Shown: positions 1 through 64,000 of the stretch, piece by piece
How positions within the stretch are numbered: the stretch's first letter is position 1
How the letters are laid out: each line of letters begins with the position of its first letter
Assembly (NCBI GenBank): GCA_958439205.1
Contig: OY288189.1
Location: 1,999,001-2,063,000 of the forward strand
DNA length: 64,000 nt
From: an uncultured Allorhizobium sp.
GTDB taxonomy: Bacteria; Pseudomonadota; Alphaproteobacteria; Rhizobiales; Rhizobiaceae
Reading direction: 5' to 3'
Translations under genes and position numbers: made by a program
Notes under the pieces: generated by a model
Databases searched by the model: none
Seen by the model: the letters and a program-made list of their open reading frames with translations, nothing else
What the model was told of the DNA's origin: nothing

Positions 1-1068
<1,068 letters not shown>

Positions 1069-1163
1069 TCAGGGGCGGTGCGGTTCCAGCTTTCAGGCCT
1101 GCCGCGTCTCGCCCTGTTGTTGAAGACCGGCGGTCACGCGCTGGTCGATTCATTTTGCCACTA

Positions 1164-1183
1164 GGCCGCCCGTTTCGGCGGCC
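1164..1183 (-). terminator. GC-rich hairpin between glycosyltransferase and glf
   Basis: A 7-bp perfect stem (1164-1170 with 1177-1183) and a 6-nt loop lie just after the stop of the glycosyltransferase gene. No clear U-run follows on the minus strand, so this may only attenuate transcription or stabilise the RNA end before glf. Confidence 0.4.
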
Positions 1184-1197
1184 CCGTATTCACCGGG

Positions 1198-3249
1198 TCA
1201 GGCGGGCTTTGCAGGCCACAGACGCGTGTCGTGCGGGACCGGATGGAAGGCATGCCAATCGGCGATCCGGTCCTGGTAGCGCTTGCGATAGGCGGCCTCG
1301 TCTTCGAACTCGACTTCCGCCAGCACGACGTCCGTGCCGATCTCGTAATACATCTCCATGTTGGAGAGGTCCGGAACCGGGGTCTCGCCGCGTTCGCGCT
1401 CACCCTGCATCTGCCAGTAAAGCTCTTCGAGGCGACCCACGAGGCGCGGAATGTCACGCAGGGCGCAGGTCTCGCGCTGGGCCTGTATCGAATTGCGGAT
1501 CTGCGCGAGGGCGGCCGGGTCCCTGGCGAGCGCCACCGCCTTGCGGACATATTCGTCCGGGGAGGTGCAGATCAGTTCCGGAACGCCAGCCGACTTCACG
1601 ATGCTGCTGCAGAAACGCGAGGCGAAGCTCTTGCCCGGAACGGTGAGGACGGGGAGCCCCATGGTCAAGGCATCCGATGCCGTCGAATGGGCGCCATAGG
1701 GGAAGGTGTCGAGGAACAGATCCGCGATCGCAATGCGGGCCAGGTGGTTCGGGTTTGCCGCCTTGGGCGCGAAATAGATCCGGGCAGGGTCGACGCCGGC
1801 AGAGGTCGCCAGCTCGCGCAGGCGCTGGTTCACCACATCCGATCCGCCAAGCAGCCAGAGCACGCTGCCAGGCGTCGCCGTCAGGATGGCCATCCAGCGG
1901 GTAAACACGCCGGCGGTGATCTTCTGCATGCCGTTGAAGCAGGCGAAGACGAAGGCGTCTTCAGGCAGGCCGGCTTCCGTGCGCGTCGGGCGCGGGCCGA
2001 TCAGACGCTTGCGGTCGACCGGCTGGTTGCAGGGAATGTGGAGGACCTTTTCGGTGTAGTAGAGCTCGTTGCCCGGCGGAATGATCTGCTCGTCGGCGAT
2101 GATGTACTGGTGCACCGGGCTCGCCATCGTGCCCGGATAACCGCAGAAGTTCACGATCACAGGGGCCGGGCGGTAGGAGAAGATCTTGGTGCGGGCAAGC
2201 TTGGTATAGCCGTTAACGTCGATCAGGACATCGATCTCGTCGGCCATGATCAGCTTGGCTGCCTCAAGGTCCGACATCGCAGTGACATCACGCCAGACGT
2301 CGATCACGGCCTTCATCCGGTTCTGCGTCGCGTCATTGGTGCGGGCATCGCCGATATAATAGGCGTAGACTTCGACTGACGATTTGTCGTGCAGTTCCAG
2401 AACTTCGCTCAATGCGAAGCCGACGGCGTGATCGCGCAGGTCGGACGAAACGTAACCGATGCGGAGCCGCTGACCGGTGCCGACCTTCTTGCGGGGTTCC
2501 AGCCTGTTGAGATGAGCCGGATCCGGACGACCCGCAAGCATCTTGAAGTAACGAGCGGCCTTGGCCATCTGGTAGAGCGGATCGTCGGAATAGCAGGCGA
2601 GGGGAAGCGGCGAGATCGAGTCCAGCATCTGCTTCTTGGTGACGTATTCCGATGCCTGGACGACGGGCCACTTGCACTGATGCTGGCGGACCGAAATCCA
2701 GTGCTGGCCGGCTTCCGGCTTGTCGGGGCGTAGCTCGATCGCTTGCCAGAGGGCCGTCTCCGCATCCGCATAGAGGCTGGCGCCTTCCATCACGCGGCCG
2801 ATATGCTGCAGGGCCATCAGTCGATGCACCGACTTGTCCGGGGTGATTTCCGATGTCTGCTCGACGTAGCTGCGCCACTGCTGGATCGCCAGTGCGCCGA
2901 GCCCGCAATCCTCATAGGTGCGGCCGAGGTTGATGTGAGCCTGGCCCATCATCGGGGCCGCCCTCAAGGCGGCCTTCAAAGCATTGATCGCACCGGCGGT
3001 GTCGCCGAGCGCCTTCAGGACGACGGAATAGTTGAAGAAGGCAAGATGAAGCAGTGGGCTCTGGTCGTTGAATGCGGTCCAGGTCTTGTAGAGCTCTGCC
3101 GCGAGAGCCGACTGCCCCGAGGCGCCCCAGTGTTCTGCGAGCTGCAGCAACTCAATCAGGGAGAGCTTCTGGTTTCTGGCCTTGTCCATTGCGGCAGCGA
3201 GCTGGGCGTTCTGCTCCGGGGCGAATGCTGTATGTATCACCATCGACAT
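1198..3249 (-). CDS. TPR-containing O-linked GlcNAc transferase-like protein (GT41, SPINDLY family)
   Basis: A cytoplasmic glycosyltransferase of about 683 residues. Residues ~30-240 are tetratricopeptide-like helical repeats, the substrate-recognition arm in this family. Residues ~260-660 match the GT41 catalytic region: RLRIGYVSSDLRDHAVGF (with the His near 275 equivalent to the OGT base), DVNGYTKLART, a GYPGT loop, NGMQKI (Lys near 444, corresponding to the UDP-binding Lys of OGT), SVLWLL, and HSTASDALTMGLP followed by ASR. All main UDP-sugar-binding signatures therefore look intact. I took the ATG at 3247-3249; a GTG one codon upstream and an ATG two codons downstream are alternatives. 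It is divergent from the giant Ser/Thr-rich octapeptide protein, 592 bp away, which makes that protein its likely acceptor (inference). The sugar transferred cannot be read from sequence. Confidence 0.9.
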   Translation of the reverse strand: MSMVIHTAFAPEQNAQLAAAMDKARNQKLSLIELLQLAEHWGASGQSALAAELYKTWTAFNDQSPLLHLAFFNYSVVLKALGDTAGAINALKAALRAAPMMGQAHINLGRTYEDCGLGALAIQQWRSYVEQTSEITPDKSVHRLMALQHIGRVMEGASLYADAETALWQAIELRPDKPEAGQHWISVRQHQCKWPVVQASEYVTKKQMLDSISPLPLACYSDDPLYQMAKAARYFKMLAGRPDPAHLNRLEPRKKVGTGQRLRIGYVSSDLRDHAVGFALSEVLELHDKSSVEVYAYYIGDARTNDATQNRMKAVIDVWRDVTAMSDLEAAKLIMADEIDVLIDVNGYTKLARTKIFSYRPAPVIVNFCGYPGTMASPVHQYIIADEQIIPPGNELYYTEKVLHIPCNQPVDRKRLIGPRPTRTEAGLPEDAFVFACFNGMQKITAGVFTRWMAILTATPGSVLWLLGGSDVVNQRLRELATSAGVDPARIYFAPKAANPNHLARIAIADLFLDTFPYGAHSTASDALTMGLPVLTVPGKSFASRFCSSIVKSAGVPELICTSPDEYVRKAVALARDPAALAQIRNSIQAQRETCALRDIPRLVGRLEELYWQMQGERERGETPVPDLSNMEMYYEIGTDVVLAEVEFEDEAAYRKRYQDRIADWHAFHPVPHDTRLWPAKPA

Positions 3250-3841
3250 CACATCTGTTGTCGGCCATGGGGCTGGCCAGGTTACGTTCCCGCGCGGAGG
3301 CGTCTAGGGAACACCTATTCGGCCTAGCTTGCTTTGGGCTTGCGTTCTGCCGCCCGCTCACATCTTGAAGCTTGCCAAATCACTTCGTCTTGGTGATAGC
3401 ATCGAAGGAAAGTTGCATGTACGTAACTGGCCAACAAGAATAGACGGGTTACTTCCCGCATAGGCTGTTAATAGAAAATTAGAGTGTGCGGCCTAATCAT
3501 TTGGGCAAGACTCGTCTCACCACATTCGTTTGTACACGAATCGGTGAGGCAAGGTGCGTGTCCGGATCGGGATGCGGACCTAGGTGGTGTGGGAAGCAGA
3601 GATTAGCTCTGCTGCATGATGCCCTCTCCAACGCCAGGCTCGGTCGAGCCATGTTTTCCAAAGACTTTCGTCCGTGAGGACACCGTTGTAGGGCGTCAAC
3701 AGACAATCGCCTGAAGACGGATATCAGCCACTTAGGGCGCATTATGCTCCCGGGGTCGAGACGGTGATGCACAGGCTGTGCTCCCCCGATCGGTGGCAAG
3801 GAATGCAACGGCCAACCGCAAACGTTGAAGGCGCGCGTCAA
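3250..3841. other. Divergent intergenic region between glycosyltransferase and octapeptide-repeat gene
   Basis: A stretch of 592 bp must hold both divergent promoters. The part near 3360-3490 is visibly more AT-rich than the surroundings. A small dyad (ATCAC at 3379-3383 and GTGAT at 3393-3397, 9-bp spacer) is visible but weak. Open frames on both strands here lack a recognisable product. No strong promoter consensus or RNA gene was recognised. Confidence 0.5.
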
Positions 3842-6800
3842 ATGACTTCGATTATCTCTTCTTTGAGCATCAACCAGATCAAAACGCTGTCTACCGCGAC
3901 GATCGCCAACTTCACGAGCTCCGACATTGCCGCACTGAGCACAGCTCAGGTTGCGGCTCTTTCTTCGACTCAGATCGGCGCGTTGCAGACCGACGACTTC
4001 GACGGCCTCAGCTCCAGCCAGCTCGGTGCGATCTCGAGCGTCGCCGCTCGTGGACTCACAGTTGACCAGCTCGCAGTCATCGATAGCGCCAAGATGTCCG
4101 GCCTCAACAGCCGCCAGCTCGGAGCATTGACGTCCACGCAGGTCGCTGCACTGACCTCTGACCAGTTCGAAGCGCTCTCCACCTCGCAGCTTAACGCCAT
4201 CAGCAGCCTGGGTCTGGCCGGCCTCCAGACCGATGACATCGCGACGCTGACCTCCGCAGAACTCTCGGTCCTCAGCACGCGCGCACTGGCTGGCCTCTCG
4301 ACCGGCAGCTTCGCAGCCCTCAACAGCAGCCAGATCTCCGGCCTGACCAGCGGTCAGATCGCCTCGCTCTCGACAGCCGTCATCGCCAATCTGACCTCCA
4401 CGCAGATCGACGGCCTGACCTCGACCCAGATCTCGGCTCTTACCTCGCGCCAGATTTCGGCTCTGTCGTCTGACAATCTCGCGACCTTCTCCACGGAACA
4501 GGTCGTTGCGCTGAACAGCCGCGCTGTTGCAGCCCTCTCTTCCGCACAGGTTTCTGCTCTCTCGAGCACCCAGGTTGGTGTTCTGACCACGAGCCAGCTT
4601 GCAGTCCTCACCTCTTCGGCCGTCCGAGGCCTCGGCGCCGACGATATCGACAGCCTGTCCTCCGACAAGATCGCGGCTCTCGCATCGAAGAGCCTTGCTG
4701 CTCTGTCGACCGACGCATTTGCTTCTCTCGACTCGACCCAGCTGGCTGCATTGACCTCTGCAAAGGTCGGCACTCTGACCACCACGCAGATTGCTTTGCT
4801 GACCTCCGCACAGGCCGATGGCCTGACGTCGACCCAGTTGGCCGGCCTCACCAGCGCTCAGATGAGCGCAATGTCCTCCGATACCCTGGCGTCGCTGACG
4901 ACCGATCAGATCGCAGGTCTCAGCAGCCGGGTTATCGGTTCGCTGACCTCTGCCAAGGTCGCCGCACTCAGCAGCGCTCAGATTGAAGGTCTCTCGACCT
5001 TGCAGCTTGCTGCTCTCAGCTCCACCGCGATCCGCGGTCTGGAAACCGCTGACGTCGCGACCTTCACGTCGACCGAGCTTGCAGCGCTTAACTCCCGTGC
5101 CCTTGCTGCGCTCTCGACTGACAACATTGCAGCTCTCACCTCGGGTCAGCTGACCGCTCTGTCCAGCGGACAGGTTGCTTCGCTGACCACGCAGCAGGTT
5201 GCCGCTCTCGGCAGCGCGCAGCTGACCGGCCTTAGCACAAACCAGGTGGCCGCTCTGAGCTCTGCACAGGTCGTGGCACTTGGAAGCGCCAATGTGGCCT
5301 CCCTGTCGACCACGCAGGTGGCAGCCCTTAGCAGCCGCGCCGTCGGCGCGCTGACGACGTCCCAGCTCGATGCCATGACAACTGGCCAGATCGAGGCCCT
5401 CAGCTCTGCCCAGATCGCAGCTCTGTCCTCCAGCGACCTCGCTGCTCTCTCGTCCGAAGATCTGAACACCTTCACGACCGCCGAGTTTGCAAGCCTGAGC
5501 TCCGCCGCCATCCGCGGCATCACCTCCGCAGTCATCGGCAGCCTGACGACCGACCGAATCGCTGCCCTCAACTCCAAGGCTGTGGCCGCTCTGGAGAGCA
5601 GCCAGGTTGTTGCCCTGACTTCCGCTCAGGTCGCTGCATTGAGCACCGGCCAGATCGGCGCCTTGAGCTCCGCTGCGGTCCGTGCACTCGAAACCGCAGA
5701 TCTCGCGACCTTCGACTCGGCAGACATCGCTGCCCTGCAGTCTCGTTCGCTCGCAGCTCTCACCACCGACAAGTTCGCAACGCTGACTTCGACCCAGCTC
5801 GTCGGTCTGACCTCCGGCCAGATCGCGGCCCTGTCGACATCCATCATCGGGACGCTCGACAGCACGCAGCTCGACGGCTTCACCACCAGCCAGATTGCTT
5901 CTCTGTCCTCCGTCCAGCTTGCTGCACTGACGACAGCTGCCATCGCATCGCTCGACACCGCCCAGCTGGCCGCAATCACCACGCGTGCCATCGGTGCGCT
6001 GAAGTCCGATCAGCTTGGTGCGCTCACTTCGGCCCAGTTCGATGCTCTTTCGACCGGGCAGCTCGCACAGTTGACCTCCACTGCCATCCGCGGCCTCGAC
6101 TCCTCTGCCATCGGAACCCTCAACTCTGCCGAAATCGCAGTCCTGAGCAGCCGCGCAATTGCCGCTCTGTCGACCCAGAACGTCGCCCTGCTCGACTCGG
6201 CCCAGATCTCTGGCCTCACCTCTGCACAGGTAACCGCCCTGACGACCGCGCAGGTTGGCATTCTCGATAGCGATCAGCTGGATGGTCTTGCCAGCGGTCT
6301 CGTCGGCCTGATGTCCAGCGCTCAGGTCAGCGTCCTGACGACTGACGCAGTGGCCTCGCTCTCGACCGATCAGGTCGCTGCCATCAGCAGCCGCGCATTC
6401 GGTGCTCTCAGCTCTGCACAGATCGCAGCAATGACCACCGGCCAGATCGCCGCACTCACGACCAACCAGATCGCTGCACTCTCGAGTGCTGCAGTTGCCG
6501 GCCTCGGTACCGACGACCTCGATACCTTCGCTTCGAGCGACCTTGCTGCTCTGAACTCCAGAGCTCTTGCAGCCCTGTCGACGACGAACATCGCTTCTCT
6601 CGACTCGACGCAGCTTGCGGGCCTGACCACCGGCCAGATGTCTGCAATGACCACTGCCCAGGTCGCGACCCTGGTCAGCACCCAGATCGACGGATTGACG
6701 ACGGCCATTGTGGCCATGCTGTCGAGCTCGCAGATCCGGGCACTGACGACCGATGCCTTGGCCTCGCTTTCCACCGAACAGATCGCTGCGGTGAACACCC

Positions 6801-8977
6801 GCGCAATCGCTGCCCTCGGCTCTGACGCAGTGGCTGCCCTCAGCTCCACCCAGGTTGGGGTCCTCACCACCGGCCAGCTGGCATCGCTGACCAGCGCTGC
6901 GGTCGCCGGTTTGACGAGCGAAGACCTCGACGGTCTGGACTCGGCGGATCTCGCAGTCATGAACTCCCGAGCCATCGCTGCCCTCTCGACGCAGAACATC
7001 GCTTCGCTGGACAGCACGCAGCTTAGCGGTCTGACGACGGCGCAGGTTGCTTCTCTGACCACGGCTCAGCTCGCGGCCCTCGGCTCCGCGCAGATTGACG
7101 GACTGACATCGACGCAGGTCGCAGTCCTCAGCTCAGTACAGATCCAGGCCCTGTCCACCGACAACATCGCCTCGCTCTCCACCGAGCAGGTTGCGGCCCT
7201 GAATTCCCGGGCGGTCGGCGCACTCTCCTCTGGCCAGCTCGATGCACTGAGCACGGCCCAGGTGGCAGCGCTGGTGTCTGGTCAGATTGCAGCCCTGAGC
7301 TCTGCCGATCTGGCAGCCCTCTCCTCCGCTGACATCGCGACCTTCACCACCGACGAAATCGCAGTGATCTCCTCTGCGGCGATCGGCGGCTTGTCGACGG
7401 ATGCCATCGCCGGACTTGGAACTGGTCAGGTCGCTGCCATCTCGAGCCGCGCTCTTGGTTCACTGACCTCGGCGCAGGTCGGTGCCCTCACGACGGCCCA
7501 GTTTGCCGCCCTCTCTACCGCCCAGCTTTCGCAGCTGAGCTCGGCAGCAGTGGCCGGCATCGAGACCGGAGACCTTGCAACGCTCGACTCCGCTGAACTT
7601 GCAGTGCTCCAGACCCGCACGATTGCGGCTCTCAGCTCCGACAAGTTCGCAACTCTGGGCTCGGCACAGCTGAGTGGCCTGACGACCGGCCAGGTGGCCG
7701 CGCTGACGACCGCCCAGCTTGCAACGCTCAACAGCGGGACGATCGCTGGTCTCAGCTCTGCCCAGATCGCGGCGCTGAAGTCCAACCAGATCGCGGCCCT
7801 GTCGACCGACAGTCTCGCGGCTCTGACTTCGGCTCAGCTGCCTGGATTGGCAACGAGCGGTATCGCAAGCCTGTCTTCTGACAAGATTGCGGCACTGACA
7901 TCCGCCCAGTTCGACTATCTCTCGACGGCTCAGCTCGGAGCGATCAGCTCCGCCGGTATCGCCGGTCTGACGACTGAGGACATTGCGACCTTCGCTCCGA
8001 CGGATCTCGCAGCCCTCAGCCCGAAGGCACTGGCCGCCATGTCGACCACGAACTTTGCGGCTCTCGGGTCTGCACAGCTCGCCGGCATGACCAGCAGCCA
8101 GATGGCCGCACTGACAACGGCGCAAATCGCGGTCCTGTCCACCGATGATATCGGCGGCCTCACCACGGGTCAGATTGGCGCCATGACGAGCGCACAGCTC
8201 GGGGCACTGTCGACACAGAACCTGGCAACCTTCACGACCAGCCAGATTGGGGCGATCGGTACCCGGGTCCTGTCCAGCCTGAATTCAGGTCAGGTGACGG
8301 CACTGACGTCGGCGCAGGTCGAGGCTCTCTCGAGCGGTCAGCTGACAGCCTTGAGCTCGGCAGCGATTGCCGGTCTTGAGACCGAGGACATGGCGACCTT
8401 CACGTCGACCGAACTCGCCTTGCTGAACACGAAGACGATTGCCGCCCTTTCGACAGGCAACTTCGCTCAGCTCACCTCGACGCAGCTTGCAGGCTTGACC
8501 CCAGGCCAGGTCGCAGGTCTCACATCGAGCCAGATCGGTGGTCTGACTTCGACCCAGATCGACGGTCTCTCGACGACCCAGATCGCGGCCCTGACGACTG
8601 CCCAGGCGGCGAGCCTCTCGACCGCTGGTCTGGTGTCCTTCTCGACCGATCAGGTTGCGGCACTGAGCTCTAAGGTCGTCGGCTCGCTGTCGACCGATCA
8701 GCTGGTGGCCATGACCACGGGTCAGATCGAAGCTCTCAGCTCGACGCAGGTCGCAGCCCTGAGCTCGACAGCGATCAGCGCCCTTGAAAGCGCGGATCTG
8801 GCTCTGTTCTCGACCGACGACATCGCAGCGATCAAGACCTCTGCCATCGCCGGCCTCTCGACCGACGATATCAGCAACCTGACCTCTCAGCAGGCGCAGG
8901 CTGTTACCACGGCTCAGGTTCAGGCAATGAACAGCGACCAGGTCGCGGCCATCATCGCCAAGTACCAGTCGATCTAA
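3842..8977 (+). CDS. Giant octapeptide-repeat protein, Ser/Thr-rich, 213 consecutive octads
   Basis: I do not recognise an established family. The product is 1711 residues: a 5-residue head (MTSII), 213 octads and a 2-residue tail, and 5 + 213x8 + 2 equals the length exactly, so there is no register break. The octad consensus is [AGS]-[AGS]-[LIFM]-[ST]-[ST]-x-[QDE]-[ILV]. A super-repeat of 17 octads (136 residues, 408 bp) begins with an acidic octad such as AGLQTDDI or RGLETADV and has an N-S-R octad at positions 3 and 13. There are ten full units and two 10-octad units. I see no Cys, Trp or His, no signal peptide, no membrane segment and no RTX motif. The start at 3842 was preferred over an in-frame ATG at 3764 because octads begin at once and GAAGG (3827-3831) precedes it. 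The [ST]-x-x-[QDE] pattern resembles helix capping boxes, so a short-helix solenoid is possible, but a beta-solenoid is not excluded. Likely a structural or surface protein; secretion route unknown. Confidence 0.9.
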   Translation: MTSIISSLSINQIKTLSTATIANFTSSDIAALSTAQVAALSSTQIGALQTDDFDGLSSSQLGAISSVAARGLTVDQLAVIDSAKMSGLNSRQLGALTSTQVAALTSDQFEALSTSQLNAISSLGLAGLQTDDIATLTSAELSVLSTRALAGLSTGSFAALNSSQISGLTSGQIASLSTAVIANLTSTQIDGLTSTQISALTSRQISALSSDNLATFSTEQVVALNSRAVAALSSAQVSALSSTQVGVLTTSQLAVLTSSAVRGLGADDIDSLSSDKIAALASKSLAALSTDAFASLDSTQLAALTSAKVGTLTTTQIALLTSAQADGLTSTQLAGLTSAQMSAMSSDTLASLTTDQIAGLSSRVIGSLTSAKVAALSSAQIEGLSTLQLAALSSTAIRGLETADVATFTSTELAALNSRALAALSTDNIAALTSGQLTALSSGQVASLTTQQVAALGSAQLTGLSTNQVAALSSAQVVALGSANVASLSTTQVAALSSRAVGALTTSQLDAMTTGQIEALSSAQIAALSSSDLAALSSEDLNTFTTAEFASLSSAAIRGITSAVIGSLTTDRIAALNSKAVAALESSQVVALTSAQVAALSTGQIGALSSAAVRALETADLATFDSADIAALQSRSLAALTTDKFATLTSTQLVGLTSGQIAALSTSIIGTLDSTQLDGFTTSQIASLSSVQLAALTTAAIASLDTAQLAAITTRAIGALKSDQLGALTSAQFDALSTGQLAQLTSTAIRGLDSSAIGTLNSAEIAVLSSRAIAALSTQNVALLDSAQISGLTSAQVTALTTAQVGILDSDQLDGLASGLVGLMSSAQVSVLTTDAVASLSTDQVAAISSRAFGALSSAQIAAMTTGQIAALTTNQIAALSSAAVAGLGTDDLDTFASSDLAALNSRALAALSTTNIASLDSTQLAGLTTGQMSAMTTAQVATLVSTQIDGLTTAIVAMLSSSQIRALTTDALASLSTEQIAAVNTRAIAALGSDAVAALSSTQVGVLTTGQLASLTSAAVAGLTSEDLDGLDSADLAVMNSRAIAALSTQNIASLDSTQLSGLTTAQVASLTTAQLAALGSAQIDGLTSTQVAVLSSVQIQALSTDNIASLSTEQVAALNSRAVGALSSGQLDALSTAQVAALVSGQIAALSSADLAALSSADIATFTTDEIAVISSAAIGGLSTDAIAGLGTGQVAAISSRALGSLTSAQVGALTTAQFAALSTAQLSQLSSAAVAGIETGDLATLDSAELAVLQTRTIAALSSDKFATLGSAQLSGLTTGQVAALTTAQLATLNSGTIAGLSSAQIAALKSNQIAALSTDSLAALTSAQLPGLATSGIASLSSDKIAALTSAQFDYLSTAQLGAISSAGIAGLTTEDIATFAPTDLAALSPKALAAMSTTNFAALGSAQLAGMTSSQMAALTTAQIAVLSTDDIGGLTTGQIGAMTSAQLGALSTQNLATFTTSQIGAIGTRVLSSLNSGQVTALTSAQVEALSSGQLTALSSAAIAGLETEDMATFTSTELALLNTKTIAALSTGNFAQLTSTQLAGLTPGQVAGLTSSQIGGLTSTQIDGLSTTQIAALTTAQAASLSTAGLVSFSTDQVAALSSKVVGSLSTDQLVAMTTGQIEALSSTQVAALSSTAISALESADLALFSTDDIAAIKTSAIAGLSTDDISNLTSQQAQAVTTAQVQAMNSDQVAAIIAKYQSI
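3887..8968 (+). repeat. Tandem coding repeat: 24-bp octad unit, 408-bp super-repeat
   Basis: The coding sequence repeats every 24 bp (8 residues) and, at higher order, every 408 bp (17 octads). After a lead-in of 15 octads (positions 3-17 of the unit), the order is three full units, one 240-bp unit, four full units, one 240-bp unit, three full units, and a final 8-octad piece. Units differ by many synonymous changes, so the array is not a recent copy-number expansion. Confidence 0.9.
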
Positions 8978-8983
8978 TAGGTA

Positions 8984-9048
8984 GGGGCGCGTCTCGCGCC
9001 CCAACCACCGACACGCTGAAGAGCCCCGCCCTTGCCGGCGGGGTTTTT
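8984..9048 (+). terminator. Double hairpin terminator of the octapeptide-repeat gene
   Basis: Two hairpins follow the TAA stop. The first is a perfect 8-bp stem GGGGCGCG/CGCGCCCC with a 3-nt loop (8984-9002). The second is CCCCGCC/GGCGGGG (9024-9030 with 9037-9043) followed by TTTTT (9044-9048), a textbook intrinsic terminator. Confidence 0.85.
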
Positions 9049-9160
9049 CGTTTGGGCAAAGTTTGTCGCGATCATTTGCTAGCTATGCTCGCCGCTCTCC
9101 ATCAGGTTAGCTCAGCCGAGGTGGGCTTTCGTAGTGCAGAGCCATGCCGCAACAGGAAAA

Positions 9161-9185
9161 CGCCGCCCCAGATCTTGAGGCGGCG
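9161..9185 (-). terminator. Terminator of the BASS transporter operon
   Basis: CGCCGCC at 9161-9167 pairs with GGCGGCG at 9179-9185. The AAAA just left of it (9157-9160) becomes a U-run on the minus strand, placed 47 bp past the stop of the transporter gene. Confidence 0.7.
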
Positions 9186-9231
9186 TCTTCAATTGCGTGG
9201 CTGAATGGCTGTTGCGGAGTATCCCTGGTCC

Positions 9232-10131
9232 TCAGACGCGAACCTTCGCCGCATCCCGTGCCAAGGCCTCTTCCGTCGCGCTGCGTCGATACCAGACGGT
9301 GATGATCGAGGAGGTGATGACAATGAAGAGGCTGTAGAGGATCGGAATGAACAGCACTTCCTGCTGTTGAATGCCGGTGAAGGACAGCGTCACGATCAGC
9401 GCTGCCAGCGGGCCGTTCTGGATGCCGGTTTCGAGGCTGATGGTGCGGGCTCGGTTGCTGTCCTGGCGCAGGCCGCGGGCGAGCCAGTAGCCGAGCAGCA
9501 TGCCGGTCAGGCCGATACCGATCGCGGCGATATAGACGGGGAAGGGGGTGTCGAGCAGCATTTGATAGTTGCGCGGGACCCAGGAGCCGATCAGGAACAG
9601 GATGACGACAACGCCGAGCATCGAGCCGATCATCTCGATCGTGGCGCCGGCATTGGCATTCATCTTGCGCAGGAACATGCCCAGTACCGTGGGGACGAGG
9701 AGAACCACGAGGACCTGGGCGACATTGCCGGCCGGAATGACATAGTCTCCGCCAAGTCCCGCCAGTCCGCTGTAGAAGCTGAGCAGGAAGGGGACCATGA
9801 CGACGGCAACCAGTGTCGAGACCGTTGTCATCATGATCGACAGCGCCAGCACGCCCTTCGAGAAATAGGTGAAAATGTTGCTGGTTGTGCCGCCCGGCAT
9901 GCAGGCGATCAGGATCAGGCCGGCCGCCATTCCAGCGGGAAGGCCGAGGATGACCGCCAGGGCATAGCCCAGAAATGGCATGATCATATACTGGCTCAAA
10001 AGGCCGACCAGAATGCCCTTCGGCTTGCGGAAGGCAATGAAGAAGTCGCGCCAGGTCATCGAGGCGCCCATGCCGAGCATGATCACCATCATCATGATGC
10101 CGAGCAGGGTGGTTTCAAGTTCCGTCAACAT
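9232..10131 (-). CDS. Bile acid:sodium symporter (BASS/SBF) family transporter
   Basis: A 299-residue inner-membrane protein with about nine hydrophobic segments along its length. The motif GLILIACMPGGTTSNIFTY is the conserved SBF-domain core, and SLETGIQNGPLAALI is the second conserved region in the C-terminal half, typical of Na+-coupled carriers of organic anions. It follows the acyl-CoA ligase gene by 16 bp on the same strand, so the two are almost certainly co-transcribed, suggesting import of an organic acid that is then activated with CoA. The actual substrate (bile or steroid acid, keto acid, other) cannot be told from the sequence. Confidence 0.88.
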   Translation of the reverse strand: MLTELETTLLGIMMMVIMLGMGASMTWRDFFIAFRKPKGILVGLLSQYMIMPFLGYALAVILGLPAGMAAGLILIACMPGGTTSNIFTYFSKGVLALSIMMTTVSTLVAVVMVPFLLSFYSGLAGLGGDYVIPAGNVAQVLVVLLVPTVLGMFLRKMNANAGATIEMIGSMLGVVVILFLIGSWVPRNYQMLLDTPFPVYIAAIGIGLTGMLLGYWLARGLRQDSNRARTISLETGIQNGPLAALIVTLSFTGIQQQEVLFIPILYSLFIVITSSIITVWYRRSATEEALARDAAKVRV

Positions 10132-10147
10132 GTGGATTTGCCCTCGC

Positions 10148-11884
10148 TCACTTCTTGAATTCGACCAGCACTTCGGCCTTCAGATCCTTACGCAGGATCT
10201 TGCCGATCGGCGTCTTGGGCAGGGCGTCTCGGAAGACGATGGATTTCGGAACCTTGTAGTCACTGAGAACAGTGCGGCAGTGGGCGCGGATCGCCTCCTC
10301 GGTCAGGTCTCCTTCGTGGTCCGGGTTCTTCACGACGTAGGCACGCACGGCCTCGCCGGTCTTAGCGTCGGGGATGGCGATGACGGCCGCTTCCAAAACC
10401 GCGTCCATCTTGGCGAGCGCGTCTTCCACCTCGTTGGGATAGACGTTGAAGCCCGAGACCAAGACGAGATCCTTCTTGCGGTCGACGATCTTCAGGAAGC
10501 CCTGATCGTCCATCACGGCGATGTCGCCTGTCGCGAACCAGCCGTTCTGCAAGGCGCTTGCGCTCTCCTCCGGACGTTGCCAGTAGCCGAGCATGACCTG
10601 GCGTCCGCGGACCAGAAGCTCGCCCGGTTCGCCTGAGGCGACCTGTTTGCCATCGCAATCCACGAGGATGACGTCACAGCCCGGCACCGGAATGCCGATG
10701 CTGCCGGCCTTCGCACGGTCATCGAGCGGATTGAAGCTGACGAGCGGGGATGTTTCGCTGAGGCCATAGCCCTCGGCGATCGGCGTTCCCGTCATCACCC
10801 GCCAGCGGGTGGCGACCGCCTCATGCAGGGCCGTGCCGCCGGCGATCGCTGCGCGCAACTTCCTGGGCGGATAGGCCGCAAACCATTCCTCGTTCATCAG
10901 CCCGTTGAACAGCGTGTTGACCCCGGTGATCCAGGTGATCGGATAGTTCTCGATCGCACGCTGCAGATTTTGCACGGGGCGCGGCGAGGGGATCAGAATG
11001 TTGCGCGCGCCGAGTTCGAAGAAGGTCATCAGGTTCGCGGTGAAGGCGAAGATGTGGTAGAGTGGGAGCGCCGTCAGCACCTGGTCCTCCCGGGCCATGA
11101 CGCCTCCGGACACGGCGCGTACCTGGTCGAGATTGGTGAGGATATTGCCATGGGTCAGCATGGCGCCCTTGGCGACGCCGGTCGTTCCGCCCGTGTATTG
11201 CAGCAGCGCGAGGTCGTCGGGACCGGATGCTGCCCACATGGCCTTCACGTCCGCGCCATGCACGCGGCCCTTGGCAAGCGCCTCCTTGATCCTGACCACG
11301 GGAATGCTCAGCGGAGGGATCGGCGGCAGAACCTTGCTCCAGAGCTTCTGGACGCCCCTGATGATCACTTCCGGCAGCTTGGGGAAGAATTCAGGCACGC
11401 CTGCCATCACAACGGTCTGGATGCCGGTCTTCGGCACGACCTCGGCCAGCTTGCCGGCGAACATGTCGACGATCACGAGCGCCTTGGCGCCGGAATCGTT
11501 GAACTGGTGGATCATCTCGCTCGAGGTATAGAGCGGATTGGTATTGACCAGGATGCAGCCTGCCTTGAAGACGCCGAAGGCGACAACGGGGTAGGGCAGA
11601 CCGTTGGGCAGTTGCACCGCGACCCGGTCGCCGGCGCGCAGGCCGCAATCATGATGTAGGAAGGCGGCGAAGGCATCCGACATTTCGCCGACCTCGGAAT
11701 AGGTCAGGCTGCCGTTCATGCCGTTTGGCACGACGCAGGTGAAGGCCTTGCGCGGACCGTTTGCAGCACAGGACTGATCGACCAGATCGGCGATGCTCCT
11801 GTAGCGCAGCTCTCCCAGTTCCTGCGGAATGCTTGTGCCATAGGCCGCCAGCCACGGCCGTGGCGGCGTGAAGATGTGTTCCAT
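10148..11884 (-). CDS. Long-chain-fatty-acid--CoA ligase-like AMP-forming synthetase
   Basis: Member of the adenylate-forming ANL superfamily, 578 residues, the usual size of FadD-type enzymes. It would activate a carboxylic acid with ATP and CoA. The P-loop-like motif [19 protein letters not shown], the adenylate motif [15 protein letters not shown], the [21 protein letters not shown] hinge region (as two neighbouring motifs) and the catalytic Lys near the C-terminus ([12 protein letters not shown]) are all present. The start at 11884 is backed by a strong GGGGGAGG ribosome-binding site. It leads a two-gene operon with the BASS transporter. Fatty-acid chain-length preference is unknown, and a non-fatty acid substrate supplied by the transporter is possible. 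Confidence 0.9.
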
Positions 11885-12153
11885 GTTTCCTCCCCCAGAG
11901 CGCTCTTCGGCGCTTCATCGTTCAGGTCTCCGGGCGCAGTTGCGATTCCGGGAGCCGTTGAACGAGGGAAAGGATGGAATTGTCTCTGGTCAAAGTCCAG
12001 CGATTTCGGGGGCTTGCGAGGCCTCGAAGGCGTCCGAGGTGGGGTTGCCGGGGCGAAATCCCATCACGTCCGCGTTATTGGATTGGAGGCGGTCGGAGAG
12101 CGTGTCACGCCGCAGCGTGGTGCATGAGGAAGGGCAATGGGAATTTGGAAAAA

Positions 12154-12230
12154 TGGCGCACCCGACAGGATTCGAACCTGTGACCTTTGGAATCGGAATC
12201 CAACACTCTATCCAGCTGAGCTACGGGTGC
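12154..12230 (-). tRNA. tRNA-Arg (anticodon CCG)
   Basis: A 77-nt gene read on the minus strand with a 7-bp acceptor stem (GCACCCG/CGGGTGC), D arm, anticodon stem TTGGA/TCCAA with loop TTCCGAT (anticodon CCG), T arm with loop TTCGAAT, and encoded GCCA at the 3' end. It decodes CGG. No integrase or att-like duplication lies beside it. Confidence 0.96.
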
Positions 12231-12581
12231 TTCCGACGGCGGGTTGACTCGCCGTTCCAGAAGCGGTCATAGCGCAGTCGCTCGCGCGCTTCAATCCGAA
12301 AAGATCGGCCGCCCCTCTGTAATTCTGCCGCGCAGACGGGAGGCGGGCAGAATGGTGGAATGGAGGTCAATTGCTCGGTATTGTCTTTGCGGAGATAAAC
12401 CAATCCTGGGGGAAATGAACGGCGAGCGTTCAAAAACGTCGTTTGGTGCGGCAACGGTTGCGGTTGCGCCCTTGTGGCATCGGTTTAAACAGATAGTATC
12501 GTTACAGGTAGGCGTTCGCGCAAGCGGGCGACCTTTTGAGGGGTCTGTATTGGCTATGGCGGGGATATGCCGGAACTTATA
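12231..12581. other. Intergenic region upstream of MarR gene
   Basis: About 350 bp without a convincing gene. It contains an inverted repeat ATTCTGCC/GGCAGAAT (12322-12329 with 12346-12353, 16-nt spacer) that might be an operator or the promoter-proximal hairpin of the tRNA. Nothing else was recognised. Confidence 0.5.
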
Positions 12582-13034
12582 ATGGATGAATTCGTACCCA
12601 ATGCGTCGAAACTCGACTTTTCAGTCATGGACGATGCTGTGGGTTATCGTTTGAGACGGGCGCAGCTTGCCGTGTTTCAGCATTTCAATGAGGCATTTTC
12701 ATCGAAGGGCCTTCGGCCGACCGATTTCGCGGTCTTGCTGCTTCTGACCTATAATCAGGGTGCCAAGCAGAGCGAGGTGGCCGAGGCGCTGGGCATCCAG
12801 CGTGCGAATTTCGTGGCCATCGTCGACGGGTTGGAAAACAAGGGCTTCATCGAGCGCCGCAAGTCGGAGACCGATCGCCGCGTCCAGTCGCTCTACATGA
12901 CACCCGCCGGCGAGGCCTATCTGGAAGAGTTGATGCCGATCTGGATCGATCATGAGAAGTGGGTTCTGGATCAACTGGGCGGTGTGGCGGAACGCGACAC
13001 GGTCAACCAGTTGCTCAAGCGGCTCTACGACTGA
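12582..13034 (+). CDS. MarR family transcriptional regulator
   Basis: A 150-residue winged-helix regulator. Residues ~20-50 form the dimerisation helix, followed by the helix-turn-helix around KQSEVAEALGIQRANFVAIV and the wing ERRKSETDRRVQSLYMTPAG; the D-R-R wing tip is typical of MarR proteins. I prefer the ATG at 12582 (CGGAA upstream) over the ATG at 12567, where GGGG is only 2 nt away. It converges with the J-domain-like gene, 3 bp apart. No obvious target gene adjoins on the plus strand; it may control itself or distant genes. Ligand unknown. Confidence 0.88.
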   Translation: MDEFVPNASKLDFSVMDDAVGYRLRRAQLAVFQHFNEAFSSKGLRPTDFAVLLLLTYNQGAKQSEVAEALGIQRANFVAIVDGLENKGFIERRKSETDRRVQSLYMTPAGEAYLEELMPIWIDHEKWVLDQLGGVAERDTVNQLLKRLYD

Positions 13035-13037
13035 TCC

Positions 13038-13514
13038 TCATCGCCCTATGCCTAAATCATAGCGGCTGATCGCTTCGTCTATCAGCCCATTGGCGATTTT
13101 CATGCGCATGGTTGCAGCGTCGCGATAGTCCGCCGCGACGCGATCCGGGTGGTTTTCCCTTGCAAAGTGGCGCCGGCGCTCCTGCAGCCGATCACGATCG
13201 TCGGATGCCTCGATACCGAGGTCCTCGGCGACTTCGGCGGGGGAGAGACGCTCCAGCCAGGCCGGTGGTGGGGGCGGGGTCTCGGGCTCTGGTTCCGGCT
13301 GCTCGACCTCTTCAGGCATCATGAACAGGTAGGCATCGAGGCGCTGGTCCATGGCCTCGGGCGAAGGTTCAGAAGAGAATGCGGGCGGTTCAGGGACGAA
13401 GCTTGCGGGAAGCCCGTTGATGCGGAAGGCCGGCTCTTCGGCCGGGGTCTGCTCTTCAGCCTCTTCGTTTAGCCTGTCGACGACCGACTGGAAGACGGAC
13501 TTTCCAAACAGCAT
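13038..13514 (-). CDS. Hypothetical protein with C-terminal J-domain-like segment
   Basis: A 158-residue protein. The first ~85 residues are acidic and Pro-rich with runs of P-E-P-E and PPPPP, likely disordered. The last ~65 residues look like a DnaJ-type J domain: LSPAEVAEDLGIEASDD, then an Arg-rich helix II, the HPD tripeptide (in ARENHPDRV), and a helix III ending in MKIANGLIDEAISRY. The HPD motif is what stimulates Hsp70 ATPase in J proteins, so a DnaK co-chaperone role is plausible but unproven. It sits downstream of the transglutaminase operon on the same strand, 113 bp beyond the nearest gene. Confidence 0.75.
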   Translation of the reverse strand: MLFGKSVFQSVVDRLNEEAEEQTPAEEPAFRINGLPASFVPEPPAFSSEPSPEAMDQRLDAYLFMMPEEVEQPEPEPETPPPPPAWLERLSPAEVAEDLGIEASDDRDRLQERRRHFARENHPDRVAADYRDAATMRMKIANGLIDEAISRYDLGIGR

Positions 13515-13627
13515 GCGTATACCGACCTCCGCTGCGGCCGTGCCGCGCCTAGGCGCACAACATCATGCCGAAGTGGTGCGGAGCTTGTGCGGCGCCACCT
13601 CTCGTTTTGCTCCAATGGCCTGGCGGT

Positions 13628-14449
13628 TCAGCTCTGCGACTGGCTCTGGCTTTGAGATGGCTCGACCACCAGCTTGACCGTCAGGTCCTCGCCGGCGATC
13701 CCGATCCGCATGCCTGAAACAGGGGCGGCATCGGGGTAGCACAGACCGGTTGCGATGCGGACATAGCGAGCGTCGGGGCAGTGGTTGTTGGCGGCGTCGA
13801 AACCCACCCAGCCAAGACCTTGCAGATGAACCTCAGCCCAGGCGTGGGTCGCGACCTGCTCAATGCGGTCGTCCATCAACAGGTAGCCCGAGACGTAGCG
13901 GGCGGGCAGGGCGAGCAGGCGGGCGGCGGCGATGAAGGCGTGGGCATGGTCCTGGCAGACGCCGCGGCCGGCTTCGAGAGCCTGTTCGGCGGTGGTTTCC
14001 GTGCCGGTCGTTCCGGTTTCATAGGCGATCTGGGCGTTGAGCTTGCCCATCAGGTCATGCATCTTCGCCAGCTCGTTGTCGCCGGAGAGGCTGCGCGAAA
14101 GCTCGCGGATCAGCTTGCCCGGCTTGGTGAGCGGCGTGTCGCGCAGATAGAGCCAGAGCGGCACATAGCCCTGATGCGGACCGAATACGCCGGAGCGATC
14201 CTCGGTCTCGACCTCGCCGGAGGCGACGATGTGGACGCTGTGGCTGTCGCCCTCTGTCGAGACCAGATGGGTATGGTTGCCGAACTGATCGTTGAATCCG
14301 GCTTCCACATTGGCACCGTCGACAGCGATATTCCAGGAGACGATCTTCTGGCCGGGGCTGTCGAGCGGGCACAGCCGCAACCGTTGCAGCGAATACTGGA
14401 CCGGGTCGTCATAGCGATATTCGGTGGTATGGCTTATCCGCAGACGCAT
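13628..14449 (-). CDS. Transglutaminase-like cysteine peptidase-fold protein
   Basis: A 273-residue protein with a bacterial transglutaminase N-terminal beta domain (residues 1-90) and a transglutaminase core. The triad is visible: Cys in GVCQDHAHAF, His in THAWAEVHL, Asp in GWVGFDAANN. The C-terminus ends in a short Ser-Gln repeat, a low-complexity tail. It is the last gene of the triad with the alpha-E and circularly permuted ATP-grasp genes (14-bp gap to alpha-E). In other bacteria this set co-occurs and is suspected to build or hydrolyse amide-linked peptides. The substrate is unknown. Confidence 0.9.
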   Translation of the reverse strand: MRLRISHTTEYRYDDPVQYSLQRLRLCPLDSPGQKIVSWNIAVDGANVEAGFNDQFGNHTHLVSTEGDSHSVHIVASGEVETEDRSGVFGPHQGYVPLWLYLRDTPLTKPGKLIRELSRSLSGDNELAKMHDLMGKLNAQIAYETGTTGTETTAEQALEAGRGVCQDHAHAFIAAARLLALPARYVSGYLLMDDRIEQVATHAWAEVHLQGLGWVGFDAANNHCPDARYVRIATGLCYPDAAPVSGMRIGIAGEDLTVKLVVEPSQSQSQSQS

Positions 14450-14463
14450 GCGCTCAATCCTGC

Positions 14464-15411
14464 TCAGCTGTAGAACCGGTAACCCTCGGTGATCTCATTG
14501 CCCAGCTTGTTGTTGCTGGCGATGAAATCGTCGAGGAATTCGTGCAGTCCCTGGTCCATGATAGTGCCGATGGTGGTCGACTTCAGCGTCTTGGCGACAC
14601 TGTCGGCGGTCTCGTGAGCCGGCAGCCGGTGCGCATAATCCTTGGCGAGATAGCCGAGGTTCGATGTGATCTTCTCGTAGCAATAGGCCAGCGACCGGGG
14701 CATCTGGCCGTTGAGGATAAGGAAGTCGGCGATGTTGGCCGCCTTGTATTCCCCGTCATAGACCCAGCGATAGGAGCGATGTGCGGAGACCGAGCGTAGG
14801 ATCGATTCCCACTGCATGTTGTCGAGCGAAGAGCCGACATGGGTGATCGCCGGCAGGAGCACGTAGTACTTCACGTCGAGGATGCGGCTGGTGTTGTCGG
14901 CGCGCTCGATGAAGGTGCCGATGCGGGCGAAGTTGTAGATCTCGTTCCTCAACATCGAGCCATGGAAGGCGCCGCGGATGAGGCCGGCCCGGCGCTTCAC
15001 CGTGTCGATGACCTCAGGCAAGTCGGCCGACTTCAGCTTGCGGGCGAGCATCTGCTTCAGCTCGATCCAGCATTCGTTGGTGGCTTCCCAAGTCTCGCGT
15101 GTGAGTGCCGTGCGCACCATGCGGGCATTGTTGCGGCCGGCGTCGATGCAGGACATGACGCTCGACGGGTTGGCAGTGTCGCGCAGCATGAAGTCGATGG
15201 CGTCGGAGGCCGTCACCTTGCCGTGGCGTTCGGCAAAGAGCGGGCGCACGTCGGCGCTTTTCAGGACGGCGTCCCAGTCCTCGTCCGAGGCGCCGGAGCG
15301 GGTGAGCGACATGCGCAGGCCCGCATCGACAAGACGGGCGATGTTTTCGGCTCTCTCGATGTAGCGGAACATCCAAAAGAGGCCGTTGGCAGTTCTTCCG
15401 AGCATGACCAT
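14464..15411 (-). CDS. Alpha-E domain-containing protein (DUF403)
   Basis: A 315-residue all-helical protein whose start GRTANGLFWMFRYIERAENIARLVD is typical of the alpha-E/DUF403 family; the R-Y-I-E-R-A-E-N stretch is the conserved signature, and a second E-R-A-D-N-T-S-R appears in the middle. No catalytic role has been assigned to this family; it always keeps company with ATP-grasp and transglutaminase genes. The start codon lies 1 bp after the ATP-grasp stop, indicating translational coupling. The ATG at 15405 is an alternative start. Confidence 0.9.
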   Translation of the reverse strand: MVMLGRTANGLFWMFRYIERAENIARLVDAGLRMSLTRSGASDEDWDAVLKSADVRPLFAERHGKVTASDAIDFMLRDTANPSSVMSCIDAGRNNARMVRTALTRETWEATNECWIELKQMLARKLKSADLPEVIDTVKRRAGLIRGAFHGSMLRNEIYNFARIGTFIERADNTSRILDVKYYVLLPAITHVGSSLDNMQWESILRSVSAHRSYRWVYDGEYKAANIADFLILNGQMPRSLAYCYEKITSNLGYLAKDYAHRLPAHETADSVAKTLKSTTIGTIMDQGLHEFLDDFIASNNKLGNEITEGYRFYS

Positions 15412-15412
15412 G

Positions 15413-16831
15413 TCAGTCCTCCAGTACCCAGGTGTCCTTGGTGCCGCCGCCCTGGCTGGAATTGACCACGAGCGAACCCTGCTTCAGGGCCACGCGGGTC
15501 AAGCCGCCGGGAATGATCTGCACCTTGTCGGAGACGAGGACATAAGGACGTAGGTCGACGTGGCGGGGCGCGATCCCCTTGTTGACGAGGATCGGCACCG
15601 TCGAGAGCGACAGCGTCGGCTGGGCGATATAGTTCGAGGGGCGTGCCTTGAGCTTGTCGGCGAAGTCAGCGCGTTCCTTCTTGGATGCGGTCGGACCGAC
15701 CAGCATGCCATAGCCGCCGGAGCCGTGGACTTCCTTGACCACGAGCTCTTCGAGATGTTCGAGCACGTATTTCAGGCTGTCGGCTTCCGAACAGCGCCAG
15801 GTCGGCACGTTCTCGAGCAGCGCCTTGCGGCCCGTGTAGAACTCAACGATCTCCGGCATGTAGGAGTAGATCGCCTTGTCATCGGAAATGCCGGTGCCCG
15901 GTGCATTGGCAATCGTAATATTGCCGGCGCGGTAGACGTCCATGATGCCGGGAATGCCGAGTGCCGAATCGGGGCGGAAGGTGAGGGGATCGAGGAAGTC
16001 GTCATCGACGCGGCGGTAAAGCACGTCGATCGCCTCGTAGCCGCGGGTGGTGCGCATCTTCACCTTGCCGTCGATGACGCGGAGATCCGAGCCTTCGACA
16101 AGCTCCACGCCCATCATGTCGGCCAGGAAGGAGTGCTCGTAATATGCTGAATTGTAGATGCCGGGGGTCAAGACTGCGACACGCGGCTTGCCCTTGCAGC
16201 CGGGAGGGGCAAGCGAAGCGAGCGACTGCCGTAGCAGATAGGGGTAATCCTCGACGCGCTGCACCTTGTTGAGCTGAAAGAGCTCCGGGAACATCTGCAT
16301 CATGGTTTCCCGGTTCTCCAGCATATAGGAGACGCCGGAGGGCGTGCGGGCATTGTCTTCCAGCACGTAGAACTGGTCTTCCCCCGTGCGGACAATGTCG
16401 GTGCCGACGATGTGGGTGTAGACGCCACCCGGCGGGCGGAAGCCGATCATCTCGGGCAGGAAGGCGACGTTCTTCTCGATCAGCTCGCGGGGAATGCGGC
16501 CGGCCTTGATGATTTCCTGCTTGTGGTAGATGTCGTCGAGAAAGGCGTTGAGCGCCAGCACGCGCTGTTCGATGCCCTGGGCGAGCTTGCGCCATTCACG
16601 GCCGGAAATGATACGCGGAATGATGTCGAAGGGGATCAGCTTCTCGGCGCTGTCGGCATGGCCATAGACCGCGAAGGTGATGCCGGTCTTGCGGAATATG
16701 TTCTCCGCATCTCTCGACTTGGCCAGAAGCCTTGCCGGGTCCTGGCTGGAATACCAATCGAAATAGTTCTGATAAGGTCCGCGCGGAGCACCGTCCGCAC
16801 CAATCATTTCATCAAATGCCAATGGCGCCAT
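15413..16831 (-). CDS. Circularly permuted type 2 ATP-grasp protein
   Basis: A 472-residue protein with the DUF404/DUF407 ATP-grasp signatures: FDIIPRIISGREWRKLAQGI, RPPGGVYTHIVGTDIVRTGE, FYVLEDNARTPSGVSYMLEN, and near the C-terminus KEVHGSGGYGMLVGP, the nucleotide-binding glycine-rich loop of this permuted fold. ATP-grasp enzymes ligate carboxylates to amines through acyl phosphates. It is the first gene of the three-gene operon with alpha-E and transglutaminase proteins. AAAAAGGGG directly precedes the start. The acceptor and product are unknown. Confidence 0.92.
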   Translation of the reverse strand: MAPLAFDEMIGADGAPRGPYQNYFDWYSSQDPARLLAKSRDAENIFRKTGITFAVYGHADSAEKLIPFDIIPRIISGREWRKLAQGIEQRVLALNAFLDDIYHKQEIIKAGRIPRELIEKNVAFLPEMIGFRPPGGVYTHIVGTDIVRTGEDQFYVLEDNARTPSGVSYMLENRETMMQMFPELFQLNKVQRVEDYPYLLRQSLASLAPPGCKGKPRVAVLTPGIYNSAYYEHSFLADMMGVELVEGSDLRVIDGKVKMRTTRGYEAIDVLYRRVDDDFLDPLTFRPDSALGIPGIMDVYRAGNITIANAPGTGISDDKAIYSYMPEIVEFYTGRKALLENVPTWRCSEADSLKYVLEHLEELVVKEVHGSGGYGMLVGPTASKKERADFADKLKARPSNYIAQPTLSLSTVPILVNKGIAPRHVDLRPYVLVSDKVQIIPGGLTRVALKQGSLVVNSSQGGGTKDTWVLED

Positions 16832-17211
16832 CCCCTTTTTTGGTCATTTGAATACAAGCATTTGGGCAATGCAAGCTGCATCGCAGGCTGTACGCGTAGA
16901 ATTAGAAATATCTGCCTTTGCCTGTATGGGCGGCATTGGCGCAAAGTTTGTGCAATTCTGCCTTTGTCTTTCGCCGGTTCTGCGGTTCTGTCGGGCGGTG
17001 GTTTCGCATTTGTCAGGCGTAGCGCATATGAGGCTTGAGTTTCTGCTGAAGATTTAGGCAGGTGCTTCGCAATGTTTTTTGTCGCGAGGCCTGATGTGAG
17101 CGGAATTCAACGGCAGTTGCAGGAAAACTCTTTTGACCGCGGGCGGGGTGGCCTTTATCGAGACGGGCAGCCGGCGGCTTGCGATCCGGTCCTCGAAAGA
17201 CGAATCCGCTT
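16832..17211. other. Divergent intergenic region (ATP-grasp operon / DMT exporter)
   Basis: About 380 bp separating divergent genes and carrying both promoters by necessity. I see no RNA gene, repeat or confident operator in it. Confidence 0.5.
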
Positions 17212-18108
17212 ATGACCCTTGCCCGTCTCGCTCCCGTGCTCTTCGTGTTGTTGTGGTCGACCGGATGGGTCTCGGCCAAATACGCGACCTTCTTTGCCGA
17301 TCCGCTGACCTTTCTCGTCGTGCGCTACGGGACCGCGGTCGTGCTGTTCTACATCGTCTGTCGCATCGGCGGTGTCTCCTGGCCGAAAGATCGGGCCGGG
17401 TGGCTGCATGCGATCGTGTCAGGCGTGTTTCTGCACGGGCTCTATCTCGGCATGGTCTGGTGGGCGATCGGGCAGGGGGTGCCGGCGGCCCTGTCCGGGA
17501 TCATCGCAGGACTACAGCCGCTGATGACCGGGATCGCCGCCGCCTATCTGATCGGCGAGAATCTCAACACCGGCCAGCGGGTGGGGCTCGTTGTCGGCTT
17601 CGTCGGCGTGGCGATTGCTGTCCTGCCGAAGGTGCTCGTCATCGATGCCTCGACAATTCCGGCCTATGCCGTGGCGGTGAATGTGCTGGCCATGGCTTGC
17701 GTTACCACGGGCACGCTCTATCAGAAGCGACTGGTGAAGGATGGCGATCTGCGGGCGGTGGCGACGCTTCAATATATCGGCGCCTTGATTGTCACCATCC
17801 CGGCCGCCCTTCTGTTGGAGGACCTTCACGTCGAGTGGAGCCTCGGCTTCTTCGCAACGCTTGCCTGGTCGGTGGTGGGGATATCCATGGGGGCGATTGC
17901 GCTCCTGCTCTATCTCATCCGTCGCGGCGACGTGTCGAAGGCGGCGTCCCTGATCTATCTCGTGCCACCGCTTGCCGCACTTGAGGCAGCGATTGCGTTC
18001 GGGGAGGAGCTGACCGTGCCGATGATGATCGGCACCTGCGTGGTCATGATCGGCGTCTATCTGATCAACCGGAAGAGCGCGGTCGAGCCCATCATCGTGA
18101 AAGATTGA
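17212..18108 (+). CDS. DMT family transporter (EamA domains)
   Basis: A 298-residue inner-membrane protein with ten predicted hydrophobic segments arranged as two EamA repeats (approximately residues 5-140 and 150-290). LLWSTGWVSAKYA in the first helix and the PPLAALEAAIAFGEEL stretch near the end are typical of RhaT/EamA exporters of metabolites or amino acids. I chose the ATG at 17212 (MTLARLAP) rather than a TTG 11 codons upstream. It stands alone, convergent with the RNA helicase gene. Substrate unknown. Confidence 0.9.
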   Translation: MTLARLAPVLFVLLWSTGWVSAKYATFFADPLTFLVVRYGTAVVLFYIVCRIGGVSWPKDRAGWLHAIVSGVFLHGLYLGMVWWAIGQGVPAALSGIIAGLQPLMTGIAAAYLIGENLNTGQRVGLVVGFVGVAIAVLPKVLVIDASTIPAYAVAVNVLAMACVTTGTLYQKRLVKDGDLRAVATLQYIGALIVTIPAALLLEDLHVEWSLGFFATLAWSVVGISMGAIALLLYLIRRGDVSKAASLIYLVPPLAALEAAIAFGEELTVPMMIGTCVVMIGVYLINRKSAVEPIIVKD

Positions 18109-18115
18109 CGATACG

Positions 18116-18142
18116 AAAAATGGCGCGGTGGGAACCGCGCCA
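18116..18142. terminator. Bidirectional terminator between DMT transporter and RNA helicase
   Basis: TGGCGCGGT (18121-18129) and ACCGCGCCA (18134-18142) form a perfect 9-bp stem with a 4-nt loop. AAAAA at 18116-18120 supplies a U-run for the minus-strand helicase transcript, and the stem also lies 13 bp after the plus-strand stop. Confidence 0.75.
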
Positions 18143-18175
18143 TCTGATGTGTGATTTCATCGCTCAGTGCGAAAC

Positions 18176-19594
18176 TCAGGCTTCGCGGCGACGTCCGCCG
18201 GCTGTGCCGGAGCGGGCCGGACGGCCCTGGCCGCTGCCATTGCCGGGACGACCCTGGCCGCCATTGGCGCTGCGGTTCTGACCGCCGCCATTGCCACCCT
18301 TGCGGTGACCGGACTTGGCCGGACGACCATCAGCCTTGGCGCCGCCTTCGGACTTGCCACGGCCCTGGCCCTGGTGATTGCGGTTGTTGCCGCCAGCACC
18401 TGCACCACCACCGCCGCCGCCGCGACGCTGCGGACGGGCCGGGCGTGCGAGGTTTGCCGGCGGTTCGCCAGAGGCGACCGGGATGTCGATGCCCATCAGC
18501 TTTTCAACGTCGCGCAGCAGACGACCTTCATCGGGACCGCAGAATGCGATCGCAATGCCGTCGCGACCGGCGCGGGCCGTACGGCCGATGCGGTGGACGT
18601 AAGCGTCCGGAACTTCCGGCAGGTCGTAGTTGAAGACGTGAGAAACGGCCGGGATGTCGATGCCGCGGGCGGCAACGTCAGTGGCGATCAGCGTCTTGAT
18701 CTCGCCGTCGCGGAAACCCTTCAGTGCCCGCTCACGCTGGCCCTGGCTCTTGTTGCCATGGATCGAGGCGACCGAGTAACCGGTGGCGTCGAGGTGCTTC
18801 ATCAGCTTTTCCGCGCCATGCTTGGTGCGCAGGAAGACGATGGAGCGGCCATCCGGATTGTCGTTGAGGATCTTCTTGAGCATTTCCGTCTTGGCGTTCT
18901 GGCCGGCGACGAAATGCACATGCTGCTCGACCTTGTCGGCAGCCTTGCCCGGAGGGGACACGGCGACCTTGAGCGGGTCGGTCAGGAAGCTTGCTGCGAG
19001 ATCGGCGATCGACGGCGGCATGGTGGCCGAGAACAGCAGGGTCTGGCGCTTCGGCGGGACCATCTTCGAGATCTTGCGCAGGTCATGGATGAAGCCGAGG
19101 TCCAGCATCTGGTCGGCTTCGTCGAGAACGAGGTAGCGCACGGCGCGCAGCGAGATCGCGTTGCGGGCGATCAGGTCGAGCAGGCGGCCAGGCGTCGCGA
19201 CGAGAATGTCGGTGCCCTTTTCGAGCTGCAGCTGCTGCTTGCCGATGGAGGCGCCACCGACGACCTGGTTGATCTTCAGCGGCAGGCGGCGCAGGTAGCT
19301 GCGCAGGTTGTCGCCGATCTGGTTTACCAGTTCGCGGGTCGGGGCGAGAATGAGAGCGCGGGTGGTGCGATTGTCGGGGCGCTTCTCATCCTTGAGAAGC
19401 ATCTCGATCATCGGCAGGCCGAAAGCAGCGGTCTTGCCGGTGCCGGTCTGTGCGAGGCCGATCAGGTCACGTCCACCGAGGACGACGGGAATGCCCTTTT
19501 CCTGGATCGGGGTCGGGGTCGTGAAGCCGAGCGTCGTCAGCGTCGCGACGATATTCTTGGAGAGGCCAAGATCATCGAAAGTTGTCAAAGTCAT
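18176..19594 (-). CDS. DEAD-box ATP-dependent RNA helicase, RhlE-like
   Basis: A 472-residue helicase that unwinds structured RNA. Q motif FTTPTPIQEKGIP, motif I AQTGTGKTAAF, Ia PTRELVNQI, II VLDEADQMLD, III SAT, V DVAARGIDI and VI HRIGRTARAG are all intact. The C-terminal ~110 residues are Gly/Arg/Asn-rich (RRGGGGGG, GQGRGKS), a disordered RNA-binding tail typical of RhlE-type proteins. I placed the start at the ATG at 19592-19594 because the helicase core begins there and GAAAGG precedes it; the upstream in-frame extension does not look like protein. Roles in cold adaptation, ribosome assembly or degradosome function are known for relatives. Confidence 0.93.
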   Translation of the reverse strand: MTLTTFDDLGLSKNIVATLTTLGFTTPTPIQEKGIPVVLGGRDLIGLAQTGTGKTAAFGLPMIEMLLKDEKRPDNRTTRALILAPTRELVNQIGDNLRSYLRRLPLKINQVVGGASIGKQQLQLEKGTDILVATPGRLLDLIARNAISLRAVRYLVLDEADQMLDLGFIHDLRKISKMVPPKRQTLLFSATMPPSIADLAASFLTDPLKVAVSPPGKAADKVEQHVHFVAGQNAKTEMLKKILNDNPDGRSIVFLRTKHGAEKLMKHLDATGYSVASIHGNKSQGQRERALKGFRDGEIKTLIATDVAARGIDIPAVSHVFNYDLPEVPDAYVHRIGRTARAGRDGIAIAFCGPDEGRLLRDVEKLMGIDIPVASGEPPANLARPARPQRRGGGGGGAGAGGNNRNHQGQGRGKSEGGAKADGRPAKSGHRKGGNGGGQNRSANGGQGRPGNGSGQGRPARSGTAGGRRREA

Positions 19595-20057
19595 ACCTTT
19601 CGGGGCGCCAAATGCACAAACCCCGGAACGCGTTCTTCGCGAGCCGGTTGGCATTGGCGTCAAGAACCCCGCGTGATTTGGGAACTTGTAAGTTGGAAAA
19701 AAGCTTTCCAAGCGCATCGGCGGAATGTCCGCCCGGATGTCATGCGCCTTATCCTTCGTCGCGTCTCAGATGTCGCTGGGCACGCTCACGCGGCGGCCGG
19801 AAGGTAAAAGCTGGATTGCAAATGGGCCAGTTTGCGCCGGAAGTCAAGTGCAATGCACAAATCAGCCCCCGGCGCCTGCTGCACAATCGGCATTTGGCGA
19901 GGCGGCTTGTTCGCCCGGATGCCGGGTTTGTGAGGTGAACAAAAGCGCCAAGTGCGGGGTTTCGCCCATGACGGTGCCCGATCCGGGCCGGCTTCTGCGA
20001 CAGAGAAATCTGCCCGGCGAGCCTGCGTCGAATGATCAATGATATACGGAGACAGCC
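19595..20057. other. Intergenic region upstream of RNA helicase and PepSY gene
   Basis: About 460 bp between divergent genes, perhaps including a long helicase leader. A small GGCGGA/TCCGCC hairpin near 19718-19732 is visible. I recognised no RNA family, gene or operator. Confidence 0.45.
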
Positions 20058-20333
20058 ATGAAGACCCTAACTGCAGCCTCAGCCCTCATCCTCGCCGCCT
20101 CGATTGGATCGGTTCGGGCCGATGACGATCCGGCATGCCGGGATGTGACGGTCGAGGCGCGCATGTCGCTTGGTGATATGGAAAAGCGGGCTTTGACCGA
20201 GAATGTCACGGCCCAGGAGATCGTGGTCGATGACGGCTGCTACGAGGTGAAAGGCATGCGCGACGGGCGCCATGTCGAGGCGACCTTTCATCCGGTCTCG
20301 GGGGAATTGCTGAAGATCGAAAACGACGACTGA
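20058..20333 (+). CDS. Small secreted PepSY domain protein
   Basis: A 91-residue protein with an N-terminal signal peptide (residues 1-21, cleavage likely after SVRA). The mature part, with LGDMEKRALTENV, a DDGCYEVKG strand and FHPVSGELLKIENDD, matches the PepSY fold, which often occurs in periplasmic inhibitors or modulators. Two Cys residues (in DPACRD and DDGCYE) could form a disulfide. It is monocistronic, ending in a terminator. Confidence 0.82.
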   Translation: MKTLTAASALILAASIGSVRADDDPACRDVTVEARMSLGDMEKRALTENVTAQEIVVDDGCYEVKGMRDGRHVEATFHPVSGELLKIENDD

Positions 20334-20359
20334 GTCTGGCGACAGTTTATTACCTGTTC

Positions 20360-20382
20360 GAGGCCCGCTTCCCGCGGGCCTC
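20360..20382 (+). terminator. Terminator of PepSY gene
   Basis: GAGGCCCGC (20360-20368) pairs with GCGGGCCTC (20374-20382), 5-nt loop, followed by a T-containing stretch TTGCGTTT. Confidence 0.75.
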
Positions 20383-20421
20383 TTGCGTTTCAATCGCTCA
20401 TGTCGGCGATGCTCGCTGGCC

Positions 20422-21537
20422 TTAGTTGTCGCGACTTTCAGAGGCGCCGAGATTGAAATCCGCGCCTGCCTGCACGACCCCGTTCACCATGATCTCAAGC
20501 CTGTGGCGGCCTGGATGATAGACACGCGTCGTGATCGGTCGAAAGGCATGGCGCTTCACTATGGTCACGCTTTCACCTGGCTTCAGCGGAAGACTCTTGC
20601 CCTTGAACACCTTGGGCGAAAGCGATCCGTCCTTCTTCTGGTGATGGATGGCGTAGTCGACCAGCACCGTGCGCATGTCCTTGCCCGCGTTCGAGAGAAG
20701 GACCTCGAAGGCGAGTTCGCCGGGGAAGTCGATCTGCTGGCTCTTGAGCGTGAGGCTCGCAGTCACGTCGTCGAGCGGCGCAAAGCCGAAATTGGCGAGC
20801 GCCTTGCTATGGCCCTTCTTGATCAGTGTGCGTGAGGCGTGCTTGAGCAGCCAGAGCCTGTCCTTCGAGGCGCCTTGCGCGTGGCGCTCGACGAAATCGG
20901 CGACCAGATCAGGGTGATCCTTGGCTATGTCGTTCAGACTGTTGGCGACGGAGCGGCGGACATAATCCTCGGGGTCGTTGATGAGGGCTTCGAGGATCGG
21001 CATGATCGATGTGGGGTCCTTCACCAGAGCGGGCAGGCGCATGGCCCAGGGTAGGCGGGGGCGGGTGCCTTCCGAGGCGAGGCGTCTCACATGGTGGTTC
21101 GAGTCGGTGACCCAGTCGCCGATGATCGCAAGTGCTGCATCCTGTTCCTCGGCGATGAAGGGGCGTATGCCGAATTCTGCGGTGAAATGCGGCGTCAGCG
21201 CCTTCAGGAGGTCGAGGGCAGTTTCGAGATGGCCTCGGCCATGGGCGGCAACATACTGGTTGAAGGAGAGGAGGGCCCAGCCGCTGAGGCCCGTCCGATC
21301 AGCTGCCGGCAGACAGCCGTGCAGGATCGTTGCCGCCTGCTCGAAATCCTCAGGCAGGTGACGGCGCAGCGCGTCGGCGATGCACTGGCCGCGCTGCATC
21401 AGCTCCAGTCCATCGATGACAGGCAGGATATCGGCGAGGAGGGCGGCGTGATCGAAGGGGCCCCAGGCCCGCGCCACGGCATCAGCCGTATCGCGGGCGG
21501 TGTGTGGGCCGATCAGGTGTTTCAGCGGCTCGGCCAT
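20422..21537 (-). CDS. DNA alkylation repair protein (HEAT-repeat, AlkD-like)
   Basis: A 371-residue all-helical protein. Helical HEAT-like repeats such as ILEALINDPEDYVRRSVANS followed by NDIAKDHPD identify the DNA alkylation repair family, whose AlkD member excises N3- and N7-alkyl purines. The region STRPRLPW-like, here EGTRPRLPW, is the conserved active-site neighbourhood. The last ~100 residues form a beta-rich extension (RTVLVDYAIHHQKKDGSLSP). It is followed, upstream on the same strand, by the ABM-domain gene, so the two are probably co-transcribed (6-bp gap). Confidence 0.88.
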   Translation of the reverse strand: MAEPLKHLIGPHTARDTADAVARAWGPFDHAALLADILPVIDGLELMQRGQCIADALRRHLPEDFEQAATILHGCLPAADRTGLSGWALLSFNQYVAAHGRGHLETALDLLKALTPHFTAEFGIRPFIAEEQDAALAIIGDWVTDSNHHVRRLASEGTRPRLPWAMRLPALVKDPTSIMPILEALINDPEDYVRRSVANSLNDIAKDHPDLVADFVERHAQGASKDRLWLLKHASRTLIKKGHSKALANFGFAPLDDVTASLTLKSQQIDFPGELAFEVLLSNAGKDMRTVLVDYAIHHQKKDGSLSPKVFKGKSLPLKPGESVTIVKRHAFRPITTRVYHPGRHRLEIMVNGVVQAGADFNLGASESRDN

Positions 21538-21543
21538 GATCGC

Positions 21544-21843
21544 TCAGATCGTTCCCTTGGTTTCGAAATGCTGCATCAGGGTAACACCCGTGATCGCGGC
21601 CATGTAAGGGGCAAAGGCCGGGTCGGCCTGAACTTTCGCGGCTGCCGCATCGGCGCTTTCCTTGTCGGCCCATTCGACGAGATCGACGATCATGTCGCGT
21701 TGGTCCAGAGAGTTCAGCGCCCGCCAGCTGACGAAGCCGGGATAGGTGTTGGCCGCCGCCATGGCGGCACGTCGTGCCTCATCTGCCGCCGGTCTGTCGG
21801 CGACTGTGCAGACGGCGATTTCGAGGATGGTGTTCGTGGTCAT
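21544..21843 (-). CDS. Antibiotic biosynthesis monooxygenase (ABM)-like small protein
   Basis: A 99-residue protein with a dimeric ferredoxin-like alpha/beta barrel pattern: ILEIAVCTV strand, a central helix, PGFVSWRALNSL, and VDLVEWADKESADAA. The ABM-like fold covers small monooxygenases and heme-degrading enzymes, but many members have no known activity. I chose the ATG at 21841-21843. It is divergent from the WYL regulator gene (84 bp), which likely controls it. Confidence 0.75.
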   Translation of the reverse strand: MTTNTILEIAVCTVADRPAADEARRAAMAAANTYPGFVSWRALNSLDQRDMIVDLVEWADKESADAAAAKVQADPAFAPYMAAITGVTLMQHFETKGTI

Positions 21844-21927
21844 CTGGCTCTCCCGTGGTTGATCACGGCTTGACCTAGCACGGGCCAACTGACAACCTTC
21901 TGGCCATTACCTTCGAAGGAGGCATCC

Positions 21928-22605
21928 ATGCGCCCCGCCGACCGCCTGTTCCGGATCATCCAGCTGATGCGCTCCACCGGCCGTGCCATGACGGCCGCCG
22001 AGATTGCGGAGAAGATGGAAGTCGCGCCGCGGACCATCTACCGCGACATGGATCACCTGATTGCCTCGGGCGCCCCGATCGAAGGTGAGCGCGGCGTCGG
22101 CTACATGCTGCGCGAGGCCTTCGATGCGCCTCCGCTCACCTTCACCTTCGAGCAGCTGGAGGCGCTCGCCTTCGGGCTTCGTGCCGTCGAGATGCTGGGG
22201 GATCCAAGGCTCGGTCAGGCGGCGCGGGAGGCGAAGGACAAGATGCTGGCGATGCTGCCGAAGGAGCATGCCGAACGGCTGATCTCCGCCCCGATCCACG
22301 CCTTCCGCTCATCGGCCCAACCGGTGGTGCCGGACTGTCTGGGCGATGTACGCTCGGCACTCTCTGCCAAGCGCAAGGTCTGGATCGCCTATCACTCGCT
22401 GCCCGGCGAGCGCAGCCAGCGCGTCGTCTGGCCGCTCGGCTTGGCCGCCTTCGGTGCGATCTGGGTGATGACCGCCTGGTGCGAGATGCGCCAAGGGTTT
22501 CGCGACTTCCGTCTTGATAGGGTCGAGGACTGGAAGGTAATGCAGGATCGCTTCGAGCCTCAGCCGCATCAGACCTATCAGGCGTATCTGAAGCAGCTCA
22601 GCTGA
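21928..22605 (+). CDS. YafY-type transcriptional regulator (HTH_11 + WYL domains)
   Basis: A 225-residue regulator. The N-terminal helix-turn-helix is visible as MTAAEIAEKMEVAPRTIYRD followed by MDHLIASGAPIEGERGVGY. The C-terminal part (residues ~135-215) carries the WYL-type ligand domain: KVWIAYHSL, RVVWPLGLAAFGAIWVMTAWC. WYL proteins sense small ligands or nucleic acids. Divergent orientation to the ABM-like/alkylation repair genes suggests it regulates them. Confidence 0.9.
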   Translation: MRPADRLFRIIQLMRSTGRAMTAAEIAEKMEVAPRTIYRDMDHLIASGAPIEGERGVGYMLREAFDAPPLTFTFEQLEALAFGLRAVEMLGDPRLGQAAREAKDKMLAMLPKEHAERLISAPIHAFRSSAQPVVPDCLGDVRSALSAKRKVWIAYHSLPGERSQRVVWPLGLAAFGAIWVMTAWCEMRQGFRDFRLDRVEDWKVMQDRFEPQPHQTYQAYLKQLS

Positions 22606-22633
22606 GTTTTTCGCTGCGCAGCAAAATTCTTTT
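22605..22633 (+). terminator. Terminator of WYL regulator gene
   Basis: The palindrome GCTGCGCAGC (22613-22622) is flanked by TTTTTC on the left and AAAATTCTTTTT on the right, immediately after the stop; it resembles an intrinsic terminator with an extended AT stem. Confidence 0.6.
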
Positions 22634-22716
22634 TATGCCGATCTCCTAATTTCCCTAAAAATTAAGGGGTTCGAGCAAATAGGTGGAGGCACGAAAGCAA
22701 CTTCTGAAAGACGCCT

Positions 22717-24540
22717 ATGAAAAACCTGAGAGTCTCCCGCAAGCTGGCCCTGGCTTTCGCCTCGGTCCTGTTCGTTGTTATCGCCTTCTGTTCCGTTGCA
22801 TTTGTGTCCATGCAGCGGATCCACGAAGCCACGATTGCCAATCAGCAGACGCAGTCGGTGCTTAAACTGTCTGGTCAGATCCTCGCGACGCTCGTTGAAC
22901 ATCAGAACGCCATGCGCGGCTTTGTGGCGAGCCTGAACGAGGAGTTCATCGAGCGTATGGCCAAGCACGGCGACGCCGTTCCACCCTTGATGGCGCAGCT
23001 TGAACAGAAGCTCGAAAAGTCCGATGCGGACACCTATCTGCCGCCAGTCCGGCAGGCGATGCAAACATTCTATTCGCAGCTCGACGCGACCGTCGCCAAT
23101 GCGCGTGATCCCGCGAAGATCGAGGAAACGCGGAGCAATATCGCAACGACGGCGCGCCTGAGTGATATCCGCAAAGCGCTGACCGCGCTCGACGAGGCGA
23201 ATCAAAAACTTGCCGATGAGCGAACTGCGTCTCTAAACGCCGCCTTCCAGACCGGGACTATGACCCTCATCGGCGGTGGGATCATGGCCGCGCTCATTGC
23301 CGTTGCCATGGGTATCCTGCTGACACGCAACCTTGCCGCGCCCCTGAGAGGCATGACTTTGGCCATGCGGAAGCTGGCGGAAGGCGATACATCTATCGAC
23401 ATCCCGGCCATGGAGCGCCGGGATGAGCTTGGCTCGATGGCCGGCGCTGTCGAAGTGTTCCGGGCCAATGCGATTGCTGCGCTGAAGCTGGAGGCTGATG
23501 CGAAGCTGCAGCAATCGACGACGGAGGCCGAAAGGGCTGCTCGTGCGAAACTCGACGAAGCTCGCTCTGAAGCGATGACGCAGGCAACCGCAACGCTTGC
23601 CGGTGGTTTGGCAGAACTTGCGAAGGGGAATCTCACAATTCGCCTCGGACAGCCGTTTGCCGAGGAGTTCGAAACCCTGCGGAATGACTTCAACGAAGCT
23701 GTTGCCCAACTTGCCGAAACGCTCTCGGCCGTCGCGCATGCAACGACGTCGATCGACAACGGTAGCCGTGAGATCAGTGGCAGCACAGATGATCTCTCGC
23801 GTCGTACCGAACAGCAGGCTGCCTCGCTTGAAGAAACGGCGGCAGCACTGGACGAAATCACCGTCAACGTCCGTCACGCCTCGAACCGTGTCGATGAGGC
23901 CCGTGCCGCAGCATCGGATGCCGCGCACAGTGCCGAGACTTCCGGCACCGTCGTCGCGAGCGCAGTCGCGGCCATGGGCCGTATCGAGCAGTCTTCCCAG
24001 TCAATTTCCAACATCATCGGCGTGATCGACGAAATCGCATTTCAGACCAATCTGCTTGCGCTCAATGCTGGCGTGGAAGCCGCGCGTGCCGGGGAAGCGG
24101 GCAAGGGCTTTGCGGTCGTCGCCCAGGAGGTGCGTGAGCTCGCGCAGCGGTCGGCCCAGGCTGCAAGGGAGATCAAGGACCTCATCAGGGTTTCGACCGA
24201 AGAGGTCGCAAACGGCGTCAAGCTGGTCAGTGACACCGGCACCGCTCTGAAGACGATCGAGAGCTTCATCACGACGGTGAATGTCCAGATGAACGCGATC
24301 GCAACAGCGGCGAAAGAGCAGGCGACCGGGCTTGCCGAAGTCAACACCGCGGTCAATCAGATGGATCAGTTCACGCAGCAGAACGCGGCGATGGTCGAGG
24401 AGACGAATGCGGCAAGTGCGGGACTTGCAACGGAAAGCACCCGCCTTCGCCAATTGGTCCAGCGTTTCGAGATCAGCGCAGGGAAAGCCGCTGGTCAGAC
24501 AGACAGAGGCTATGCGGCTGCCATGCGCCGATCGGCATAA
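22717..24540 (+). CDS. Methyl-accepting chemotaxis protein
   Basis: A 607-residue inner-membrane chemoreceptor. TM1 is at residues ~10-30 and TM2 at ~178-200 ([19 protein letters not shown]), enclosing a ~145-residue periplasmic helical-bundle sensor. A HAMP domain follows ([18 protein letters not shown]), with a second HAMP-like segment near 295-340 ([13 protein letters not shown]), a doubling common in rhizobia. The signalling hairpin tip [20 protein letters not shown] lies near residue 438. No C-terminal NWETF-like tether for CheR/CheB is present. Ligand unknown. Confidence 0.95.
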
Positions 24541-24584
24541 GGCGCGGTATGTTCCGCAGGCCATCTCAAAGCCGTGAAACTAAG

Positions 24585-24622
24585 ACGCCTCGACCTTTGC
24601 GGGTCGAGGCGTTTTGCTTTTT
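24585..24622 (+). terminator. Strong terminator after MCP gene
   Basis: ACGCCTCGACC (24585-24595) pairs with GGTCGAGGCGT (24602-24612), an 11-bp stem followed by TTTGCTTTTT. Confidence 0.9.
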
Positions 24623-24658
24623 GGCTGGAGCCTGCGTCGACGGGCTGGATCCGGCGCC

Positions 24659-26245
24659 TCAGAAGTCGGTCGCAACCCCGCCTTCGGCCTTGCGTTTCGC
24701 CACGAAGGCATCGAGCTCTTCCTCTACGGCCGGGTCGATTGGCGGGCGCTCGTAGGTGGCGAGCTTTTCCTTGAAGACGCGGTTGGCGTGGTCATAAGTT
24801 GTCGGCCGGCCGGCGTCGGTCCAGGTCTCGAAATTGCGCCAGTCGGAGAGGATCGGCGAATAGAAGGCTGTCTCGTAGCGGGCGAGCGTGTGGGCCGTTC
24901 CGAAGAAGTGGCCGCCGGGGCCGACTTCGCGGACGGCGTCAAGCGCCAGCGCGTCCTGGCTAACGTCGAGTGGTGTCAGGAATTCGGCCACCATCTGCAG
25001 CATGTCGACGTCGAGAATGAATTTCTCGAAGGAGGCCGTCAGGCCGCCTTCCGTCCAGCCGGCGGAATGCATGATGAAATTGCCGCCGCCTTGCGTCAGT
25101 GCCCAAAGCGAGAAGACGCTTTCATAGGCCGCCTGGGCGTCCAGCGTGTTGGCGGCATTGGTGTTCGAGGTGCGGTAGGGGATGCCGTAGCGGCGGGCGA
25201 GTTGGCCGCCGACGATGACGGCCTTCATGTATTCCGGCGTGCCGAAGGCAGGTGCGCCCGTCTTCATGTCGACATTCGAGGTGAAGCCCCCATAGACAAC
25301 AGGGGCGCCGCGCTTGACCATCTGGGTGAAGGCGATGCCGCACAGCGCCTCGGCATTCTGCTGGACGACAGCGCCGGCAATCGTGACCGGGGCCATGGCG
25401 CCGGCCAGTGTAAACGGTGTCATCACGACGACCTGGCCGCGTGACGACATTTCGATGATGCCCTGAAGCATCGGTCCGTCGAGACGGAGCGGCGAGGACG
25501 AGTTGATGATGGTGAAGAGCGAGGGCTCGTTCTCCATCTGCTCCATCGAGATGCCACGGCCAATACGGGCAATCTCGATTGCGTCGAGATTGCGCTGTTT
25601 GCCGAGCGAGTAGCAGTGAAAGACCTTGTCGGTTAGCTTCACCATGTCGGAGAGGCAGTCGAGGTGGCGCACCGAGGCGTGAATGTCGATCGGCTCGACC
25701 GGATAGCCGCCGGTCGTGTGGATCACGTCGTAGCACTGGGCGAGCTTGACCAACTTGCGGAAGTCTTCCTGGTTGCCGGCGCGGCGGCCGCCTTCGCGGT
25801 CGGCGACGAAGGGCGCGGAGGCGATCTGGGCGAAGACGAGGTTGTTGCCGCCCATCTTGACGTTGCGCTCGGGATTGCGGGCGAACATCTGAAATTCGCG
25901 CGGGGCAGACGCGATCATGTCCATGATCAGGTTCCGGTCGAAGCGGACGCGGTCGGAGCCTTCGGTCACCTCTGCGCCATGCGCCTTCATGATGGCGCGG
26001 GCCTCCGGCAGCATGATGTCCATGCCGATTTCTTCCAGGATCGTCAGCGACGCCTCGTGCATGTCGTCGAGAGCGGCGGGATCGAGAAGTTCGGTCTTGG
26101 TCAGGCGATTGACGAGGTTGCGATACTTGCCCGCCACGCCCGTGCGGCTGCGATCACCGCCGCGGCCGCCGGTGCGCCTGCGGCGCTCGCCACCACCGGA
26201 TTGGGGTTCAGTCTCGGACAAGGCGGTGTTGATAATGTCGCTCAT
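24659..26245 (-). CDS. Trimethylamine methyltransferase (MttB) family protein, non-pyrrolysine type
   Basis: A 528-residue member of the MttB superfamily, which transfers methyl groups from quaternary amines to a corrinoid protein. HEASLTILEEIGMDI, FHCYSLGKQRNLDAIEIAR, GFTSNVDMKTGAPAFGTPE and the conserved PYRTSNTNAANTLDAQAAYE are visible. The N-terminus (residues 1-40) is a Gly/Arg-rich low-complexity extension. The reading frame has no internal TAG, so it does not contain pyrrolysine; such enzymes in relatives act on glycine betaine or similar compounds. No corrinoid protein or activase gene is nearby. Divergent from the large hybrid kinase gene. Confidence 0.88.
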   Translation of the reverse strand: MSDIINTALSETEPQSGGGERRRRTGGRGGDRSRTGVAGKYRNLVNRLTKTELLDPAALDDMHEASLTILEEIGMDIMLPEARAIMKAHGAEVTEGSDRVRFDRNLIMDMIASAPREFQMFARNPERNVKMGGNNLVFAQIASAPFVADREGGRRAGNQEDFRKLVKLAQCYDVIHTTGGYPVEPIDIHASVRHLDCLSDMVKLTDKVFHCYSLGKQRNLDAIEIARIGRGISMEQMENEPSLFTIINSSSPLRLDGPMLQGIIEMSSRGQVVVMTPFTLAGAMAPVTIAGAVVQQNAEALCGIAFTQMVKRGAPVVYGGFTSNVDMKTGAPAFGTPEYMKAVIVGGQLARRYGIPYRTSNTNAANTLDAQAAYESVFSLWALTQGGGNFIMHSAGWTEGGLTASFEKFILDVDMLQMVAEFLTPLDVSQDALALDAVREVGPGGHFFGTAHTLARYETAFYSPILSDWRNFETWTDAGRPTTYDHANRVFKEKLATYERPPIDPAVEEELDAFVAKRKAEGGVATDF

Positions 26246-26454
26246 GGTCGATCCATTGTGTCAATCTCGACATTAAGTCTCGCAGGTTCACGGACCAAAA
26301 GGCATTGCCGTTTGCGACGAAAAACCGGCTCATCTGGAACAGTGGAAGAACCAAGAAGTTTTCATGCGGCAGGCATTCATCAACATTTGCTTTTAAAGCG
26401 CCTTGTGGCGCTTTGCTTACCCCCTGTTTACCAAAACCAGTCATTGATCGAAGT

Positions 26455-29400
26455 GTGAACAAAGATTTGATCCGGGGAAGCGACTTGCTCGAGCTAGTCC
26501 GCGACAAGATTGCCGCGCTTGACCTGCCTTCGTATGTCAAGGACAGCGAGCTGCGTTATGTCGCGGTCAATGCGCCCTTCGCCCGGCTTCACAATCTTGC
26601 TCCTGAAAGCTTCATCGGACGCAGCGACCGGGAAATCCTGGGTGTCGATCCGGATGGACTTCGCGACGACCGCGAGCGCCGCGTTTTGGTCTTCGGCGAA
26701 GAGGAGCAGTTGCATCTGCGCCCCGTATCCGGCGGCCCCTTGAACATCCTGCACATCGAGCGTTTTTTCGACGATGACGACCGGATGTATCTTTTCGGCT
26801 TCATGGAAGAGCGAGCGGCTGCGGTCGCACCTGAGATGACAGGTCCCTCGGCACCGCCTTCAGCCGAGGTCTATCAGGCCGTACTCGAACAATATCCGAT
26901 TGCCACCTATTTTCGCGGGGCGGACCACCGGCTGCTTTTTGCCAATCGCGCATATGCCGAGATGGTCGGGCGGCCGATCGAAGAGCTGCTTGGCCGCACC
27001 GAGCAGGAGATTTTTCCTGAACTCGGACAGGCCTATTACGAAGGCAATTGTCGGGTTCTGGAACGCGGCGTCACCGAAGAGGTTCAGGATAGCTTCATTC
27101 GCGCCGACGGTACATCCGTGCCAGCCCTTGCCCGCACCGGCGCCGTGACAGGACCGGACGGGGCTCGCTACATCGTCGGGTCCATTACCGATCTTTCGCC
27201 GCTCAGGCTGGAGCAGGAGAGGCTGAAGGCCGCGCGGCAGGAGTCGGAAGCGCTGCAATTGCAGCTGCAAAGCCTGATGGCCTCTCTTCCCGTCGGCATC
27301 TTCGTGCTTGACCCGGATCTGAGGATATCCTTTGCCAATCCGGCTGCGATCGAGATGTTGGAATTTGATCCGCCTGTGCCGGTGGAAGGCATGAACTACC
27401 GGGAATTGCTGATGCGGACGATGGCGCGTAGCATTTCCCGTATGCGGCCTGAAGAAATCGAGGAGCGCATTTCCTACCGCATCGAGCAGGTCACAGCGCT
27501 TGCCGAAGGGCCGCTGATCGATGTCAAGACTCCCTCCGGTCGTGCCCTGGCCGGCGGCAGCCGAAAGATCGAGGGTGGCCGCATCCTGATCACCTTCACC
27601 GACGTCTCCGACATGGTCCAGCGCGAGGAGGAGACGCTCCTCTACCGCGCGACGCTCGAGCAGATGCCGGTGCCGGTCTTCATTCGCGATATCAACCGGC
27701 GGATGATCTATGTGAATACCGCCTATGAGGAACTGCACGGCCAGCGGCGGGAAGATATTTACGGTCTGACCGAAGAAGAACTTTGGCCGGAAGACGGCCA
27801 GGTGATGAAGGAGGAGAACCTCCGCATCCTGGAAACCGGCGAACTGGTCGAGAAGAACCGCGAGGTCGTCGTCCGCGACGGCGAGGAAATCTCGGTCATC
27901 ACGCGGCTGAGCCGGATCACCACCGCCGAGAAGAAGCATTACATCGTCGGTTCGGTGAACGATATCTCCAACCTCAAGAAGGGCCAGCAGGCGCTCGTCG
28001 AAGCCCAGGCGCGTGCCGAGTCGCTCTACGACGATATCGTGTCGATGTTGCAGGTCATGCCTGTCGGCGTGGTGATCATTGATTCCGACTTCATGGTGGA
28101 ATTCGCCAATGAGAAATGCCGGGAAATCTGGCACTGGCCGGATGATGTGTCCCTGAGCGGGCAGAGCTTCCGTTCCTATTGCGAGCAGAACCACAAGCTC
28201 GGCTATGCCTGGCCCGGCATCGAATTCGAGGAAGGCTTCCGGCGTCGCATCGCACAGTTCGAAGCGCTTGAAGGCTCGCATGTCAACGAACTCGCCTATG
28301 ACGATGGCAAGTTCGTGCTGGCGACGATTACCCGCCTGCATGACCGCAAGATCCTGCTCACCTATTCAGACCTCACGGAGATGCGCCAGCGCGAGCGCGA
28401 CATCACGGCGGCGCAGCAGCAGCTGGAGCGGCTCGGCCTCTTCGTCCAGGAATCCATGCGCCTAATGTCCCAGGGCCTGATGATGGTCGAACAGGGCCGG
28501 GTTGCCGAGGTCAATCCCTCGTTCAGCCGCATCCTCGATCTGCCCGACGGCCTGCTGGTCGAGGGTGAAAGCTGGCGGCCGGTGTTCGAATATTGCGCGG
28601 CGCGCGGCGATTTCGGTGCGGACGCGCCGGCGGTCCTGCAGCAGTGGCAATCGGCGCTGCAAAACGCAAACTCGGTTTCGACGAATTTCCTCGTTGCGGG
28701 CAAGACCTGGGTCAAGCTGGAAGCGACCTTCGGGCGTGATCGAAGCTGCGTGGTCGTGCTCACCGATTTCACCGAGCTCAAGGCCCGTGAAGCCGAGCTT
28801 GAAGTGCTGCTCGCGCGCAGCGAAGCTGCCGACAAGGCGAAGTCCGACTTCCTCGCCAATATGAGCCATGAAATCCGCACCCCGATGAATGGCGTGCTCG
28901 GCATGGCGGAACTCTTGTCCAAATCCGAGCTCGACAGCCGGCAGAAGACCTTCGTCGACATCATGGTGAAATCGGGCAATGCGTTGCTCACCATCATCAA
29001 TGACATCCTCGACTTCTCGAAGATCGATGCTGGCCAGTTGAAGCTCCGGAAGTCGCCCTTCGATCCGGTCGAAGCGATCGAGGATGTGGCAACGCTTCTG
29101 TCTGCCGCTGCCGCCGAGAAGGATATCGAACTGGTCGTCTCCGGAGACCAGAAGGTGATGCACACCTTCATGGGTGATCCTGGCCGTTTCCGGCAGATCG
29201 TCACGAACCTGCTCGGCAACGCCATCAAGTTCACCGAGAAGGGACATGTGCATGTCGAGGTCTCCGCTGAGACTGTCATGGATGGTCAGGCGATCCTGAA
29301 ACTGCGCATCGAAGACACCGGCATCGGTATTCCGGCGGAGATGCAGGCGAAGATCTTTGAGAAATTCTCCCAGGTGGACACCTCTTCGACCCGCCGTCAC

Positions 29401-30477
29401 GAGGGAACCGGTCTTGGTCTCGCGATCACGGCTGGTCTTGTCCGTCTGTTCGGCGGCAAGCTGGATGTCGAATCAGAAGTTGGCCGGGGTTCGGCGTTTA
29501 CGGTCGAGCTGCCGCTTGCGATCGTTGCGGAACGCCGGGGGCAAAAGGAGCTGCCGGCGACGGTCAAGGATGCGCGGGTGCTCGTCATCGACGACAATGC
29601 CGTCAATCGCCGGATCATCACCGAGCAGTTGAGCATGTGGGGCTTTGACGGGCTCGCGGTTCCCGATGGACCGACAGGGATCGAAATTCTGAAAGCTGCC
29701 CATGCTGAAGGACTGTCGATCGACGTCGTCGTCATCGACTACCAGATGCCCGACATCAACGGCATTGATGTGGCGAAGGCGATCCGCAGCGACAGGCGCT
29801 ATGACGACATCGCGCTGGTGTTCCTGACGTCGATGGACATGGTCGGCGACGACCGGCTGTTCGAGAGCCTGAAGATCCAGGCGCATCTGATGAAGCCGGC
29901 GCGGGCGAATGTGTTGCGTGGTGCAATCATTGATGTTGTGCGTACCGCTCGCGTGCACGGGGTGAACTCCGCCCGCCTGCGTCCCATGTCACCTTCGGCT
30001 TCGCTTGCTGCTGTTCGGCCGGCCTTGCCGGTTGAACCCGTTCCTGCGGCCCCAGTCTTTCATGATGACAGCGCACTCAGGGTCCTGATCGCCGAGGACA
30101 ATCCGGTCAACCAGATCGTCTTTCGGCAGATCCTGACCGGCAGCGGCATCGCCTATCGCATCGTCGGCAATGGCGAGGAGGCCGTCGAGGCCTGGCGCAG
30201 CGAGCCACCGGACTTGATCCTGATGGATGTCTCGATGCCGGTCATGAACGGCCATCAGGCAACGGGCATGATCCGCAGCGAAGAGGCCCGTCGCGGCGGT
30301 TATCGCATTCCGATCATCGGCGTCACCGCCCATGCGCTGGAAAGCGACCGTGAGGCCTGCCTTGCGGCGGGCATGGATGATTATCTCTCCAAGCCGATTT
30401 CGCCGGAGCTCCTGATGCGCAAGATCGAGCAGTGGAGCGGCAGGCCGGTCGCGGCTGCGGCCAGCGCCGAGGGTTGA
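26455..30477 (+). CDS. Multi-PAS hybrid sensor histidine kinase with two receiver domains
   Basis: About 1340 residues, soluble (no clear membrane helix). About six PAS-like sensor modules fill residues ~10-770, several with the I-V-G-S-[IV]-x-D-[IL] exit motif. The HisKA phospho-acceptor is in FLANMSHEIRTPMNG (His near 805). The HATPase has NLLGNAIKFTEKG, EDTGIGIP and GTGLGLAI. Two receivers follow: the first with DDNAVNR, VVIDYQMPD and LMKP; the second with AEDNPVNQ, LMDVSMPVMNG and LSKP, both apparently intact. Start uncertain: I use GTG 26455, but TTG 26305 or a TTG downstream of GGGGAAG are possible. No response regulator gene is adjacent, and no input signal is evident. Confidence 0.92.
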   Translation: MNKDLIRGSDLLELVRDKIAALDLPSYVKDSELRYVAVNAPFARLHNLAPESFIGRSDREILGVDPDGLRDDRERRVLVFGEEEQLHLRPVSGGPLNILHIERFFDDDDRMYLFGFMEERAAAVAPEMTGPSAPPSAEVYQAVLEQYPIATYFRGADHRLLFANRAYAEMVGRPIEELLGRTEQEIFPELGQAYYEGNCRVLERGVTEEVQDSFIRADGTSVPALARTGAVTGPDGARYIVGSITDLSPLRLEQERLKAARQESEALQLQLQSLMASLPVGIFVLDPDLRISFANPAAIEMLEFDPPVPVEGMNYRELLMRTMARSISRMRPEEIEERISYRIEQVTALAEGPLIDVKTPSGRALAGGSRKIEGGRILITFTDVSDMVQREEETLLYRATLEQMPVPVFIRDINRRMIYVNTAYEELHGQRREDIYGLTEEELWPEDGQVMKEENLRILETGELVEKNREVVVRDGEEISVITRLSRITTAEKKHYIVGSVNDISNLKKGQQALVEAQARAESLYDDIVSMLQVMPVGVVIIDSDFMVEFANEKCREIWHWPDDVSLSGQSFRSYCEQNHKLGYAWPGIEFEEGFRRRIAQFEALEGSHVNELAYDDGKFVLATITRLHDRKILLTYSDLTEMRQRERDITAAQQQLERLGLFVQESMRLMSQGLMMVEQGRVAEVNPSFSRILDLPDGLLVEGESWRPVFEYCAARGDFGADAPAVLQQWQSALQNANSVSTNFLVAGKTWVKLEATFGRDRSCVVVLTDFTELKAREAELEVLLARSEAADKAKSDFLANMSHEIRTPMNGVLGMAELLSKSELDSRQKTFVDIMVKSGNALLTIINDILDFSKIDAGQLKLRKSPFDPVEAIEDVATLLSAAAAEKDIELVVSGDQKVMHTFMGDPGRFRQIVTNLLGNAIKFTEKGHVHVEVSAETVMDGQAILKLRIEDTGIGIPAEMQAKIFEKFSQVDTSSTRRHEGTGLGLAITAGLVRLFGGKLDVESEVGRGSAFTVELPLAIVAERRGQKELPATVKDARVLVIDDNAVNRRIITEQLSMWGFDGLAVPDGPTGIEILKAAHAEGLSIDVVVIDYQMPDINGIDVAKAIRSDRRYDDIALVFLTSMDMVGDDRLFESLKIQAHLMKPARANVLRGAIIDVVRTARVHGVNSARLRPMSPSASLAAVRPALPVEPVPAAPVFHDDSALRVLIAEDNPVNQIVFRQILTGSGIAYRIVGNGEEAVEAWRSEPPDLILMDVSMPVMNGHQATGMIRSEEARRGGYRIPIIGVTAHALESDREACLAAGMDDYLSKPISPELLMRKIEQWSGRPVAAAASAEG

Positions 30478-31209
30478 TCAGGCCGGACGCCTGACACCAC
30501 AGAGCATTTCACGCTTTCCCGCAAAGCCGGGGCGCCGTTCGACATCAAAGCCGGTGGCGGTCAGATTGCGCCTGACGAAGCCCGCTGCGGCGTAAGTCGC
30601 GAAGCTGCCGCCCTCTCTCGTCGTGTCGTGGACCCGCTGCATCAGTTCCGCCGACCACATGGCGCTGTTGCGCGAGGGCGCAAAGCCGTCGAGGAACCAG
30701 GCATCAAAGGTCAGCGTGCTTGCCGTCAAGTTTTCGAGGGCATCGCCGCAGACGACGGACAGCCGGGTCTGTGCGTCGAGGCCAACCGTGACCACGCCGG
30801 AGGGATCTGCCGGCCAGAGCGAGACCAGCGCCTGCCGCTCGGCATCGATCTCCGGCCAGCGGGAGAGGGCGCGGTCGATCTCTTCCGCCTGCATGGGGAA
30901 TAGCTCGAAGGAGACGAAATGGAGTTTGGCACCGGTACGGCGATGCTCCTTCCATTGGCGCCAGGTCTCGCAGGCATTCAGCCCGGTGCCGAAGCCGAGT
31001 TCGCCGATGGTGAAGGTCTCTGCCGTTTGCCAGCGCTCCGGCAGGCCGTTGCCGGCGAGGAAGACATGGCCGCATTCCAGCCGGCCGTCCGTCTGGCAAT
31101 AAAAGTGATCGCCAAAGGCGGTGGAAAAGGGCATATCGCCGTCGTGCCAGGCGAGCGGTGCCTGGGTGTCGCCGGTGCCTGGCGGATAATTTGAATGGGT
31201 CATGGCCAT
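30478..31209 (-). CDS. mnmD: tRNA 5-methylaminomethyl-2-thiouridine methyltransferase (MnmD / MnmC N-terminal domain)
   Basis: A 243-residue SAM-dependent methyltransferase equivalent to the N-terminal domain of E. coli MnmC, which makes the final methylation of mnm5s2U34 in certain tRNAs. ETFTIGELGFGTGLNACETW is the SAM-binding motif I region; LTFDAWFLDGFAPSRNSAMW is the conserved D-G-F-[AS]-P motif of the family. In E. coli this domain is fused to an FAD oxidase; here it stands alone. Its start overlaps that of the divergent FAD oxidoreductase gene. The ATG at 31201-31203 is an alternative start. Confidence 0.9.
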   Translation of the reverse strand: MAMTHSNYPPGTGDTQAPLAWHDGDMPFSTAFGDHFYCQTDGRLECGHVFLAGNGLPERWQTAETFTIGELGFGTGLNACETWRQWKEHRRTGAKLHFVSFELFPMQAEEIDRALSRWPEIDAERQALVSLWPADPSGVVTVGLDAQTRLSVVCGDALENLTASTLTFDAWFLDGFAPSRNSAMWSAELMQRVHDTTREGGSFATYAAAGFVRRNLTATGFDVERRPGFAGKREMLCGVRRPA

Positions 31210-31210
31210 G
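31201..31210. promoter_or_regulatory. Palindromic shared start region of mnmD and FAD oxidoreductase
   Basis: CATGGCCATG is its own reverse complement, so both strands read ATGGCCATG. Each divergent gene can start at either ATG, and there is no intergenic DNA; each promoter must lie inside the other coding region. Confidence 0.8.
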
Positions 31211-32410
31211 TCCGATAAATCGGCAGCGATGTCAGGTCAATTGCGCGCCGATCTCGTGATCGTCGGCGGTGGCATCATGGGCCTCTGGGGGGCGCTGAAA
31301 GCCGAGCGTCGGGGTATCGAGACGATCCTGATCGACGGCGACAAAACGGGAAGCGGGGCCAGCGGCGGACTGCTCGGTGCGCTCATGGCGCATATGCCGG
31401 ATCGCTGGAACGAGAAGAAGCAGTTGCAGTTCGACGGCCTCTTGTCTCTGGAGGCGGAGATCGCCGAGCTTGAAGCCGAGACCGGTCTTTCGGCCGGCTA
31501 TCGCCGCTGCGGGCGGCTGATCCCGCTGCCGAAGCCGCATTTGCGGCCGATCGCCGAGCGGCATTCGCTGGAGGCGGAAACCAACTGGAACCAGCAGGGC
31601 AGGCGTTTCGAGTGGTCCGTCATTGAGCAAAGCCCGTTTGCCGACTGGCCATCGCAGCGCTTCACAGAGGCTGGCCTTGTCTATGACCGTTTCGCGGGGC
31701 GGGTATCGCCACGCGCGCTCACTGCGGCGATCCGAGCGCGCCTGGAGCGCACGGGCCGTGTGCGGATCCTCGAAGGGGTTGCCGTAAAGTCGATCGATGC
31801 CAGCGCGCGGCAGGTGGTGACAGCCGATGGGGCGTCTGTCGGTTTCGGTGATCTGCTGGTCGCGGCTGGCGTCGGCTCCTTTCCGGTGCTTCAATTGATC
31901 GGTCCGTCCGTCCGCAAACCGCTTGGCCGAGGCGTCAAGGGACAGGCGGCTCTGTTGAAGGTCGACCTTCCTGCCGATCTTCCCCTCGTTTATCTCGACG
32001 GTCTCTATGTCGTGCCGCATGAGGGCGGGCATGTCGCGATCGGCAGTACCAGCGAAAACAGTTTCGATGACCCGTTCTCAACGGATGCGCAGCTGGATGC
32101 CCTGATCGCCGAGGCGCGGGAGCTTGCACCGGTGCTGCAGCGAGCCAAAGTTGTCGAGCGCTGGGCGGGGCTGCGCCCCAAGGCGGTGGACCGGGATCCG
32201 ATGGTCGGTCCGCATCCGGATCATCCGCATATCCATGCGCTGACCGGCGGCTTCAAGGTGAGTTTCGGCATTGCCCATCTGCTGGCCGATGCTGCACTCG
32301 ATGCGATTGCCGGGCAGGCATTGCCGCTGCCTCACGGCTTCTCGCTTTCTCATCACGTTTCGGTGGCTGTTGGCCGACCAGTCGATGAGGAATTTACCGA
32401 AATACCCTGA
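31202..32410 (+). CDS. FAD-dependent oxidoreductase, MnmC oxidase-like
   Basis: A 402-residue protein of the DAO/glycine oxidase fold. The FAD-binding motif VIVGGGIMGLWGALKAE is at residues ~18-35, GAGVGSFP-like AAGVGSFPVLQ in the middle, and a C-terminal AGLRPKAVDRDPMVGP and TGGFKVSFGIA that bind the isoalloxazine side. Such oxidoreductases as the C-terminal half of MnmC remove the carboxymethyl group of cmnm5s2U. Tight divergent linkage to mnmD suggests it provides that activity here, though sequence alone cannot exclude an amino-acid oxidase. Confidence 0.82.
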   Translation: MAMSDKSAAMSGQLRADLVIVGGGIMGLWGALKAERRGIETILIDGDKTGSGASGGLLGALMAHMPDRWNEKKQLQFDGLLSLEAEIAELEAETGLSAGYRRCGRLIPLPKPHLRPIAERHSLEAETNWNQQGRRFEWSVIEQSPFADWPSQRFTEAGLVYDRFAGRVSPRALTAAIRARLERTGRVRILEGVAVKSIDASARQVVTADGASVGFGDLLVAAGVGSFPVLQLIGPSVRKPLGRGVKGQAALLKVDLPADLPLVYLDGLYVVPHEGGHVAIGSTSENSFDDPFSTDAQLDALIAEARELAPVLQRAKVVERWAGLRPKAVDRDPMVGPHPDHPHIHALTGGFKVSFGIAHLLADAALDAIAGQALPLPHGFSLSHHVSVAVGRPVDEEFTEIP

Positions 32411-32547
32411 AATCACGCGGATTCCTGCTGTGCAAAGGCCGAAAATCCTTTTGCCCGCTTCGTGATACTGTCATGCAAATCACCTATCCACCGGGTTGTA
32501 ACGGAAACTGCTAAAGTTCCGAAGCGAGCCAGTGTGAGGTGCTCGAC

Positions 32548-33255
32548 ATGCGCTATGCCATCTGCTTTACGCCGCCTGCCCGTGATCCGCTTGCCGATGC
32601 AGCGGCGCGCTGGCTCGGTCGCAACGTGTTTTCCGGCGAGGCGGAAGAGCATCCGGGGCTGAAAGGTCTCGGCGTGCACGAGATTGCCTTTCACACGGCG
32701 CTGCCCCGTCGCTTCGGCTTTCATGCCACCTTCAAGGCGCCATTCCGTCTGAGCGAAGGATCCACCGAACCGGCTTTGCTGCGGGAGTTGATGCATTTTG
32801 CCGGTCGCATGGAGCCGGTTATGCTGCAGGGACTGACGGTCGGTCGCATCGGTGACGTCTACGGCCTCATTCTGGAGCGGCCTTGCCCCTCGGTCGACTA
32901 TCTCGCAGCCTCGATCGTTCAGGCCTTTGACGGTTTCCGCGCCCCGCTTTCCGAAGTCGAGATCGAGCGGCGCAATCCCGAGCGGCTGTCGGCACCGCAG
33001 TTCAGCAATCTCAGCCGCTGGGGACATCCTTACGTGATGGACGAGTTTCGCTTTCACATGACGCTGACAGGGCCGCTTCTGGCGCGGGATTTCCCGCGCA
33101 TAGAACAGGGACTGAAAGCCCATTTCGATCCCGTTCTCGCTGAGCCTGTCGTGGTGACCAATCTCGCGCTGTTCGTCGAGACTGAGCGGGGCGCGCCGTT
33201 TACCGTGCATTCGCTGCATCCTCTGGGGCGGGTTTCCAGCCGCAAGATTGCCTGA
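32548..33255 (+). CDS. DUF1045 / 2H-phosphoesterase-like protein
   Basis: A 235-residue protein with two H-x-[ST] type motifs, RFGFHATFKAPF near residue 55 and DEFRFHMTLTG near 170, the hallmark of the 2H phosphoesterase fold and of the DUF1045 family, members of which neighbour phosphonate genes elsewhere. Here no phosphonate genes are visible; instead puuE follows 91 bp later. I used the ATG at 32548, preceded by GAGGTG, rather than the GTG three codons upstream. Substrate unknown. Confidence 0.85.
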   Translation: MRYAICFTPPARDPLADAAARWLGRNVFSGEAEEHPGLKGLGVHEIAFHTALPRRFGFHATFKAPFRLSEGSTEPALLRELMHFAGRMEPVMLQGLTVGRIGDVYGLILERPCPSVDYLAASIVQAFDGFRAPLSEVEIERRNPERLSAPQFSNLSRWGHPYVMDEFRFHMTLTGPLLARDFPRIEQGLKAHFDPVLAEPVVVTNLALFVETERGAPFTVHSLHPLGRVSSRKIA

Positions 33256-33346
33256 CCGGTTTGCGCTGCAGCAAATTCCGCGTTTTCCATCTCGACAGGC
33301 GCCGCCCTCGCCAATAGCCTCGCGTCAAAACACGAGAGGTGAACCG

Positions 33347-34267
33347 ATGACGACTGCTCCTTATCCCCGCGACCTGATCGGCTATGGCCGCGACATTCCC
33401 GATCCGAAGTGGCCCGGTGATGCACGGATCGCGGTGCAGTTCGTGGTGAATTACGAGGAGGGCGGCGAAAGCTGCATTCTCGATGGGGATTCTGCCTCGG
33501 AAAACCTGCTGTCGGAAATCGTCGGGGCCCAGCCCTGGGCTGGCCAGCGCAATCTCAACATGGAATCGATCTACGAATACGGCTCACGCGCCGGTTTCTG
33601 GCGGCTCTGGCGGATGTTCACCGAGCGCAAGGTGCCCGTGACGGTCTACGGCGTGACGCTTGCCATGGCGCGCAACCCGGAAGCCGTTGCAGCGATGAAG
33701 GAGGCGGACTGGGAGATCGCCAGCCACGGCTATCGCTGGCTCGAATACAAGGATTTTCCAGAAGACGTTGAACGCGAGCACATCCGCGAAGCGGTGCGGC
33801 TGCACAAGGAGCTGACCGGCTCTCATCCGCTCGGCATGTATCAGGGCAAGCCGTCGGACAACACGCTACGTCTCGTGATGGAGGAGGGCGGCTTCCTATA
33901 CTCCTCCGATAACTATTCCGACGACCTGCCGTTCTGGGTGCCGGATCTGGAGGGCAAGCCCTTCCTGATCATTCCCTACACGCTCGAGACCAACGACATG
34001 CGGTTTGCCACGCCGCAGGGCTTCAACACCGGCGACCAGTTCTTCACCTATCTCAAGGACGCCTTTGATGTGCTTTACGATGAGGGAAAGAACGGCAGCC
34101 CGAAGATGATGTCCGTCGGCCTGCACTGCCGCCTTGTCGGTCGCCCGGGACGCGCGGCGGCGCTGGCGCGGTTCATTGATTATGTGACCAGCCACGAGAA
34201 GGTCTGGGTGCCGAAGCGCATCGAGATTGCCGAGCACTGGCACAAGTATCACAAGCCGGCTTGGTGA
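33347..34267 (+). CDS. puuE: Allantoinase PuuE
   Basis: A 306-residue metal-independent allantoinase of the polysaccharide-deacetylase fold, hydrolysing allantoin to allantoate in the cytoplasm. Features: YPRDLIGYGRDIPDPKWPG at the N-terminus, FVVNYEEGGESCILDGD, GVTLAMARNP, EIASHGYRWLEYK and MMSVGLHCRLVGRPGR, all diagnostic of PuuE. The start at 33347 has GAGAGGTG upstream. It converges with the LysR gene. Other steps of the pathway are encoded in this window. Confidence 0.95.
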   Translation: MTTAPYPRDLIGYGRDIPDPKWPGDARIAVQFVVNYEEGGESCILDGDSASENLLSEIVGAQPWAGQRNLNMESIYEYGSRAGFWRLWRMFTERKVPVTVYGVTLAMARNPEAVAAMKEADWEIASHGYRWLEYKDFPEDVEREHIREAVRLHKELTGSHPLGMYQGKPSDNTLRLVMEEGGFLYSSDNYSDDLPFWVPDLEGKPFLIIPYTLETNDMRFATPQGFNTGDQFFTYLKDAFDVLYDEGKNGSPKMMSVGLHCRLVGRPGRAAALARFIDYVTSHEKVWVPKRIEIAEHWHKYHKPAW

Positions 34268-34272
34268 GGTGG

Positions 34273-35136
34273 CTAGCCGTCTGCCTCCGCCAGCAGCCAA
34301 TCCCGCAAGATTGCGGCTGGCTCTGACAGATCCCCGCCTGACAACAGCCAATAGGCCTTGTCCTCGTCGGCAGCTTCATCGAACAACACTGTCAGCGTTC
34401 CCGCTGCCAGATGGTCGGCGATCAGGGCGGTTGGGCATAGGCCGATGCCGAGGCCTGAGAGCACCGAACTCACCAGTAGATTGAAGTCGGCATAAAGCGG
34501 TCCTGGGGGTGTCGGGCCTTCGATACCGCGTGCGGCCAGCCACTTAGACCAAGCGGCTTCGGTCGCGTCGTGTAACAGGTCATGATTGAGGAGGTCGGCC
34601 GGGCTGTTGATCGGTCCATGTCGATCCAGATAGCTCGGCGCACAGGTGGGCCGGGTGGCGGCGTCCAGGATGCGGTCCGCCCGACCTGGCGGGCGGGTGC
34701 CGTGACAGATCAGCAGATCCGCGCCGGCTTCGTCCGGAGTGAGTGCCCCTAGCGGATAGACGATCGAGACCTGGATCTGAGGATGTTCGGCACGGAAGCG
34801 GGGCAGGCGGGGGCCGAGCCAGTGGGTGACCACCGAGGGCATGCAGGCGAGGCTGGCGCGGGCGAAGGATTTGCGGGCGGTCAGCAGTTCTGCGGCGCGG
34901 GCGATGTGGCCGAGGCCTTCCGAGCAGGCGGCGCCGAGCTCGCGTCCGTCGGCGGTGAGGCGCACGCCGCGCGGGCGGCGTTCGAAGAGGGCAAGACCCA
35001 GCCAGTCTTCCAGTGCCTTCACATGCTGGCTCACGGCCGCTGCCGTCATGCCGAGTTCGGTTGCGGCCTGCAGGAAGCTTTCGCGACGGGCGGCGGCCTC
35101 GAAGGCACGGAGTGTGGGGAGCGGTGGCAATTTCAT
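34273..35136 (-). CDS. LysR family transcriptional regulator (GcvA-like)
   Basis: A 287-residue regulator. The winged HTH lies at residues ~1-65 (LPTLRAFEAAARRESFLQAA, MTAAAVSQHVKALEDWLG, RRPRGVRLTADG); the rest is the periplasmic-binding-like effector domain (TRPTCAPSYLDRHGPI). The start is the ATG at 35134-35136. It is divergent, 117 bp, from the DUF1989 gene, the usual position of a LysR regulator relative to its target. Confidence 0.9.
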   Translation of the reverse strand: MKLPPLPTLRAFEAAARRESFLQAATELGMTAAAVSQHVKALEDWLGLALFERRPRGVRLTADGRELGAACSEGLGHIARAAELLTARKSFARASLACMPSVVTHWLGPRLPRFRAEHPQIQVSIVYPLGALTPDEAGADLLICHGTRPPGRADRILDAATRPTCAPSYLDRHGPINSPADLLNHDLLHDATEAAWSKWLAARGIEGPTPPGPLYADFNLLVSSVLSGLGIGLCPTALIADHLAAGTLTVLFDEAADEDKAYWLLSGGDLSEPAAILRDWLLAEADG

Positions 35137-35253
35137 GGCTTTATGACTAAGCCAGACTTGTCCATGGGGCAAGAAGAGAGGCAGTTGTCTTGATGGGGTA
35201 GGTGGGGCACCTTGCGGCAAGTCTCATCTCCTTGCCGATCCCCGGAGCCGCCC

Positions 35254-36111
35254 ATGTCGCCCTTCAACGCCCATATCCCCGTTCCTGCCGATGCGGCTGC
35301 CCGCCGCGCCATGAAGCCTGTCGTCTGCTATCCGGTTGAGTCGCTTGTTGCTCCTGACATGAGAATTCTGGATCGGGCGCGGGCGACCATGGAGAAGGTC
35401 GGCGAGGTGATCGTGCCGCCGCGCGAGGGCAATACCTTCGAGGTGCCGAAGGGGCATTTCTTCCGGATCGTCAGCGTCGAGGGGCCGCAGGTGGGCGACC
35501 TGAACCTCTGGAACGCCAACGACCTGTCTGAGCGCTTCTTCTCCGGCAAGACGCGGGCGCTGCATGCGACGCATGTGACAACCGGCAACCGTCTCTGGAG
35601 TAATCTCCCGTCGCTGCGGCCCATGGCGACGATCAGCCATGATACGCTCGGCTGGTACGGTTTCGACGAATTCGGCGGCGGCGTGCATGACGTGATCGGC
35701 ACGCGCTGCGATCCATACACCAACCGTTTGCTCTCAGGCAGCGACTACCATCATTGCTGCCATTCCAACCTCTGCCGGGCACTGGCCCATCATACCGGAA
35801 CCGACATCAAGGCAGTCGAGCCGCATGTGCATGACGTGTTGAACGTCTTCATGTGCACGGGTTTCACACGAGACACGCAGCAGTATTTCATGAAGGCGAG
35901 CCCCGTCCGTCCTGGCGATTTCCTGGAGATGTTTGCGGAGATCGATCTGCTTGGCGCGCTTTCTGCCTGCCCGGGTGGCGATTGCAGCACCAGCCATTCG
36001 AGCGATGTGGCCAAGTGCTATCCGTTGAAGGTGGAAATCTACCGGCCCGATATGGCCTTGCTCGCGGATTGGCCGTTCCCGGAGCGGAATGGGTATCAGT
36101 TGCAGGTGTGA
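35254..36111 (+). CDS. DUF1989 family protein (urea carboxylase-associated type)
   Basis: A 285-residue cytoplasmic protein. EGPQVGDLNLWNANDLSERF, TRALHATHVTTGNRLWSNLP, and the Cys/His-rich HHCCHSNLCRAL and CPGGDCSTSHSSD are conserved in DUF1989 proteins, which are found beside urea carboxylase genes and whose members include an N-carbamoyl compound hydrolase-type activity. The cysteines and histidines probably hold a metal. In the ureide context it may act on a urea-derived or carbamoyl compound (inference). Confidence 0.85.
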   Translation: MSPFNAHIPVPADAAARRAMKPVVCYPVESLVAPDMRILDRARATMEKVGEVIVPPREGNTFEVPKGHFFRIVSVEGPQVGDLNLWNANDLSERFFSGKTRALHATHVTTGNRLWSNLPSLRPMATISHDTLGWYGFDEFGGGVHDVIGTRCDPYTNRLLSGSDYHHCCHSNLCRALAHHTGTDIKAVEPHVHDVLNVFMCTGFTRDTQQYFMKASPVRPGDFLEMFAEIDLLGALSACPGGDCSTSHSSDVAKCYPLKVEIYRPDMALLADWPFPERNGYQLQV

Positions 36112-36120
36112 AACGACAAA

Positions 36121-36150
36121 GGGCCCGGCAGCGATGCCGGGCCCTTCTCA
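36121..36150. terminator. Terminator between DUF1989 and alcohol dehydrogenase genes
   Basis: GGGCCCGGCA (36121-36130) pairs with TGCCGGGCCC (36135-36144), 10-bp stem, 4-nt loop, followed by TTCTCATTCT; it lies between convergent stops and can serve both strands. Confidence 0.85.
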
Positions 36151-36165
36151 TTCTGTCTTCGAAGA

Positions 36166-37212
36166 TCAGCCCTTGTCGAGGGTCGCCATGTCGATGACGA
36201 AGCGGTAGCGGACATCGCTCTTGATGACGCGCTCATAGGCTTCGTTCACCTGGGCGATATCGATGATCTCGATCTCCGGGGTGATGTCGTGCTTGCCGCA
36301 GAAATCCAGCATTTCCTGGGTTTCCTGGATCGAACCGATCATCGAGCCGGCGAGCGAGCGGCGGCCAGCGATCAGGGCGAAGGCATGCACGGGGACCGGG
36401 TTTTCCGGCACGCCGAGCAGAACCATGGTGCCGTCGACCTTCAGAAGGTTGAGATAGGCGTTCCAATCGATCTCGGCGCTGACGGTGCAGAGGATGAGGT
36501 CAAAGGAGCCGGCGAGCGTCTTGAAGGTCTCCGGATCCGAGGTTGCGTAATATTCCTTGGCGCCGAAGGCGAGGCCGTCTTCCTTTTTCGACAGGCTCTG
36601 GCTGAGCACGGTGACGTCAGCGCCCATGGCGGCGCCGATCTTGACGCCCATGTGGCCGAGACCGCCCATGCCGATGACTGCGACCTTCTTGCCGGGGCCG
36701 GCCTTCCAGTGGCTGAGCGGCGAATAGAGCGTGATGCCGGCGCAGAGCAGCGGTGCTGCCTTGTCGAGCGGCAGGTTGTCCGGAATGCTGAGAACATAGT
36801 CTTCGTGCACGACGATCGAGTCGGCATAGCCGCCTTGCGTCGGGGTCACGCCGTCGACTTCCGTAGAGTTATAGGTGCCGACGAGGCCCGGCATGTATTG
36901 CTCGCGGTAGAGATCGCGTTCGCAATGTAGGCAGGAATTGACGAAGCAGCCGACGCCGACGCGGTCGCCGACCTTGTATTTCGAAACGCTCGAGCCGACC
37001 GATGTCACGATGCCGGCGATCTCGTGGCCGGGGACCATGGGGAAGGTCGAGTTGCCCCATTCGTTGCGGGCCTGGTGGATGTCGGAATGGCAGATGCCGG
37101 AGAACTTGATCTCGATCACCACGTCGTCCGCGTTTGGTTCGCGACGCTCGAAGGTGAAGGGAACCAATGGCTTGGAGGCATCCGTTGCGGCATAGCCTTT
37201 GGCAATCGGCAT
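36166..37212 (-). CDS. Zinc-dependent alcohol dehydrogenase (CAD/YahK-like, NADP)
   Basis: A 348-residue medium-chain dehydrogenase. Catalytic zinc ligands appear in [16 protein letters not shown] and [12 protein letters not shown]; the Rossmann motif is [19 protein letters not shown]. The structural zinc loop is odd: [20 protein letters not shown] has only two of the usual four Cys after GC, so a structural zinc may be absent. Start chosen at the ATG at 37210-37212 with GAAAGGA upstream. Aldehyde/alcohol substrate unknown; no visible link to ureide catabolism. Confidence 0.9.
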
Positions 37213-37445
37213 GGGGTATCCTTTCAAAAGTCATGGGGGAAGCGAGCTGTAGATAGGCCGATCCGGGGCCGCTGCAAGCGAAGGACCATGGCAATTGCGT
37301 TGAAAGTGCCTGTCGCCTTCGGAAACTCGACAAGTCCAGGGGGCTCGGCTAATCCTTGTCATCAACTGCTTCGCGGCATGCGCGGGCGGGCCCTTCTTGC
37401 CGCTGCTCTGACAGCTGTGGCCTTACATGATACTGGATTGACGGC

Positions 37446-37943
37446 ATGGACAGAGCGGACTTCGTTCAGCGTTTCGGCGGAGTGTTCGAACATTCGCCCT
37501 TCATTGCGGAACGGGCCTTCGATGCCGGCATGATAGAGGAGCCGCTGACGGCGCTCGACGTGCATGATGCGATGGCGGCGATGTTTCGCACAGCAAGCCA
37601 GGATGAGCGGCTGGGCGTTTTGCGCGCACATCCAGATCTCGCGGGCAAGCTGGCGATTGCGGGCGAACTGACCGAAGACAGCAAGCGCGAACAGGCCGGC
37701 GCCGGCCTCGATCGCCTGTCGGCTGACGAGCATGCCCGCTTCACCGAACTGAATACGGCCTATGTCGAGAAGTTCGGCTTTCCCTTCATCATCGCGGTCA
37801 AGGGACTGACGAAGGACGACATTCTCGCCGCCTTCGAGACGCGCATCGCCAATAACCGCGATCAGGAATTCGACACCGCCTGCCAGCAGGTGGAAAAAAT
37901 CGCCAGGCTTCGCCTCGAAAGCCTGCTTCCGGAGACACACTGA
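37446..37943 (+). CDS. uraD: OHCU decarboxylase
   Basis: A 165-residue enzyme that decarboxylates 2-oxo-4-hydroxy-4-carboxy-5-ureidoimidazoline to S-allantoin. The catalytic His is in the family motif RAHPDLAGKLA, followed by ELNTAYVEKFGFPFIIAVKG with the conserved F-G-F-P-F. Length is typical of single-domain UraD. The allantoicase gene starts 1 bp after its stop, so the two are translationally coupled. Confidence 0.95.
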   Translation: MDRADFVQRFGGVFEHSPFIAERAFDAGMIEEPLTALDVHDAMAAMFRTASQDERLGVLRAHPDLAGKLAIAGELTEDSKREQAGAGLDRLSADEHARFTELNTAYVEKFGFPFIIAVKGLTKDDILAAFETRIANNRDQEFDTACQQVEKIARLRLESLLPETH

Positions 37944-37944
37944 C

Positions 37945-38967
37945 ATGCTTGAGACCTCGACCGTCGTTCTGCCGGATTTCGCTGCCGGTGCCGTAAACCT
38001 TGCGTCTGCGCGCCTCGGTGCCGTGGGCATTTACTCGACCGACGAGTTCTTCGCGCCGGTGTCGCGCATGCTGAACGATGATCCCGCGGCATTCGATCCG
38101 GATCTCTACGACGACAACGGCAAATACATGGATGGCTGGGAAAGCCGTCGCAAGCGCGTGCCGGGCCATGACTATGCGATCATCCGCCTTGCCATGCCGG
38201 GCCGCATCTTCGGCTTTGATGTCGACACCCGCTTCTTTACCGGCAACTACCCGCCGCATGGCTCGATCGAGGCGGCTTTCGTTGAAAGCGGCGATCCGAC
38301 CGATGCGACGGTCTGGACCGAACTGGTTGCCAAGTCGCCGCTCGGGGCCTCGGCCCAGCATTTCTTTGCCAATTCCGATACGTCGAAGGTCTGGACGCAT
38401 CTGCGACTGCACATCTATCCCGATGGCGGCGTTGCGCGTCTGCGCGTCTATGGTGCTGCCCATTTTGACTGGTCGAAGGTTGGCGCAACTGAGGAAATCG
38501 ATCTCGCCTATATCTTCCATGGCGCCAAGTCGCTTGCCTGGTCGGATGCCCATTACGGCCATCCCGACAAGATCCTGTCGCCTGGCCGCGGCACGAATAT
38601 GGGCGACGGCTGGGAAACCAAGCGCCGCCGTGGTCCCGGCCATGACTGGGCGATCATCCGGCTCGGCCATTCAGGCGTGATCAACCGGGTGCTGATCGAC
38701 ACGCATTTCTACAAGGGCAATTATCCGGATACCTGCGAGCTGCTGGGCGCCCATCTGCCGGATGCAGGCGACACCTTCAGCGACGCGGAGATTTCAGCCT
38801 CCGAACAGTGGCAGCCGATCCTGACGCGGCAGAAGATGCAGATGGATGCCGAGCATTTCTATGAAGGCGACCAGCTCCAGAAGATCGGGCCGGTGACGCA
38901 TGTGCGGATCGGCGTGCATCCTGATGGTGGCGTGATGCGCCTGCGCTTGTTCGGCACCAAGGCCTGA
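37945..38967 (+). CDS. alc: Allantoicase
   Basis: A 340-residue enzyme that hydrolyses allantoate to ureidoglycolate and urea. Two homologous jelly-roll halves can be seen by their repeated signatures: KYMDGWESRRKRVPGHDYAI with GFDVDTRFFTGNYPP in the first, and NMGDGWETKRRRGPGHDWAI with RVLIDTHFYKGNYPD in the second. Each half ends with an I-x-P-D-G-G-V-x-R-L-R strand. Coupled to uraD; together with puuE and allA it completes the allantoin-to-glyoxylate route. Confidence 0.96.
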   Translation: MLETSTVVLPDFAAGAVNLASARLGAVGIYSTDEFFAPVSRMLNDDPAAFDPDLYDDNGKYMDGWESRRKRVPGHDYAIIRLAMPGRIFGFDVDTRFFTGNYPPHGSIEAAFVESGDPTDATVWTELVAKSPLGASAQHFFANSDTSKVWTHLRLHIYPDGGVARLRVYGAAHFDWSKVGATEEIDLAYIFHGAKSLAWSDAHYGHPDKILSPGRGTNMGDGWETKRRRGPGHDWAIIRLGHSGVINRVLIDTHFYKGNYPDTCELLGAHLPDAGDTFSDAEISASEQWQPILTRQKMQMDAEHFYEGDQLQKIGPVTHVRIGVHPDGGVMRLRLFGTKA

Positions 38968-38987
38968 GTGTAGGGTAGAAACGAAAA

Positions 38988-39007
38988 GAGCGGGCTTTGG
39001 CCCGCTC
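38988..39007. terminator. Bidirectional terminator between alc and DUF2735 gene
   Basis: GAGCGGGC (38988-38995) pairs with GCCCGCTC (39000-39007), 4-nt loop. AAAA at 38984-38987 gives a U-run to minus-strand transcripts. Confidence 0.7.
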
Positions 39008-39063
39008 GTCGCATTCTTCCAGCCGTCCGCACTGCGGGCGGCTTTCTTGCCGGGCTTTCGCCC

Positions 39064-39243
39064 TTACTGCTTCGGCGCCCGTTCGGCTTCGCGGATCGCT
39101 TCCTCGTGATACCAGCTTGCCGAACCGCTCTCATAGATCACGGGTTTCGGCGTCTGGCGCTCACGCATGGCGTTCAGCCGGGCCAGGTCACGCACCGGGA
39201 ATTCGTAGATCTTCGCCGATTCCCGAACCATGTTCGTTGTCAT
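39064..39243 (-). CDS. DUF2735 domain small protein
   Basis: A 59-residue protein starting MTTNMVRESAKIYEFPVRDL, with central RLNAMRERQTPKPVIYESGS and ending SWYHEEAIREAERAPKQ. This matches DUF2735, a small family seen in rhizobia next to glnII. The start ATG (39241-39243) is preceded by GAGAGGTAG on the minus strand. It is divergent from glnII, and an NtrC-like dyad lies 67 bp upstream of it, so it may be nitrogen-regulated. Function unknown. Confidence 0.85.
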   Translation of the reverse strand: MTTNMVRESAKIYEFPVRDLARLNAMRERQTPKPVIYESGSASWYHEEAIREAERAPKQ

Positions 39244-39309
39244 GCTACTACCTCTCGTTTCACCGAGTGTTGTCTCGATGGTTCATGCTTACCACGTCTG
39301 AAACTGAAA

Positions 39310-39326
39310 TGCACATGAAAAGTGCA
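39310..39326. promoter_or_regulatory. NtrC-like binding site
   Basis: TGCAC-N7-GTGCA (39310-39314 with 39322-39326) fits the dyad core of the NtrC consensus. It lies about 215 bp upstream of the sigma-54 promoter of glnII and about 70 bp from the DUF2735 start, so it could serve as enhancer for both. Confidence 0.7.
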
Positions 39327-39501
39327 AAATGCCTATTTTGTGGGCAATATAGAAGCAGAAAAAGTGATGAATTTAAAATCATCACAGCGCTTTCGTGATC
39401 TTTGGTGGGCTGACAACACCCGACACGCGCCTCTGGTTCCATGAGTATGCGCTCAATCTGTTAAAGAAAGGCCTGCAATGCCCGCGATTTGGAGGATCGC
39501 C

Positions 39502-39519
39502 TGCGACAAAATGGTCGCA
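39502..39519. promoter_or_regulatory. Dyad near glnII promoter
   Basis: TGCGAC-N6-GTCGCA, perfect 6-bp arms, placed 22 bp upstream of the -24 element. It resembles but does not match the NtrC consensus; another regulator may bind here. Confidence 0.5.
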
Positions 39520-39540
39520 TTTCGCGCTCCGTTGGCAAAC

Positions 39541-39556
39541 TGGCACGCTTCCTGCT
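39541..39556 (+). promoter_or_regulatory. Sigma-54 promoter of glnII
   Basis: TGGCACG at 39541-39547 and CTGCT at 39552-39556 give the invariant GG (39542-39543) and GC (39554-39555) exactly 10 bp apart, matching the -24/-12 consensus. The start codon of glnII follows about 80 bp downstream. Confidence 0.88.
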
Positions 39557-39637
39557 TTTTCTTCTCCGACTCCCGGGCGAACCGGAGAATCACCCCTCTG
39601 TTGCGCATGAATGGCGCGAGACTGAAGAGAGAGCACC

Positions 39638-40678
39638 ATGACCAAGTTTAAGCTCGAGTATATCTGGCTCGATGGCTACAAGCCGGTAGCGAACCTGCGT
39701 GGTAAGACGCAGATCAAGGAATTCGACAGCTTCCCGACCCTGGAACAGCTGCCGCTCTGGGGCTTCGACGGCTCCTCCACGATGCAGGCCGAAGGCCACT
39801 CGTCGGATTGCGTGCTGAAGCCGGTCGCCATTTATCCCGACCCGGCTCGCACGAACGGCGCTCTCGTCATGTGCGAAGTCATGATGCCTGACGGCGTCAC
39901 CCCGCATCCGTCCAACAGCCGCGCCACGATCCTCGACGACGAAGGCGCCTGGTTCGGTTTCGAGCAGGAATACTTCTTCTACGAGAACGGCCGTCCGCTC
40001 GGCTTCCCGGAGCAGGGCTACCCGGCTCCGCAGGGCCCGTACTACACCGGCGTCGGCTACAAGAACGTTGGCTCGATTGCCCGTGAAATCGTCGAAGAGC
40101 ATCTCGACCTCTGCCTTGAAGCCGGCATCAACCACGAAGGCATCAATGCCGAAGTGGCTAAGGGCCAGTGGGAATTCCAGGTATTCGGCAAGGGCTCCAA
40201 GAAGGCTGCTGACCAGATCTGGATCGCCCGCTACCTGTTGCTCCGTCTGTGCGAAACCTACGGCATCGACGTCGAATTCCATTGCAAGCCGCTCGGCGAT
40301 ACCGACTGGAATGGCTCGGGCATGCACTGCAACTTCTCGACCACCTTCATGCGCGAAGTGGGCGGCAAGGAATATTTCGAAGCCCTCATGGCGGCCTTTG
40401 CCAAGAACTGGCAGGAGCACATCAACGTTTACGGTCCGGACAACCATCTGCGCCTGACCGGCAAGCATGAGACGGCTCCGTGGAACAAGTTCTCGTACGG
40501 CGTTGCCGATCGTGGTGCCTCGATCCGCGTTCCGCATTCCTTCGTCAACAACGGCTACAAGGGTTACCTGGAAGATCGCCGCCCGAACTCGCAGGGCTGC
40601 CCCTACCAGATCGCTTCCATCGTCCTGCAGACGATCGCCGAAGTGCCGACGGCTGACTACGCCAAGTCTGCTGCCTGA
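39638..40678 (+). CDS. glnII: Glutamine synthetase type II (eukaryotic-like)
   Basis: A 346-residue cytoplasmic enzyme assimilating ammonia into glutamine. Type II length (about 340-370 residues) and motifs: YIWLDGYKPVANLRGKT at the N-terminus, LPLWGFDGSSTMQAEGHSSD, WFGFEQEYFFYEN, GINAEVAKGQWEFQVF, NGSGMHCNFST and YGVADRGASIRVP. GSII enzymes escape adenylylation control and in rhizobia are induced by NtrC under nitrogen limitation, which fits the sigma-54 promoter and NtrC-like site upstream. Ends in a strong terminator. Confidence 0.97.
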   Translation: MTKFKLEYIWLDGYKPVANLRGKTQIKEFDSFPTLEQLPLWGFDGSSTMQAEGHSSDCVLKPVAIYPDPARTNGALVMCEVMMPDGVTPHPSNSRATILDDEGAWFGFEQEYFFYENGRPLGFPEQGYPAPQGPYYTGVGYKNVGSIAREIVEEHLDLCLEAGINHEGINAEVAKGQWEFQVFGKGSKKAADQIWIARYLLLRLCETYGIDVEFHCKPLGDTDWNGSGMHCNFSTTFMREVGGKEYFEALMAAFAKNWQEHINVYGPDNHLRLTGKHETAPWNKFSYGVADRGASIRVPHSFVNNGYKGYLEDRRPNSQGCPYQIASIVLQTIAEVPTADYAKSAA

Positions 40679-40702
40679 TTTCAGGCTGAGCGATAAAGAT
40701 TG

Positions 40703-40737
40703 CAGCGCCGGTGGAAACACCGGCGCTGTTTTCGTTT
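40703..40737 (+). terminator. Terminator of glnII
   Basis: CAGCGCCGGTG (40703-40713) pairs with CACCGGCGCTG (40718-40728), 4-nt loop GAAA, followed by TTTTCGTTT. Confidence 0.92.
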
Positions 40738-40784
40738 GTCGAGTTGGTTCGAGTCCATCTTGAGGGCAGGGGCTTGCGAAACAA

Positions 40785-40827
40785 ACCCAACCTATATAGT
40801 TAGGTAGTCTAACTATATAGGTTGGGT
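40785..40827. promoter_or_regulatory. Perfect 19-bp inverted repeat at the marR start (operator)
   Basis: ACCCAACCTATATAGTTAG (40785-40803) and its exact reverse complement (40809-40827) are separated by 5 bp. Each arm also holds a near-palindrome AACYTATATAGTT, so there may be two operator copies. The TATATAG stretches look like -10 elements. The repeat ends 3 bp before the ATG of the MarR gene, so bound protein, or a hairpin in the leader RNA, would block expression. Confidence 0.85.
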
Positions 40828-40830
40828 GCG

Positions 40831-41256
40831 ATGGAACTGGAAGAAAGTCTGCGCTGCCTGCAATGGCATATGTGGTTCCGATGGCGGGAAGAGTCGCAGA
40901 AAAGCGGCTCCATGGATCTGACGGCTACGGAACTCGATTATCTCTATGTGGTGATCGCAGCCGACAAGCCGCTGCGTCTCGCGGATCTGGCGGATCAGAT
41001 GCGAGTCAGCAGGGCCTCCGCATCCGTGATGGTGCGCAAGCTGCATCTTGGTGGCTATCTCGACAAGCTCTCTGACAGTGCCGACGGACGTTCTGTGCTT
41101 TTGGCGCCGACGGAAAAATGCAGCGCGCTCGTTGCAGAAGAAAAGTCGATCTATGCCGAAACAGCAGATCGCATCTCCCGCGCTCTGAGCCCTGATGAAC
41201 TCAAAGATCTTGACCGTCTGCTGAAGAAGGCACGCGGCAGTCTTGAATGCTCCTAA
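40831..41256 (+). CDS. MarR family transcriptional regulator of the MATE operon
   Basis: A 141-residue winged-helix regulator: RLADLADQMRVSRASASVMV is the HTH and KLSDSADGRSVLLAPTEK the wing. The start ATG at 40831 sits directly behind the inverted repeat; there is no good Shine-Dalgarno (only GGTTGGG inside the repeat). It overlaps its own operator region and precedes the MATE gene by 18 bp, so it most likely represses this operon. Ligand unknown. Confidence 0.88.
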   Translation: MELEESLRCLQWHMWFRWREESQKSGSMDLTATELDYLYVVIAADKPLRLADLADQMRVSRASASVMVRKLHLGGYLDKLSDSADGRSVLLAPTEKCSALVAEEKSIYAETADRISRALSPDELKDLDRLLKKARGSLECS

Positions 41257-41274
41257 CGTGACAGAACACTTTCC

Positions 41275-42600
41275 ATGACCCCAAGCTTTTTGACTGAACT
41301 GAAGGATATAGCGCGCCTGGCCGTTCCCATCGTGATCGGCCTGAGCACCGGCGCCGTGATCACCGTGACGGATTCCCTGATGATTGCGCCGCTTGGTCAT
41401 GTGCCCTTGGCCGCAGTCGGACTTGCGGGTGCGGTTGCGACAGTGATGCTTGCGGCGATCTACGGCTTTCTGTCCGTCATTTCCGTCCGGATCGGTACGG
41501 CTTTTGGTGCGCGACAGGGCCGCCAGGTGGCGGCTTACCTGCGGGCCGGTCTGCTGCTCGGTGGTGTTACGGGGGCTGGCGCGGCGCTCTTGATGAGTGC
41601 CTCACTCTTTCTGATGCCCTATTTCGGACAGCCGACAGACGTGCTGTTGGAGGCCGCTACCTACTGGCACCTGATCGCAGCCTTTCTCATTCCCTATGCG
41701 GTCCTCACCATCTTCAAGTCGGCCTATGAGGCCATTGCTCGGCCGTGGATGGGGGTGAGTTTCGGTGCGCTCGCCTGCGTTCTGAACGTTCCCCTCAACT
41801 ATGGCATGATCTACGGCGTTGGACCTTTGCCGGCGTTCGGGCTTGTCGGGGCGGGTGTTGCGTCACTGGTCGCCGAGAGCATTGCGCTGCTGGCGGCCTT
41901 TGCATACTGGCGATGGTCGATGTCAACCGTCCGGTTGCGGACGCGAAGCCAACGCAGCCCTGTCGATACAGTGTCTCTCGTGCGGGAGGGCGCTCCGCTC
42001 GGCCTGATGTATATTGCCGAAACGGCCGCCATGGCGGTTGCGACCATGCTCATCGGCCTCTTTGGATCGGTAGCGCTCGCGGCCAACCAGGTGGCGCTCT
42101 CAGTCGGTACTTTGCTCTACATGGTGCCGCTTGGGATCGCCGGAGCGGTGGCCATCCGTGTAGCCCAGGCGGCCGGTGCGAACCGGTATGATCGGGTGCG
42201 GAGCGTCACTTTCGCAGCCCTCGGGATGGGGACAATCTGGTTGACCGGGGCGGCCTTGGTGCTCGGTCTCTACGGGGCCGAGGTTGCAGCGCTCATCTCT
42301 TCGGATCCTGCCGTGATCGAACTGGCTTCCGCACTCTTCTTCGTCTTTGCGCTCAGCCAGGTCGTCGACGGTCTTCAGTCGACGCTCGTGGGTGCTCTGC
42401 GCGGCCTGTCCGACACCGCAGTACCGTCAGTGATCTCGATCCTTGCCTATTGGCCCGTGGCCATTCCTCTTGGATGGGCTCTTGCCTTTCCGCTGGATCT
42501 CGGGCCGCAGGGCATCTGGCTCGGCTTCCTGTCAGCGTTGGCGCTCGCCACGCTTGCTCTGGTGTGGAGATTCCAAAGCCTGACACGCATTGTCGATTGA
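41275..42600 (+). CDS. MATE family efflux transporter
   Basis: A 441-residue inner-membrane protein with 12 predicted helices in two MatE repeats (residues ~15-175 and ~240-400). Visible: LAVPIVIGLSTGAVITVTDS at the start, PLNYGMIYG, and the second repeat beginning REGAPLGLMYIAETAAMAVA with LAANQVALSVGTLLYMVPLG. MATE proteins export cationic compounds with Na+ or H+ exchange. Co-transcribed with the MarR repressor gene. Confidence 0.93.
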   Translation: MTPSFLTELKDIARLAVPIVIGLSTGAVITVTDSLMIAPLGHVPLAAVGLAGAVATVMLAAIYGFLSVISVRIGTAFGARQGRQVAAYLRAGLLLGGVTGAGAALLMSASLFLMPYFGQPTDVLLEAATYWHLIAAFLIPYAVLTIFKSAYEAIARPWMGVSFGALACVLNVPLNYGMIYGVGPLPAFGLVGAGVASLVAESIALLAAFAYWRWSMSTVRLRTRSQRSPVDTVSLVREGAPLGLMYIAETAAMAVATMLIGLFGSVALAANQVALSVGTLLYMVPLGIAGAVAIRVAQAAGANRYDRVRSVTFAALGMGTIWLTGAALVLGLYGAEVAALISSDPAVIELASALFFVFALSQVVDGLQSTLVGALRGLSDTAVPSVISILAYWPVAIPLGWALAFPLDLGPQGIWLGFLSALALATLALVWRFQSLTRIVD

Positions 42601-42704
42601 CGCAGGCGCAGCGAGGCTTGATCTTCTGATTGTCCATTGAGGCGGGAGGTTGTTCATGGTGCAATCCACGCCGCCATCCGCATATCCAGGGAGAATAACC
42701 CCCT

Positions 42705-43205
42705 TTGCCCATCGAACTTCCCATCCGTCCCCTGACGGCTCAAAGTTTCGCGCCTTTCGGCGAGGTGATCGAAGCCGATCCTTCGACCATGCGATTGATA
42801 AATGGCGGCACCACCGAGCGTTTCCATGCGCTGTTTTCGCCTGAAATTGCCGGCGAGGGCGCAAGGGTGATCGTCAATATCTTTCGCGGCCAGCCGCGCG
42901 CCTTTCCCTATGAGATCGGCATGATGGAGCGCCATCCGTTCGGCAGCCAGAGTTTTTCGCCGCTGTCGGGCCGGCAGTTCCTTGTCGCCGTTTCTCTGGA
43001 TGAAGAAGGCAAGCCGGGCGAGCCGCAGGTGTTTCTTGCTGCCCCGCATCAGGGCGTGAATTATCGGCGCAACACCTGGCACCATCCCTTGATGGCGATC
43101 GGTGAGGTGAGTGATTTCCTGGTTGTGGATCGTGACGGACCCGGCAACAATCTCGAGGAATTCTTCTTCGATACCCCCTTCATGATTCGGGAGCCCCTGA
43201 TATGA
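42705..43205 (+). CDS. allA: Ureidoglycolate lyase
   Basis: A 166-residue cupin-fold enzyme splitting ureidoglycolate to glyoxylate and urea. [48 protein letters not shown] and [18 protein letters not shown] are family signatures, with the metal/substrate His in R-N-T-W-H-H. The start is an unusual TTG at 42705, supported by GGGAGA upstream and no other start before the conserved region. Overlaps uraH by 4 bp. Confidence 0.94.
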
Positions 43206-43558
43206 CCGGTCTCACCACCCATGTCCTCGATACCGCTCTCGGCAAGCCCGCCCAGGGGCTTCGCATCCAGCTGATGCGGATGAATGGCGAGGAGGCGGAG
43301 TTGATCAAGACCGTCTTCACCAATGATGACGGCCGGGTCGATGGCGGGCCGATGCTGATCGGCGATACCTTTCAGGTCGGGCAATATGAACTGCTCTTCC
43401 ATGCCGGCGATTATCTTAAGGCCAAGGGGTTTGCGCTCACCGAGCCACCCTTTCTCGACGTGATCCCGATCCGTTTCGGGATCTCCGACACCACGGCGCA
43501 TTACCACGTGCCGCTCTTGCTCTCGCCCTATGGCTATTCGACCTACCGGGGAAGCTGA
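43202..43558 (+). CDS. uraH: 5-hydroxyisourate hydrolase
   Basis: A 118-residue transthyretin-related enzyme converting 5-hydroxyisourate to OHCU. The diagnostic N-terminal [15 protein letters not shown] and C-terminal [18 protein letters not shown] are both present; the C-terminal Y-R-G-S is the hallmark that separates the hydrolase from transthyretin. No periplasmic signal. ATGA overlap with allA indicates coupling; the metallophosphoesterase gene begins 2 bp after its stop. Confidence 0.96.
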
Positions 43559-43560
43559 GC

Positions 43561-44301
43561 ATGCGTTTTGCCGCCATCGCCGACATCCATGGCAACCATC
43601 TGGCGCTTGAGGCGGTCATTGCCGATATCCGCGCAGAGGGGATCGATCAGATCGTCAACCTCGGCGACTGTTTTTCGGGGCCGCTCGAGGCGGGCCTGAC
43701 GGCGGATCTGCTGATGCCGCTCGACGCGCTGACCGTGCGGGGCAATCACGATCGTGCCCTGATCGATCGACCTTTCGAGGAGATGGGCGATTGGGAAAAG
43801 CCGAGCTATCCGCAATTGTCGCGTTCCCAGCTCGACTGGATCCGCGATCTTCCGGAAACGGCGCGTTTGGGCGACGAGGTGTTTCTGTGCCACGCGACGC
43901 CTGAGGAAGATAATACCTATTGGACCGAGACGCTGTCGGTTGACGGGATCTTTCACCTGAAGCCGCTCGCCGAGATCGAGGCGCTGGCGGAGGGGATAGA
44001 CACGCCACTTATCCTCTGCGGTCACAGCCATATTCCGCGTGCCGTGCAGCTTTCTGACGGCCGACTGATCGTCAATCCGGGCAGCGTCGGCTGCCCTGGT
44101 TTTGACTATGACGTGCCCGTCTATCACAAGGCTCAGGCGGGAACGCCGTTTGCGAGCTATGCGATCCTCGAAAAGAGCCCGCGCGGCTGGCAGCCGAGCT
44201 TTCGGCAGGTGCGTTACGACAATCTCGCCATGGCAGAGCTTGCGCGCCGCCATGGCATGATGGATTGGGTCAGCGCGCTCTCTAGCGGCTGGATTTCCTG
44301 A
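43561..44301 (+). CDS. Metallophosphoesterase family protein
   Basis: A 246-residue calcineurin-like phosphoesterase. Metal-binding motifs in order: ADIHGNHLAL, NLGDCFSGPLE, GNHDRALID, CHATPEED and CGHSHIPRAV, all intact. The size and lack of a signal peptide suggest a cytoplasmic YfcE-like enzyme. It is the third gene of the allA-uraH operon (2-bp gap). The substrate is unknown; a nucleotide-related phosphoester would fit the purine context (inference). Confidence 0.9.
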   Translation: MRFAAIADIHGNHLALEAVIADIRAEGIDQIVNLGDCFSGPLEAGLTADLLMPLDALTVRGNHDRALIDRPFEEMGDWEKPSYPQLSRSQLDWIRDLPETARLGDEVFLCHATPEEDNTYWTETLSVDGIFHLKPLAEIEALAEGIDTPLILCGHSHIPRAVQLSDGRLIVNPGSVGCPGFDYDVPVYHKAQAGTPFASYAILEKSPRGWQPSFRQVRYDNLAMAELARRHGMMDWVSALSSGWIS

Positions 44302-44307
44302 GGTCGC

Positions 44308-45453
44308 TCAGAACGGGCTTTCCGCGATGATCGACTTGTCGACATCGGCGAGCTGCCGCTTGCCGCAAAGCGCCATCGTCACGTCCATCTCCTTGGCGAT
44401 GATCTCCAGAGCCTTGGTGACGCCCTGCTGGCCCATGGCGCCCAGGCCATAGAGGAAGGGGCGGCCGATATAGGTGCCCTTGGCGCCGAGTGCGATCGCC
44501 TTCAGCACATCCTGGCCGGAGCGGATGCCGCCGTCGAGATGGACTTCGATCTTGTCGCCGACGGCGTCGACAATTCTCGGCAGCATGGCAATCGAGGAAT
44601 GAGCGCCGTCGAGCTGGCGGCCGCCATGATTGGAGACGATGATCGCGTCGGCGCCGGTTTCCGCAGCCATCTTGGCGTCCTCGACGTCGAGGATGCCCTT
44701 GATGATCAGCTTGCCGCCCCACTGCTTCTTGATCCAGGCGACGTCGTCCCAGGAGAGCTTCGGATCGAACTGCTCGTTGGTCCAGGCGCCGAGCGAGGCG
44801 AGGTCGGAAACGTTCTTGGCGTGGCCGTGGATATTGCGGAAGGTGCGGCGCTGGGTGTGCAGCATGTTCCAGCACCAGCGTGGGCGCATGGCCATCTGGA
44901 AGAGGTGTTTCGGCGTCAGTCGCGGCGGGGCTGAGAGGCTGTTGCGGATATCCTTGTGGCGCTGGCCGAGCAGCTGCAGGTCGGCCGTTAGCACCAGCGC
45001 CGAGCACTTGGCGGCGCGGGCGCGCTCGATCAGGTTCACGACGAAATCGCGGTCGCGCATCACGTAAAGCTGGAACCAGAAGGGGCGCTTGGTGACCGAG
45101 GCGACATCCTCGATCGAGCAGATGCTCATGGTCGAGAGCGTGAAGGGCACGCCGAATTCTTCCGCGGCCTTGGCCGCCAGCATTTCACCATCGGCATGCT
45201 GCATGCCGGTGAGGCCCGTCGGCGAGAGCGCCACCGGCATTCTCACCTTTTCGCCGATCATGGTGGTTTCCAGCGTGCGGCCGCTCATGTCGACGAGCAC
45301 GCGCTGGCGCAGCTTGATCTTGGAGAAATCGCTCTCATTCGCCCGGTAGGTGCTCTCGGTATAGGAGCCGCTGTCGGCATAGTCGAAGAAGAGTTTTGGC
45401 ACGCGTTTGCGTGCGAGCTTCTTCAGATCGGAAATTTCAAGGATCGGCCCCAT
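44308..45453 (-). CDS. lldD: FMN-dependent alpha-hydroxy acid dehydrogenase (L-lactate dehydrogenase-like)
   Basis: A 381-residue TIM-barrel flavoenzyme oxidising L-2-hydroxy acids, probably L-lactate, at the inner membrane face. FFDYADSGSYTESTYRANES, ALSPTGLTGMQHADGE, STMSICSIEDVA, FQLYVMRDR, and the catalytic His/Arg segment IVSNHGGRQLDGAHSS with FLDGGIRSG-like HLDGGIRSGQDV are visible. The start at 45453 has GGAGAGAGAG upstream; a TTG six codons earlier is less likely. Glycolate or glyoxylate-related substrates remain possible. Confidence 0.88.
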   Translation of the reverse strand: MGPILEISDLKKLARKRVPKLFFDYADSGSYTESTYRANESDFSKIKLRQRVLVDMSGRTLETTMIGEKVRMPVALSPTGLTGMQHADGEMLAAKAAEEFGVPFTLSTMSICSIEDVASVTKRPFWFQLYVMRDRDFVVNLIERARAAKCSALVLTADLQLLGQRHKDIRNSLSAPPRLTPKHLFQMAMRPRWCWNMLHTQRRTFRNIHGHAKNVSDLASLGAWTNEQFDPKLSWDDVAWIKKQWGGKLIIKGILDVEDAKMAAETGADAIIVSNHGGRQLDGAHSSIAMLPRIVDAVGDKIEVHLDGGIRSGQDVLKAIALGAKGTYIGRPFLYGLGAMGQQGVTKALEIIAKEMDVTMALCGKRQLADVDKSIIAESPF

Positions 45454-45527
45454 TGTCTCTCTCTCCGCCAATGTCTTTGTCTCGGCATATCATGCCACTC
45501 GGTCGACTGTGAACAGGGGGAGCGCGA

Positions 45528-45552
45528 AAGAGGTAAGATAATTTTACCTCTT
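45528..45552. promoter_or_regulatory. Inverted repeat upstream of lldD-like gene
   Basis: AAGAGGTAA (45528-45536) and TTACCTCTT (45544-45552) form perfect 9-bp arms around a 7-bp spacer, 75-99 bp upstream of the lldD start and 8 bp past the ion channel stop. It could be an operator or a terminator hairpin of the upstream gene. Confidence 0.55.
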
Positions 45553-45559
45553 GGGTTCT

Positions 45560-45994
45560 TCAGAAGTGCTCGCCAGACCTGAAGGGACCGACACGCATAC
45601 CGGCGGCGATCAGATAGGCTGTCGACCAGCCGATCAATAGGAAGCCGTTGACCCCTTCGAGCGCCGCCAGCATGCGCCATTCCGGATGGGGCACGACGTC
45701 GCCATAGCCGACGGTGGAGAAGGTGATGGTCGAGAAATAAAGGGCGGTTTCGAAATCGTCGACGACGCCGATCAGCGTAAAACTCGCCGCCCAGAGCCAG
45801 ACTTCGGCGGTCAGCACCGCGAAGACCCCGATGACGACGGTGTTCATGGCCAGCATTCGGCTGCGATGGCCATGCAGGCGTATGCGATCCGTCACCCAGC
45901 TCATAACATGGGTCACGCCCATCAGCCCGAAGGTGTGGATGACCACCGTCAGCGAGATCATCAGGGTGCCCAGCGCAAGATTGGTGGCCAGCAT
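45560..45994 (-). CDS. Two-transmembrane potassium channel-like protein
   Basis: A 144-residue inner-membrane protein. The pore loop ALYFSTITFSTVGYGDVVPH has the K+ selectivity filter T-V-G-Y-G-D. Four hydrophobic segments are present: an N-terminal helix (residues ~5-30), one at ~50-75, the pore helix and a final helix (~115-140). No RCK/regulatory domain is attached. Family members conduct K+ as tetramers; physiological role here unknown. Confidence 0.9.
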   Translation of the reverse strand: MLATNLALGTLMISLTVVIHTFGLMGVTHVMSWVTDRIRLHGHRSRMLAMNTVVIGVFAVLTAEVWLWAASFTLIGVVDDFETALYFSTITFSTVGYGDVVPHPEWRMLAALEGVNGFLLIGWSTAYLIAAGMRVGPFRSGEHF

Positions 45995-46023
45995 GGTGCA
46001 TCGTCCTCCGGATGACTCTGTTT

Positions 46024-46443
46024 TTAGCGAAGGTCCTTGCGGATCATGAATTTGAGACCGGACCAGATTTCGGTGACGGCGCAGACTTTGACATCGACGA
46101 GGCCTGTCGGCAGCAAGATGGTGCGCAGAACATCCTCGGTGATTGTGGTTGGGACCTTCGATGCCTTCTTCGGCCAGGAGATCCAGAGCATGCCTGATGG
46201 TTTCAGTATGGCCTTCAGACGTTCGGCTTGGTCTTCAAGGTGAGCACGATCCGTCTCGAAGACATGGAGATAGTCTAACTCCCTGCCATCAGTCTCGCCG
46301 ATGCTTTCGATGCGGCGAGCAATGGGCAAGTCGTCGGCAAGATGGGTGAGGTCCTGCGGCAGGCCGATGAAGAGCGCGGCAAGGTCAGGCCTCAATCCGA
46401 GCTTCTTGGCAAGCGGAGTGCCGGAGTAGCCGCTTTCGCTCAT
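46024..46443 (-). CDS. DUF3052 domain-containing protein
   Basis: A 139-residue protein: SGYSGTPLAKKLGLRPD at the N-terminus, then LDYLHVFETDRAHLED and the SGMLWISWPKKASKVPTTIT core of DUF3052, followed by LVDVKVCAVTEIWSGLKF. The fold resembles a degenerate methyltransferase-like alpha/beta domain; no activity is known. ATG at 46441-46443 was preferred over a GTG three codons upstream. It follows the same strand as the channel gene. Confidence 0.88.
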   Translation of the reverse strand: MSESGYSGTPLAKKLGLRPDLAALFIGLPQDLTHLADDLPIARRIESIGETDGRELDYLHVFETDRAHLEDQAERLKAILKPSGMLWISWPKKASKVPTTITEDVLRTILLPTGLVDVKVCAVTEIWSGLKFMIRKDLR

Positions 46444-46614
46444 GAGTGGCACAACCTTCCCCGAAAGTCGCAGCGTCGGCAGCGTTCCGTGTCGTGTGGG
46501 TCGACGAGAGGTGGAGCATCGTCGGCTTCGGGCCGGTGTGTCAATGCTCGGTTTGTCATCGACCTTTTGTAGAGCGGCAATAGGCTCATCAAGGGCAGAA
46601 GTGAGGATCGTGTT

Positions 46615-47145
46615 GTGGCTGTAGCAAGGAATTGCGTCCTGACCGTCGTTTTGCTCGCCTGGGGCCTTGCCGCGGCTGCGAGCCCGTCACTCGCGGTCAT
46701 TCTAGAGGTCGACCCGGTGCCGGAATGCCCTCCGGGTCAGGCGTTCGACAGCGGCGCGGCGCAGTGCGTTATCGACATGAGACGGCTGACCGATGCCGAC
46801 CGGATGGCGAATGCCAGACGCCATATCGACGAGGGGCGGTTTGAGGAGGCACGCTTGCTGCTCGATGCCGTGAGCCAGAAGAACTCGGCCCGCTACTTCA
46901 ACTATCGCGGCTTCGTCACCCGCAAGCTCGGCGACCCAGAGGGCGCGCTGGTTTACTATCGTCGCGCACTGATCCTCGATCCCTATTATGCCGAGGCCCG
47001 GGAATATCTCGGTGAGGCCTATCTGATGCTCGGGCGGATCGAAGATGCAGAGGCCGAACTCATCCAGATCGGACGCATCTGCGGAGTGCAATGCGAGCCC
47101 TATCAAGAGCTCAGTGAAGCCCTGGCGGAGGCGAGGGGCCGATAG
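46615..47145 (+). CDS. Secreted/periplasmic TPR protein
   Basis: A 176-residue protein with a signal peptide (LTVVLLAWGLAAAASPSLA, residues ~9-27) and two TPR-like motifs: FEEARLLLDAVSQKNSARYF and ALVYYRRALILDPYYAEARE followed by GEAYLMLGRIEDAEAEL. Four Cys residues (CPPGQ, QCVID, ICGVQC) suggest disulfides in the periplasm. The start is GTG at 46615 with GAGG upstream. Convergent with guaD. Specific role unknown. Confidence 0.8.
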   Translation: MAVARNCVLTVVLLAWGLAAAASPSLAVILEVDPVPECPPGQAFDSGAAQCVIDMRRLTDADRMANARRHIDEGRFEEARLLLDAVSQKNSARYFNYRGFVTRKLGDPEGALVYYRRALILDPYYAEAREYLGEAYLMLGRIEDAEAELIQIGRICGVQCEPYQELSEALAEARGR

Positions 47146-47175
47146 AGGCCTGTCGCCGCATGTCAAATTGCTTGG

Positions 47176-48489
47176 TCAGTTGCCGGGTTTCGAAGCCTTG
47201 CCCGCCACATAGGTCTCGACCACGGCGCGGTCGTCGCCGAGCGTTTGCAGCAGGAACAGCTCTTCGCCGAGCGAGGTCACCGTTTCCATCCTGAGCCGCA
47301 TGGCCGGGGTCGCGGCGGCATTGAGCACGACGATATCGGCGTCCGTGCCTTCGTCCAGCGTGCCGATCCGGTCCGCGAGCTCGAGCGCCACGGCATTGCC
47401 CAGCGTCATGTGGTAGAAGCTTTCGAGCGGGTTCAAACGCTCGCCCAACAATTGCTGGATCTTGTAGGCCTCGTCCATGGTCTTGAACATGGAATAACTG
47501 GAGCCGCCGCCGATGTCAGTGGCGACCGCGACGGTGACAGGCTTTTCGCGCCGCTGGATCGCCTTCAACGGAAAGAGGCCGGAGCCTAAGAAGAGGTTCG
47601 AGGTCGGGCAGTGGACCGCGACTGCCCCGCTTTCGGCCATGGCATCCGCCTCGCGGTCCGACAGATGGATTGCATGGCCGAAGAGCGCCTTTTTCCGCAG
47701 CAGGCCATAGCGGGCATAAATGTCCGTGTAGTCAGTGGCGTCAGGATAGAGTTCGCAGGTGTAGCGGATCTCGTCGTGGTTCTCAGACAGATGCGTCTGG
47801 ATATGCAGGTCGGGGAATTCTTCCGCCAGTTTCTGCGTCATCGCCATCTGCTCGGGCGTCGAGGTGATGGCAAAGCGTGGGGTGATGGCGACGTGGTTGC
47901 GGCCCTTGCCATGCCATTGTTCGATCACCGCGCGGGTCTCGTCGTAGCCGAGCTGCGGTGTGTCGAGCAGCCCCTGCGGCGCATTGCGATCCATCATCAC
48001 CTTGCCGCCGATCATCAGCGTGCCGCGCTTCAGGCTTTCGGCGAAGAAGGCATCGGCTGAGGCCTTGTGTACCGAGCAGTAGGCAACCGCAGTCGTCGTG
48101 CCCTGGCGCAGGAATTCGTCGAAGAACTGCGTGGCGATCCGCTCGGCATGAGCGCTTTCGACAAAGCGGCATTCCTCGGGGAAGGTATAGGTATCAAGCC
48201 ATTCCAGCAGATTGGCGGCGTAGGAGGCGATCACCTGCATCTGCGGGAAATGCACGTGGCAATCGATCAGGCCGGGCAGGATCAGATGCGGGCGGTGGTC
48301 GATCTCGGTCGTTTCCGCGCCGGCCTTCAGCTTCACATCGGAATAGCTGCCCACAGCGGCAATCTTGCCATCGCGGACCAGCAGCGCGCCGTCTTCCTCG
48401 TAGAGATAGCTTTCCTTGTCACCGGCATGCTCAGGTGCACGGTGGAAGGAGAGGAGGCGGCCGCGGATCAGGGTCTCAATTGTCATCAT
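47176..48489 (-). CDS. guaD: Guanine deaminase
   Basis: A 437-residue amidohydrolase converting guanine to xanthine. Metal ligands and signatures: LPGLIDCHVHFPQ, QTHLSENHDEIRY, FGHAIHLSDREADAMAES, HCPTSNLFLGSG and VATDIGGGSSYSMFKTMDEA, the last being diagnostic of guanine deaminase. Length is typical. Its start overlaps the stop of puuD (4 bp), so the two are coupled. It feeds xanthine to XdhAB. Confidence 0.96.
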   Translation of the reverse strand: MMTIETLIRGRLLSFHRAPEHAGDKESYLYEEDGALLVRDGKIAAVGSYSDVKLKAGAETTEIDHRPHLILPGLIDCHVHFPQMQVIASYAANLLEWLDTYTFPEECRFVESAHAERIATQFFDEFLRQGTTTAVAYCSVHKASADAFFAESLKRGTLMIGGKVMMDRNAPQGLLDTPQLGYDETRAVIEQWHGKGRNHVAITPRFAITSTPEQMAMTQKLAEEFPDLHIQTHLSENHDEIRYTCELYPDATDYTDIYARYGLLRKKALFGHAIHLSDREADAMAESGAVAVHCPTSNLFLGSGLFPLKAIQRREKPVTVAVATDIGGGSSYSMFKTMDEAYKIQQLLGERLNPLESFYHMTLGNAVALELADRIGTLDEGTDADIVVLNAAATPAMRLRMETVTSLGEELFLLQTLGDDRAVVETYVAGKASKPGN

Positions 48490-49718
48490 TTGCCTTCGAC
48501 CGTCGTCTCGTACCAGGCGACGAGCAGCTTGCGCTCTTCGGGCGAGAGATCGGTGATGTTTCCAGGCGGCATGGCATGGCTGCGGCCGGCCTGGAGGTAG
48601 ATTTCACGGGCATGGGCGGCGATCTCGCCGTCCGTCTCAAGCTTCACGTTCTTTGGTGCTCGCGCGATGCCTTCCCAGACAGGTTCGGCGGCGTGGCACA
48701 TCGAACAGCGGCCCTGTACGACATCACGCACGGCTTCGAAATGGCCGTTTGCAACAAAGGTCTGTTCACGGGTCGAAAGGCTCACCTGTTCTTCCTCGCC
48801 CGTCAGCACCTTCGGCACTGTCGACAGCCACATGATGACGATGAAGATGAGCACCGTCACCAGCCAGGTCCAGGTCGGCTTGCCCTTGCGGGCATGGGTC
48901 GTGTTGAACCAGTGGCGGATTGTGACGCCCATGAGGAAGACCAGCGCCGCGATCACCCAGTTGAACTCCGTCGCGAAGGCCAGCGGATAGTGGTTCGACA
49001 GCATGAAGAAGATGACGGGCAGCGTCAGGTAGTTGTTGTGCAGCGAGCGCTGCTTGGCAATCACGCCGTATTTCGGATCGGGCGTGCGGCCCGCGATCAG
49101 GTCCGCGACGACGATCTTCTGGTTGGGAATGATGATGAAGAAGACGTTGGCCGACATGATGGTGGCGGTAAACGCGCCCAGATGCAGGAAGGCGGCGCGG
49201 CCGGTGAATACTTGCGTGTAGCCCCAGGCCATGGCGATCAGCACGACATAGAGAAAGGCCATGAGGCCCCAGGTGTTTTTTCCGAGCGGCGACTTGCACA
49301 AGAGGTCGTATAGGATCCAGCCGACAGCCAGTGACGCCAGCGACAGACAGATGGCCTGCCAGGGTTCAAGGTCGAGCACCGTGCGGTCGATGAGGAAGAG
49401 GTCGGCGCCGCCGTAATAGACCACGGCGAGCAGCGCGAAGCCCGAGAGCCAGGTGGCATAGCTTTCCCATTTGAACCAGGTGAGATGCTCCGGCATCGAG
49501 GCGGGCGCAACCAGGTATTTCTGGATATGGTAGAAGCCGCCGCCATGGACCTGCCATTCTTCGCCATAGGCGCCGACGGGAAGCCCCGGGCGCTTTACGA
49601 GGCCCAGATCGAGCGCGATGAAGTAAAAGGACGAGCCGATCCAGGCGATGGCCGTGATCACATGCAGCCAGCGGACTGCGAAGTTCAGCCATTCCCAGGC
49701 GATCGCATATTCATACAT
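48486..49718 (-). CDS. puuD: Urate hydroxylase PuuD (membrane-bound urate oxidase with cytochrome c domain)
   Basis: A 410-residue inner-membrane protein with about eight or nine transmembrane helices and a C-terminal periplasmic cytochrome c domain (heme-binding CSMCH, with the distal Met region GRSHAMPPGNITDLSPEER). WLHVITAIAWIGSSFYFIALD and GYGEEWQVHGGGFYHIQKY-like AYGEEWQVHGGGFYHI mark the PuuD family, which oxidises urate to 5-hydroxyisourate using the respiratory chain. I chose the ATG at 49716-49718 with GAAAGGGG upstream. Operon with guaD. Confidence 0.95.
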   Translation of the reverse strand: MYEYAIAWEWLNFAVRWLHVITAIAWIGSSFYFIALDLGLVKRPGLPVGAYGEEWQVHGGGFYHIQKYLVAPASMPEHLTWFKWESYATWLSGFALLAVVYYGGADLFLIDRTVLDLEPWQAICLSLASLAVGWILYDLLCKSPLGKNTWGLMAFLYVVLIAMAWGYTQVFTGRAAFLHLGAFTATIMSANVFFIIIPNQKIVVADLIAGRTPDPKYGVIAKQRSLHNNYLTLPVIFFMLSNHYPLAFATEFNWVIAALVFLMGVTIRHWFNTTHARKGKPTWTWLVTVLIFIVIMWLSTVPKVLTGEEEQVSLSTREQTFVANGHFEAVRDVVQGRCSMCHAAEPVWEGIARAPKNVKLETDGEIAAHAREIYLQAGRSHAMPPGNITDLSPEERKLLVAWYETTVEGK

Positions 49719-49855
49719 TCGAGAATTCCCCTTTCGTCCTCCCGGCCGGACAGTGTGGAAAATATTGCGCTGCAAGGGAAGCCCTCAGCGGTGCGGCGAG
49801 GGCTCCTGATGTCGATTTATGCAGAGATTCTTTTCTTCCGCAGAAGCCGGTGAAA

Positions 49856-50755
49856 TCAGAGCGCTTTTTCGGCTTCCAGCGTTGCCGTGATCCAGGCGTG
49901 GAAGGCCTTGATCTTCGGCGCGTTGCGTCTGGAGTGGGAATAGACCAGCTGGATCGGCGCATTGGCCGGGCAGGCGAGCGGGAAGGGCCGGATCAAGCGA
50001 CCCGAGGCCAGTTCCTCCTTGAAAAAGAAGGGGCTGATGATGGCAACGCCATAGCCGGCGATGGCGGCATTGGCTTCCAGATCCTGCGCCTCGTAGCTGT
50101 GCAGCTTGGTGTCGATCAGGGTGGGATTGTGGATGCCGACGGCGGCAAACCATTGCGGCCACCAGGGGTCGCCGGGGCTGATGATCGGTAGCTTCAAGAG
50201 GTCGGCCGGTTCCTGCACGCCGCCGATGGTTTCCGCCAGTTTCGGGCTCAGCATCGGCGTGAAGTCGAGCCGGATCAGCGGATGGGCGATGGTGCCCGGC
50301 CAGGGCCCTTCACCCCAGGGGATCGCCACATCGGCGCTCTTGGTCGCGAGGTCCTCGAACTTGCTGACACGCAGCAGGCGCACCGCGATATCAGGATGGG
50401 CGAGCTGGAAGCTGCCGAGATGGCGTGCCAGCCAGTTCGAGGCGAAGGTCGGCACCGAGTGGATCTCGAGTGTCTCGACGGCACTGCGCTTTGCCTGCTG
50501 TACGGCATCCACCAGAAGATCGAAGCCTTCGGCGACTTTCGGATGCAGGCGCTCACCCGTTTCCGTCAGCCCGATCTGGCGCGGGCGGCGCCAGAAGAGC
50601 GGCTCGCCGACATGCTCCTCCAGGAGCTTGATCTGATAGCTGACCGCCGTCTGGGTCATGCCCAGCTCTTCGCCTGCGCGCGTGAAGCTGTTGAGGCGCC
50701 CGACCGCCTCGAAGACGCGCAGGGCATTGAGCGGAAATTGTCGCGACAGTTTCAT
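49856..50755 (-). CDS. LysR family transcriptional regulator (GcvA-like)
   Basis: A 299-residue regulator. HTH: FPLNALRVFEAVGRLNSFTR, MTQTAVSYQIKLLEEHVG, FWRRPRQIGLTETG. The C-terminal effector domain spans residues ~90-295. It lies upstream of puuD-guaD on the same strand (137-bp gap) and divergent from the DUF1127 gene; it may regulate the urate genes, but this is inference from position. Confidence 0.9.
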   Translation of the reverse strand: MKLSRQFPLNALRVFEAVGRLNSFTRAGEELGMTQTAVSYQIKLLEEHVGEPLFWRRPRQIGLTETGERLHPKVAEGFDLLVDAVQQAKRSAVETLEIHSVPTFASNWLARHLGSFQLAHPDIAVRLLRVSKFEDLATKSADVAIPWGEGPWPGTIAHPLIRLDFTPMLSPKLAETIGGVQEPADLLKLPIISPGDPWWPQWFAAVGIHNPTLIDTKLHSYEAQDLEANAAIAGYGVAIISPFFFKEELASGRLIRPFPLACPANAPIQLVYSHSRRNAPKIKAFHAWITATLEAEKAL

Positions 50756-50865
50756 GGATTAGCTCTCTTTATCCATGAGTAGCGTAATTGAATTGGATCG
50801 GGCTCGCAACCACGGCCATAAAAGCCTCATCAAACCAGAACGATAACAGACGCGTGGAGGCAGAG

Positions 50866-51087
50866 ATGATATCCGCGACAGAACGACTCACGTCTAAATC
50901 CTGGGGCATCCTGCAATGGCTCCGGGAGGCCTTCCAGTGGGGTAGAGGCCCTCGGCGACTGCGCCTGCAAGACCTGCCGGCGGACCTGCGCCGTGACATA
51001 GGTCTAGAAATGGAAGACGACGCCTTGCGTGGTCGGGAGCTTGCCGGCCAGCGGCTGCTTGATCTCACGCGGCCAGGGGTGATGTGA
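50866..51087 (+). CDS. DUF1127 domain small protein
   Basis: A 73-residue protein. The C-terminal RLRLQDLPADLRRDIGLEMED matches the DUF1127 core (L-x-x-L-x-x-x-[LR]-x-D-[IL]-G-[LI]), an Arg-rich helix pair known in alphaproteobacteria to bind RNA or influence phosphate and nitrogen metabolism. ATG 50866 preceded by GGAGG. Divergent from LysR, so it could be a target. Confidence 0.8.
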   Translation: MISATERLTSKSWGILQWLREAFQWGRGPRRLRLQDLPADLRRDIGLEMEDDALRGRELAGQRLLDLTRPGVM

Positions 51088-51158
51088 GGAAAGGTTATCC
51101 AAACCAGAATCTTAGCGAAGAACCTTTCAAGTTTGATTCCGCGTCTTCGCATGCCGCT

Positions 51159-51956
51159 TCAGCTGAGCAATACGCCCAACAATTCTGCCGCGACCACCGC
51201 CGCGATCACCGCCGGACGCTTGTCCCTCACGGCGCTGCCGCCAATGGGCAGGATCAGGCGGTCGATTGCCGCCCGGCCAATCCCCTCGCGGTCCAGAAAC
51301 GAGGCGAAGGTGGCGCGCTTGGTCTTCGAACCGATCATGCCGACATAGGCGAGGTCGGTTCGGGCGAGCGCCTCCTTTGCAATCAGGAAATCCAATGCAT
51401 GGTCATGGGTAAGGATGACGGCGGCACCGCCGGTCTTCAACTTTGCGACCTCCGCTTCGGGCATGGCGACGCGGCGGAAGCTGATGCCATCCGGTACGTC
51501 GCCGTCGATTTCCAGGCGCGAGTCGATCAGCGTGACGGCGAGCGGTAGGGGGGTAAGCGCTCGAGCCAGCGCCAGCCCGACATGCCCGGCGCCGAAGAGC
51601 ATGACTTCCGGGAAAGTGGCGCGTTCGTCCGCGAGACGTTGCAAAAGTGCGTCATGGACGGATGGATCGATCCTGCGGAGCGATAGGCGTACACGCCCGC
51701 CGCAGCATTGGCCGATTTCAGGGCCCAGCGGCACATCGAGTTCGCTCTGCACACTTTCGCCTGCCAAAAGTTTACGGGCGCGGTCGATCGCCATGAACTC
51801 AAGAGATCCGCCACCGATCGTGCCCCAGAGCGCGGTTTCAGCCACCAGCATCAGCGTGCCGGCCTCGCGCGGCGCCGAGCCTTTGGCCTCGACGACTTCG
51901 ACGAGGATGGCGTCAGGATGGGCGGCTAGGAAGGCGGGGAGGGTGGCAGCGGTCAT
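51159..51956 (-). CDS. xdhC: Xanthine dehydrogenase accessory protein XdhC
   Basis: A 265-residue chaperone that binds molybdenum cofactor and inserts it into XdhAB. N-terminal VEVVEAKGSAPREAGTLMLV and GTIGGGSLEFMAID, then GPEIGQCCGGRVRLSLRR and the Rossmann-like MLFGAGHVGLALARAL in the C-terminal domain, and the ending AVIAAVVAAELL are typical. It is on the same strand as xdhAB but separated from them by an oppositely oriented gene. Confidence 0.93.
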   Translation of the reverse strand: MTAATLPAFLAAHPDAILVEVVEAKGSAPREAGTLMLVAETALWGTIGGGSLEFMAIDRARKLLAGESVQSELDVPLGPEIGQCCGGRVRLSLRRIDPSVHDALLQRLADERATFPEVMLFGAGHVGLALARALTPLPLAVTLIDSRLEIDGDVPDGISFRRVAMPEAEVAKLKTGGAAVILTHDHALDFLIAKEALARTDLAYVGMIGSKTKRATFASFLDREGIGRAAIDRLILPIGGSAVRDKRPAVIAAVVAAELLGVLLS

Positions 51957-52086
51957 GATGGGCTGATCCTAGCACTAGGCAGTGGGAACTGGACAGCAGG
52001 GCTTCGGGGTTAATCCACCAAGGTTTCACCGCGCCTGTAACATGTCTGCCGTGTTATGGTCCGGCATGGCAAGCTCAGGAGCGGGA

Positions 52087-52968
52087 ATGACCAGAACCAC
52101 AGGCTTGATCGTCTGGCTGCTCGTGGCGGCTTTCGCCGGGGGGCTTTTCCTCGTCAATCCGCTGGCGGATATCGCGGCCAAGTTTAGCCGCGACGTTACG
52201 CTCGGTAGCGGCGCGCTCTACACGACCTTGCGGGTGGCCAATTCCGTGATGAGCGTTGCACGCGATGCCGATGTTACCGGCGGCGTCGGAGTGGCTTCGG
52301 TCACCGCCAGCCCCGGCCAGTTGCTTCAGCCGGTGATCAACACGATCGAGCGCATGGTCGACCTGCTGTTCGGGCTTGCCATCGTATCCGGCATCCTGTC
52401 GCTGCTCCTGGTGCCGGTGGCGAAGGTCGCCTCCATCGGGCTTGCGGCCTGCGCGCTGTTTTGCGCCGGCATGACGCTGACCGCCCGGCGCGTGCCGCCG
52501 ATGCTGGAGCGCTTGACGCGGTCGGTGATGGTGCTCGGCATTCTCGGCGCCGTATTGCTACCGGCATCCTATACCATCGCCTTCTACGCTGGAGATGCGA
52601 TCACCGATCGGGCCTGGACCCATGCGACCGAAGTTTTCGATCGCATGCAGGGTCAGCATGCGCTTGCCGGTGTCGATGAGGCCGCAACAACGGCAGGCGC
52701 CCTTACACCCACCGACAGGATCCCGCCGGCAGAGGACGGCATGTTCGACCGTCTCGGCACGGCATTCACAGGCACACTACAGGCCGCCTCCGACATGGCG
52801 GCAACGGCGGCGGCCAATGCGCAGGTCATCCGCGATGGCGTTGCGATCTCGACGGATCTGTTTTCCGCCTCGATCGGTATCGCGACGGCCTATCTGGTCA
52901 AGCTGCTGGTGCTGCCGATCCTGATCCTGGCAGCCATGCTTTACCTGATGCGATCCGCACTGCGCTGA
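52087..52968 (+). CDS. Unrecognised membrane protein embedded within the xdh locus
   Basis: A 293-residue protein I do not recognise. Hydrophobic segments lie at residues ~5-25 (LIVWLLVAAFAGGLFLV), ~95-115, ~118-135, ~150-175 and ~265-288 (YLVKLLVLPILILAAMLYLM), with a ~90-residue soluble loop before the last one that is Ala/Asp-rich. AGGAGCGGGA precedes the ATG at 52087. It is antisense to any transcript running from xdhB to xdhC. No domain could be named. Confidence 0.75.
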   Translation: MTRTTGLIVWLLVAAFAGGLFLVNPLADIAAKFSRDVTLGSGALYTTLRVANSVMSVARDADVTGGVGVASVTASPGQLLQPVINTIERMVDLLFGLAIVSGILSLLLVPVAKVASIGLAACALFCAGMTLTARRVPPMLERLTRSVMVLGILGAVLLPASYTIAFYAGDAITDRAWTHATEVFDRMQGQHALAGVDEAATTAGALTPTDRIPPAEDGMFDRLGTAFTGTLQAASDMAATAAANAQVIRDGVAISTDLFSASIGIATAYLVKLLVLPILILAAMLYLMRSALR

Positions 52969-52973
52969 GCCTT

Positions 52974-55316
52974 TCAGGCTCGCTTCAGCCTCTCCACGGC
53001 CATCAGCACCCGCTCCGGCGTCGCCGGTGCGTCGAGCCTCGGGCAGAGGCGGAAATCGGCAACTGAGGCGACCGCCATCGACAGTGCCTCCAGCACCGAG
53101 ATCGCCAGCATGAAGGGCGGTTCGCCGACGGCCTTGGAGCGGCCGATGGTCGGCTCGGCGTTCTCAGACCATGGAACGAGCCGCGTGTTGAAGATCTTCG
53201 GGCGGTCCGAGGCGAGCGGGATCTTGTAGGTCGAGGGGGCGTGGGTCCTCAAGCGTCCCTTGCCGTCCCACCACAACTCTTCCGTCGTCAACCAGCCCAT
53301 GCCCTGGACGAAGCCGCCCTCGATCTGGCCGATGTCGATGACCGGGTTCAGCGACTTGCCGACATCGTGGAGAATGTCGGTGCGCTCCATCAGATATTCG
53401 CCAGTTAGCGTATCGATCGAGACTTCCGTGCAGGCAGCGCCATAGGCGTAGTAGTAGAAGGGCGTGCCGCGCCCGGCGGCACGATCCCAGTGGATCTTCG
53501 GCGTTTTGTAAAAGCCGGCAGCGGAGAGCTGAACGCGGGCGAAATAGGCCTGTTTTGCGAATTCTCCAAAGGTGAAGATCTGCTCGCCGACGCGCACGCG
53601 GTTCGGCAGGAAGGCCACTTCGGCGGGGGACACGCCGTATTTCTCGGATGCAAAGGCGATCAGCCTTTCCTTGATCTGGCGGGCGGCATCATAGGCGGCC
53701 ATGCCGTTCAGGTCGGAACCGGAGGAGGCGGCCGTCGCCGAAGTGTTCGGAACCTTGGCCGTTGTCGTGGCCGTGATCTTCACCGTGTCGACGTCGACCT
53801 GGAAACAGTCGGCGACGACCTGGGCGACCTTGGTGTAGAGGCCCTGGCCCATCTCGGTGCCGCCATGGTTCAGGTGGATCGAGCCGTCCTGGTAGATATG
53901 GACGAGTGCGCCTGCCTGGTTGAAGGCGGTCATGGTGAAGGAGATGCCGAATTTCACCGGGGTGAGGGCAATACCCTTCTTGATGACCGGGCTCGTCGTG
54001 TTGAAGTCGATGATCGCCTTGCGGCGCGCCTGGTAGTCGACCGAGGTTTCGAGTTCCTCGACGACCTTCAGGATGATGTTGTCCTCCACCTGCTGGTGGT
54101 AGGGGGTCACGTCTCGGCCGGATCCCTTCTCGCCATAGAAATTGGCCTTGCGGACCTCAAGCGGGTCCTTGCCCAACGCATAAGCGATCTCCTCTATCAC
54201 CCGCTCTGCCCCAAGCATGCCCTGCGGGCCGCCGAAGCCGCGATAGGCGGTGTTGGAAACGGTGTGGGTCTTCAAGGGCTGCGAGGTGAGCTTCACATGC
54301 GGATAGAAATAGCTCGAGTCTGCATGGAAGAGCGCGCGGTCGGTGACCGGGCCGGAGAGGTCGGACGAGTAGCCGCAACGGGCTGCGAAGTTGGCGTCGA
54401 TCGCGTGGATTTTTCCGTCATCGTCGAAGGCGACGTCGAAATCCATCTTGAAGTCGTGGCGCTTGCCGGTGACGCCCATGTCCTCGTCGCGGTCGGGGCG
54501 GAATTTGACGGCACGATTGAGCTTCTTGGCAGCGAGGGCGGCGAGGGCTGCAAACTGGTTGCCCTGCGTTTCCTTGCCGCCGAAGCCGCCGCCCATGCGG
54601 CGTGTGTTGACGGTGATGGCGTTGGAGGGGATGTCGAGCACATGGCCGACGATGTGCTGGATTTCCGAGGGATGCTGGGTCGAGGACCAGACGGTGACGT
54701 CGTCGTCCTCGCCGGGGATGGCGAGTGCAATGTGGCTTTCGAGATAAAAATGCTCTTGGCCGCCGATGCGCATCGAGCTCTGGATGCGGTGGGCGGCCTT
54801 GTCGAGTTCGGTCTCCGGCGTGCCGCGCTTCAGCGTCATGCCCGGCGTGACCAGCGGTGCGCCGTTTTCCAAGGAGCCATCGATATCGGTCCAGAAGGGC
54901 AGGTCCCGGTATTCGACCTTGGCCAGACGCGCGGCCTTCCGGGCCGCGTCGCGGGTCTCGGCGATGACGGCGAAGATCGTCTGGCCATGGAATTCGATTT
55001 TGTCCGTCGCAATCAGCGGCTCGTCGTGGCGGCCGCCGGATGAGACGTCGTTGACGCCGGTGATGTCGTCGGCCGTCAGCACGCAGACGACGCCGGGATA
55101 GGCCTTCACCGCCGAAAGATCGATCGACAAGATCTCTGCATGGGCACGGTCCGCCATGCCGAGCGCGCCATGCAGGAGGCCTGCGGGTTCCGGAATGTCG
55201 TCGATGTATTCGGCACTTCCGGCGACATGCTTGTGCGCGGAATCATGCCGGAGCGACTGATGCATGGGCCCCTTGATGTATTTCGTCGTCTCGTAGGTCG
55301 CCTTGTCCATGATCAC
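52974..55316 (-). CDS. xdhB: Xanthine dehydrogenase molybdopterin-binding subunit
   Basis: A 780-residue large subunit, typical of two-subunit bacterial XDH. HVAGSAEYIDDIPEP at the start, GGGFGGKETQGNQFAALAAL, the substrate-site GFGGPQGMLGAERVIEEIA, HLNHGGTEMGQGLYTKVAQV, and the catalytic Glu in AVGEPPFMLAISVLEAL are all present. It oxidises hypoxanthine and xanthine to urate, passing electrons through XdhA to NAD+. Its start overlaps the xdhA stop by 4 bp. Confidence 0.96.
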   Translation of the reverse strand: MIMDKATYETTKYIKGPMHQSLRHDSAHKHVAGSAEYIDDIPEPAGLLHGALGMADRAHAEILSIDLSAVKAYPGVVCVLTADDITGVNDVSSGGRHDEPLIATDKIEFHGQTIFAVIAETRDAARKAARLAKVEYRDLPFWTDIDGSLENGAPLVTPGMTLKRGTPETELDKAAHRIQSSMRIGGQEHFYLESHIALAIPGEDDDVTVWSSTQHPSEIQHIVGHVLDIPSNAITVNTRRMGGGFGGKETQGNQFAALAALAAKKLNRAVKFRPDRDEDMGVTGKRHDFKMDFDVAFDDDGKIHAIDANFAARCGYSSDLSGPVTDRALFHADSSYFYPHVKLTSQPLKTHTVSNTAYRGFGGPQGMLGAERVIEEIAYALGKDPLEVRKANFYGEKGSGRDVTPYHQQVEDNIILKVVEELETSVDYQARRKAIIDFNTTSPVIKKGIALTPVKFGISFTMTAFNQAGALVHIYQDGSIHLNHGGTEMGQGLYTKVAQVVADCFQVDVDTVKITATTTAKVPNTSATAASSGSDLNGMAAYDAARQIKERLIAFASEKYGVSPAEVAFLPNRVRVGEQIFTFGEFAKQAYFARVQLSAAGFYKTPKIHWDRAAGRGTPFYYYAYGAACTEVSIDTLTGEYLMERTDILHDVGKSLNPVIDIGQIEGGFVQGMGWLTTEELWWDGKGRLRTHAPSTYKIPLASDRPKIFNTRLVPWSENAEPTIGRSKAVGEPPFMLAISVLEALSMAVASVADFRLCPRLDAPATPERVLMAVERLKRA

Positions 55317-56782
55317 GCCTCCTCCGTCGCGAAGCGCTGCAGTTCCTGCGGTGTGCCCGAGACTTCGAGGAAAAACCGTGTCAGCAGGTTCTTCGCCGTC
55401 AGCTGGCGGTATTCCGCCGTGGCGCGCCAGTCGGTGAGCGGCTTGTAATCGAGGTCGAAGGCGTCACGGGCGGCTTCTATGGTCGCCTGGGTGAAGGGTT
55501 TCCCGTAGAGCGCCGCCTCGACCGACCGCGCCCGCTTCGGCGTTCCCGCCATGCCGCCGAAGGCGATGCGGATATGGGTGACCGTGCCGGCAGCATCGGT
55601 TTCCAGATGAAAAGCGCCGCAGAGCGCCGAGATGTCCTCGTCGCGGCGCTTGGTGATCTTGTAGACGGCCACGTGGCTGTCCGGTTTGGGGCGCGGCACA
55701 AGCATGCTTTCGACGAATTCGCCCGGCTGCCGGTCCTGCTTGCCGTAGTCGATGAAATAGTCTTCGAGCGGCATGGTGCGGGTGCCGGAGGCCGAGCGCA
55801 GGGTGACGGTGGCGGACAGCGCGATCAGGGCCGGCGGGCTATCGCCGATCGGCGAGCCATTGGCGATGTTGCCGCCGATCGTGCCCATGTTTCGCACCTG
55901 CTGGCCGCCGATGCGCTCGATCAGGCGACCGAAGGCGGGAATTTCTTTTCGCAGGACGTCGAGGGCTGCGGAATAGCTGACGCCGGCGCCCATGGTGATG
56001 CCCTCGGGCGTGACGGTGATCTTCTGCAATTCCTCCAGGTGGTTGATGAAGACGACAGGGTCGAGCACACGCATCTGCTTGGTGACCCAGAGCCCGACAT
56101 CGGTCGCGCCGGCAACCACTGTTGCCTTGGGATGGGCGGCGAGTGTCTCGGCCAGGCCTTCGACGCTGCCGGGCACGACGAGCCTACGTCCGTCGGGGCC
56201 GGATAGCGCGATGGTCTCGCGGGTCGCCAACTCTTCAAGCCGCGCGATGATATTGGCGCGTTCACGCTCCAGCGGGTCGAATAGGGCAGAGGGTCTGATG
56301 TGGCCAACCTGTTCGGCGGCTTTCACGATTGGCTCATAGCCTGTGCAGCGACAGAGATTGCCCTGCAATGCGCGCTCGATCTCGGCACGGCTGGGGTTCT
56401 CCGAGGTCAGCCAAAGCCCGTAAAGCGACATGACGAAACCCGGCGTGCAGAAGCCGCATTGCGAGCCATGACAGTCGACCATGGCCTGCTGCACGGGGTG
56501 CAGTGTGCCGTCCTTGGCCGCCAGATGCTCGACGGTGACCACATGGGTGGCGTTCAGCGAGCCGACAAAGCGGATGCAGGCATTGACCGTTTCATAACTC
56601 AGCTTGTCGCCGACGAGCCGCCCGACCAGCACCGTGCACGCACCGCAATCGCCCTCGGCGCAGCCTTCCTTCGAGCCTGTCAGCCGGCGCTTCAGGCGCA
56701 GGAAGTCGAGCAGCGTCTCGGTCGGGTCGAGGCTGGAAAGGGCGATGTCTTCGCCGTTCAGGATGAAACGAATGCTGGTCAT
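55313..56782 (-). CDS. xdhA: Xanthine dehydrogenase iron-sulfur and FAD subunit
   Basis: A 489-residue small subunit. Two [2Fe-2S] domains are at residues ~1-165: LLDFLRLKRRLTGSKEGCAE followed by GDCGACTVLVG, and SQCGFCTPGFVMSLYGLW with GNLCRCTGYEPIVKA. The FAD domain follows, with VVAGATDVGLWVTKQ and RNMGTIGGNIANGSPIGDSP. Start at the ATG at 56780-56782 (MTSIRFILNGED). First gene of xdhAB. Confidence 0.95.
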   Translation of the reverse strand: MTSIRFILNGEDIALSSLDPTETLLDFLRLKRRLTGSKEGCAEGDCGACTVLVGRLVGDKLSYETVNACIRFVGSLNATHVVTVEHLAAKDGTLHPVQQAMVDCHGSQCGFCTPGFVMSLYGLWLTSENPSRAEIERALQGNLCRCTGYEPIVKAAEQVGHIRPSALFDPLERERANIIARLEELATRETIALSGPDGRRLVVPGSVEGLAETLAAHPKATVVAGATDVGLWVTKQMRVLDPVVFINHLEELQKITVTPEGITMGAGVSYSAALDVLRKEIPAFGRLIERIGGQQVRNMGTIGGNIANGSPIGDSPPALIALSATVTLRSASGTRTMPLEDYFIDYGKQDRQPGEFVESMLVPRPKPDSHVAVYKITKRRDEDISALCGAFHLETDAAGTVTHIRIAFGGMAGTPKRARSVEAALYGKPFTQATIEAARDAFDLDYKPLTDWRATAEYRQLTAKNLLTRFFLEVSGTPQELQRFATEEA

Positions 56783-56810
56783 GAACTGCCTTTTTTGTGC
56801 TGAACCCGCG

Positions 56811-57584
56811 TTACTGCGCGGTCCAGCCGCCGTCGATCGAAATGGAGGTGCCAGTGATCTGCTTTGCGGCGTCACTGGCAAGGAAGATGGCTGTTGCCGC
56901 GACCTCTTCGATGGCAACGAATTCCTTCGTCGCCTGCAGGCGCAGCATCACGTCGGTCTTCACCTGCTCCTCGGAAATGCCGCGTGCCTTGGCCGTGTCG
57001 GGGATCTGCTTTTCCACGAGCGGGGTCAGCACATAGCCGGGGCAGATGGCGTTGATGGTAATGCCAAATTCCGCCAGCTCCAAGGCGACAGACTTGGTGA
57101 GGCCCATGATGCCGTGTTTGGCGGCGACATAGGCCGACTTATAGGGCGAGGCGACCAGCGCATGCGCCGATGCCACATTGATGATGCGGCCCTTTTTGCT
57201 TGCCTTCATGCCGGGAACAGTGGCGCGGATCGTGTGGAAGGAGCTCGTCAGGTTGATCGCGATGATCTGGTCCCATTTGTCGATCGGGAAGTCCTCGACC
57301 GGAGAGACATGCTGGATGCCGGCATTGTTGACGAGCACGTCGACACCGCCAAAGGTCTTCTCGGCGGTCGCGATCAGGTCTGCAATCTCTTCAGGCTTGG
57401 TCATGTCAGCGCCGTGATAGATCGCCTTGCCGCCATGGGCTTCGAGCGCCTTGCGGTTGGCTTCGATCTCGTCAGCCGGGCCGAAGCCGTTGATCACAAG
57501 GTTCGCGCCTTCAGCCGCAAACGCCTTGGCGATGCCGAGCCCGATCCCACTGGTCGATCCGGTGACGACGACGGTTCTTGTCAT
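56811..57584 (-). CDS. bdhA: 3-hydroxybutyrate dehydrogenase
   Basis: A 257-residue short-chain dehydrogenase that interconverts 3-hydroxybutyrate and acetoacetate in PHB/ketone metabolism. VVVTGSTSGIGLGIAKAFA binds NAD, NNAGIQHVSPVEDFP is the 3-HBDH-type N-N-A-G segment, the catalytic Y-x3-K is in YKSAYVAAKHGIMG, and ICPGYVLTPLVEKQIPDTAK is characteristic of this enzyme. It is upstream of xdhA on the same strand, 28 bp before its start, so read-through is possible. Confidence 0.92.
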   Translation of the reverse strand: MTRTVVVTGSTSGIGLGIAKAFAAEGANLVINGFGPADEIEANRKALEAHGGKAIYHGADMTKPEEIADLIATAEKTFGGVDVLVNNAGIQHVSPVEDFPIDKWDQIIAINLTSSFHTIRATVPGMKASKKGRIINVASAHALVASPYKSAYVAAKHGIMGLTKSVALELAEFGITINAICPGYVLTPLVEKQIPDTAKARGISEEQVKTDVMLRLQATKEFVAIEEVAATAIFLASDAAKQITGTSISIDGGWTAQ

Positions 57585-57818
57585 GCCATTCTCCCTTGTC
57601 TCAGTCCTGCTGCGACGCAATACATCAGCGGAGGTTATGCCCAAAGGTGGAGCACTGGCAATCGTGATTTTGGCGCAAGGGTGCTTCGCCAAGACGCATA
57701 AAATCAGAAGCAGCGGTGCCTCTGTTCGCCGCTCCGAAACACTGCGTCACCCCGGCGCGGTTTGCATGACGCGGCGCGAACCTCTATCTCTGACGCAACG
57801 TTACAGCGAGAGAAACCC

Positions 57819-58865
57819 ATGGAACTCGGACTTTATACCTTTGCCGATGTCGATCCCAACGCCGCCAACAAGGGCGCGGATGCGAAGCGCCGTGTCGACG
57901 AGCTGCTGGCGGAAATCCGTCTGGCGGATGAGGTCGGCCTTGATGTTTTCGGCCTCGGCGAACATCACCGCCCTGACTATATGGCGTCCTCGCCGGCGAC
58001 GATCCTCGCAGCGGCTGCCGTGCAGACCAAAAATATCCGGCTGACCAGCGCCGTCTCGGTTCTCTCCTCCGATGATCCGGTTCGCGTCTTCCAGCAATAT
58101 GCGACGGTCGACCTGCTCTCCAGCGGTCGTGTCGAGTTGATGGTTGGCCGCGGCTCCTTCATCGAGAGCTTCCCGCTTTTCGGATATGACCTCGAGGACT
58201 ATGACCTGCTGTTTGCCGAGAAGCTGCAACTGCTCATGGAGATCCGCGAAAACGAAGTGGTGACCTGGGAAGGCCAGACCCGCAAGCCCATCCAGGGGAG
58301 AGGCGTCTATCCGCGTCCGCTGCAGGATTTGCTTCCACTGTGGATCGCAATCGGGGGCACGCCGCAGTCGGCGGCACGCGCTGGCTATCTCGGCCTGCCG
58401 TTGGCGCTTGCCATCATCGGCGGCGAGCCGCATCGCTTTGCGCCCTTCTTCGATCTGTATCGCCAGAGTGCGGCCAAGGCCGGTGTCGATCCTGCGTTGC
58501 TGAAGACGAGCATCAACGTGCATGGCTTCATCCATGACACGACACAATCGGCAGCCGATATCTTCTACGCGCCGCAGGCGGTGGTGATGGACCGGATCGG
58601 TCGCGAGCGCGGCTGGGGTCCGACCAATCGGGCACAGTTCGATGCCTCGCGCGGTCCGCGCGGTGCGCTTTTCGTCGGCGATCCGGAAGCTGTGGCCGAG
58701 AAGATCGTCGCCATGCACGGCATCTTCAAGAATGATCGCTTCCTGATGCAGATGGCGATCGGGCCGATGCCGCATATCGAGATCATGCGCGGCATCGAGC
58801 TTTACGGCACGAAAGTAGCCCCGCTGGTTCGCCAGGCATTGACGGAGAAGGCGTCGGCTGCGTAA
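57819..58865 (+). CDS. LLM class flavin-dependent oxidoreductase
   Basis: A 348-residue luciferase-like TIM-barrel protein: GLDVFGLGEHHRPDYMASSP, SAVSVLSSDDPVRVFQQYAT, GRVELMVGRGSFIESFPLFG and GVYPRPLQDLLPLWIAIGG are visible. These enzymes use reduced FMN/F420-like flavin for monooxygenation, usually of unknown small organics. Start at the ATG 57819 with GCGAGAGA upstream. It precedes the methionine aminopeptidase gene by 67 bp. Confidence 0.9.
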   Translation: MELGLYTFADVDPNAANKGADAKRRVDELLAEIRLADEVGLDVFGLGEHHRPDYMASSPATILAAAAVQTKNIRLTSAVSVLSSDDPVRVFQQYATVDLLSSGRVELMVGRGSFIESFPLFGYDLEDYDLLFAEKLQLLMEIRENEVVTWEGQTRKPIQGRGVYPRPLQDLLPLWIAIGGTPQSAARAGYLGLPLALAIIGGEPHRFAPFFDLYRQSAAKAGVDPALLKTSINVHGFIHDTTQSAADIFYAPQAVVMDRIGRERGWGPTNRAQFDASRGPRGALFVGDPEAVAEKIVAMHGIFKNDRFLMQMAIGPMPHIEIMRGIELYGTKVAPLVRQALTEKASAA

Positions 58866-58932
58866 GCAGCGGCCTTGCCCCCGAGGGCTGCTGCCCTGAG
58901 GGCCTGCGCCCCGAAGACTGCGAGGACCCCTG

Positions 58933-59685
58933 ATGATCGTTGAAACCGAAGAGGACCTCGTCCGTCTCAAGGATATCGGCCGCATCTGTGCGACCGCCGT
59001 CAAGGTCATGGCGGCGGCACTCGAACCGGGGATCACGACGCGCGAACTGGATCTCATCGGCCGCAAGCTGCTCGAAGACAATGGCGCGCAGTCGGCGCCT
59101 GAGCTTTGCTACCAGTTTCCCGGCGCCACCTGCATCTCGGTCAACGAGGAGATCGCGCATGGCATTCCCGGTGACCGGGTGATCAAGGCGGGCGATCTCG
59201 TCAACATCGATGTCTCGGCGGAAAAGCTCGGTTACTTCGGCGATACCGGCTCGTCCTTCATCGTGCCGCCAGGCACGGCTAAGCAGGAACGGCTGCTGCG
59301 CGACGGAAAACGGGCTTTGTGGGTGGGCTTGAATCAGGTGAAAACAGGGCGGCCGCTTGCCGATATCGGCAATTCGATCGGCGCCTTCGCCCGCAAGAAC
59401 CGCTACACGCTGATCACCAATCTCGCCAGCCACGGCGTCGGCCGCTCTTTGCACGAGGAACCGACCGAGCTTTCGACCTGGCCGGATCCCGACGAGACGC
59501 GGATCATGGAGGAGGGGCTTGTCTTTACCGTCGAGCCGTTTCTCTCGCTCGGCGGGCAATGGGCCGAGGATGGCGACAAGGACAACTGGACGCTCTACAG
59601 CGAGCCGCGTGCGCCAACCGTGCAGTTCGAGCACACGATCGTGGTGACGAAGAACGGCCCGCTGGTGTTGACGCTCGCCGATTAA
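58933..59685 (+). CDS. map: Type I methionine aminopeptidase
   Basis: A 250-residue metallopeptidase that removes the initiator Met. All five metal ligands can be located: two Asp in NIDVSAEKLGYFGDTG, His in NLASHGVGRSLHEEP, Glu in LVFTVEPFLSLGG and Glu in VQFEHTIVVT. No N-terminal zinc finger. The substrate-pocket HGIPGDRVIKAGDLV is conserved. Whether it is the main or an accessory MetAP of the organism cannot be told here. Confidence 0.95.
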   Translation: MIVETEEDLVRLKDIGRICATAVKVMAAALEPGITTRELDLIGRKLLEDNGAQSAPELCYQFPGATCISVNEEIAHGIPGDRVIKAGDLVNIDVSAEKLGYFGDTGSSFIVPPGTAKQERLLRDGKRALWVGLNQVKTGRPLADIGNSIGAFARKNRYTLITNLASHGVGRSLHEEPTELSTWPDPDETRIMEEGLVFTVEPFLSLGGQWAEDGDKDNWTLYSEPRAPTVQFEHTIVVTKNGPLVLTLAD

Positions 59686-59688
59686 GCG

Positions 59689-59822
59689 TCTGTTCGATAA
59701 TTCCCCTTGGCGGGCTGCAAATGGCGATTTCTGCGCTTCCGGTGCTCACGTACCGAATGTACGCTCCGCTCCGGTTCTCGAAATCACCATTTTCGCCACC
59801 CCCGGGGCAATTCTGGAACAGA
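59689..59822. repeat. Long imperfect inverted repeat between convergent genes
   Basis: Arms of about 65 and 64 nt (59689-59753 and 59759-59822) flank CGAAT. They begin and end with TCTGTTC/GAACAGA and meet at GTAC-CGAAT-GTAC; roughly two thirds of positions pair. It looks like a dispersed palindromic intergenic element of the kind scattered in rhizobial genomes and could also serve as terminator for map. Confidence 0.7.
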
Positions 59823-59845
59823 CTGTGCGGCGGTGAGACGGTTCG

Positions 59846-60082
59846 TTAGTCGGCCTTCGAAAAGGCGACGGCGACGCCCTTCTTCTTGAAATAGGACTGC
59901 ATGATCTTGCGGCCCTGGCGGTTCGACTGGGCGAGCTTTGACGGCTCGAACACGGCTTCCTTCACGCCTTCCTTGGCCATCGCTGCCTTCAGGGCTGCAA
60001 TGTGAAGGTCGATGTCCTCGTTGTCGTTGTTGATCGAGGTGTAGATGTTGTCGATGGCCTGCTGAAGGCTGAGGTCGCTCAT
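59846..60082 (-). CDS. Conserved small protein of unknown function next to bacA
   Basis: A 78-residue, probably helical, cytoplasmic protein: SLQQAIDNIYTSINNDNEDI, LHIAALKAAMAKEGVKEAVF and a basic C-terminus KIMQSYFKKKGVAVAF. I do not recognise a domain. The start is the ATG at 60080-60082 (MSDLSL). Divergent from bacA (214 bp). Its basic C-terminal half could bind nucleic acid, but nothing proves it. Confidence 0.75.
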   Translation of the reverse strand: MSDLSLQQAIDNIYTSINNDNEDIDLHIAALKAAMAKEGVKEAVFEPSKLAQSNRQGRKIMQSYFKKKGVAVAFSKAD

Positions 60083-60296
60083 GGGGCACTCCTGAAAAAG
60101 CTTTGCGACTTCCCTAGCGATTTTTGGGCAGGAGGCAAGGGAAGCGTAAATCTCCAGGCTCTCCCTAATCTTACAAACCCTTAATTTTCGCGGGGGTAAT
60201 TCTGCCACAATTTGGCGATGCCATTGCTGGACGGAACCTTCTGCCCTAGGTTCCGCCAGGTTCTACAGGACTTCTCCTTCACGAAGGTTTCCCCCC

Positions 60297-61577
60297 GTGT
60301 TTCATTCCTTCTTCCCGCGGCCCAAGCTCTTCTTCACCTCCGCCGCGCTCTGGACCCTCGTCTGCATCATCGTCTGGTATACCGTGGGGCCGCAGATCGG
60401 TGCTGCCCTCGGCATGCCGCCGCTGGCTGAAGGGCAGACGCCGCCGGTCGGGCTCGCCTTCTTCTTCACACCCGACAATCTCTGGTTCTACATCTATTTC
60501 ACGATCTTCGTGCTGATCTTCGGTGCCGTCTGGCAGGTGATTGCCAAGGATCATCCCTGGACCAACTGGTCGATCTGGGGCTCGGCCTTCATCATCTTCA
60601 TCGCCTATTTCAGCGTGCAGATCTCGGTTGCCGTCAACAACTGGCGCGGCCCCTTCTTCGACCTCTTCCAGAAGGCGCTGAACGGGGATGGAACGGTGAC
60701 GGCCGGCCAGCTTTACGAGCTGCAGCTGCGCTTCCTCGAAATCGGTATGGTTGGCGTCACGCTTTCGGTCCTGACGGCCTTCTTCACCAACCACTACGTG
60801 TTCCGCTGGCGCAACGCGATGAACGACTTCTACATGTCGAAGTGGGACAAGCTTCGCCATATCGAAGGTGCCTCGCAGCGTGTTCAGGAAGACACGATGC
60901 GCTTCGCCAATATCCTCGAAGGCCTTGGCGTTGCGTTGATCAACTCGGTCATGACGCTGGTCGTCTTCCTGCCGATCCTGTTCCGTATGTCGGAAAATGT
61001 CAGCGAGTTGCCGATCATCGGCGCCGTGCCGCATGCCCTGTTCTGGCTGGCGATCTTCTGGTCCGCCTTCGGCACGATCCTGCTGATGGTCGCCGGTATC
61101 AAGCTGCCGGGCCTCAACTTCCGGAACCAGCGCGTCGAAGCCGCCTTCCGTAAGGAACTCGTCTACGGGGAAGACAATGCGGATCGTGCAGAGCCCGTGA
61201 CCGTGCGGGAGCTCTTCTCGAACGTTCGCCGCAACTATTTCCGCATGTACTGGCACTACACCTATTTCAACGTCGCCCGGTATACCTATGGCCAGCTCGA
61301 CGCGATCTTCCTGACCTTCATCCTGATCCCGACCATCGTTGCCGGCAAGATCACCATGGGTCTCTGGCAGCAGATCGCCACCGCCTTCGGTCAGGTGACC
61401 GACAGCTTCCAGTATCTCGTCAGCTACTGGTCGACGATCATCGAGCTTTTGTCGATCCACAAGCGTCTTGCTGCTTTCGAGGCTGCCATCGACGGCGACC
61501 CGCTGCCGGCGATCGACCAGCGTTATCTGGAGCGTGAAGCTGCCGAAGGAGAGATTGCTGCCGACCGTCCTTACTGA
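60297..61577 (+). CDS. bacA: BacA/SbmA family peptide transporter
   Basis: A 426-residue inner-membrane protein of the SbmA/BacA family, H+-driven importers of peptides; in rhizobia BacA is needed for survival with host NCR peptides and for very-long-chain lipid A. Hallmarks: FYIYFTIFVLIFGAVWQV, QISVAVNNWRGPFFDLFQKA, FVFRWRNAMNDFY-like YVFRWRNAMNDFYMSKWDKL, EGASQRVQEDTMRFANILE and YFNVARYTYGQLDAIFL. No ATPase domain. The start is GTG at 60297 with GAAGG upstream. Strong terminator follows. Confidence 0.95.
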   Translation: MFHSFFPRPKLFFTSAALWTLVCIIVWYTVGPQIGAALGMPPLAEGQTPPVGLAFFFTPDNLWFYIYFTIFVLIFGAVWQVIAKDHPWTNWSIWGSAFIIFIAYFSVQISVAVNNWRGPFFDLFQKALNGDGTVTAGQLYELQLRFLEIGMVGVTLSVLTAFFTNHYVFRWRNAMNDFYMSKWDKLRHIEGASQRVQEDTMRFANILEGLGVALINSVMTLVVFLPILFRMSENVSELPIIGAVPHALFWLAIFWSAFGTILLMVAGIKLPGLNFRNQRVEAAFRKELVYGEDNADRAEPVTVRELFSNVRRNYFRMYWHYTYFNVARYTYGQLDAIFLTFILIPTIVAGKITMGLWQQIATAFGQVTDSFQYLVSYWSTIIELLSIHKRLAAFEAAIDGDPLPAIDQRYLEREAAEGEIAADRPY

Positions 61578-61603
61578 GGACTGCCGCCTGCAATAAAACA
61601 ATG

Positions 61604-61635
61604 AGGCCGCGCCGGGAAACCAGCGCGGCCTTTCT
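61604..61635 (+). terminator. Terminator of bacA
   Basis: AGGCCGCGC (61604-61612) pairs with GCGCGGCCT (61623-61631) around a 10-nt loop, followed by TTCTCATT. Confidence 0.75.
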
Positions 61636-61656
61636 CATTGATATCTGCATGTCTCG

Positions 61657-61812
61657 TCAGGCGAGACCAGCGATCATCTCACCCGACGAGCCAAAGCTGA
61701 CCGGCAAAGCCGCATAGGCCTCCGGCTGGGTGAAGAGCGACAGGCCGATGGCAACGGCGCCGATGGTTGCGGCGATCACGCAGGCGCAGGCGAGGAGGAA
61801 AAGGATCTTCAT
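61657..61812 (-). CDS. Short membrane protein of unknown function
   Basis: A 51-residue frame, MKILFLLACACVIAATIGAV at the start (one hydrophobic helix or signal peptide with Cys-Ala-Cys, a possible lipoprotein-like site) and ending in FGSSGEMIAGLA. ATG at 61810-61812 with GGGG 6-9 nt upstream on the minus strand. No family recognised; it might be a real small protein or only an open frame. Confidence 0.5.
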   Translation of the reverse strand: MKILFLLACACVIAATIGAVAIGLSLFTQPEAYAALPVSFGSSGEMIAGLA

Positions 61813-61878
61813 GGATTACCCCGAGGTTTTACCCGTCCATATCGGGTGTCGCGGCTTCCAAGTAAATGCGTCATGCGA

Positions 61879-62898
61879 TCACATCGCGCCGGGCGTTCCT
61901 GCAGCCGCGTCACCCCGGTCTTCCAGCATGTCGAGCGCTTCCGAATAGGTGACACAGGCGACATCGGGGCGCGGGCAAACTTCCGCCACCAGCCGCTCCA
62001 TCGCCGCCCAATAAGCGCTGCCGTTCATGGTGACGAAGTGCAAGCCGATCTGCAGAGGGATGCGGTCACCATTGTACTGGGCCTCGAAGGCTGACTTGAA
62101 AGCCTTGTAGCTGCGCTCGGCGAATTCATCGCCCTTCGACGGATGGTCGATACCGGCCGAATGGCGGATGAAGAGATTGTAGTCCATGGCGATGATGCGC
62201 CGTGCCTTCGGTCCCTCCGGGATGAGCGGCAGGCCGAAGCGGGCAAGCCCGCCTTTCCTGACCGGCAGCGCCGGGTCATGGGTCACCACGCTCGCATCGT
62301 AGCGGAAGCCATGCTCGCGCTCGGCCTGGAACAGGCTGTCGGGGGCGGAGAGATAAGGCGCGCGAAAGCCGGTGATGTCGTTCCTGACGAAGTTCGCCCA
62401 GTCCTTTGGCTCGCGATCGCTAAGGCCATTGTCCTTCCAGGCGTTCAGCAGAACCCGGTCGAAGGTCTGAAATTCCGTCAGCCACTCGGCCTTCGTCCAG
62501 TCCTTGCCGTCGAAGTGTCCGCAGGTGTGGCTGGCGATTTCGTGACCTTCGTTTCTGGCGTTCCAGATGTGGTCGAGCCTGACCGCAACCTCGTTCGCAT
62601 CCGTCGCAAAACCGATGTTCGAGCGGCCGGCCTTGATGCCCGGCGCCTTGTAGTCGCTGGCGCGGGCGCGCGGGATCAGGGTGGTGCAGGAGAGGAAATA
62701 GGTGAAATGGGCATCTGCACGCTCGGCAATCGCGCGGCTTCGCGCCCAAAGCCTCACATCATGGGCACCGTCGAAGGAGACCATCAGGATCTGGCTCGGC
62801 TTTGTGCCGTCACCGCCTTTTGCCGCAGGGGCAGGCTCTTGCGCGGTCGCAGTCGTGGCGGAAAGGGCAAGGGAAACGGCAATCAAAGAACGAAACAT
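61879..62898 (-). CDS. Polysaccharide deacetylase-like exported protein
   Basis: A 339-residue protein with a signal peptide (MFRSLIAVSLALSATTATAQ). NodB-fold signatures: QILMVSFDGAHDVRLWARS contains the first catalytic Asp region, GHEIASHTCGHFDG the metal-binding H-x3-H, and TGFRAPYLSAPDSLF the Arg-containing motif 3. Such enzymes remove acetyl groups from periplasmic or surface polysaccharides. Its sequence is divergent from chitin deacetylases, and its substrate is unknown. I chose the ATG at 62896-62898. Confidence 0.8.
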   Translation of the reverse strand: MFRSLIAVSLALSATTATAQEPAPAAKGGDGTKPSQILMVSFDGAHDVRLWARSRAIAERADAHFTYFLSCTTLIPRARASDYKAPGIKAGRSNIGFATDANEVAVRLDHIWNARNEGHEIASHTCGHFDGKDWTKAEWLTEFQTFDRVLLNAWKDNGLSDREPKDWANFVRNDITGFRAPYLSAPDSLFQAEREHGFRYDASVVTHDPALPVRKGGLARFGLPLIPEGPKARRIIAMDYNLFIRHSAGIDHPSKGDEFAERSYKAFKSAFEAQYNGDRIPLQIGLHFVTMNGSAYWAAMERLVAEVCPRPDVACVTYSEALDMLEDRGDAAAGTPGAM

Positions 62899-63027
62899 CA
62901 GCAAACACCCGGCAATCAATTCGGTGTGTTGCCTCCCATCCAAATGCGGCGAAGCTTTGAACAGGCTGGATATTCGAACGTCAGACCAGTAAGGCTTTGG
63001 GCAACTCGACCCGAAAGGTTCTCACTC

Positions 63028-63606
63028 ATGACACTTCTCATTCTCGGCATCATCCTGTTTCTGGCCACCCATCTGATCCGCGTCGTCGCGCCCGGTTTTC
63101 GGGTCTCGATGATCGGTCGCTTCGGCGAGACCGGCTGGCGGGTCATCAACTCGGTGATGAGCCTTGTGTCGCTGGTGGTCCTGATCTGGGGCTATGCGAC
63201 AGCACCCGTCATCAATCTGTGGTTCCCGCCCATGGGCATGAACCATCTGACGACGACCTTGATGCTGTTTGCCATGATCTGTCTGGTCGCCGGCTTCCTG
63301 CCGGCCGGGCATATCGCCACCAAGACCAAGCATCCGATCGTACTGTCGATCAAGATCTGGGCTGCCGCCCACCTGCTCGCCAATGGCGACCTCGCCTCGG
63401 TTCTGCTGTTCGTGGCGCTTCTGGCCTGGGGTGTTGTTCTGCGCATCAGCTACAAGCGCCGTGTGCGGTCAGGCGAGCTTGTGCTCAAGCCCTTCGTATC
63501 GGCACGCTGGGATGCGATCGCCGTGGTCGGTGGCATCGTCGTTTGGGCCGTCATCACCATGTGGCTGCACAAACTGTTGATCGGGGTTGCGCCGCTCGCG
63601 ATGTGA
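63028..63606 (+). CDS. NnrU family membrane protein
   Basis: A 192-residue protein with five hydrophobic segments spread over its length. LILGIILFLATHLIRVVAPG, WRVINSVMSLVSLVVLIWGY, MNHLTTTLMLFAMICLVAGF and the ATKTKHPIVLSIKIWAAAHLLANGDLASV stretch are typical of NnrU, a family first tied to nitrite reductase in denitrifiers but widespread without it. GAAAGG precedes the ATG. No denitrification gene is nearby. Confidence 0.9.
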   Translation: MTLLILGIILFLATHLIRVVAPGFRVSMIGRFGETGWRVINSVMSLVSLVVLIWGYATAPVINLWFPPMGMNHLTTTLMLFAMICLVAGFLPAGHIATKTKHPIVLSIKIWAAAHLLANGDLASVLLFVALLAWGVVLRISYKRRVRSGELVLKPFVSARWDAIAVVGGIVVWAVITMWLHKLLIGVAPLAM

Positions 63607-63714
63607 GCACTCAAGGCTTTTCGCGGTTTTCCCCTTACAAGCGGGCAAAAATCGGCTAGAAGGCCGCTCACGCATGAGACTGCATCGAAAGGCCGGCATT
63701 GTCCGGGGATATGA

Positions 63715-64000
63715 ATGGTTGATCAGAACGACAGCTTTATCCGCGAAGTGAACGAGGAGCTCCGCTCCGACCAGGTGCGCAATGCCTGGAAGCGCTACAG
63801 CCGCATCATCATAGGTGCTGCCGTGGTCATCGTCCTCGGCACGGCTGGCCATCGCCTCTGGACCCATTGGGACTCCACCCAGGCCTCGGATGCCGGCGAC
63901 AAGTTCCTTGCAGCACTGACGCTGGCCGATCAGGGCAAGCGCGATGAGGCAGAAGCCGCGTTGCAGGCGCTCGAACAGGACGGCTACGGCGCCTATGGCA
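63715..64000 (+). CDS. Membrane-anchored TPR protein (partial, C-terminus beyond right edge)
   Basis: The frame opens at an ATG at 63715 and is still open at the edge (95 codons visible): a short cytoplasmic N-terminus (SFIREVNEELRSDQ), a transmembrane helix (RIIIGAAVVIVLGTAGH) and the start of TPR-like helices. This matches the tetratricopeptide proteins, related to YfgM, that precede der in rhizobia; the NnrU-TPR order supports it. The remainder lies outside the window. Confidence 0.78.
   Translation, partial: MVDQNDSFIREVNEELRSDQVRNAWKRYSRIIIGAAVVIVLGTAGHRLWTHWDSTQASDAGDKFLAALTLADQGKRDEAEAALQALEQDGYGAYG

Follow-up and report, generated by a model that had tools for sequence, protein, structure and literature searches.

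A gene for an mnmC2-like tRNA methyltransferase and a gene for an FAD-dependent oxidase of the DAO superfamily, hereafter ox, lie head to head in the 64-kb stretch of DNA analysed here, to which we refer as the window (Table 1). Read directly from the window, positions 31201-31210 carry the sequence CATGGCCATG, which is identical to its own reverse complement. In the list of open reading frames, the minus-strand frame 30478-31209 (243 aa) and the plus-strand frame 31202-32410 (402 aa) both begin within this palindrome; the two frames overlap, and there is therefore no intergenic space. In-frame ATGs are found inside the palindrome at 31202 and 31208 on the plus strand and at 31209 and 31203 on the minus strand. 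Both observations, start codons on both strands within the palindrome and the lack of an intergenic space, bear out what the original prediction had stated for this locus.

The gene pair is flanked by a large hybrid histidine kinase gene (26305-30477), encoding several PAS domains and two receiver domains, whose true start probably lies downstream of the listed TTG, and by a DUF1045 gene (32539-33255). The product of the latter matches the 'phosphonate metabolism' model TIGR03223 with 242.8 bits, just below the cut-off of 248.95; the gene adjoins a polysaccharide-deacetylase-like gene, allantoinase-like by eye, and no evident phosphonate gene.

Table 1. Window coordinates of the gene pair and of the features at its junction
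Feature	Position	Strand	Remarks
mnmC2-like tRNA methyltransferase (MnmC(m)), 241 aa from conserved start	30478..31203	-	NF033855, PF05430; alternative outer ATG 31209
FAD-dependent DAO-superfamily oxidase 'ox', proposed stand-in MnmC(o)	31202..32410	+	PF01266; alternative start 31208
10-bp palindrome CATGGCCATG	31201..31210		pointed out in the original prediction; unconserved
CATG common to both genes	31201..31204		conserved core of junction; candidate in 77/80 named relatives
-35-like TTGACC of methyltransferase gene	31235..31240	-	inside ox ORF
-10-like TATCGG	31212..31217	-	17 nt after -35-like box, 8 nt before methyltransferase ATG 31203

The junction and its promoter-like element

We compared the junction across three sets of loci, which share species and are hence not independent: 80 named loci, all from Rhizobiaceae (the best 80 of at least 553 related stretches), 29 family loci, one per genus, consisting of the window's own and 28 others (best 30 of 40; L022, which has no methyltransferase gene, was excluded), and 29 loci from further species of the genus (the best 29 among 58 genomes with a match). 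The two genes are divergent throughout (80/80 named, 29/29 family and 29/29 genus loci), and a CATG usable for both starts is present in 77/80, 21/29 and 18/29 loci, respectively. The palindrome, in contrast, is kept in 4/80 named relatives, in 4/29 genus loci and in 1/29 family loci, the sole case being the window's own. What is conserved at this junction is the tight head-to-head arrangement and not the 10-bp palindrome, which is incidental. As a string it is also unremarkable, because at least one copy of the 10-mer, which occurs once in the window, is found in 13 of 100 shuffles. A role of the palindrome as a functional element was rejected, since it is missing from most relatives and since the outer methyltransferase ATG would fall upstream of the expected transcription start.

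As this outer ATG (31209) is missing in the nearest relative, L062, whose methyltransferase is 95% identical, 31203 is the most likely start of the methyltransferase (MTHSNYPP, 241 aa). For the oxidase, the most likely start is 31202 or 31208; the outer ATG is missing in L068, where the equivalent of 31208 is kept. If both genes start at the shared CATG, their start codons overlap by 2 bp.

Just inside the ox gene, overlying its codons 4-13, a plus-strand GATA-N18-GTCAA was found in 80/80 named and 19/29 family loci, counts that are inflated by kinship. On the minus strand, this element reads TTGAC-N18-TATC, with the consensus TTGACC-N17-TATCSG; dereplication to 56 of the 99 sequences yielded TCATG-N5-AGCSGATARTCC-N14-GGTCAATC. 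We scanned with any spacing of 12-22 permitted, taking the value closest to 18 if several fitted; the spacing was exactly 18 in 99/99 loci having the element, which lies 8 nt before the nearest methyltransferase ATG in 70/80 named loci. As a control, a GATA/GTCAA pair at any spacing of 12-22 was seen in 1 of 1308 stretches inside ox genes, and TTGACC-N16-18-TATCSG occurs once in the window, at the junction, and in 1 of 100 shuffles. The N-terminal Gly-Gln codons of ox are GGTCAA in 71/74 cases, compared with CAA for 164/783 glutamines and GGT for 466/2845 glycines further along the ox genes, a bias that, like the constancy of the element, is partly due to shared ancestry.

The scan was negative in 10/29 family loci. 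These include L019, which was scanned from another start codon and in which the element is recognisable by eye with the same spacing; the count was left at 19/29. In L019 the frame from the CATG stops and ox apparently starts after the element, which is nevertheless kept. GTCAA is missing at the start of the ox gene of L203, the locus of a genome (G044) that has no methyltransferase gene.

Collectively, these sequence features suggest a predicted promoter of the methyltransferase gene inside ox, which would give rise to a leaderless or nearly leaderless mRNA. For S. meliloti, one study reports leaderless mRNAs starting with AUG, as well as poorly conserved -10 regions of sigma-70 promoters (PMC3616915). 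Two other roles of the element, as an operator bound by a regulator of the two genes or as a coding constraint on the ox N-terminus, seem unlikely to us compared with that of a sigma-70 promoter. Such a reading would fit the -10-like half, a poor match to TATAAT, and a promoter/terminator scan, which found nothing, its promoter rule requiring T at the last -10 position; poor conservation of the -10 region is, however, what is reported for S. meliloti. The single spacing, the constant distance from the methyltransferase start in most named loci, the position of the element before the apparent ox start in L019 and the lack of GTCAA where the methyltransferase is missing all argue against it, as does the low-confidence prediction of the ox N-terminus (residues 1-11 of the structural model have a pLDDT below 50).

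The original prediction had placed each promoter in the opposite coding sequence. For the methyltransferase, this agrees with the promoter-like element in ox; on the ox side, it found less backing, the profile upstream of the ox start showing little conservation on average apart from a few columns of moderate conservation (e.g. A 73%, T 84%), which may reflect methyltransferase codons or an oxidase signal. At this locus, the start codons of two head-to-head genes can share a CATG, and the methyltransferase promoter apparently lies in the first codons of the partner gene, placing the junction DNA under coding and regulatory demands simultaneously.

Identity and descent of the two proteins

Judged by a curated model, the minus-strand gene encodes a stand-alone MnmC2/MnmC(m) methyltransferase, matching NF033855 with 258.8 bits (cut-off 136) and PF05430 with 135.2 bits (cut-off 22). 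Its residues F73, D174, G175, P178 and K232 are invariant in 14/14 aligned rows and were matched by eye in alignments to F67, D178, G179, P182 and K236 of E. coli MnmC, which are listed among SAM-site and RNA-binding residues in Table 2 of PMC3648344. In a tree, the methyltransferases of Rhizobiaceae and of a second alphaproteobacterial family (f24) are separated from the fused-type enzymes with support of 99/99; a single solo row (G357) falls with the former.

The assignment of ox is less straightforward. It matches PF01266 with 167.9 bits (cut-off 27.9) and falls below the cut-offs of both the MnmC1 model TIGR03197 (76.2-77.3 bits, cut-off 174.2) and the ThiO model TIGR02352 (128.8 bits, cut-off 250.8), scoring higher with the latter; both models match 15/15 scanned ox family members at E <= 0.001. 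A second DAO protein of the same genome (C1:1898797-1899444) reaches 83.7 bits with the MnmC1 model over profile positions 2-208, slightly more than ox, and sub-cut-off MnmC1 matches are present in 74 of 101 genomes of the family, so that ox does not stand out by sequence alone. What speaks for ox is its genomic place and not its MnmC1 score. We also considered that ox could be the genome's ThiO and rejected this, because a separate ThiO is encoded at C1:582111-583055 with 262.1 bits, above the TIGR02352 cut-off; ox is therefore not the thiamin enzyme.

Residues R325, W321, G22, G24 and G27 are invariant in 15/15 ox rows of the alignment. R325 belongs to a WAGLRP motif whose arginine is common to ox and glycine oxidase, and presumably it holds the carboxylate as in the latter; by motif, it would be equivalent to R567 of E. 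coli MnmC (PMC3648344). The structural model of ox has a mean pLDDT of 89.7. Its nearest folds are glycine oxidases (Z 42.6), and MnmC is matched at Z 35.3-35.6, the match to MnmC 3pvc having a Z of 35.6, and it displays the FAD-binding DAO fold together with R325. A fold in common with glycine oxidase or MnmC shows no function.

The trees leave two routes of descent. A first tree of 71 rows seemingly placed ox apart from MnmC1 (SH-aLRT 97). In the AU test on the same set, the joining of ox and MnmC1 into one clade was not rejected (p 0.539), and the tree with both together was 2.60 log units better; because this test did not back the first tree, we do not claim an independent origin of ox as shown. 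In a second tree, built from 46 of the 71 rows after dropping 25, long branches among them, MnmC1 (15 rows: fused, solo and E. coli) forms a 100/100 group without ox, and the ox rows group at 92/79. The motif GASG...GAL.P, found in 15/19 ox, 2/23 MnmC1 and 0/29 other sequences, is weak as a link between ox and MnmC1. By these trees, ox is not nested within the MnmC1 rows, and it would be either distantly descended from MnmC1 or recruited separately from among the glycine-oxidase-like enzymes.

On the first of these alternatives, ox would truly descend from the MnmC1 domain, having split off from the fused protein and evolved fast, and the locus would be a strict split MnmC. This is compatible with the explanation that we prefer below, and the AU test, the better likelihood of the joint tree and the fold common to ox and MnmC speak in its favour. 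We nonetheless hold it to be somewhat unlikely, as the 100/100 MnmC1 group leaves ox out, ox is matched better by the ThiO model than by the MnmC1 model, and the paired methyltransferases, too, fall outside the fused-type group. A clear fragment of fused MnmC is unsupported for ox, though the AU test leaves room for it. Of the 'split MnmC' originally proposed, the methyltransferase half has thus held up, while the oxidase half lies under the MnmC1 cut-off and outside the MnmC1 clade. The partner is indeed an FAD oxidase, and in the genome survey described below its presence goes with that of the methyltransferase; a functional split of MnmC between two genes is plausible.

Distribution in Rhizobiaceae and other alphaproteobacteria

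We searched 101 genomes of Rhizobiaceae, one per genus, for ox (E <= 1e-20) and the methyltransferase (E <= 1e-10) and found them in 40/101 and 42/101 genomes, respectively. Both are encoded in 39 genomes, the methyltransferase only in three (G034, G056, G082), ox only in one (G044) and neither in 58; where both are present, they are adjacent and divergent in 39/39 genomes. The pairing of ox and methyltransferase is well supported, with a Fisher's p of 3e-23 for their co-occurrence, a value that ignores kinship. mnmG (E <= 1e-50) is present in 99/101 family genomes and in the window's own genome, and an mnmG tree could be built for 97 genomes, leaving out G053 and G066 (no match) and G043 and G077 (partial matches) and retaining one row, L333_G004, with a branch length of 10 and probably a wrong frame. 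On this tree, the methyltransferase changes seven times and ox nine times. There are two independent contrasts on starred branches (seven on all branches), too few for a test; ox goes the same way as the methyltransferase in 1.8 of the two starred contrasts on average.

Both genes are missing from one starred group on the mnmG tree, which comprises six genomes; five of these measure 1.1-2.0 Mb. In Bartonella henselae tRNA, one study reports cmnm5s2U as present and mnm5s2U as not (PMC10965804). The genome with ox and no methyltransferase (G044, locus L203) measures 1.5 Mb; if ox works as proposed, its end product would be nm5(s2)U.

With the best 16-18 candidates scored per genome in the DAO-family searches, none of the 101 family genomes yielded an MnmC1 above the cut-off, the E. 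coli control being positive. An MnmL route in the family was also considered and dropped, as TIGR01212, which we take to be the MnmL model, had no match at E <= 1e-20 in any of these 101 genomes, again with a positive E. coli control.

For the three of 42 genomes in which the methyltransferase is present and ox was not found (G034, locus L220; G056, L221; G082, L184), we took as alternative oxidase of each the ThiO-like DAO protein that scored highest without reaching ThiO level. These three proteins form a 100/100 group in the 46-protein tree. In G082, the alternative oxidase match follows downstream of that to the methyltransferase, on the same strand and at a distance of 5 nt; in G034 and G056, it is on another contig than the methyltransferase. 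This suggests a possible second replacement, of ox by a different DAO oxidase, in these genomes, in a setting where DAO proteins are many.

Across the class, the methyltransferase was found in 49/289 genomes, the window's included. Among the other 48, it resides in an ORF of at least 513 aa (fused type) in 33, of which 28 match E. coli MnmC1. A separate MnmC1-like ORF beside or overlapping the methyltransferase is present in 5/48, and a divergent ox, as in Rhizobiaceae, in 3/48, all of family f24 (G181, G313, G411); in 7/48, the stretch read contains neither an MnmC1-like ORF nor a divergent ox, and one of these seven (G242) encodes an ox relative elsewhere, as found in a class-wide ox search scoring the best six candidates per genome. 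In the f24 loci (L190, L191, L192), the divergent pair is present, and the shared CATG and GATA-N18-GTCAA are both missing (3/3). As far as sequence models can tell, MnmC1 is not missing from all alphaproteobacteria; among the Rhizobiaceae searched, no MnmC1 was recognised. In the account of Cho et al. 2023, mnmC(o) is absent in alphaproteobacteria and an MnmC(o)-like enzyme is to be expected (PMC9976899), and PMC3648344 mentions bifunctional MnmC in some alphaproteobacteria. Among titles and abstract beginnings of the open-licence literature searched, we found no paper naming an alphaproteobacterial MnmC(o).

A proposed route to mnm5(s2)U34 and its relation to known systems

The precursor cmnm5(s2)U34 is made by MnmE and MnmG. 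We propose, with a probability of roughly 0.7, that in Rhizobiaceae the gene pair accounts for the two final steps leading to mnm5(s2)U34, with ox replacing canonical MnmC1 and the methyltransferase promoter lying within ox. The FAD oxidase would oxidise the N-substituted glycine side chain, its carboxylate held by R325, so as to release nm5(s2)U34 in the manner of the MnmC(o) reaction, and the methyltransferase would then add a methyl group from SAM; ox would thus occupy the place of canonical MnmC1. The methyltransferase gene would be transcribed from a promoter inside the first ox codons, with its mRNA beginning at the shared CATG. We infer the substrate of ox, the activity of the promoter and the leaderless state of the mRNA, and we regard ox as the best candidate for the missing alphaproteobacterial MnmC(o).

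One could also ask whether ox acts on tRNA at all. It might be a small-molecule amine or amino-acid oxidase, acting on glycine, sarcosine or another N-substituted glycine, which inherited its position, while the methyltransferase uses nm5U that MnmEG makes with ammonium. Indeed, the best sequence and fold matches of ox are glycine oxidases, and MnmEG can use ammonium to make nm5U directly, as stated in PMC9976899, so that a methyltransferase could do without an oxidase partner. This explanation appears quite improbable to us, considering that the presence and absence of ox follow those of the methyltransferase, if with few independent contrasts, that the same divergent pair recurs in a second family (f24), and that a true ThiO is encoded elsewhere in the genome.

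In the reading that we favour, with ox as the MnmC(o) enzyme, a gap in the known mnm5U pathway receives a concrete candidate enzyme, and one that is present in culturable rhizobia, such as R. johnstonii 3841 (locus L302). A bolder generalisation, to which we give slightly less than even odds, is that Rhizobiaceae and one further family of alphaproteobacteria rely for the MnmC(o) step on tRNA-modifying FAD oxidases of a family that has so far gone unrecognised and does not derive from MnmC1, and that this oxidase was replaced again, by a different DAO oxidase, in G034, G056 and G082. If true, the alphaproteobacterial mnm5U gap would have been filled by repeated recruitment of glycine-oxidase-like enzymes.

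Several known systems bear a partial resemblance to this arrangement. Glycine oxidase ThiO (4ysh, 1ng3) is the best fold match of ox (Z 42.6) and has the WAGLRP arginine in common with it; ox, however, lies under the ThiO cut-off and on a separate branch, and the same genome also encodes a true ThiO. MnmL and MnmM of Bacillus and relatives constitute another route from cmnm5s2U to mnm5s2U without MnmC, according to PMC9976899 for MnmM and PMC12548931 for MnmL. In contrast to that route, the methyltransferase here is of the MnmC2 type, and TIGR01212 is unmatched at E <= 1e-20 in the 101 family genomes. The stand-alone MnmC2/DUF752 protein of Aquifex aeolicus (PDB 3vyw; match E 4e-9) is likewise a methyltransferase without a fused oxidase, a likeness drawn from the methyltransferase protein alone, whereas the enzyme described here has a conserved divergent ox partner. 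The bifunctional MnmC of E. coli and Y. pestis (PDB 3ps9, 3awi, 3pvc, 3sgl) combines a methyltransferase of the same family as ours with an FAD oxidase fold like that of ox (Z 35.3-35.6), and ox presumably acts one step before the methyltransferase. Compared with this fused enzyme, the two functions would here be divided between two divergent genes, the oxidase scoring below the MnmC1 cut-off and branching outside the MnmC1 clade.
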